This document shows positions 1-27,458 of a DNA stretch of 27,458 bases, piece by piece. A program made the translations under genes and the position numbers. The DNA is from a virus, in IMG/VR virus record IMGVR_UViG_3300014913_000061, positions 1-27,458 of that record; one strand, written 5' to 3'. Every line of letters begins with the position of its first letter. The first letter of the stretch is position 1. The notes beneath the pieces are model-generated. The model searched no databases, was not told the origin of the DNA, and saw only the letters and a program-made list of their open reading frames with translations.

Positions 1-145
1 GAAGCCGATCGATGCTTCTTTCGCCCCATCCGTCACGGGGCTTGCTCCGTCGCCCACCGCCAATAAATCCGGTATTTCCGGGAACCCTTATTGTTCCGCG
101 CCCGAAAGCAGATCCGCTACCTGTGGTAGTTCCGTAAATTCCCAT
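1..145 (-). CDS. Gly-rich phage protein, 3' end cut by the window edge
   Basis: An ATG at 145-143 is preceded by a perfect AGGAGG (159-154) with an 8-nt spacer, and the frame stays open to base 1, so only about 48 N-terminal residues are visible. They begin MGIYGTTTGSGSAFGRGT and are rich in Gly, Ser, Thr and Arg, with no signal peptide or membrane segment. It follows the 84-residue repeat protein by 17 nt, so it is probably co-transcribed with the tail genes. The first residues (MGIYG) resemble the MGIIS start of the upstream gene, a weak hint of shared ancestry. I do not recognise a family. A small virion-associated protein is an inference from position only. Confidence 0.6.
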   Translation of the reverse strand, partial: MGIYGTTTGSGSAFGRGTIRVPGNTGFIGGGRRSKPRDGWGERSIDRL

Positions 146-162
146 TTTTTGTTCCTCCTGTA

Positions 163-417
163 TTAGTTTATTTCATCTATTATTGATTCAAGCACTCTTT
201 TTGTCTCAAAATCTTTTATCCCGGATGTAGAAGGGATCCCTCCGCCACTATTTTTCAGGTTATCAAGTATTGCCTCCGTAACCCGCCTTGCTTCTGGATC
301 ACTGATCTGTGATGTTGCCGGAACCCCGTCATTTACGCCCGACTGCAACTCTATCAGTGCATTCATTGCATTTTGTGTGTTTATATCTTTTATACATCCT
401 GTGGAAATAATACCCAT
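163..417 (-). CDS. small phage protein built of three related repeats
   Basis: An 84-residue ORF whose ATG is 6 nt past the stop of the 704-residue tail gene, with GGTGAGG as ribosome-binding site overlapping that stop. The protein reads as three roughly 28-residue units. Each starts with an I/P-x-T-S-x-I-x-D pattern (ISTGCIKD, PATSQISD, PSTSGIKD) followed by a short amphipathic helix containing an (A/S)I-x-(D/E/N) motif. The linkers between units are Gly-rich. There are no cysteines forming a metal site and no membrane segment. It is probably a small structural or tail-associated protein, judged only from its place next to the nozzle-like gene. The family is not recognised. Confidence 0.65.
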   Translation of the reverse strand: MGIISTGCIKDINTQNAMNALIELQSGVNDGVPATSQISDPEARRVTEAILDNLKNSGGGIPSTSGIKDFETKRVLESIIDEIN

Positions 418-423
418 TTTCCC

Positions 424-2538
424 TCACCTTTGAATTTCTTCTGTGCTTGTTGCTAATGCAATCTGAAATATCTCCACTTCCGACATAATCCGCACAGCCC
501 ATGTTTCCGCCGGGTCGTGGATCGGCAGGCGAAAAGCCTTTCGGTCATAAACATATTTTGTGAAAACATTTGTTTCGGCACCCCCTGCCCCGTATTTCAT
601 AATGTCAAACCGTATTGGCGTTGCCGGGCTTACGGGATAACTTTCCGCGAGCACCCTTGCGCACGTCCAGCTTACCGGCTTTTTCAGTTCACGCTGTCCG
701 TACTGTCTTGATTTCCAGAGCAGGGTTTTTGCATCCTCACCGTAATCGTTCCAACGCCGGATATTCGATCCGCTAATCCCATCGACAAAATAAAGAGAAT
801 CATCTTCCATATCTGTGTACAGTGTTCCCATTTCCAATCCCAGCACCTGTGTTATTTCAACTGGCTCCGTGCCGAAATCAAAAACATAAAGGAGAAAATT
901 CACATTTCCGGGAGCTATATACTGGCGGATGTAGCAATGAAGTTTCCCGTCAAACGAGGCAAACCAGACATTATCATTACTCCCTATATATTCATGCCAT
1001 TGATCTTTGGTTATATATCCTGCCGTTACGAGTTGTGCCTGTCCTCCGAATATTTTAATAATTCCGTCAGGAGCAGCATAATAAACAGCGTGTCCTGCCT
1101 GGCAGACGGCATTCCGGTCAACGCATGATTGATCTATCATCAATTTCTGCTTCCGCATACTTACTGGATGAGAGCCGGATATAAGCTCGGGATTTCCTTT
1201 TGTCAGTACGATTAAATCATTTCCAGACACCCCCAGGGCCATTATTTCCGCATCAACTGTTATCTGATACTTCGCCGGCCATGAATGCACAAGAAATGGT
1301 TCCGAAAAGCATACCGTGCGATCTTTATATCCCGCAGCGAACTGTCCGGGCATAAGCACTATTCCTTCAAGCCCGTCGGGAGGATTCTCCCGCGGCACAA
1401 GTTTTGTACTTAAATCCCCATCTTTTACCCAGTCAATATAAGCGGGAAACGCCCCAGAACTTTTTGAAATTTCTGCAACAAAATAAAAATTATCAGCATC
1501 GACACTTTCCCCGGTGCCGGTTCTGTATATTCTCATTTTTTCCACGGTGGAATCAACATCTCCACTTGCTATAGCTGGAAGCGTTAAGCGCTGAGCGCAT
1601 TCCCGGAGAACCAATTCGGAAATTTCTCCGATGGGAGATTCCTCTCCGAGATCATTAACGTATGTCCGTGTATAGAAAATGTTTTTCGGGCAGGAATGTT
1701 CATAATTCATATTTATAACCACCTGCATTTCGTCTTCTGCGGGAGCTGTCCACGTTCCCGCGGCGTATAATCCTATGTCGCGAGGCTCCATCCGGGTAAG
1801 TTCGGGAAACGCCCAGTCAACCCCATTATCTTTGCGCACAGCTTTTTTTTCTCCAATTTCATCAAAATTAAACGTAAGAGTTCCGCCCGAATCATCATTA
1901 AAATCCATCATAAATCTAAAATACGGATCAGTCGGAGCCCCTCCGAGTCCTGTAACAATAGCCCCCGGAAACTTAAACAGCAATGAATATCCGGTTGACG
2001 TTTTCTCAATTTTTACAAGTTCACTGTCAACGCTGTTTGCCGGAGTATCTGGAAAGTACCATTCGAGCCGCATCCCGTCTGGAACACTTAAGTCCTGTTC
2101 TTCATCCACAAGATCCGCCAATGTTATTGCTGCAATTGCAGGAGGAACCTTATTGTTTACATCAGTCGCATAAATCTGGCGATATCCGCCCGGGCCGGCC
2201 CCAAAATCAGCGTGAGTGCTGTATTCATATAGCTTATTTGCGGAATATCCCGATAAATAAATTCTATCGTATTTATCTTGTGCAATTGGAGATTTTATAA
2301 TACTTACCTGTGGATCAGTCCCTGCAAAGCTAAGCCATTCCGTTCCCGTATCTTTGTTTCTATATTTATAAATTTTCCCGGCGGAGTGTCCGCTTTCAAC
2401 CTGCGCATCATCTCTTATCGGCTTCAATGTCCCATGCCCAAGAAAGAGATTCCGAGCATCCTGTGCAGATATTTCCGGCAACAGCTTCGGGTCAAGTTTT
2501 GGAATAATCCCGCCGAAATTATTAAGTTCAATTTTCAT
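424..2538 (-). CDS. tail nozzle/hub-like protein (T7 gp12 or P22 gp10 type)
   Basis: A 704-residue protein, almost entirely beta-rich, with no signal peptide. Its N-terminus (NNFGGIIPKLDPKLLPE, then ARNLFLGHGTLKPIRD) has the pattern seen at the start of many podovirus tail tubular or stabilisation proteins: Asn-Phe-x-Gly, Pro residues, then a loop with an A-R-N-x-x-L...G-x-L-x-P-x-R motif. Middle parts such as VYYAAPDGIIKIFGG and KLHCYIRQY look like blades of a beta-propeller. Length matches T7 gp12-type nozzles (about 700-800 residues). Its start overlaps the DUF1353 gene by 11 nt, so the two are translationally linked. The family is assigned by N-terminal pattern and context; a different baseplate or hub protein is possible. 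Confidence 0.6.
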   Translation of the reverse strand: MKIELNNFGGIIPKLDPKLLPEISAQDARNLFLGHGTLKPIRDDAQVESGHSAGKIYKYRNKDTGTEWLSFAGTDPQVSIIKSPIAQDKYDRIYLSGYSANKLYEYSTHADFGAGPGGYRQIYATDVNNKVPPAIAAITLADLVDEEQDLSVPDGMRLEWYFPDTPANSVDSELVKIEKTSTGYSLLFKFPGAIVTGLGGAPTDPYFRFMMDFNDDSGGTLTFNFDEIGEKKAVRKDNGVDWAFPELTRMEPRDIGLYAAGTWTAPAEDEMQVVINMNYEHSCPKNIFYTRTYVNDLGEESPIGEISELVLRECAQRLTLPAIASGDVDSTVEKMRIYRTGTGESVDADNFYFVAEISKSSGAFPAYIDWVKDGDLSTKLVPRENPPDGLEGIVLMPGQFAAGYKDRTVCFSEPFLVHSWPAKYQITVDAEIMALGVSGNDLIVLTKGNPELISGSHPVSMRKQKLMIDQSCVDRNAVCQAGHAVYYAAPDGIIKIFGGQAQLVTAGYITKDQWHEYIGSNDNVWFASFDGKLHCYIRQYIAPGNVNFLLYVFDFGTEPVEITQVLGLEMGTLYTDMEDDSLYFVDGISGSNIRRWNDYGEDAKTLLWKSRQYGQRELKKPVSWTCARVLAESYPVSPATPIRFDIMKYGAGGAETNVFTKYVYDRKAFRLPIHDPAETWAVRIMSEVEIFQIALATSTEEIQR

Positions 2539-2965
2539 TTATTATCTCGATTTTTACAAAGCCTATTGCTTTTGCTATAGATTCTTCTGTGTTTTTTGCG
2601 TAAGCCGTCCAGCCTCCGACCCGGACACAAAGCCAACAGGTATTTCTTTTACTCCAACTTATACCGGAAAAATCAAGAATATCGAGCATTACCCTGTCGT
2701 TGAAACTTCGTGTGAAATATTCCGCAGCATACAACCCATCATGAACAAGCCAGGCAATCAGCCCCAGCCCCATTTTTGAAACTCTTGCTCTATAAAATTT
2801 AGGCCCGGAACGAAAATCAGTCTCAAACCCCTTACTAATTTCGATTATTATTCTTTTGCCCTGGGATTTTACTTCTCCCCGCCAGGTCTTCACAAGTTCC
2901 CATGTTTCGCCGTCCCATTCTCCAATAGGTTTATTCGGTCTTATTTCCGGACGACAAAAAATCAT
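2528..2965 (-). CDS. DUF1353 family phage protein
   Basis: I start the gene at the ATG at 2965, preceded by AAAGGTG with a 5-nt spacer and overlapping the upstream stop as ATGA; an ORF beginning at 2992 would add nine residues and ignore this site. The 145-residue protein has the DUF1353 landmarks: an early strand, KGFETDFRSGP (usually G-F-x-T-D-x-x-S-x-P), then LVHDGLY (H-D-x-L-Y), a D-R-V-M-L-D helix, and a C-terminal aromatic/Gly stretch (VRVGGWTAY). DUF1353 proteins are common in tail and lysis regions of phages and are of unknown function. The conserved His-Asp pair could suggest an active site, but this is inference. Confidence 0.72.
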   Translation of the reverse strand: MIFCRPEIRPNKPIGEWDGETWELVKTWRGEVKSQGKRIIIEISKGFETDFRSGPKFYRARVSKMGLGLIAWLVHDGLYAAEYFTRSFNDRVMLDILDFSGISWSKRNTCWLCVRVGGWTAYAKNTEESIAKAIGFVKIEIINEN

Positions 2966-3183
2966 TTTTTCACCTTTGCAAAAATTTCGCATTCATCCCG
3001 GAAGTCGCATTCTCCGCAAATTTTAATTCGTTCGACCTCCGACCATGTGTTTATGTACTGTTTCAATAATCTTTTTTCGGCATCCACATTAGAGATGTTC
3101 AGCGAATGTGAAAGCATTTGTATCATCTTATCTAGATCATTGTACTCCCGCCTTATAAAATATTTCATTCGCTCGCATTTCAC
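2962..3183 (-). CDS. small protein with a Cys cluster
   Basis: A 73-residue ORF with a GTG start at 3183; an in-frame ATG at 3168 is an alternative, and neither has a strong ribosome-binding site. It ends in ATGA overlap with the DUF1353 gene. The N-terminal two thirds are predicted helical and charged. Near the C-terminus is CGECDFRDEC, three cysteines in a C-x2-C-x5-C arrangement with one more possible ligand from the acidic residues, compatible with a small metal-binding knuckle. The family is not recognised. Its position between two membrane-protein genes and DUF1353 places it in the tail/lysis interval. Confidence 0.6.
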   Translation of the reverse strand: MKCERMKYFIRREYNDLDKMIQMLSHSLNISNVDAEKRLLKQYINTWSEVERIKICGECDFRDECEIFAKVKK

Positions 3184-3186
3184 AAA

Positions 3187-3423
3187 TCATATCCCCACAC
3201 CGCTAATTGATAGCGTCTTCTGATCACTCCATGGCAGCATTCCAGATGTCTCGGATTTTACTTTTATCAGCTGCTCTTTTGTGTCCGGATGAAGCGCCTC
3301 GTAGTATTCAGTGTGAGTCTTCCATTGACACCCGCAAAAACTTACAAGGATAAAAAACCCAGCCAACACTATAGCTAAAACTGCAAGCATTCCGATAAAA
3401 ATATTTTCTCGACTTTCTTTCAT
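3187..3423 (-). CDS. small membrane-anchored protein, possible outer spanin partner
   Basis: A 78-residue ORF starting in ATGA overlap with the upstream coiled-coil membrane gene and preceded by GAAAGGA. Residues about 9-33 form a strongly hydrophobic segment (IFIGMLAVLAIVLAGFFILV) ending in the cysteine pair FCGC. The remaining 43 residues are polar, with a Gly/Ser/Ile tail. This is a single-pass membrane or signal-anchored protein; the Cys after the hydrophobic stretch resembles but does not match a canonical lipobox. Paired with the gene before it, it could be the lipoprotein half of a spanin pair. That is inference; an unrelated small membrane protein is equally possible. Confidence 0.6.
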   Translation of the reverse strand: MKESRENIFIGMLAVLAIVLAGFFILVSFCGCQWKTHTEYYEALHPDTKEQLIKVKSETSGMLPWSDQKTLSISGVGI

Positions 3424-3680
3424 TTTGATATCCTTTCTTCAATACGCGCTAATTTTGTGTTTATTTCACCAAGTCCTGTAATTATCTCTTTTTCGAGCTT
3501 ATTTACTTCGTCTTTCCTGCGATCAATCCGAGCATGTATCTTTTCAAATGTGATTATCCCATTATCAATTCGCTGGTCAATTGCCTTGAACCGGAATTTA
3601 AGCCAGAAGTAGATCGTAATTAAAATGATCCCGCCAGTTGCAGAACTCTCAAGAATTTTTGTAATAATAATCCGTTCCAT
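3420..3680 (-). CDS. N-terminal membrane segment plus coiled coil, holin- or spanin-like
   Basis: An 86-residue ORF starting 8 nt after the second fibre gene (AAGGT ribosome-binding site). Residues about 13-29 (SATGGIILITIYFWLKF) form one transmembrane helix. The rest is a charged heptad-type coiled coil (AIDQRIDNGI, IHARIDRRKDEVNKLEKE). Short proteins with one N-terminal helix and a coiled coil are typical of inner-membrane spanins and of some holin/haemolysin-XhlA-type phage proteins. It overlaps the next membrane gene by 4 nt, as paired lysis genes often do. No lysozyme, amidase or other endolysin is visible nearby, so the lysis role remains a guess. Confidence 0.62.
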   Translation of the reverse strand: MERIIITKILESSATGGIILITIYFWLKFRFKAIDQRIDNGIITFEKIHARIDRRKDEVNKLEKEIITGLGEINTKLARIEERISK

Positions 3681-3688
3681 TTTTTACC

Positions 3689-6433
3689 TTATTGAAGAAG
3701 TCCATACGCTTGAAGTTTTGCCTCAAGCTCATCAACTCTTATTCTTAAATTATTTATAACATCCCGTTCTTCTGTGCCATACGTTACATCAACCGTACTC
3801 GCGTTTGATGCTGTCAACGCCGTTGCCTGCGCTACCGGAGTAGTGTCATAAAACCCCACATTCTCAGCTATCTTCACATTAGCATTCAAAGCAAGTGTCT
3901 GGTTGGCACGAGTGGCATTCATAACACCATAAATAATAGAATCTGTACGGGCTGTGGCTTCATTTGTGCGGATTTGATTATCAACAAAAAACTTATCATC
4001 CGCTGTTTCGTAATACCCTGCTCCGTAGCCGACGAATACACACCTGTCAATCCCAATGCCCTGCCCTGTATTTGTGCCAAGCATGGTATTATCCCCTCCG
4101 GTAACATTTCTTCCAGCAAATCTACCAATCATCACATTGCTGCTGGCAGTTGTAATGTCCTGCCCGGCTCTCTGCCCTATCAGTACATTATAGCCACCGC
4201 TGGATAAATTCTGTCCAGCTTCGCTTACTGCCATAAAATTCATATTCCCTGATGTCATCATCGACCCAGTATTAACCCCGAGCGCTACATTGTCCCCACC
4301 TGTGTTATTTGCCGGAACCCCACTTCCGATTAAAGCAGAATTGCCTATTGCTACATTTGTGCTTCCGCGCATACCGCGACAAGCACTTGCACCGATTCCG
4401 GTATTTCCGGATCCTGTGGTATTATATCTCCCTGCGGCAGCTCCGATGTACACATTACTGCCTCCGGTAGTGATTTCATTGCCGGCGCGTTCCCCAATAC
4501 AGAAATTAGCATCTCCGGATGTAAGGCTGGTAAGTGCTTCGGAACCTATAGCCACGTTATGCCCTCCAGTATTATTTGCCGGAGTAGCGGATCCTGTCAT
4601 TGTATTCAGACCTATTGCTATATTCCCGATACCCATCATATAGCGCTGGGAAAAATCGCCTATAGCCACATTATCGTTTGTCGCCGTGAGGCTATATCCT
4701 GCACGTTGTCCGAATAACGTATTTGAAGCTCCAGTCGTGATTGATGTCCCTGCAAGATATCCCCCGATAATATTGTAATCTCCGGTAATGCTTGCGTTCC
4801 CTGATTCGCCTAGCAATACAGTGTAATCACCGGCTCCCTCTAATTTTATCCGGAGATCAATAAACTCCTTATTAGGGATATCATTATCATCCGTAACTAA
4901 TGTTTCATAATTTACGGTATCGGTAGATAACGTCCCATCGTTTTCAATCTTAAATCGTTTTGTCGTTGTGTCATAATCATAAACATAAAATTCACCACTA
5001 GAATCTGAAAGATTTATCCCCATTTCGTGTGATGGTGTTTTGTATTTACATACGGCATATCCATTTATCATCCCTGTCTCTACTAAGATTCTGGCAGTAT
5101 CAGAAGACTCATAGACATCAAGTCTTTCAGTCGGGGTTCTGCCGATTCCGACATTGCTGCTAAATGTCCATTCATCGTCTCCAGCATCGTATTTTCCGAC
5201 TTCGTCAGTGCCGCTAACGAACGTAATATCACGCCCGTATCCAGCTGTCGGATTCCCTAATGTTATACCCAAAATATCTGCGCTTAAAGCTCTGTAATTC
5301 CCTGCTGTTAAAATGAGTTTCCGATACCCAAGTTTAAGATTTGTTGTTCCATCATAACCATGACGAATGTATCCATCATCTCCGGAGATTGATGAATCTC
5401 CCAGATAAAGATTATTTGATTGATAAGTACGGTTAAATCTGAAAACTCCCTCATCTGCCCCATCAAGCGTACTGATGACAAGTTCGCCATCAGTATCCGC
5501 GCCATCCCTGAATGCCTCAATACTTGCAATACGGTTAATTATTCCGACATCGTCGGTAATTGCGAAAGTCTGAGATACTCCAAAGTCATCGGCCATATCG
5601 GAATCGGTAACGTGTCTAAGCATAAAGGCTTCCTGCACCGTGTCTGTGCCTGAGTCAGAATAATCGATTTTTAGGACTGGAGATACTGTGCCTTCTATTG
5701 TTGATGTAGTTCCACCCGTATCAACGTTAAGGCCGGCTGATGTTATTTGTCCGTAAAAATTCACATCCGGCGTTCCGTCATCAACCGTGAAAATGTCTCC
5801 GATTGTTCCGGCACCGTCAATATCCCCCGACTTGAATTTGAATTTATTGTCTGTGTAGTGTCCCATCCGATAATTTGCAAAAGACCCGAATTGGTATGTT
5901 TGATTATCGGCTGAAATTAAAGCTCCCCTGAAGAAGATTCTTTCATCGCCGTCCCTGTCGGTATGTCCTGCAAGCGTCGGACCATAGGTAGAGTCATCGT
6001 AATCAATATGCAATCCAGTAGTATAACCACCAGTACTTGGTCCGGATATATCCAAATTGGAAGTCATATTCCAGTTGCCACCAGTCGGCATACTGCCGAT
6101 AGGCAGATTTGTCCAGCCCCCGAATGCCCCTACGTTATTGTATTGGATGTCGCCGTTTGCACCGCCGGGAACAGTTAATCCTGTGCGCCATATTACCCCC
6201 TCAGAGGTCGAACTATCAGCAGTAAGGACGAAGCCATTTGTTCCGGGAGCATATGCTGTAAAACTCCCTGCACCTGCGCCTACGATTATTTCCCCCTTCA
6301 TTGTGAATGTGTCTCCATTCACGCTTCCGACGGAAAAATCCTCACGGTATTTCCCAAGAAATTTATCATATTTCCCTTCCCCGAATAAGGAAAAACACGC
6401 GCATAAAAAAAATACTGATAAAATCTTTTTCAC
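3689..6433 (-). CDS. giant secreted-type fibre with YadA-head-like repeats, no S74 chaperone
   Basis: A 914-residue protein with a GTG start after AAAGGAG. Residues 1-20 look like a Sec signal peptide (MKKILSVFFLCACFSLFGEG), with a weak lipobox-like LCAC inside. Then comes a GDIQYNN motif common in phage tail fibres, a beta-rich shaft, and from about residue 550 to 800 many repeats of the form N-x-A-I-G-x-x-A-L and T-G-x-N, the left-handed beta-roll pattern of trimeric adhesin heads. The C-terminus is a short coiled coil (INNLRIRVDELEAKLQA), a usual trimeric fibre end. It is a paralogue of the 939-residue fibre upstream but lacks its chaperone. Host-receptor binding is the likely role. Confidence 0.75.
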   Translation of the reverse strand: MKKILSVFFLCACFSLFGEGKYDKFLGKYREDFSVGSVNGDTFTMKGEIIVGAGAGSFTAYAPGTNGFVLTADSSTSEGVIWRTGLTVPGGANGDIQYNNVGAFGGWTNLPIGSMPTGGNWNMTSNLDISGPSTGGYTTGLHIDYDDSTYGPTLAGHTDRDGDERIFFRGALISADNQTYQFGSFANYRMGHYTDNKFKFKSGDIDGAGTIGDIFTVDDGTPDVNFYGQITSAGLNVDTGGTTSTIEGTVSPVLKIDYSDSGTDTVQEAFMLRHVTDSDMADDFGVSQTFAITDDVGIINRIASIEAFRDGADTDGELVISTLDGADEGVFRFNRTYQSNNLYLGDSSISGDDGYIRHGYDGTTNLKLGYRKLILTAGNYRALSADILGITLGNPTAGYGRDITFVSGTDEVGKYDAGDDEWTFSSNVGIGRTPTERLDVYESSDTARILVETGMINGYAVCKYKTPSHEMGINLSDSSGEFYVYDYDTTTKRFKIENDGTLSTDTVNYETLVTDDNDIPNKEFIDLRIKLEGAGDYTVLLGESGNASITGDYNIIGGYLAGTSITTGASNTLFGQRAGYSLTATNDNVAIGDFSQRYMMGIGNIAIGLNTMTGSATPANNTGGHNVAIGSEALTSLTSGDANFCIGERAGNEITTGGSNVYIGAAAGRYNTTGSGNTGIGASACRGMRGSTNVAIGNSALIGSGVPANNTGGDNVALGVNTGSMMTSGNMNFMAVSEAGQNLSSGGYNVLIGQRAGQDITTASSNVMIGRFAGRNVTGGDNTMLGTNTGQGIGIDRCVFVGYGAGYYETADDKFFVDNQIRTNEATARTDSIIYGVMNATRANQTLALNANVKIAENVGFYDTTPVAQATALTASNASTVDVTYGTEERDVINNLRIRVDELEAKLQAYGLLQ

Positions 6434-6442
6434 ATTGCTCCT

Positions 6443-6766
6443 TTATTGATTTATTGGCACATAGGTCGCCGTTGCCCGGTTCGCCCATGTGTCTTTTGTT
6501 TTTTCAAATGTAGTTACTGTTCCAGCGACAGAGACCTTTTGAATAAAAACCTCTCCGGATCCGCCTCGATACCTGATATAGGTCACGGAAGCAGAAGGCT
6601 CATCCACCTGGTAAGGAGTAACATCACCATGAGTAAAATCACTCCCGTACCCCTGGGTAAATTTCTTTTGTTCGTCGATGTCGGTTATACTTCCGCCGAA
6701 CAATACAGCAGCGAATACCCCGATAAGAACAGCCAGAATCAATACGATGCCTATTTTTTTTCTCAT
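6443..6766 (-). CDS. small exported or membrane-anchored protein
   Basis: A 107-residue ORF, GAGGAG ribosome-binding site with a 6-nt spacer, 3 nt after the duplicated secreted protein and 9 nt before the second fibre. Residues 1-25 are basic then hydrophobic (MRKKIGIVLILAVLIGVF), a signal peptide or N-terminal anchor. The remaining 80 residues are beta-type and Thr/Tyr-rich (VTYIRYRGGSGEVFIQKVS). No family is recognised. Sitting between two fibre genes, it could be a fibre-associated or host-surface protein; its export signal is shared with its three neighbours, which is unusual for phage virion genes. Confidence 0.6.
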   Translation of the reverse strand: MRKKIGIVLILAVLIGVFAAVLFGGSITDIDEQKKFTQGYGSDFTHGDVTPYQVDEPSASVTYIRYRGGSGEVFIQKVSVAGTVTTFEKTKDTWANRATATYVPINQ

Positions 6767-6769
6767 TTT

Positions 6770-7456
6770 TTACTCCTCTATTTCAACTGTTTTTAGAATC
6801 CCGCCCTCAAAATCTTCGCCGGCTTCTGTGAGTTTATTAAAAATTGCGGTAAATGCAGTGCTGTATTCAGGCATTTCCTGAGCATTATCTATTGTGCTTT
6901 TTTGAACCTCAATCACACTTTTACCTGCCACGAATGCGTCAATGTCGGAGTAGCCGAGCATACGGACGGATATTGTTACAGACTCTCCCATTTTTATTTT
7001 CAGCATCTGGCTCCGCCAGCACTGAGCAATATCTCCGGTTCCGCACTCAATATTCTTTTCGATATACTGATAAGTTACAGCATCTTCTCCCTCTCCTACT
7101 GTTTTTTCTTTTAGAATCCCACCCGCGAAAACACTTCCGGCTTCCGTGAGTTTACCAAGAATTGCAAGAAAAACTTCATTGTATTCGGGCATTTCCTGAA
7201 CATTATCAAGATCGCTGACAATCAGCCCGGAATTTGTTTTCCCGGCAACAAATGCAGCTACATCTTTATATCCATTCATCACCAGGGTCATCTCTACATT
7301 CTGATCCATCATAATTGTAGCACGCTGACAACGCCAGCAGTCGGCAATGTTGCCACTTGAGACATTTTTCGCTTTTTCAATGTACTTGTACTCAACAGCC
7401 AACACACTTAACGCCAATGCGAACACCAGCCCGATAATCATTCCTGTCTTTTTCAT
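6770..7456 (-). CDS. exported protein made of two tandem ~95-residue repeats
   Basis: A 228-residue ORF with AAAGGAG ribosome-binding site. Residues 1-20 form a clear signal peptide (MKKTGMIIGLVFALALSVLA) with a probable cleavage before VEYK. The mature part is a tandem duplication: repeat one about residues 24-113 and repeat two about 127-222. Both contain YIEK, then a CWR cluster (ADCWRCQ, AQCWRSQ), a Met-rich strand, GYxDxxAFVAGK, a D-N-x-Q-E-M-P-E-Y motif, a KLTEAG helix end and a GGILK end. The function is unknown. It sits between the two giant fibres, so a fibre-linked or periplasmic accessory role is a reasonable inference. Confidence 0.65.
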   Translation of the reverse strand: MKKTGMIIGLVFALALSVLAVEYKYIEKAKNVSSGNIADCWRCQRATIMMDQNVEMTLVMNGYKDVAAFVAGKTNSGLIVSDLDNVQEMPEYNEVFLAILGKLTEAGSVFAGGILKEKTVGEGEDAVTYQYIEKNIECGTGDIAQCWRSQMLKIKMGESVTISVRMLGYSDIDAFVAGKSVIEVQKSTIDNAQEMPEYSTAFTAIFNKLTEAGEDFEGGILKTVEIEE

Positions 7457-7471
7457 ACTACTTCTCCTTTT

Positions 7472-10291
7472 TTATTGGTTTTCCAACGCTTCAATGCGTT
7501 TCTTTAATTCATCATTTTGTTTTTTTAATTCTTGTACTGCACTCGTGAGCAATGCGGTGATATGATCATAACACACGGCATCAGGCCGCCCGTTTTTGTC
7601 GAACTCAACAAGTCTGGGCTCAACTTCCGCAACATCTTCCGCAATAAAGCCGATGTATTCTTTTTCCCCTCCGACATAAACAAACGAAGCTGGTTTTAAT
7701 CCATATATATTCGTGAGGTCAATGTCATCGTAGTTTATATTTGTTTTATATCTTGAAGAAGACGTAGCCCGCATAAGTTGATTAGAAGAGCTTACATAAA
7801 CGTTTGCAACACCGCCGGAAACAGAGTAAATATTATCGATAGTGCATGTATTTGAGCCATTACCGACTGTATTATATCCGATTACTATTTCCCCGACACT
7901 GTTTGATGCACTGACATCCGCACCCGTTCCGAGACAAGTGTTTTCAGAACCGGTTGCAATTGATGCCCCGGAACCTGAACCGAATCCGGCATTATTTATC
8001 CCTATTGTTGTGTTTCCGAGAGATTGAGAACCCACTCCTGTATTATTATATCCGTTTGTTTGTGCATCCAAAACATGATATCCGACCCCGGTGTTGTCAT
8101 TATTTGAAGCATAATAAAGAGTGCTGTGCCCTATGGCTGTGTTTCTATGCCCGGTGATACACGTATATCCTGCCTGATACCCAAGTCCCGCGTTTCCTGT
8201 GCCAGTTGTGTTTTTCATCAGGCATTGATATCCAACTGCAGTATTGCTGTTTACGGTGTTATCATTAAGTGCCTCAACGCCAACAGCAGTATTATAATCT
8301 CCCGAGACATTCATGATAAGCGCATTACATCCAATCCCTGTATTTCCCAACCCTCCGTTGCAATAAAACAATGCCCGTCGCCCGACTGCCGTATTATTAT
8401 CTCCCGTAAGATTTGCGTAAAGAGTTTGATATCCGATTGCTGTATTATATAGACCCGTAGTGTTTGCATAGGCCGCTCGATACCCCACGGCCACACCGCA
8501 GGTTCCGATAGTATAATCTTTCCCTGCCTCTATACCGACAAAGGTATTATGATCCCCTCCGCCGGTAAGTGCTTTACCCCCGCCACCTATTGCAATATTA
8601 TTACCGGAGGATCCCCCTCCGGGAACAGGAAGCGAAAGAACGCTGATATTATTTATTCTTACATCTTCGCCGTCCGATAGGTTTACGTCCGAATCTATTT
8701 CAAATTCGGAATTATCCTCATCCCACGTTACTGTTCCGTCGCTGTCTTCGCCGTCAAATGTAATAGTATAATCAACGCCGGCAGCACCATCACCTACAAC
8801 AACACTTCCTGCATCGTCAATAAACAATTTTGAATCCTGAGCAATATTCCCTGAAGCACCATTCCATCGGATTGCTGCATTGTCCGTGGAGCTTGTCGGT
8901 CCCACAATCCCGGAGCTTGCCCCGGTGATAAGATTATATTCACTGCCTCCGGAATCTTTAAACATAGGCGCTTCCATGCCCCCATCGTCACGCACATACA
9001 TTCTGCCAATCCCTGATGCAGGAGCAGGAGGAGCACCCGCTTCCTCAATAAAGTCAAGTTTTCCGTCTATATTAACCGAGTTCAATGCAGGGAGAGTCAT
9101 AAGCACATTGTCTGCCTGGTGATAAACAAATTCCCCGTCATTACTTGCCCCGTCAATGGTAATTATATAATCAACACCTGCAGCGCCATTACCTATTGTT
9201 ACAGCATTCGCCACATTTGTATTGATTTTTACGGGTTCATTTATATCAAATCGGTCTTCATCCTCCATAAACGTAATACTTCCGTCGTTATTCTCGCCAT
9301 CAAAAACAACTTGATAATCAATTCCGGCACTGCCACCGCCTACTGTGATTGAATCCACCTGAGTGCCGGAATTGATTTTAATTCTACGGTCTGTTTCAAA
9401 TTCGGAATTATCCTCATCAAAAGTAATGATTCCATTATCATCTTCGCCGTCAAATGTAATAGTATAGTCAATGCCGGCAGCACTGTCGCCGACAGTAATA
9501 TGGCTATCTGCCTTTATTTCTCCGCCCACATGGAGGGTTTTATCCGGAGTAGTCCTGTTTATACCCACACGTTTTGCAGCATCATCAAAATTAAATTCCG
9601 AAAGCTCCGTATGCACCCACTTGGATCCATCATAAAAAAGCACCTGTCCTGCCGCTGTGCCATCCTCAATTCTATCCTCAAGCAAGGCATATACCGCACC
9701 TGATGTCGGAAGGTGAGTATCATCATTGGTAAGAGTTGTCTCGATTGTATCAACCGTTACACCAAAAAGTAAATTAATATTAGAAACAACAAGAGTATCG
9801 GTAACTGAATCATAATTAAACGTTGACTCTGCTCCGAAAACTCCCCCCGCATCATTATACTGGACATCCCCCGTACTCCCTGCAGGAGAACTTGATGCCG
9901 CCGCAAGAAGCCAGTTAGAGCCATCATAATAGAGTGCAACAGTCCCGTTATCAGGGATAAGCATTGTTGGAGTCGGCATAAGGATGTTCCCGGCAGTCGA
10001 AATAGTTATATTTCTTCCGGTACTTTCTGGGATAATAATAAGATAATCACCCGCAGCCCCGCCATTAATGGTATCAAGAGTATCATCAAGATCCCCCTCC
10101 CCGTCAACAGTATGGACAGTCCGTGTTTTTGTAATCACTCCGGAAGCTATTGTCAACTCAGTAGAGCCGCGGTACGCCATCCGTTCAACTTCAAGGTATT
10201 TAATCCGTTTTGGAACAACATCCGCAAATATCCCGAAACAAAATAAAAAAACAACCCCGATAATATTGATTTTACTGAATACGCTTTTCAT
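7472..10291 (-). CDS. giant fibre with signal peptide and S74 intramolecular chaperone
   Basis: I start at the ATG at 10291 (AAAGGAAA upstream); an open frame from a GTG at 10333 adds 14 residues before this start. Of 939 residues, 1-23 form a Sec-type signal (MKSVFSKINIIGVVFLFCFG..FA). Then follow a fibre motif (TGDVQYNDAG), three units of a G-x-D-Y-x-I-x-x-D-G repeat plus a fourth further on, and a long array of N-T-A-V/I-G-Y repeats like YadA-type beta-roll heads. The C-terminus is a peptidase-S74 chaperone domain (SSSRYKTNI, GLKPASFVY, YIGFIAEDV, CYDHITALL) ending in a coiled coil (VQELKKQNDELKKRIEALE). The Ser in SSSRYK fits the self-cleavage site of endosialidase-type tailspikes. Confidence 0.82.
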   Translation of the reverse strand: MKSVFSKINIIGVVFLFCFGIFADVVPKRIKYLEVERMAYRGSTELTIASGVITKTRTVHTVDGEGDLDDTLDTINGGAAGDYLIIIPESTGRNITISTAGNILMPTPTMLIPDNGTVALYYDGSNWLLAAASSSPAGSTGDVQYNDAGGVFGAESTFNYDSVTDTLVVSNINLLFGVTVDTIETTLTNDDTHLPTSGAVYALLEDRIEDGTAAGQVLFYDGSKWVHTELSEFNFDDAAKRVGINRTTPDKTLHVGGEIKADSHITVGDSAAGIDYTITFDGEDDNGIITFDEDNSEFETDRRIKINSGTQVDSITVGGGSAGIDYQVVFDGENNDGSITFMEDEDRFDINEPVKINTNVANAVTIGNGAAGVDYIITIDGASNDGEFVYHQADNVLMTLPALNSVNIDGKLDFIEEAGAPPAPASGIGRMYVRDDGGMEAPMFKDSGGSEYNLITGASSGIVGPTSSTDNAAIRWNGASGNIAQDSKLFIDDAGSVVVGDGAAGVDYTITFDGEDSDGTVTWDEDNSEFEIDSDVNLSDGEDVRINNISVLSLPVPGGGSSGNNIAIGGGGKALTGGGDHNTFVGIEAGKDYTIGTCGVAVGYRAAYANTTGLYNTAIGYQTLYANLTGDNNTAVGRRALFYCNGGLGNTGIGCNALIMNVSGDYNTAVGVEALNDNTVNSNTAVGYQCLMKNTTGTGNAGLGYQAGYTCITGHRNTAIGHSTLYYASNNDNTGVGYHVLDAQTNGYNNTGVGSQSLGNTTIGINNAGFGSGSGASIATGSENTCLGTGADVSASNSVGEIVIGYNTVGNGSNTCTIDNIYSVSGGVANVYVSSSNQLMRATSSSRYKTNINYDDIDLTNIYGLKPASFVYVGGEKEYIGFIAEDVAEVEPRLVEFDKNGRPDAVCYDHITALLTSAVQELKKQNDELKKRIEALENQ

Positions 10292-10325
10292 TATGCTTTT
10301 TCCTTTATTTTTATGAGATGCTATC

Positions 10326-11036
10326 TCAGACACTCACGTCTATCTCTCCTGTTATTTCATACACCATTTTTATATCGCTTCCGTGGCTTGCAACAGTCGC
10401 AACAATCCGGATCTGTCCGGAGCCACTTATATCCGCATCCCATGAGATTGAATCAAAATAAGCCCCGATATAGCTCTGCTCGATGTAGGCAGTTGTCCCG
10501 TCGTGATAAATTTTAAACTCTCCAAACTGATAATCACTACCGTCATCAACCACATATTCGATTGTGTATGCCCGTATATCAGCGGCAGCTCCGAGGTTTA
10601 CGTGATTAACCTGGTTATCGTATAGCATTACCTGATTATCAGGAGGCACTACAGGGCTCACTCCGCCAGATCCTGTATAATAAGGATTGTTCATTATTTC
10701 AACCGGTTCATTTACCAGTAAATTATCGTTGGAATTATCCCACACACAAAAATAGAAAGTCCGTTTCCCGCGACCTACTATATTAGCAAAAGCATCAGCA
10801 AGTTCCGTTGTATCAAGATCCATCACCCCGTCAATAGAGCCACTTCCAGAGGAAAAACTATTACATACTGCATAACGATCACCCCGGAAACAAAGCGCCG
10901 CATAAAGATCGCCTGCGACCGCCGTTCCCGTATTAAAAAGCAGCAGGTCTATTGTTTCGCCGAGCGCTATTTCTCCCTGAGTTTTCGCCGTCTTTTTCAA
11001 GAGGTTTATTACAACTCTGTATTTTGTGTTGGGCAT
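10326..11036 (-). CDS. phage tail accessory protein, beta-rich
   Basis: A 236-residue ORF (AAAAGGTAA before ATG) between the adaptor genes and the fibres. The N-terminal half begins KYRVVINLLKK and is mixed alpha/beta. The C-terminal half is beta-rich, with the repeated style QFGEFKIYHDGTTAYIEQ typical of small fibre-attachment or baseplate parts. A Gly/Pro linker (GSGGVSPVVPPD) at about residues 122-133 separates the two. There is no signal peptide, unlike the following four genes. The family is not recognised; attachment of fibres to the tail is a guess from order. Confidence 0.6.
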   Translation of the reverse strand: MPNTKYRVVINLLKKTAKTQGEIALGETIDLLLFNTGTAVAGDLYAALCFRGDRYAVCNSFSSGSGSIDGVMDLDTTELADAFANIVGRGKRTFYFCVWDNSNDNLLVNEPVEIMNNPYYTGSGGVSPVVPPDNQVMLYDNQVNHVNLGAAADIRAYTIEYVVDDGSDYQFGEFKIYHDGTTAYIEQSYIGAYFDSISWDADISGSGQIRIVATVASHGSDIKMVYEITGEIDVSV

Positions 11037-11056
11037 AATAATTACCTTTTTTTATT

Positions 11057-11689
11057 TTATTTCCCTACTCCAAGTTCAAAAAGAAATTGATTATAAAACT
11101 CTCCAGCTCTCCGGGAATTAAATGTGTCCTCAGAATCCCGGGCGTATGCCCTGTGAGCGGCATAAACCACTACCGCATATCGGAAAACGTCGTCAAGAAT
11201 ATCAGCCTCAACCGCTTTAACTTCCCATGTGTCAGCAATATTCAACGGTGAATCGACATTAACCGACCCAGAAAAAAGAGAACTATTTTTCTCAATTACC
11301 CGCTTTGGAATCCCGTATTCCTCTTCCGGTTCGCTGAATATCACCTCCGCCACAAGTGCTGTTCTGCCACTATCGCTATAAATTTCAATTTTTTCCACTG
11401 TCGCTGCAGTAAAGTAAAGAATAGGAAATTCTTCTCTGTCCCACCCGCGTATGCCCTGATATCCAGAGAGGTACTCATCCTTATCAGAAAGCTCAATGTA
11501 CGCCCAGAGCCCGGAAAACTCCCGCACTCCGCCATCCGAGTTAAATCTTGCATCAGGCCGAAGCCTTCTTATTTCCCGCACCCCGCCGATTACGTATTCC
11601 TGCAGCATCTTCCTGGGAAAGCGATACCCGGAGGGATCACTGTCATTGATTAAATCTCTCAATTGATATTCAAGTTCGGAAAAAATCAT
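11057..11689 (-). CDS. head-tail adaptor-like protein (DUF6682-like)
   Basis: A 210-residue ORF preceded by AAAGGG. The start (MIFSELEYQLRDLINDSDP, then FPRKMLQEYVIGGVREIRRLRPDA) is the pattern of phage adaptor proteins found after the capsid genes in N4-gp56-type podoviruses: an N-terminal helix with R-x-x-I/L-N-D, then a helix with a G-V-x-E-I-x-x-x-R-P-D motif. The last third (DDVFRYAVVVYAAHRAYARDSEDTFNS..AGEFYNQF) is a helical bundle that in this family packs on the portal ring. The assignment is by pattern and by the gene order portal, capsid, adaptors, fibres. Confidence 0.6.
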   Translation of the reverse strand: MIFSELEYQLRDLINDSDPSGYRFPRKMLQEYVIGGVREIRRLRPDARFNSDGGVREFSGLWAYIELSDKDEYLSGYQGIRGWDREEFPILYFTAATVEKIEIYSDSGRTALVAEVIFSEPEEEYGIPKRVIEKNSSLFSGSVNVDSPLNIADTWEVKAVEADILDDVFRYAVVVYAAHRAYARDSEDTFNSRRAGEFYNQFLFELGVGK

Positions 11690-11704
11690 TATTAACCCTT
11701 TTAT

Positions 11705-12322
11705 TTATCCTGAGAAACCCTTTTGCCGTTCCCTGTTTGGAAATTGTTTACTCTTTGCAATTTTTGCTCTGGTTATGGCATCATTGTAAAGAAATTGAAA
11801 TTGTCCGGCTACAGCCGGGTTAGTGTAAGGTTTTCCCGGTGAAAGCATCAGCCTGGCCTTTACGCCGGAAATTATTCCCTCGCCATAGCGATCTACAAGC
11901 CAATAAGGGAGTGTTCCATCCTGGAGAAACGGACGCAATACGAGTTTTAATCTCATTCCCCCTGTAATATCCGAGGAAGGGGCATAGCTGGAATGAGAAA
12001 AAATAAGTTTATAATCCTGTGAAAGGGAGTAGTAATCTTCAGGAAAATAGCTGAGATTCTCAAACGCATCATCTTCAGAAGTTTTTATTTTCAGCCACAC
12101 AATGCGTTGTATATTAGCATTGTATCCATGCTTAATAATGTATTCAGTCTGATCCGCCACAACATCAATATCGCCGGTTTCCTCGACCCATATTCCCGTG
12201 CGTTCGCAGAAGTCGCGGACCTTTTTTCCCATTTCATTAAGGATAACTGCATCGGTACAGCCCGGAAGATCCATTGCTGTATCAAGCAGAAGGTCTTTTA
12301 TGTTTACTGCATGTTCAGGCAT
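11705..12322 (-). CDS. head-tail adaptor-like protein
   Basis: A 205-residue ORF 15 nt upstream of the second adaptor-like gene. The N-terminal pattern (MDLPGCTDAVILNEMGKKVRDFCERTGIWVEE) matches many podovirus adaptor/connector proteins: a small helical start, x-x-x-R-D/E-F-C-x-x-T-x-x-W, then a beta strand with TEYIIKHG. A later segment (WLVDRYGEGIISGVKARLMLSPGKPYTNP) also fits the family's helical end. It probably assembles at the portal exit as a tail attachment ring. The ribosome-binding site is weak (AGAAAAGAA), so translation may depend on the leaky upstream junction. Confidence 0.62.
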   Translation of the reverse strand: MPEHAVNIKDLLLDTAMDLPGCTDAVILNEMGKKVRDFCERTGIWVEETGDIDVVADQTEYIIKHGYNANIQRIVWLKIKTSEDDAFENLSYFPEDYYSLSQDYKLIFSHSSYAPSSDITGGMRLKLVLRPFLQDGTLPYWLVDRYGEGIISGVKARLMLSPGKPYTNPAVAGQFQFLYNDAITRAKIAKSKQFPNRERQKGFSG

Positions 12323-12350
12323 GATATGTTCTTTTCTGCCCGGAAAAACT

Positions 12351-12406
12351 ATTAAAAAAGAAAACCCCTGTCGTCCGTTGAATATTACGACGATCGATTC
12401 ATAATT
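12351..12406 (-). terminator. possible weak terminator overlapping the end of the linker-protein gene
   Basis: In minus-strand RNA a GTCGT / ACGAC stem (5 bp, 12-nt loop) spans the stop codon of the 145-residue gene and is followed by GGGG then a U-rich tract (UUUUCUUUUUU). The short stem and long loop make it a marginal intrinsic terminator. It does not belong to the GATCGGTAC hairpin family found further right. Confidence 0.35.
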
Positions 12407-12822
12407 GATCGCATACTATCTCTGGTCTTTTCAGTCCCAAGCTTTTTCATCGCATCATATTCTTTTTTAGTCGCCGGGCCTAAATATGTGTATTGGTATC
12501 GCTTAACCATTCCGGCAAACTTGCGGGGCTGATCCGGCGACTGCGAAAATTTCCGTTCAAGAGAATGATCTGCAACTTCCAGATGTTTCTTCGGCACAAT
12601 CGTTTCCACTCCACGCTGAATTATAAGAACTTCGCCGTTGACGGAAAGCATAACTTCGTCCGGCTGTCCCGGCGTGTATTTTTCCTGGAAGACAACTCTG
12701 CTGTATTCCTCTTTTGTCGGTTTATCTTTTTTAATTTCGTTCTTCCGTGCTTCCGATTTTTCCGCAGGGATTGTTGTCTGCTCTTGGCTTTTTTCTGCTT
12801 TTTTTTCTGGCTCTTGGCTCAT
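12385..12822 (-). CDS. head-module protein with charged N-terminus
   Basis: A 145-residue ORF with AAAGGG 6-7 nt before the ATG, just 22 nt past a U-tract hairpin. The first 45 residues are Lys/Glu-rich and disordered-looking (KKAEKSQEQTT, KSEARKNEIKKDKPTKE). The core (DEVMLSVNGEVLIIQRGVET, then VPKKHLEVADHSLERKF) has a beta hairpin followed by V-P-x-x-x-x-E-V, a pattern typical of small proteins that follow the capsid gene in N4-gp56-type phages. It is likely a virion or capsid-linked protein; the molecular role is unknown. Confidence 0.55.
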   Translation of the reverse strand: MSQEPEKKAEKSQEQTTIPAEKSEARKNEIKKDKPTKEEYSRVVFQEKYTPGQPDEVMLSVNGEVLIIQRGVETIVPKKHLEVADHSLERKFSQSPDQPRKFAGMVKRYQYTYLGPATKKEYDAMKKLGTEKTRDSMRSIMNRSS

Positions 12823-12844
12823 TTTTTTCCCTTTGTAGTGAAAT

Positions 12845-12889
12845 AAAATAAAAAAGGCGAATCAATACATTATCTGTACCGATCCGCCC
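12845..12889 (-). terminator. family hairpin T1 (intrinsic-terminator-like) after the decoration-like gene
   Basis: In minus-strand RNA: GGCGGATCGGTAC, a 7-nt loop, GTATTGATTCGCC, then a U-tract (UUUUUUAUUUUA). The 13-bp stem (12876-12888 with 12856-12868) contains G-U wobbles only when read on the minus strand; read on the plus strand they would be A-C mismatches. All 45 bases are identical to T2 at 18483-18527. The next gene starts 22 nt further on, leaving little room for a promoter in between. Confidence 0.75.
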
Positions 12890-12932
12890 GTTGTGAACCG
12901 TAAACTCCGGTTCCGGTTTTTATACTGTAAAG

Positions 12933-13259
12933 CTAGGGTGATAAAAGTCCGCCCTCAGCTTCGTAAACAAGTTCGTCTCCGCTATCATTTACTACAGCGG
13001 ATGCGCCGATTGTGAATCCTTTTGCCGCGGATCCTGCCGCACCGTCATAAGCCACAACACCTGCCGCTGCGGAACCCGCAGAGGTTTTTGTTCCGGTTGC
13101 TCCCACCGCCACGCCGTAAGCATTTTCGGTGTCTTCTTTCAGGTACACATGCTCCGTTCTGTCGGTAGTGTTTCTTACGGTAACTTTGTCCGGATCGAAT
13201 CCAAGCTCAATATTCATTGTGGCTCCGGTCGCAGCGATTATTCCGATTACTTTTTGCAT
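12933..13259 (-). CDS. capsid decoration-like protein
   Basis: A 108-residue ORF (AAGGAAAAG ribosome-binding site) directly after the major capsid gene. It shows the pattern of small proteins that accompany N4-gp56 capsids: an early I-E-L-G-F-D-P-D-K-V-T-V-R-N-T strand, a Gly/Ala/Thr-rich middle (GVAVGATGTKTSAGSAAAGV), then AYDG, GFTIGASAVVNDSGDEL and an aromatic end. Gene order and the GFTIG/VN motif suggest a head decoration or stabilising protein; the family function is not firmly known. It is followed by hairpin T1. Confidence 0.6.
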   Translation of the reverse strand: MQKVIGIIAATGATMNIELGFDPDKVTVRNTTDRTEHVYLKEDTENAYGVAVGATGTKTSAGSAAAGVVAYDGAAGSAAKGFTIGASAVVNDSGDELVYEAEGGLLSP

Positions 13260-13296
13260 TTTTCTTTTCCTTCGTTATTAGAATTTGTTAAGGAGA

Positions 13297-13333
13297 CAGG
13301 GGCCGAAACCCCTGATTCCATACGAACGAATCA
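13297..13333 (-). other. double hairpin between capsid and decoration-like genes
   Basis: In minus-strand RNA two small stems follow the capsid stop: TGATTC/GAATCA (13313-13333, 9-nt loop), then CAGGGG/CCCCTG (13297-13314, 6-nt loop); they overlap by two bases and so may alternate. There is no U-tract after them, so a terminator is unlikely; they may protect the capsid mRNA end or modulate the next gene, whose start is about 38 nt away. Confidence 0.4.
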
Positions 13334-13337
13334 CAAC

Positions 13338-14348
13338 TTACGGATTCTGCGAAGCTGCAACTTCCAGACGGGCGATATTATTCTCATTGAGAATAGCGCA
13401 AGCCTGATAAGTTTTCCATGATACAAAACCTCTTTGACCCAATGGATCTGATTTGGTTTTGGTTCCCGGATTGAGAACACCGATATCAATCGCTTTATTT
13501 CCCTGCAGAGGCACAATACCGTAGGCATCTTTTGCAAGAACAAGAAGCGGATATACGTCCGCATTTCCTGTCCCGGTTCCGCCATTTGTAAGATATGTGC
13601 TGCCACTCACGCCAGCTTCCAGCCACGGTTCAAACAGATCTGTAAGAATAATTCTTACCGATTCTATTTTTCCTATTTCTCCCGGAAGTATTTTGGTTGA
13701 ATCTGCATACTTCTCAGCAGGAAGGAATCCGGTAACATCCCGCAAATCCCCTTCACAGTCAGTATGTCCGAGGGCAAAATAAGCCGGTGCTACAGGCTCG
13801 GTTGCAACATCAGCAGATGCCTTCAGAATCTTGGAAATTTCACGGGCTCTCGCACGCTTGAAAGCTCTTTTGATCTTCCGGAAGTCGCTCTTTGTCGCAG
13901 GGCTGGTAACAAGGCTTCTGCTTGCCACGCCGTTGGCGTAGAAAACATTGGTGCCGGCTTTAAGGGCACTGATACGAACAAGTTCAACTGTTTCAGCGGC
14001 CTGTTCGCCGCAGACATCGGAGGCTTCATGCAAAACAGGGTCTTCATGAGTATCTTCGATTACATCCGTAATACCCGCGAGATCGCCATACTGCTCAAGC
14101 GTCACATTGACATCTGTTTTTGTAAGTTTCTGCCCTTCGGGAGTTACCCCTTCAGCCAGAGGCGATGTTGCCGGCGCGAAAGAATTATACCTTCTCCATT
14201 TGCGCTGCAATCCTTTTTTCTTACCTTGAGGGTCAAACTGCCCGAATCTTTCCAGAACGAGTAGAGCTTGAGCACGCTCAAGGAGCCGTCTCACGGCAAA
14301 TACAGCCGTGCGGGGAGAAATATCCCCAAAATGCGTTGAGTTTCCCAT
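13338..14348 (-). CDS. major capsid protein, N4-gp56 family
   Basis: A 336-residue ORF with AAAGGAG before the ATG. It shows the N4-gp56 signature in order: an N-terminal helical arm (FAVRRLLERAQALLVLERFG), SPLAEGVTPEGQKLTKTDV (about residues 61-79), then VTLEQYGDLAGITDVIEDTH (about 81-100), a helix with AAETVELVRISALKAG, and a C-terminal domain ending LEVAASQNP. This family has the HK97 capsid fold and forms the shell of N4-like and many temperate podoviruses. It lies downstream of the scaffold-like gene and is followed by a decoration-like gene, as in related phages. This is the most secure assignment in the head module. Confidence 0.9.
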   Translation of the reverse strand: MGNSTHFGDISPRTAVFAVRRLLERAQALLVLERFGQFDPQGKKKGLQRKWRRYNSFAPATSPLAEGVTPEGQKLTKTDVNVTLEQYGDLAGITDVIEDTHEDPVLHEASDVCGEQAAETVELVRISALKAGTNVFYANGVASRSLVTSPATKSDFRKIKRAFKRARAREISKILKASADVATEPVAPAYFALGHTDCEGDLRDVTGFLPAEKYADSTKILPGEIGKIESVRIILTDLFEPWLEAGVSGSTYLTNGGTGTGNADVYPLLVLAKDAYGIVPLQGNKAIDIGVLNPGTKTKSDPLGQRGFVSWKTYQACAILNENNIARLEVAASQNP

Positions 14349-14374
14349 TTAGGAACTCCTTTCTATGCTGAAAA

Positions 14375-14476
14375 CTATTTTTTTTCTTCTTGCTCTGAGG
14401 TCTTGATTTCCTTCTGGCCATTCAGTTCAGCAATATGTTTTTATGTTAATCGCGGTTAATTCCGCGCGAACATCAA
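14375..14476 (-). pseudogene. coding-like remnant after the Com-like gene, out of frame
   Basis: Between the Com-like stop and the capsid gene the minus strand reads as protein if one base is added in the T5 run at 14481-14485 and one A is removed from the A5 run at 14438-14442: VVDVRAELTAINIK then HIAELNGQKEIKTSEQEEKK and a stop. The sequence is charged and coiled-coil-like, without an own start codon. It may be the eroded C-terminal extension of the Com-like gene, or a chance reading. Confidence 0.35.
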
Positions 14477-14665
14477 CTACAAAAACTCAAATCTTACTAA
14501 ATTTTTCCCGAGACAGTGCCGCGTTCGGCAAATTGTCTCAATAATCACACCAGGGAAAGGCACAACAACAATTGCTAATAATTTTTTACAATATGGACAT
14601 CTCAATTTACGAGACCCCTCTACCGGTAATTCAATTATTTTTTTTGGATTCTTCCCAGATCTCAT
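14477..14665 (-). CDS. Com-like zinc-ribbon protein
   Basis: I start at the ATG at 14665, preceded by GGAGGAG with a 4-nt spacer; an ORF from 14722 only extends into the scaffold-like gene. The 62-residue protein has LRCPYCKKLLAIVVVPFPGV then IETICRTRHCLGKNLVRFEF: two Cys pairs (C-x2-C and C-x4-C) in the arrangement of phage Mu Com and related zinc fingers, though Com usually has C-x2-C in both. Mu Com activates translation of the mom DNA-modification gene by binding its mRNA. A similar RNA-binding role here is an inference; two methyltransferase genes occur in the same window. It overlaps the scaffold-like gene by 35 nt. Confidence 0.55.
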   Translation of the reverse strand: MRSGKNPKKIIELPVEGSRKLRCPYCKKLLAIVVVPFPGVIIETICRTRHCLGKNLVRFEFL

Positions 14666-15614
14666 CGAACTCCTCCAGATCCCCTTTGTGTGTCCTACTT
14701 TTACCAAAAAAACCGGGAGCACCCTTATCCTTCAATGCTCCTTTGTGCAGTGCATTTTTTTTACGCTTTTTTTCTCGCTTCTCGTTTTTTAGTTTTTTCC
14801 GGTTCTCGCGATCTTCAGGACTTTCAGTTATCTGATACTGCCGGATCAGGTAAACCCCATCTGCGGGATCATCGCTGTTAACCATTTCCTGTATTTTCCC
14901 GGGTTGTTTTTTCAGCCATTCGGTAAATTTTTTATTGTTGATTATATTCTGCCAGTCAGAATTTTCCTCAGTCATTGCCTGATCGAATGCCTTCTGTGTA
15001 AAGCTACTTTTAATTTCCATCACATCTTTTCCAGCAGCAATCTCCCCGCTGGCTATCGCTCCATCAATCAATTTGTTAGCTATGTGCTGTGCAACATAGA
15101 TAATAACATTACCAACTTCAGGGTAATCACTCATAAACTCCGACATATTCACATTTTCCCCGTCTGGAAGAGAAATCTCAGCGCCCTTCAGTTCTTCTGT
15201 GAAATAATCCATGTATTCTTCCGGATTAATCCTCTCATCAGGGGATGAATTAATATTCTTAAGATCGTCGTTCTCTGAAGCGTCATCATCGTCGTTCTCT
15301 GAAGCGTCATCATCGTCGTTCTCTGAAGCATCATCATCGTCGTTCTCTGAAGCATCGTCATCGTCGTTCTCTGAAGCGTCATTATCGTCGTTCTCTGAAG
15401 CGTCATCATCGTCGTTCTCTGAAGCGTCATCATCGTCGTTCTCTGAAGCGTCATCATCGTCGTTCTCATTTTCCAGTGCTACTTTTTTTGATTCTTCCCA
15501 AGCATCGTCGAACTCTTCCTCTTCATCTTTGGAAATAGACTGCTGTTCGAGTGTCTGATCGTCTGGATCTGAGGTATTGGAACTTTTACCTTCTGTCACG
15601 TTTTCTTTAGCCAT
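14631..15614 (-). CDS. acidic scaffold-like protein with eight DDDDASEN repeats
   Basis: A 327-residue ORF (AATAAGGAAA ribosome-binding site) located before the capsid gene, where phage scaffolds are usually found. It has a Ser/Asp/Glu-rich N-terminus, a motif EEFDDAWEESKK (about residues 34-45), eight near-perfect copies of DDDDASEN (about 52-115), a helical core (AEISLPDGENVNMSEFMSDY, then a helix-rich segment) and a Lys-rich C-terminus. The C-terminal end repeats the early motif as EEFDEIWEESKK. Acidic, helical and repetitive proteins in this position commonly scaffold procapsid assembly. The role is inferred from position and composition; there is no protease signature. Confidence 0.6.
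   Translation of the reverse strand: MAKENVTEGKSSNTSDPDDQTLEQQSISKDEEEEFDDAWEESKKVALENENDDDDASENDDDDASENDDDDASENDDNDASENDDDDASENDDDDASENDDDDASENDDDDASENDDLKNINSSPDERINPEEYMDYFTEELKGAEISLPDGENVNMSEFMSDYPEVGNVIIYVAQHIANKLIDGAIASGEIAAGKDVMEIKSSFTQKAFDQAMTEENSDWQNIINNKKFTEWLKKQPGKIQEMVNSDDPADGVYLIRQYQITESPEDRENRKKLKNEKREKKRKKNALHKGALKDKGAPGFFGKSRTHKGDLEEFDEIWEESKKNN
15265..15468 (-). repeat. 8 tandem 24-bp repeats encoding DDDDASEN
   Basis: Eight copies of a 24-bp unit plus half a ninth, inside the scaffold-like gene. The copies differ mainly at third codon positions and by one D-to-N change (GAT to AAT), so the protein repeat is preserved. Exact tandem repeats of this length are prone to copy-number change by slippage; an antisense-frame ORF across them is a shadow. 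Confidence 0.9.
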
Positions 15615-15660
15615 TGTTTTTCCTTATTTTAGTAAAAAAACCGACACAATATTTCTTATG

Positions 15661-15861
15661 CTAACCGCTATCGCGCATTCTTGCGGCAAGCCCGGCCCGG
15701 CGGGTCCTGTGTTCTTTCCTCTTTCTCTCCGCTTTTTTTCTTACCTCTTCCGCTTTGCGTAGCTTTGCCGCCTTAGCCTTTTTTCGTTTTTTATTTTCTT
15801 CTTTTTTCGTCTCTTTTTGAGACATAACAAAATTAAAAATATTTTTTGCAAGTCCAGGCAT
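15661..15861 (-). CDS. small Lys/Arg-rich coiled-coil protein
   Basis: A 66-residue ORF with a strong AGGAGG 5 nt before the ATG. After a short hydrophobic start (MPGLAKNIFNFVM) it is one long basic helix (KETKKEENKKRKKAKAAKL, RKAEEVRKKAERKRKEHRTR). The family is not recognised. The very positive charge suggests nucleic-acid or acidic-protein contact; the acidic scaffold-like protein is encoded immediately downstream, so an electrostatic partner is a tempting but unsupported idea. An extended hairpin (15888-15967) lies directly upstream. Confidence 0.55.
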   Translation of the reverse strand: MPGLAKNIFNFVMSQKETKKEENKKRKKAKAAKLRKAEEVRKKAERKRKEHRTRRAGLAARMRDSG

Positions 15862-15887
15862 TTCGCCCTCCTGTTTTTATTCCAATG

Positions 15888-15967
15888 GTTGAGATGAAAG
15901 CCCCGGATCCCGGCGGCCCTTGATCGGTACGAAAAGGGATAATCGCTACCAGAACTTTCATCTCAAC
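15888..15967 (-). ncRNA. 80-nt long-stem structured element
   Basis: A perfect 13-bp inverted repeat (GTTGAGATGAAAG with CTTTCATCTCAAC) encloses 54 nt that include a further CCCTT/AAGGG hairpin with TTCGTACCGATC in its loop, plus CCGGGATCCGG. There is no U-tract on either strand, so it is not a terminator. The loop carries the GATCGGTAC core of the hairpin family in the opposite orientation. It starts 8 nt after one stop codon and ends about 26 nt before the next ATG, in the leader of the basic-protein gene. It could be a processing site, a regulatory leader or a small RNA. Confidence 0.45.
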
Positions 15968-15975
15968 ACTGGAAC

Positions 15976-16233
15976 TCATGATGCACCTGCCTTACTTATA
16001 AGTGTTTTAGCCTCGTCTTCTAATTTTCCAAAAAACTTCAACCCCTCTATTACCCCGAGTTTGTAATAAATATGATTTTTAACATCAGTATCTGAACATC
16101 TCGGATTCTGTTCCATATTTCTTCGTTCAGCTTCTATCTTATTTTCAAACGCATCGAAAATTACTTTTCCGACTCCGGTTTCCCGGGCTTGTGCTATATA
16201 AAGAGCATCTCCGCTTTTTTTTATATATCCCAT
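15976..16233 (-). CDS. small helical protein after the portal
   Basis: An 85-residue ORF beginning at ATG 16233, 11 nt past hairpin T4; AACGG is a weak ribosome-binding site. It is helical and charged (EAERRNMEQN, KLGVIEGLKFFGKLEDEAKT) with no cysteines forming a metal site and no membrane segment. Short proteins of this kind next to portal genes in podoviruses are usually unnamed head proteins. Function not recognised. Confidence 0.6.
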   Translation of the reverse strand: MGYIKKSGDALYIAQARETGVGKVIFDAFENKIEAERRNMEQNPRCSDTDVKNHIYYKLGVIEGLKFFGKLEDEAKTLISKAGAS

Positions 16234-16244
16234 ACCGTTTTCTC

Positions 16245-16281
16245 AAAAAAAAGGCAAACCGACACGATGTACCGATTCGCC
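16245..16281 (-). terminator. family hairpin T4 after the portal gene
   Basis: Minus-strand RNA: GGCGAATCGGTAC, a 3-nt loop, GTGTCGGTTTGCC, then U8. The 13-bp stem is complete but uses four G-U pairs in different places from T1/T2, so the pairing is kept while the bases differ. It lies about 116 nt past the portal stop and 11 nt before the next start. Confidence 0.7.
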
Positions 16282-16397
16282 AGCAACAAAAATAAAGAAG
16301 AATGTTATTATTCTAATATCTCAGATTATAGCTATTTCAACTCTTTTTTTTAAAACTAAAACCACTCTTCATAACACTTCACGATTCTCAACAAAAC

Positions 16398-18458
16398 TCA
16401 CAACCCTTTATTGTTGGTTGCCTCAATCTGCCCGATAACCTTAGCGCGTTCCAAATTAAATTTTTCCGATTCGAGTTTTAATTTTGCCGCATCAATATCC
16501 ATTTTTACCCGTTCCATTTCTGCGTCTATTGTCAATTTCTCAAGATTTGCCTTAGCCGCTTCAATTTCCATAAGTAGCTTTTGCTTCTGAAGATCTGTAA
16601 TTTCCGCATTCTCCTGCATCGCCGCCTCTGAGCTCTGCCGACGTTCCTCATCCAGTGCTTGCATTTCTTCCAAAGTTTTCATATATTTCGCAGGATCAAG
16701 ATTATTTGCCATCATAATTGACTCTAGCAATTCCCGAGGTTTAACCTGCGTAGCAAAAAATTCATTTCCGGAAACAACTGCCAGCAGATGCTGGAGAGAC
16801 GAAAGTAGAATTATTTTATTTTTAAAAGCGACAAAACCCTCGGATTTTACTGAATAATCACCCTTCGGAATCTTGACATCCGGATCCTCCATATTCTCTT
16901 TGTAAAAATCAAAAACGATAGGCTCAATCAAATATTCATCAAAATTACGGACAACTCCTGCCATATACTTTCCTGCAGATTCATTCTGAATAGATACCTC
17001 GTAAGCAGTAGCAGCACCCTTTGAACTTATTCCCTGGCTTATTTTTGGGATCATGCTGGAATCATCAAGATAGCGCTCCGCTACATTGAGCACATCCAGC
17101 AAACTCGCACCTACATCCGGGATAACAATCGAATGCAACGCCTGTCGGACATCCAGACACTCCTCTGCCAGTTTATATTCTTTGCCAGGATAAAGCCCTT
17201 TATCATCGTCATCGTCCTCAATCATCCTGGGTTTAGTCCCGATAATCACGTTCCCAGAAAGCTTCTTATTGTCCTCAAATGCTTGCATAGCACCATTCAC
17301 AACTTTTTGCATTACCTCTGTATTGTCGGCAATCCCCGTGCCACCAATATCTCCAACATTGTCCTCCCAGACAACTCGGTAATAAGGCCTGTCCTCTTTA
17401 TTTATACGGGCAAATCTTACAATTTCATCCCCACTTCCCGCAACACAAACCATCACCTCAATTTCTCGACCGTCATACTCAGGAACTTCAAATACATTAG
17501 GAGATTTTTTATCTTTTAACTTCTCGAAGCTTTCCACAAGAGTCGCAGGCACTCTCCCCCAGAACTCAAGATATCGAATATTATTTCCCCTGTAAGTCAG
17601 GTTCCGGAGCTTTGGCTCAAGAGTTGTCTCATAGTCGGTTCTGTTTGTTTCACTGTCAGAGCTTTTTTCGGTCTTTATTACTCGGGCAATTGCATCGGAG
17701 TCCGAATATTCATCATGTTTCAATCCTTCCAGCCAGTAAGCGGAAACAAGCTGCCGTTCAATTATCCCGACAGATTCTCTTAAATCGTCATTTTCAAGAT
17801 CACGGAAGATGTTCCAGAGCGAAGAATACTGCACACCGGGAACCTCTTTTACTTTTTTTATGTATTCCCACTCATCATGATCCTCGACAAATCGCGAATG
17901 CTCTACGTCAACAACGGTTTTTTTCGCAAAAGCCTCGCCGTAAATAGCACAAGCCATTATTTCCTTCATTATTGTTTTATCGACTTTTGCTTCTCTCAAC
18001 TGCTGATCTATCAGTTTTTTCATTCTAGCAATCGCATCATCGATATCTTCCGGGCTCTGTGGTTTTCCGGAAGTACTAGATCTTGCAAACATTTCCTGCA
18101 CCCTGGTTGTCCCCCGGCTATCATCCGCTGCATCCATCCCGACCGAGGAGTCAACTGCAGCATTTTTTATTTCAGACTCGGAATGCGGAGAAAGAGAAAG
18201 AGAAAACGGAAGCTTGCCGCTTTGAAGCAAAATATCCATAACCAGCGAGTACCCCGTGATTATTTTCTGACGGGTCAGCCCTACAAATGTATCACTCTGC
18301 CAATCTTTTTTCTCTCCGTTATTTTTCCAGAAATTCTGAAGCTCACAACGAAAGGCATCAAGATTTTTCTGCCACTTTTCTTCAAGCTCTCTCCGATTTT
18401 GCTCCCAATTAGAGTAGAGTTCCGTAATATAAATGGCAAGATTAGATTTATTATCCAC
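16398..18458 (-). CDS. portal protein
   Basis: A 686-residue ORF with a GTG start (AGG about 8 nt upstream), in the position and size expected of podovirus portals. It has an N-terminal helix-rich region (ELYSNWEQNRRELEEKWQKN), then WQSDTFVGLTRQKIITGYSL, the W-x-S-x-x-F-V-x-L-T-R-x-K pattern of portal proteins in N4-gp56-type phages, followed by a kinase-like insertion, a clip/stem region (GGTGIADNTEVMQKVVNGAM) and PKISQGISSKGAATAYEVSI. The last 70 residues form a strong coiled coil (KQKLLMEIEAAKANLEKL). It follows the terminase genes and precedes the capsid. Confidence 0.8.
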   Translation of the reverse strand: MDNKSNLAIYITELYSNWEQNRRELEEKWQKNLDAFRCELQNFWKNNGEKKDWQSDTFVGLTRQKIITGYSLVMDILLQSGKLPFSLSLSPHSESEIKNAAVDSSVGMDAADDSRGTTRVQEMFARSSTSGKPQSPEDIDDAIARMKKLIDQQLREAKVDKTIMKEIMACAIYGEAFAKKTVVDVEHSRFVEDHDEWEYIKKVKEVPGVQYSSLWNIFRDLENDDLRESVGIIERQLVSAYWLEGLKHDEYSDSDAIARVIKTEKSSDSETNRTDYETTLEPKLRNLTYRGNNIRYLEFWGRVPATLVESFEKLKDKKSPNVFEVPEYDGREIEVMVCVAGSGDEIVRFARINKEDRPYYRVVWEDNVGDIGGTGIADNTEVMQKVVNGAMQAFEDNKKLSGNVIIGTKPRMIEDDDDDKGLYPGKEYKLAEECLDVRQALHSIVIPDVGASLLDVLNVAERYLDDSSMIPKISQGISSKGAATAYEVSIQNESAGKYMAGVVRNFDEYLIEPIVFDFYKENMEDPDVKIPKGDYSVKSEGFVAFKNKIILLSSLQHLLAVVSGNEFFATQVKPRELLESIMMANNLDPAKYMKTLEEMQALDEERRQSSEAAMQENAEITDLQKQKLLMEIEAAKANLEKLTIDAEMERVKMDIDAAKLKLESEKFNLERAKVIGQIEATNNKGL

Positions 18459-18482
18459 AAAAATACCTATTGTTATATTTTA

Positions 18483-18527
18483 AAAATAAAAAAGGCGAAT
18501 CAATACATTATCTGTACCGATCCGCCC
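18483..18527 (-). terminator. family hairpin T2 before the portal gene
   Basis: Identical over 45 bases to T1 (12845-12889): GGCGGATCGGTAC / GTATTGATTCGCC stem plus UUUUUUAUUUU in minus-strand RNA. It separates the 141-residue gene from the portal, whose GTG start is 24 nt away. The perfect identity of two copies nearly 6 kb apart implies recent duplication or ongoing gene conversion. Confidence 0.75.
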
Positions 18528-18547
18528 ATGGAGATGAAAAATTTTAT

Positions 18548-18973
18548 TTATTTTGCTGAGAGCTCTCGCCCCCCGAACTGATCATTTCTTACAGTAACTC
18601 CGGGAACAAAAACAAGAGCTTCCGCCACCGCATAACTTCCATCAGGATTCCGCTGTTGCGTGCTAACCTGCACAATAGCACCATTAGGCGTTGACATTGC
18701 TTTTGTGCTTTTCATCCAACCTTCTCTTTCACTGGATGCTTTGCAGAGAAGCTGAAACGCATCCCCATTGCCGTACACCTCGATATCCTTGACGTTTTTT
18801 CTTGCCCCGGATATATCGGAATTGCAAAGTGTTTTCATTCCTTTAGGTGATCCAGCATTGCATTTTAATACGTCTGCCTCTTCTCCGCTCGGATTGATCG
18901 CCTGTGCGCCCTTTTCAAATGATTCATTAATGGCTGGTGCTTCTGGTGCTTCTGGTGCTGGTGCTGGGGACAT
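18548..18973 (-). CDS. head-module protein of unknown function
   Basis: I use the ATG at 18973, preceded by GAGGAG with a good spacer; the frame is open to 19000. The 141-residue protein starts with an Ala/Pro/Glu-rich disordered stretch (SPAPAPEAPEAPAIN). It then has a beta-rich core with three cysteines (VLKCNAGSPKGMKTLCNSD, FQLLCKASS) and ends in strands (YAVAEALVFVPGVTV). The family is not recognised. It sits directly upstream of the portal and is framed by hairpins T3 and T2, which may make it a separately regulated transcription unit. Confidence 0.6.
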   Translation of the reverse strand: MSPAPAPEAPEAPAINESFEKGAQAINPSGEEADVLKCNAGSPKGMKTLCNSDISGARKNVKDIEVYGNGDAFQLLCKASSEREGWMKSTKAMSTPNGAIVQVSTQQRNPDGSYAVAEALVFVPGVTVRNDQFGGRELSAK

Positions 18974-19014
18974 ATTTATCTCCTCTTTTTGGGTTATCAT
19001 TCCTGAATTTTCTC

Positions 19015-19056
19015 AAAAAAAAAGCGGACCGATACATTTTGTACCGATCCGCTTTT
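19015..19056 (-). terminator. family hairpin T3, extended and near-symmetric
   Basis: Minus-strand RNA: AAAAGCGGATCGGTAC, a 5-nt loop, GTATCGGTCCGCTTTT, then more U. The stem reaches 16 bp with two G-U pairs. Because both flanks are A/T tracts, it could work in both directions, but the G-U pattern again favours the minus strand. It lies 40 nt past the stop of the 222-residue gene. Confidence 0.72.
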
Positions 19057-19095
19057 GGATAAATTTCAAGAATTATATTTACATGAAATAATATT

Positions 19096-19764
19096 TTACG
19101 CTATTTCTAAAAAGTCAAATGGTTTTCTTGTTTTTTTTTTACTTTTTCTATATGGAAACCTTTCAAAACCCATAAGAAGGCTCATAAGAGCAAAGATTTC
19201 CGGAGATTTACGTTCGTGATCTACACTATAGGAAGTAAGTGCATTCATTAGCGGCTCATCATTCCTATGCTGCAGCTTTTTGAGTGTCAGTTGTTCCCAG
19301 ATTCTCAACTCGGCATCAACATTATCCCCCCATAATATTTCCGTGAAATGCGGCGTGGGATCAACCATAGGACTCCGGAGTATCTGCAATAAATATGACT
19401 TATACGTTTCTCCCCTTGCTCCGGATCCATGATAAAAGAAGCTTGCTCCGAAATACTTACTCCAACACCTGTTAAACCATTCGCACAACCCCTTGAAACG
19501 TATGCCTCCGTCGTCGCCCAACACATGTTCTATAGTAACAAAACTCGTTTGCTGAAAAATGTAAATGATCCCAGACTGGACATCCATTCCGCCGAGCAAC
19601 GCAAATCCCCTGATACCCTCCGCAGGATCATCGGACATTTTAGGCCAGCAGATACCCCCGCGAATATAAAAATTATTCCGCTCACCATTCTTAAAAAAAA
19701 GAGTGGAAATATTCCGCCCGGACCTCAACACACTCTCGACATCCTCATATAAGAGATTCCTCAT
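19096..19764 (-). CDS. unrecognised protein between terminase and portal
   Basis: A 222-residue ORF with CAGGGGTG 4 nt before ATG. No family is recognised. It has aromatic/Gly-rich segments (NNFYIRGGICWPKM, YIFQQTSFVTIEHVLGDDGG, EWFNRCWSKYFGASFFYHG), a Thr/Pro-rich middle and a basic C-terminus (FPYRKSKKKTRKPFDF). The conserved-looking mix of Trp, Gly and His could fit a small enzyme or a portal-vertex protein, but no catalytic motif is clear. Its position after TerS and before the portal is typical of packaging accessory genes. Confidence 0.55.
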   Translation of the reverse strand: MRNLLYEDVESVLRSGRNISTLFFKNGERNNFYIRGGICWPKMSDDPAEGIRGFALLGGMDVQSGIIYIFQQTSFVTIEHVLGDDGGIRFKGLCEWFNRCWSKYFGASFFYHGSGARGETYKSYLLQILRSPMVDPTPHFTEILWGDNVDAELRIWEQLTLKKLQHRNDEPLMNALTSYSVDHERKSPEIFALMSLLMGFERFPYRKSKKKTRKPFDFLEIA

Positions 19765-19796
19765 AAAACACCCCTGCCCTATTATAACGGGTACGG

Positions 19797-20219
19797 TTAA
19801 TTTGGAGGCTTTGTTGAAACCCCCATGTTTGAAACAAATATAACATCCCCGGAATGTTCAATTTCTGAAGCAGCATCCCATCCCTCCATTTTCCCGAGTC
19901 GTTCTATAGCCTTAATTCTTACACTGGCTCCTATTTCAGGATCAAGGGAAATTGCAGAAAGCAGCAGCATTGCCCGCTCTCTATTTATCAAACTCCCAGG
20001 TATTTCGCCTGAAGAGGATTCTTTTATTGTCGCTACTTTTAATTCTGACACCCGATTTTTTATATCGGTTCGTTTAAGCCACCGCTTTGCCCCTTTCCTT
20101 GCACTACCTGGGGCAAGTTCCGTTTTTTCAGCAGCTATTACATAAGCGGCAACTCTCTCTTCCCCACTAGCAATCAGTACGCAGAACGCCTCATGTTTTT
20201 CATTTTTTAATGCGCCCAT
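19797..20219 (-). CDS. terminase small subunit-like protein
   Basis: I prefer the ATG at 20219, 10 nt after GGAGG; a TTG at 20225 with a 4-nt spacer is the alternative. The 140-residue protein begins with the small-terminase pattern (NEKHEAFCVLIASGEERVAA, then a short helix-turn-helix region followed by ARKGAKRWLKR) and a linker helix (VSELKVATIKE), and ends in a helical oligomerisation part (VRIKAIERLGKMEGWD). Small terminases bind the packaging site and deliver DNA to the large subunit. Here the gene follows rather than precedes TerL, which is unusual. Assignment is by pattern and context. Confidence 0.6.
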   Translation of the reverse strand: MGALKNEKHEAFCVLIASGEERVAAYVIAAEKTELAPGSARKGAKRWLKRTDIKNRVSELKVATIKESSSGEIPGSLINRERAMLLLSAISLDPEIGASVRIKAIERLGKMEGWDAASEIEHSGDVIFVSNMGVSTKPPN

Positions 20220-20235
20220 AATCAAACGTCCTCCC

Positions 20236-20262
20236 GGTCTGTCGGGTAGATCCCGATCTGCC
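20236..20262 (-). other. leader hairpin T6, diverged relative of the hairpin family
   Basis: Minus-strand RNA GG-CAGA-TCGGG / CCCGA-CAGA-CC with a 5-nt loop: two short stems and a symmetric CAGA/CAGA internal loop. The 5' arm (AGGCAGATCGG) resembles that of T5. It ends 7-15 nt before the TerS start, so it may shield or present the GGAGG site, which lies just 3' of the structure. Confidence 0.4.
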
Positions 20263-20279
20263 TATTATATAATACAATA

Positions 20280-20313
20280 AAAAAGGCAGAACGATTTATA
20301 TACCGATCTACCT
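20280..20313 (-). terminator. family hairpin T5 in the TerS leader
   Basis: Minus-strand RNA AGGTAGATCGGTA / AATCGTTCTGCCT, a 4-nt loop, then UUUUUAUUG. The stem has one U-U mismatch. It lies only about 18 nt downstream of the -10 of the candidate promoter at 20331-20359, so it could act as an attenuator. Next to it, 20312-20327 forms a CTAAAA/TTTTAG stem that competes for its first bases. Confidence 0.6.
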
Positions 20314-20330
20314 AAAACTTCTTTTAGATA

Positions 20331-20359
20331 AAAATACACCGGAAACAAAACAATGTCAA
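20331..20359 (-). promoter_or_regulatory. sigma70-type promoter candidate between TerL and TerS
   Basis: On the minus strand a consensus -35 TTGACA (20359-20354), a 17-nt spacer and -10 TATTTT (4 of 6 match). It lies 31 nt past the TerL stop and would drive TerS and the head genes through a leader with hairpins T5 and T6. It is the best promoter I find in a window that otherwise has gene-to-gene spacing too tight for one. Confidence 0.5.
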
Positions 20360-20389
20360 GACCACGGCTCTAATATTGTTATTATTTAA

Positions 20390-21790
20390 TTACACCCCGC
20401 CAAGGTCAAGAGGATTTAGCCCTGTCCCCACACCAGCCATAGGACGTGCCATAAGCACATGACATGCCTCATCATAAATATGATCCTCAAGTTTTTTATC
20501 AACATCTTCAGGATTGTGCATATCCGATTGAAGCATCGGAATAGTTCTAATAAACTCCCGGCAATTCTCATAAATCATCATCATCGGCATTTCACCGGGA
20601 ATTTTCCGGAGCCTTGCATGAAACTGCTTTATTTTCTGCGATCTATCCGCATTCCCTTTTCGGAGGATGATTCCCAGCTTGGCAAATTCATCAGCAGTGC
20701 TGGGAACCTGCCCCCCTTTTTGATAATCAGGTTTACGGTTAAAACATGTAGGATCGGACAGTCTTATTATATTTTTTCCCTTTATTCCGTTTTTTTCTTC
20801 GTGTTCGATTATTCTCTCTGCAATTTCCGGATCTGTCTCCCGGACACCGGTATCAGGGCTATTTTCCCTGCACCCATAAAGTTCAGAAAATCTAAACGCC
20901 CTGCCATCGTCATCAAACCACCACCAGCCAACGGAATAAGGTCGCCCGAACCCCCAGTCAAATGTCATGTAAATATTTTTATCTTCAGGTACCGGTATCG
21001 GTTTCATTACATGGTCCAGACGGTTAAACGCAAACATCTGACCGAGAAAAATATCCCAGTCGCCATTTTTATATGCGCTGCGATATGGTTCCGGCAAAGC
21101 ATCAAGTCGTTTAATATACCCGGGATCAGCTTGCATTAGAATTGGATTATCTTTTATTTTCCCCGGAATGTACTGCCTATACATCCCGGTTTCCTCGTCT
21201 TTCCTTATCTTATTCGGGGGAGCATTATCTATCCATATTCGTTTAACAAATTCATGCCCAACGCCTCCGGGGTTTGATGCACAAATAATCCCGGGTATCT
21301 TGTGTCTGTATTTTTCCGGGATATCCAGTGTACAGCGCACCCGGCATTTTAGATAATTATACTGAAACTCCAGAAAACTTGTTAATTCGTCAATAATCAG
21401 TAAATGAATCTCTGTTGATTGATAAGCAAAAACATCCCTTTCGTATTGCACAGAGCCAAAATGCAGCATTGACCCGTTCAAAAACTCCCAGCGCTTAGGC
21501 TGTTGCTTGTAGGTACCCGCCTCGTGCGGATATTGAATCTGAGTTGTCAATATGTGCGATTTGTCCAACTCGGGAAACGTGCGGCGGAAAAGATGTACCT
21601 GCAATCCCGGAATAAGCAAACACCACTTCAAAGCCTCGAATCTCAATGCGTGGCTTTTTCCCGGACCGGCAGCTCCTCCGAAAAGGATTTCATTTGCAGA
21701 GCTATTGTGCAATATCTGCTGAAGTGGCTGCGGATCATAATTTATTTGTATTTCTTTTTTTGTATTTTTTTCAACTTCTTTTTTTATCAT
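20390..21790 (-). CDS. terminase large subunit (ATPase/nuclease)
   Basis: A 466-residue ORF, ATG in ATGA overlap with the recombinase stop and preceded by AAGGAG. It has a Walker A motif FGGAAGPGKS (residues 37-46), Walker B LLIIDE (130-135), a coupling motif ASNPGG (171-176) and an RNase-H-like nuclease start YMTFDWGFGRPYSVG, with a likely metal-binding Asp in FDWG (about 278). It powers DNA packaging at the portal and cuts the concatemer. Size and order fit phage TerL proteins. This is the second-best anchor of the window. Confidence 0.9.
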   Translation of the reverse strand: MIKKEVEKNTKKEIQINYDPQPLQQILHNSSANEILFGGAAGPGKSHALRFEALKWCLLIPGLQVHLFRRTFPELDKSHILTTQIQYPHEAGTYKQQPKRWEFLNGSMLHFGSVQYERDVFAYQSTEIHLLIIDELTSFLEFQYNYLKCRVRCTLDIPEKYRHKIPGIICASNPGGVGHEFVKRIWIDNAPPNKIRKDEETGMYRQYIPGKIKDNPILMQADPGYIKRLDALPEPYRSAYKNGDWDIFLGQMFAFNRLDHVMKPIPVPEDKNIYMTFDWGFGRPYSVGWWWFDDDGRAFRFSELYGCRENSPDTGVRETDPEIAERIIEHEEKNGIKGKNIIRLSDPTCFNRKPDYQKGGQVPSTADEFAKLGIILRKGNADRSQKIKQFHARLRKIPGEMPMMMIYENCREFIRTIPMLQSDMHNPEDVDKKLEDHIYDEACHVLMARPMAGVGTGLNPLDLGGV

Positions 21791-22404
21791 AAAGAAACTC
21801 CTTCGTACAACTTAACAACGGCATCATCCGTATCATCGAGAAATGATAAGTATTTTCTTGTCTGGTTAATATCTTTATGTGCGAGCGCCTTTTGAGTTTG
21901 AATCAAGGGATCTATGTTTTCTCCGGTCATGTGGCGTCGATGATAATAGGTATAAATATGCTTTGCATATGTTTTGCGCATGGAGTGTGTCCCGTAAGTT
22001 GCACTTGTCAGTCCGCTTCTTTTTGCTCCGTAACGGATTATATTATAAGCATGCCCCCTTGTTATAACATTGCCTCGGCTAGTACAAAATATTGGAGTCC
22101 CGCCGCAGAGAAGCGCATTTTCCTCCATTTTTTTAAGCCATTTTTTTAGGAATCTTTTAGCCAGCGGATTCAGCACCACCCGACGGCTTGTTTTGTTTTT
22201 TGTATGATGAACCGTGATGTGCGAATTAATTTTTCCAGATTCACTTATTATATCTCGCCGTGAAAGACTCAGAAGTTCTGATATCCGGAATCCAGTACAA
22301 CACCCGAGTAAAAACATCGCACGATTCCGGCTTTTAGCCCAGCCGCAAAAACTTTGCGCAATAAACATCATCTGATCCGTACTGAATGGTTCACATTTAG
22401 CCAA
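21787..22404 (-). CDS. tyrosine recombinase, catalytic domain only
   Basis: A 205-residue ORF starting at TTG 22404 (AGGGGGG 7 nt upstream). It carries a full active-site set: R40 in TGFRISELLSL, Lys near 69-71 in HHTKNKTSRR, H140-x-x-R143 in GTHSMRKTYA, His in LAHKDINQ (about 176) and the nucleophile Tyr about 185 in QTRKYLSF. The usual N-terminal arm and core-binding domains (150 or more residues) are absent. It is translationally coupled to TerL (ATGA). It may act as an integrase with help, or do resolution or concatemer processing. No attachment site is recognisable nearby. Confidence 0.82.
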   Translation of the reverse strand: MAKCEPFSTDQMMFIAQSFCGWAKSRNRAMFLLGCCTGFRISELLSLSRRDIISESGKINSHITVHHTKNKTSRRVVLNPLAKRFLKKWLKKMEENALLCGGTPIFCTSRGNVITRGHAYNIIRYGAKRSGLTSATYGTHSMRKTYAKHIYTYYHRRHMTGENIDPLIQTQKALAHKDINQTRKYLSFLDDTDDAVVKLYEGVSL

Positions 22405-22489
22405 CGCTAAACCCCCCTAAAATTAGCGACGTAAAATGCCTAGTGTATAATCGTTCCATAATTAATCTTAAAATTTTTGTTGTACTCAT
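22397..22489 (-). CDS. 30-residue ORF upstream of the recombinase
   Basis: ATG at 22489 with GGAG about 8 nt upstream. The 30-residue product, MSTTKILRLIMERLYTRHFT then a hydrophobic SLILGGFSVG end, stops at TAA overlapping the first codons of the recombinase, so translation could feed into it. It could be a leader peptide or a coincidence; no family is recognised. Confidence 0.35.
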   Translation of the reverse strand: MSTTKILRLIMERLYTRHFTSLILGGFSVG

Positions 22490-22505
22490 TACAATTTCTC
22501 CAATC

Positions 22506-23096
22506 TTAGAAGTTAAGTTCTTCCTGTGTTATCAACTCAGTATCGTTGTTTATTTCGTTACCCCACGAATCCCAGCCGTGCCGAGATTCCCGTGCAAACA
22601 TTTCGAGTTTGTTAAAACCTTGACGGTCGCTGACTTTCTCAATCAGCCTTACCATTTCAATAGGTTTTTGGCTGTGTTTATTTCTCGGGGCGTTAAACAC
22701 TGTAACACCTTGTTGCCGTTTTTCGTTTTTTATTTTATAGGGCAGCATTCCTTTTACTCCAAATAAACAATGCTCTGTCTGCCCCCGGAAATATTGACCT
22801 AAGCCAAACCTATCTTTGTGCCACGTTATAATTGTTTTGTACTTAAAACCCCATGCCTTCATAACCGCTAATCCATCCGGCAGAAAATTGTTAGTTACCC
22901 ATAAATACAAATGAGCATTTGAAGCACTTGGCACCGATAGAGCCATTATATCTTTGGTCTTCATTAAAGGGTAGTGCTTATCAGCACCACGCTTTATTTT
23001 TCCGCCGCCACGTTCATTCCACGGCGGGTCTGCATAGATTATTTCGTATTTTTTTATTTTCGTATCTCCAACAGTTGTAGTCGCAACCCTATCCAT
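22506..23096 (-). CDS. MT-A70 family DNA adenine methyltransferase
   Basis: A 196-residue ORF with the N6-adenine methyltransferase motif DPPW in YEIIYADPPWNERGGG (about residues 17-32), a helix SVPSASNAHLYLWVTNNFLP, then WGFKYKTIITWHKDRFGLGQ and HSQKPIEMVRLIEKV (141-155), the hallmarks of MT-A70-type phage methylases. The expected role is protection from host restriction or modification-based regulation. Its start overlaps the cytosine methyltransferase by 43 nt without a clear ribosome-binding site, so it probably depends on translation of the upstream gene. Confidence 0.85.
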   Translation of the reverse strand: MDRVATTTVGDTKIKKYEIIYADPPWNERGGGKIKRGADKHYPLMKTKDIMALSVPSASNAHLYLWVTNNFLPDGLAVMKAWGFKYKTIITWHKDRFGLGQYFRGQTEHCLFGVKGMLPYKIKNEKRQQGVTVFNAPRNKHSQKPIEMVRLIEKVSDRQGFNKLEMFARESRHGWDSWGNEINNDTELITQEELNF

Positions 23097-24131
23097 CTCA
23101 TTACGTTGATTGACATAGAGTTTCCTAGGGCTTTATATCTACGCCCGTCTGGGCAGTCTTCCTCCGGTTTGCCGTTCCATTTAATTTTTGTAAAATCATC
23201 CGGGAATCCCTGAAGCCGTTCGCACTCTCTAGGGGTTAATTTTCTGATGCACATTTTAGGAGTCTGCACTAAATCCTGATTGCCTCCTCCGGTTCCCCAT
23301 CTTCCTGACATCGTAGACACAACTTTATTCGGGCCGGAAATCCTTGAATCGTTGGCATGATTCTCGTAACAGACGGCAGTTTGGTTATCTCCCATTTTTG
23401 CGCGGATTGTCGGGCAGATGTTTTCACCTATGCCGCTCCCTTCTCTTTTTAATATTCCCGGCTCAAATGCAACAGCGTGTCTGTCTGCGCGGAATCCTCC
23501 AATGCTACTTTCAATAAAGCTGGCAACTCTTTTCCCCTTTTTCCGGCTCGGCGCAGGATGCCTCTGCAAGCTCTCGGACTCAAATAATACCGCTGCGGCA
23601 CGTCTCCAGTCTCCAAGATAGCCGACAACGAACACACGTCTTCGGCGTTGGGGAATCCCGCAAGGAAATCCTCGTTGAACTCTGACAAACTGAGTGTCAA
23701 GAATCCTGTATGCGACCCCATACCCGCATTTCCCCAAGTCTCTGATAAAGGCTCCAAAATCCCGGCCTCCGTTGCTTGACAATACGCCGGGGACGTTCTC
23801 CCAGACCAGCCAGCGGGGGCGCAGGCGTTCAGCCAGACTAATAAACTCCCTTGTAAGGTTTGCCACGCTTTCCATCCATTCCTGCTCTTTTTCCGGCGAT
23901 GGAATAGTCCTGGCACGGGGTTCCTCCGACCAAAAGTTCAATTGTTCCATCATAATCATCCTCCGTTATTTTTGTAAAATCTCCCAAATTTGGTACTTTC
24001 GGGAACCGTTGCATTAATACTTCAGACGGGAATTTCTCTATTTCTGAAAAGAACATTGGTTTCCAGCCTATACATTCCCAAGCCACGCTCGCAGCTTCTA
24101 TTCCCGAACAGACTGACCCGTAGTTAATCAT
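23054..24131 (-). CDS. C5-cytosine DNA methyltransferase, interrupted by a frameshift
   Basis: Two overlapping frames together encode about 358 residues, full length for this family. Frame 1 (from ATG 24131) gives motif I SVCSGIEAASVAWE and motif IV GGTPCQDYSIAG with the catalytic Cys 73, then stops. Frame 2 resumes with LAERLRPRWLVWENVPGVL (motif VI ENV), QRRRRVFVVGYLG (motif VIII), the target-recognition region, KLTPRECERLQGFPD and KALGNSMSINV (IX/X). Removing one A from the AAA at 23859-23861 joins them as KRGNLTREF, matching the usual spacing. It is inactive as read, unless the ribosome shifts or the base is an error. The start overlaps the stop of the small coiled-coil copy in an ATGA. 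Confidence 0.82.
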
Positions 24132-24140
24132 CGCTCAATC

Positions 24141-24193
24141 CTTTCCGCCAGAGCTTCAATTTGGTCGAGTTTCGATTCAAGTTTTGCCTGATT
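24141..24193 (-). repeat. direct repeat copy A (downstream copy)
   Basis: 53 bp matching copy B at 25002-25054 at 52 of 53 positions, 861 bp away. In minus-strand reading it encodes AKLESKLDQIEALAER followed by IER and a stop in ATGA overlap with the methyltransferase. This copy therefore looks like the original end of the small coiled-coil gene. Confidence 0.85.
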
Positions 24194-24980
24194 GCGTTTC
24201 AATTATCTGTGCGGCAGAAGCCGATAACAGGCGGGTTAATGTCTCCAGTTTCGGCAATTGAGTAGTTTTGCATACAGCAAATACTTGGTTGAAATGGGTA
24301 TCCAGAAGCTGATGAATCTGATAATTGCCGTCAATAACACCATCGGTAATAAAATAAGCCATAATTTCAGCTGCCTTGGCCAGATGATAAAGACCTATCA
24401 GTTCCAATGCGGCGACTTTGGCAGATGAAGGTTCTTTTCCTTCAAAATATTGTTTTTCAAACTCATTTTGCGTATTTCGCAGCTGTGCAATTTTTTCCAA
24501 TACGGCATCTAGATCATCCCAGCCTTTTTTCCAAATAAGCCGTAACCACACATCAATAATCGCACTCCAGGTACGATCATGCCAATCTGCTGAATTGGGT
24601 GGCAGTTGCGGCCAATCGATTTCCCTTAGTAGGCGTGCGGCATCACTGCCCATATCACCCAGCAGAGCAAGTGATCCCAGTTTCAATAGACGGATGCCTT
24701 CTTCCAGCGGATTATCCTTCCGAGGCAAAATACGATAGAGCCTGAATGCATCAGCTGCTGCTTGTCTAAGTAAAGATGTTTTTTCTTCATCCTCTTCAAA
24801 ACGATCCAGGATCAGATAAAGCGTTGCCATTTCCAAAGATTCAGCAACTCGTTGCACTAAAGAACAATCAATATCAGCAGTCTGTTGTAATAATTCTCGC
24901 TCGATAAGTACCTTTTGTGCCAGTTTTAAGGCTTCCCTGCGGGAGGCGTCAATGCTATCTAATAACAAGTGGGTCATCAT
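24177..24980 (-). CDS. inserted all-helical ORF of unknown function
   Basis: A 267-residue ORF starting at ATG 24980 after an ideal AGGAGGTGAT site and in ATGA overlap with the small coiled-coil gene. It is fully helical (SLVQRVAESLEMATLYLILD, RQAAADAFRLYRILP, EEGIRLLKLGSLALLGDMGS, LELIGLYHLAKAAEIMAYF), with TPR-like hydrophobic spacing, and has no catalytic motif, signal or membrane segment. Its last residues (SGKT) come from repeat copy A, so the natural C-terminus is probably lost. The whole ORF lies between 53-bp direct repeats inside an older gene. It may be the N-terminal part of a larger host protein; I cannot name the family. Confidence 0.6.
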   Translation of the reverse strand: MMTHLLLDSIDASRREALKLAQKVLIERELLQQTADIDCSLVQRVAESLEMATLYLILDRFEEDEEKTSLLRQAAADAFRLYRILPRKDNPLEEGIRLLKLGSLALLGDMGSDAARLLREIDWPQLPPNSADWHDRTWSAIIDVWLRLIWKKGWDDLDAVLEKIAQLRNTQNEFEKQYFEGKEPSSAKVAALELIGLYHLAKAAEIMAYFITDGVIDGNYQIHQLLDTHFNQVFAVCKTTQLPKLETLTRLLSASAAQIIETQSGKT

Positions 24981-25120
24981 GATGCATCACCTCCTTTCAC
25001 TCTTTCCGCCAGAGCTTCAATTTGGTCGAGTTTTGATTCAAGTTTTGCCTGATTTTTTTTAAGTTCAGCAAGTGTTTTTTTCAGCTTCTTAAACTTTTTA
25101 ATTTTCTCTGACTTTGTCAT
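24977..25120 (-). CDS. 47-residue coiled-coil protein, 3' end replaced by the insertion
   Basis: ATG at 25120 in ATGA overlap with the nuclease-like gene. The product MTKSEKIKKFKKLKKTLAEL continues KKNQAKLESKLDQIEALAER and then VKGGDAS before a stop overlapping the next ATG. It is a Lys-rich heptad coiled coil. Without the insertion it would end ...IER and overlap the methyltransferase start, as copy A still shows. It is too short for most ORF calls but its coupling to both neighbours supports it. Confidence 0.55.
   Translation of the reverse strand: MTKSEKIKKFKKLKKTLAELKKNQAKLESKLDQIEALAERVKGGDAS
25002..25054 (-). repeat. direct repeat copy B (upstream copy)
   Basis: Partner of copy A. It lies inside the intact part of the coiled-coil gene. 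The single C/T difference is silent or conservative in the coiled-coil frame, and the 861-bp spacing is a multiple of three. Confidence 0.85.
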
Positions 25121-25599
25121 TGTCTCTTCTCCTCTCTCTTTTTAATTGCCCACATCCGCATAGCGCAGAGTTCGAGCAGTTTCACATATCTCTCATCTGT
25201 CAATTTTTCTGCATTTTTGTTTTCGGGCTTCCTCTCCTGTATGATTCGCCATTGCTCTGGATACGGATGAAGGCAGTCTGTCCGTGCCGGTATGTGTCTT
25301 GCCAGCAGTACTCCGGCGTGTTCCGGCACAAGCTCTGGCTCGTATATGTCTTCCGGCATTGCAAAATAAAGCCGTTTAAAGCAGTCGGCATTATGAGCAA
25401 AGGCGCGTTTGTTTTTCTCTGCTTTGAGGTCGCTTTTTGAAACCTTAAGCTCAATCTCATATGCGTAGCGGCTCCGGGTAACAACCACAAGATCGGCTTC
25501 ATATAGCAAATCAAATCCCCAGGAGACGTTCGGAATAATGAGATTTGCCCGTATGCCGAAAAACTCAGCTACAAGCACTTCAAGTTTCTGCGTGTTCAT
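25117..25599 (-). CDS. PD-(D/E)XK nuclease-like protein (MmcB-type)
   Basis: A 160-residue ORF. The region WGFDLLYEADLVVVTRSRYAYEIELKVSKSDLKAE (about residues 27-61, here described by its motif residues D36, E50 and K52) has the D...E-x-K layout of PD-(D/E)XK folds, and E12 could complete the site. Proteins of the MmcB/DUF type in phages have the same small size and are linked to DNA repair or replication. The rest is helical and ends in basic residues. It overlaps the coiled-coil gene by 4 nt and probably belongs to the replication block. Nuclease activity is inferred, not proven. Confidence 0.6.
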   Translation of the reverse strand: MNTQKLEVLVAEFFGIRANLIIPNVSWGFDLLYEADLVVVTRSRYAYEIELKVSKSDLKAEKNKRAFAHNADCFKRLYFAMPEDIYEPELVPEHAGVLLARHIPARTDCLHPYPEQWRIIQERKPENKNAEKLTDERYVKLLELCAMRMWAIKKREEKRQ

Positions 25600-25746
25600 C
25601 TCTTCTCTTTTTATTTTTTTCGTATTTGGGCACTATTTCACCTCATAATATTTGAACACCTCATCAAGCTGACTTTTATCCCTAAACTTTGTCCCTTTTT
25701 TGTCCCAAGGCGGACAAAAACAGACAATTGTAATTTAAAAATTTCT

Positions 25747-26037
25747 CTATTTTTTCCCGGATTTATCGTCGGATAGCAGACGAATCTCAACCCTATATCT
25801 AGAGATTTCTCTCCGTTCAATCATCCATCTGCCAGAAATCATCACCCGCTTTAACTGGTTGTTCCGTATAAGTTTACGGACTGTCCACGCAGAAACATTA
25901 AGTATTTCCGAGACATCCCGGACGGAGAAATACTGAGAGCTATATCTACCGCTTTTTATTTCAGGAAGACCCCTCATATCGTTAGAAATCATGGCGGACA
26001 TTCCCTCACGTTCCTTGTCCCGTTTTTTGTTTGTCAT
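25747..26037 (-). CDS. excisionase/MerR-type helix-turn-helix protein
   Basis: A 96-residue ORF (AAAGGAAA upstream of ATG). Residues about 36-81 form a winged-helix start typical of HTH_17/excisionase-like DNA binders: YFSVRDVSEILNVSAWTVRK, then a short wing VMISGRWMIERREISRY. The N-terminal 30 residues are basic and flexible. In phages such proteins control excision or early transcription; here it sits in the replication/early block with an integrase-type recombinase a few kb downstream, so excisionase is possible. Alternative starts (M13, M16, M21) exist. Confidence 0.72.
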   Translation of the reverse strand: MTNKKRDKEREGMSAMISNDMRGLPEIKSGRYSSQYFSVRDVSEILNVSAWTVRKLIRNNQLKRVMISGRWMIERREISRYRVEIRLLSDDKSGKK

Positions 26038-26082
26038 TTAGTTTTTTCCTTTGTTTCGTTTAGTTTTATTTAGTTTTATATT

Positions 26083-26107
26083 AAAAACCACCGGGAAAGC
26101 GTGATTT
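26083..26107 (-). terminator. possible terminator before the HTH gene
   Basis: Minus-strand RNA AAATCAC, a 9-nt loop, GTGGTTT (one G-U pair), then UU and an A/U-rich run. It is a weak 7-bp stem, about 50 nt after the broken small gene and 45 nt before the HTH start. The rest of 26040-26154 is A/T-rich with repeated AAACTAAA words; I see no clear promoter there. Confidence 0.35.
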
Positions 26108-26154
26108 CATCCTTTTGTATACTTTTTTACCTCAAAAAAATAATTCTAAATTCA

Positions 26155-26383
26155 TTATTGCAATAATCCATGTTCATTAACAATCTTAAAAATCACAGCA
26201 TCAGGGACATCTTCACATAAAAAAATAAACCGATTCAATGAAATATCGGCACAAAGAATCCCATCAGATTTTGTTATAATATTCTCACCGTCTGAATAAA
26301 TAAAAAAATCATTCCCGAGAGAAATTTCTCTCCAGGGTTTTTTTTATCAACTCACGTAAAATAATACACGTTTTCATGTTCAT
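26155..26383 (-). pseudogene. small gene broken at an A8 run (or slippage-dependent)
   Basis: ATG at 26383 in ATGA overlap with the upstream stop starts MNMKTCIILRELIKK. At the A8 run (T8 on the plus strand, 26338-26345) the frame goes to an early stop. Using A7 instead, translation continues as PWREISLGNDFFIYSDGENI, then ITKSDGILCADISLNRFIFL and CEDVPDAVIFKIVNEHGLLQ with a stop at 26155, 75 residues in all. The C-terminal part is clearly coding-like. No family is recognised. This fills what would otherwise be a 340-bp gap. Confidence 0.5.
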
Positions 26384-26913
26384 AAAAGATTCTCGCAATC
26401 CTGAATAAATTTTTCTGCTGCCAGAATAGCAGAGAAATCATTTACCGGACCAAATCGTTTATTTACGCACTCGTTTTTATATCCGTGCGAATATTCTTTT
26501 TTGTTTTCAAGTCCTCGATCACAATTACCACATGGACCGGCAAATCTTCCGGCAAGAACAGGAATAGGGCTTTTGGGATTAAGAATCTTCCGGTAAGATA
26601 AATCACATACAATAACTACCCATCCACTATTTCCGCAACATAAACACTCACCAGAAATAGAAATTCCATTCCATTTTTCAGCATCTTTTAATTTGAAATA
26701 AACAGCTTTCAAATTTCGAAGCTTTGGGTTTTTTAAAACGATTCCCTGACTCTCCCGAAAATCTGCATCTTTGATTAATAAATTTATTGATTGTTGAATT
26801 AAAATAGGATCAGATTCAAAAATAAATTCCTGCCAGTATTCAACGCCATCTGATCTCGTTAAATTTTTAAATTCAGCTGCCCACCGACTTGAAAATTCAT
26901 CCCATTTATTCAT
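26380..26913 (-). CDS. Cys-rich replication-module protein
   Basis: A 177-residue ORF in ATGA overlap with the replication protein upstream. The N-terminal half is helical (WDEFSSRWAAEFKNLTRSDG, YWQEFIFESDPILIQQSINL), with a layout resembling small helicase-loader-type phage proteins. The C-terminal half has CLCCGNSGW and CGNCDRG, two C-x2-C pairs 40 or so residues apart that could form a zinc ribbon. Position directly after a DnaD-like initiator suggests a replication accessory role, for example helicase loading; the family is not recognised with certainty. Confidence 0.6.
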   Translation of the reverse strand: MNKWDEFSSRWAAEFKNLTRSDGVEYWQEFIFESDPILIQQSINLLIKDADFRESQGIVLKNPKLRNLKAVYFKLKDAEKWNGISISGECLCCGNSGWVVIVCDLSYRKILNPKSPIPVLAGRFAGPCGNCDRGLENKKEYSHGYKNECVNKRFGPVNDFSAILAAEKFIQDCENLL

Positions 26914-27458
26914 TTTTTATTTTTCCTTTCTATTTCTAACCGCCGGGCCCGGATTGCATCAACACGTTTTTTCGCCTCTGTACTCTCGTTATTTTCCTGC
27001 CTAGCAGCGTTGAGATAATCAACAAATTTAGGGCCGAAAAGTGTAGTTGGACGAATATATTTACTGTATGGCGTTCCAGTCCATTCGTCGTATTTATATT
27101 TAATAACCCGGCGATAATCCTCAAGATCAAAAAATCCCTCATTGATCCGTTCAGATATAAAAATTCTAACAGAATCAGAAATAAAATTATCAGGATATTT
27201 CGAAGATGTTATTTCGTTAAATAATTTTATGATCTCCCTACAAAAAATTGGCAAATCATCAGTAGTTTGGTTATTCTTTATTCTTAATTCTAAATTCTTA
27301 ATTCTTAATGGCATTGCAGATTTGTGATTCTGCATTACACCTGCATCATCTTGCATTACACCTGCATCGTTTTGCATTGCTTTTTTTTGCTCTTTTTTTT
27401 GTTTTTCTTTCTTCCATCTTATTTTTGCCGCATTTTCCTTATTTTTTTTATATTCCAC
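26910..27458 (-). CDS. replication-initiation protein, Phg_2220_C-like, 5' end outside the window
   Basis: The frame is open to the right edge; a GTG at 27458 could be internal, so I treat it as partial. The visible 182 residues start with a basic, Gln/Lys-rich part (KKNKENAAKIRWKKEKQKKE), then a repeat linker (MQNDAGV, MQDDAGV), and end with IIKLFNEITSSKYPDN, a long helix and WTGTPYSKYIRPTTLFGPKF. The last pattern (W-x-x-x-P-x-x-x-K-Y-x-R-P-x-T-L-F) is that of the Phg_2220_C domain found at the C-terminus of phage DnaD-like initiators. It probably loads the replication machinery at the phage origin. Confidence 0.7.
   Translation of the reverse strand: MEYKKNKENAAKIRWKKEKQKKEQKKAMQNDAGVMQDDAGVMQNHKSAMPLRIKNLELRIKNNQTTDDLPIFCREIIKLFNEITSSKYPDNFISDSVRIFISERINEGFFDLEDYRRVIKYKYDEWTGTPYSKYIRPTTLFGPKFVDYLNAARQENNESTEAKKRVDAIRARRLEIERKNKK
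27331..27379 (-). repeat. 21-bp tandem repeats in the replication-protein linker
   Basis: Two 21-bp units and a third partial encode MQ(N/D)DAGV-type repeats. Next to them, at about 27271-27310, the low-complexity DNA word TTCTTAATTCTAAATTC repeats. Such repeats lie in the flexible linker between N- and C-terminal domains and could serve as origin iterons, as in other phages whose origin lies inside the initiator gene; that is inference. Confidence 0.6.

Follow-up and report, generated by a model that had tools for sequence, protein, structure and literature searches.

Sequence-related terminator-like hairpins at five gene junctions of the packaging and head operon of an uncultured phage

Introduction

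Why should one hairpin sequence recur between the packaging and head genes of a phage, and what would it do there? The question is raised by the IMG/VR virus record IMGVR_UViG_3300014913_000061, which represents an uncultured phage; the window analysed here is the whole record of 27,458 bases. All called genes are carried by the minus strand, in the order integrase-like, terminase large subunit (TerL), TerS, portal, scaffold-like, capsid, and then adaptor and tail genes. An earlier note on this DNA had described the hairpins and had proposed stoichiometry control, regulated anti-termination or RNA processing of the head-gene messages as their role. The main genes are the following:

13338 to 14348, minus strand: major capsid protein (MCP) gene, phrog_1357, of N4-gp56 type by its relative
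16398 to 18458, minus strand: portal gene, phrog_332, where it is listed as head-tail adaptor
18548 to 18973, minus strand: accessory gene of 141 aa without a family match; a hairpin copy on each side; missing at the equivalent junction of the relatives L006 and L007
20390 to 21790, minus strand: TerL gene

The nearest named relative of the capsid protein carries the annotation N4-gp56 family. The scaffold-like gene (14631-15614) contains about eight or nine in-frame 24-bp repeats at 15264-15470, and a direct repeat of 64 nt, 91% identical, is present at 24141-24204 and 25002-25065, 861 nt apart, among early genes.

Results

The hairpins, with their scores in a covariance model, are listed in the order of transcription:

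20280 to 20313, minus strand: terminator hairpin copy after TerL and before TerS; 12-bp stem with one mismatch, U-tract UUUUUUAUU; 49.8 bits
19015 to 19056, minus strand: terminator hairpin copy after gene 19096-19764 and before gene 18548-18973; 17-bp stem, U-tract; 61.2 bits
18483 to 18527, minus strand: terminator hairpin copy after gene 18548-18973 and before the portal gene; 15-bp stem; 60.1 bits
16245 to 16281, minus strand: terminator hairpin copy after the portal gene and before gene 15976-16233; 13-bp stem, U8; 45.8 bits
12845 to 12889, minus strand: terminator hairpin copy after gene 12933-13259 (behind MCP) and before gene 12385-12822; 60.1 bits

Our analysis recovered all five hairpins with their minus-strand U-tracts, as the earlier note had described them, and the stems are perfect over 13-17 bp in every copy except that at 20280. 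The folding energies of the minus-strand RNA range from -13.0 to -24.3 kcal/mol (z -2.4 to -7.6), and the plus strand folds more weakly in all five, the minus/plus values being -22.0/-10.5, -14.8/-4.2, -21.9/-10.5, -24.3/-16.6 and -13.0/-5.4 kcal/mol, which bears out the claim that G-U wobble keeps the pairing in minus-strand RNA alone. In a terminator scan four of the five ranked at the top with 13-17 pairs, and all other candidates had 5-7. The hairpins also form one sequence family, as had been proposed: 96.5% of the 57 sequence-by-pair cells are paired, and pairing falls to 27-47% in slid controls, in which the partner was moved by 1-3 columns. Compensatory double changes occur at four of the 15 pairs, a number reached by 8 of 500 shuffles; this value comes from four distinct sequences only and is supportive, not overwhelming. 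When the window was searched with the covariance model, the five scored 45.8-61.2 bits and the next minus-strand sequence 14.6 bits; because the model was built from the same five, these scores tell how far the copies stand apart from other sequence in the window and are not an independent test. Conservation is higher in the 5' arm than in the 3' arm (81% against 64% pairwise). The 5' arm is rich in G, the Cs that face it are free to change to U, and the difference can come from G-U tolerance alone, because a change from G-C to G-U keeps the pair and a change to A-C does not.

All five hairpins sit downstream of the stop codon of a same-strand gene, and the distance to the next start codon agrees on checking with the previously noted range of about 11-60 nt. 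Eight gaps of at least 75 nt are present between positions 12,322 and 21,787, and a family hairpin occupies five of them. The remaining three contain a long hairpin (15879-15975), a short hairpin without a U-tract (capsid gene to gene 12933) and neither of these (scaffold to capsid, 282 nt). This last gap (14349-14630), which measures about 250 nt in L006, carries the dyad CGCGG-TTAATT-CCGCG, and a capsid promoter or leader may lie inside it. The remark of the earlier note that the tail region has no such hairpins holds, but it is partly trivial and uninformative alone, because the tail gaps are at most 20 nt.

With a G+C-containing hairpin directly before a U-tract on the transcribed strand and a place behind a same-strand gene, the copies have the features of an intrinsic terminator. 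When the native leaders were included, the terminator was the best fold for all five, and regulated anti-termination found no direct support. A d'Aubenton-Carafa-type score was about 26 for 12845, 24 for 18483, 12 for 16245, 6 for 19015 and -1 for 20280. The strengths probably differ, because the stems range from -13 to -24 kcal/mol and the U-tracts vary. Attenuation by leader pairing was rejected, as a leader hairpin over part of the 5' arm of 20280 formed only with downstream RNA and otherwise lost to the terminator.

The copies at 12845-12889 and 18483-18527 are identical at 45 of 45 positions, exactly as claimed before, and their flanks are at chance level, with 17 of 60 positions identical on each side. 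Because the identity stops at unrelated flanks, the copied unit is the hairpin together with its U-tract. Two other elements resemble parts of this unit:

20244 to 20266, minus strand: degenerate neighbouring copy, reading AGGCAGAUCGGGAUCUACC on the minus strand, between hairpin 20280 and the TerS ribosome-binding site; no U-tract on the minus strand
15879 to 15975, minus strand: long intergenic hairpin with a 27-bp stem and one bulge; -48.3 kcal/mol, z -4.7; takes up the space between two small genes

The degenerate copy appeared in the covariance search as a plus-strand match of 17.6 bits (E 0.02), and an inverted stretch resembling the 5' arm at 15912-15930 is a second further relic. The loop of the long hairpin holds GUACCGAUC-AAGGG-CCGCC, which, allowing for a bulge, is complementary to the 5' arm of the terminators. 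None of 400 shuffles has this pattern, so the relation of loop to arm is likely real; the loop may be an inverted relic of the hairpin unit or a candidate antisense RNA, and the relic is an equally good explanation.

Six IMG/VR loci (L006-L011), whose capsid proteins are 62-64% identical to that of the window, were compared. In L009 and L011 a single terminator, unrelated in sequence, stands behind the gene following MCP, a place equivalent to 12845-12889, and L006 has one, also unrelated, directly after MCP. Because each of these three has one, a terminator close to the capsid gene is recurrent and ordinary; the hairpin family itself is absent from all three. In L006 and L007 the counterpart of gene 19096 abuts the portal gene at 2 nt, whereas in the window gene 18548 lies between them with two hairpin copies, and in L008 its slot is occupied by a gene to which no similarity was detected, the junctions there being 6 and 10 nt long. 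The junctions around this slot measure 2-10 nt in L006 and L008 against 89-122 nt with hairpins in the window, which supports a lineage-specific insertion of the hairpins there.

Searches beyond these loci gave the same picture. The covariance model found only generic terminators in 82 related loci (E 0.017 or worse), and closer relatives sought through the portal, TerL or gene 19096 included none carrying the hairpins. In the IMG/VR viral contigs, where searches may leave out very near records, the hairpin patterns gave one chance coding match and none with the U-tract pattern, and the long hairpin 15879-15975 gave no match. No Rfam family scored above its gathering score, the sub-threshold matches being L20_leader (24.4 against 58.7) and Bacilli-1 (19.3 against 55.6). 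A scattering of the hairpins over the host chromosome, which would speak against a role in the operon, found no support, as a scan of 84,980 GTDB species with one strict pattern returned a single palindromic chance match, in Leucobacter; host-wide placement is unlikely, because neither IMG/VR nor GTDB genomes yielded a copy. What looked like a hairpin family in L083 was really a tandem coding repeat of 111 nt (five or more units, 18345-18818) that mimics terminators on the opposite strand. As far as these collections show, the hairpin family is private to this lineage, and it looks like a lineage-specific unit inserted into several junctions by copying.

Matches to a promoter consensus are present upstream of three hairpins:

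20331 to 20359, minus strand: sigma-70-like promoter TTGACA-17-TATTTT, directly upstream of hairpin 20280; consensus match only
19090 to 19118, minus strand: sigma-70-like match upstream of another hairpin; consensus match only
16325 to 16354, minus strand: sigma-70-like match upstream of a further hairpin; consensus match only

Their single-gap shuffle chances are 0.10, 0.25 and 0.21; as a weak suggestion, these candidate promoters might restart transcription. The earlier statement that little room is left for promoters is correct for the space between hairpin and start codon, but it does not extend to the sequence upstream of these three hairpins.

Discussion

With good confidence, we regard the five hairpins as intrinsic (Rho-independent) terminators of the leftward packaging and head operon, probably leaky and derived from a copied unit of about 45 nt; they are best read as ordinary terminators that probably let part of the transcription through. 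As the polymerase leaves a gene, the RNA would fold into a hairpin of 12-17 bp followed by the U-tract, a fraction of the polymerases would stop at it, and the rest would read into the next gene. The expected result is a transcript gradient, in which messages become less abundant step by step along the operon and those upstream end at defined 3' positions. Because the genes behind the hairpins include essential virion genes on the same strand, polymerase has to read through unless each gene has its own promoter. In place of leakiness, the region could consist of several transcription units that start at the promoters in front of three hairpins, or an antiterminator not seen here could suppress all five. 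The hairpin-plus-U-tract unit would have been pasted into several junctions, once together with or around the accessory gene, perhaps by illegitimate or homologous recombination. Tuning of message amounts by terminator-like elements is the part of the earlier operon interpretation that is best supported, whereas anti-termination has no direct support and processing is not indicated, because every copy keeps its U-tract.

In T4-like phages, promoter-early stem-loop cassettes (PeSLs) contain an early promoter of sigma-70 type and are located in hyperplastic regions. It is possible, though we hold it only tentatively, that the hairpins are mobile regulatory cassettes of this type, that is, recombination sites which shuffle accessory genes between junctions and carry termination along. 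The two identical 45-nt copies without flank identity would fit, and so would the promoter matches upstream of three hairpins and gene 18548-18973, which lies between two copies in a slot that is empty in L006 and L007 and holds a dissimilar gene in L008. This slot is variable among the relatives, though none of them has the hairpins, and with no second related genome carrying the family no shuffling event is directly visible. Related terminator stem-loops are repeated in this one genome (for comparison, a 50-kb RB49 segment has two related stem-loop pairs), but a sigma-70-type promoter in each cassette was not found: three of the five have an upstream consensus match, at shuffle chances of 0.10-0.25, and none is shared between copies. 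Because a promoter in each copy was looked for and not found, the family is not filed as PeSL.

The remaining explanations are less probable. Stable hairpins at gene ends of polycistronic messages can protect 3' ends, and the copies might be such stabilisers or processing sites acting mainly on mRNA decay; this seems improbable, as the U-tract that directly follows the stem in all five is not needed for protection, and stabilisation could in any case go together with termination instead of replacing it. A very unlikely reading is anti-termination of the operon by an antisense RNA, the loop of 15879-15975, that would base-pair with the conserved 5' arm of each terminator as it is transcribed. 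Outside the hairpins themselves, no sequence in the window complements the arm better than this loop, it carries both GUACCGAUC and CCGCC, and the better conservation of the 5' arm would suit such pairing, but G-U tolerance can account for that conservation and an inverted relic for the match. In addition, the interaction energy is not clearly better than that of shuffled loops (fractions 0.075-0.38), the terminators' own stems exceed the 9-bp contact, and the element was not found elsewhere in the viral contigs. We give slightly less credit still to a terminator regulon with a common 5' arm that this loop RNA opens together for full read-through of the head operon. Least credible is a role at the DNA level as operators, recombination sites or N4-type single-stranded hairpin promoters, to which the imperfect dyad symmetry and the N4-gp56-type capsid protein might point. 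The G-U pairs are valid in one RNA strand only and break the DNA symmetry, and N4 hairpin promoters have stems of 5-7 bp, unlike the U-tract-bearing stems of 12-17 bp described here; the N4-like promoter that the capsid type had raised was rejected on the strand-specific G-U pairing.

 If termination is partial, head-protein ratios would be set by pasting one terminator unit into junctions, and the idea of a copied stem-loop cassette, taken from T4-like phages, would also cover a structural operon in an unrelated group of phages. The five related terminators of one operon, from -13 to -24 kcal/mol, are also a natural series, useful for relating stem changes to read-through.

Terminators in such operons are well known; what is unusual here is that five of them look as if one unit had been copied. 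In phage LUZ100 a strong terminator has been mapped immediately behind the MCP gene (PMC10134795). This terminator and T-phi of T7 stand behind the major capsid gene in the late operon, a place that hairpin 12845 and the terminators of L006, L009 and L011 fit, but those podoviruses have a single one there, whereas the window has five sequence-related copies, also after TerL, the portal gene and two other genes. The repeated palindromes of Cluster O mycobacteriophages, 17 bp long, and the stoperators of Cluster A (PMC4351075) are likewise one motif repeated many times in a phage genome, frequently between genes, and genes have come or gone between the copies, but they are short DNA motifs without U-tracts, partly inside genes, and not RNA terminators. 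The PeSLs (Arbiol 2010, Comeau 2014, as cited in PMC4503421) are terminator stem-loops that recur between genes, may lie on either side of accessory genes and have the look of copied units; they differ in their early promoter and hyperplastic regions from the hairpins described here, which have no common promoter and are placed in the head module. The closest kin of the family are the capsid-linked podovirus terminators in function and the T4-like PeSLs in the look of the copies.
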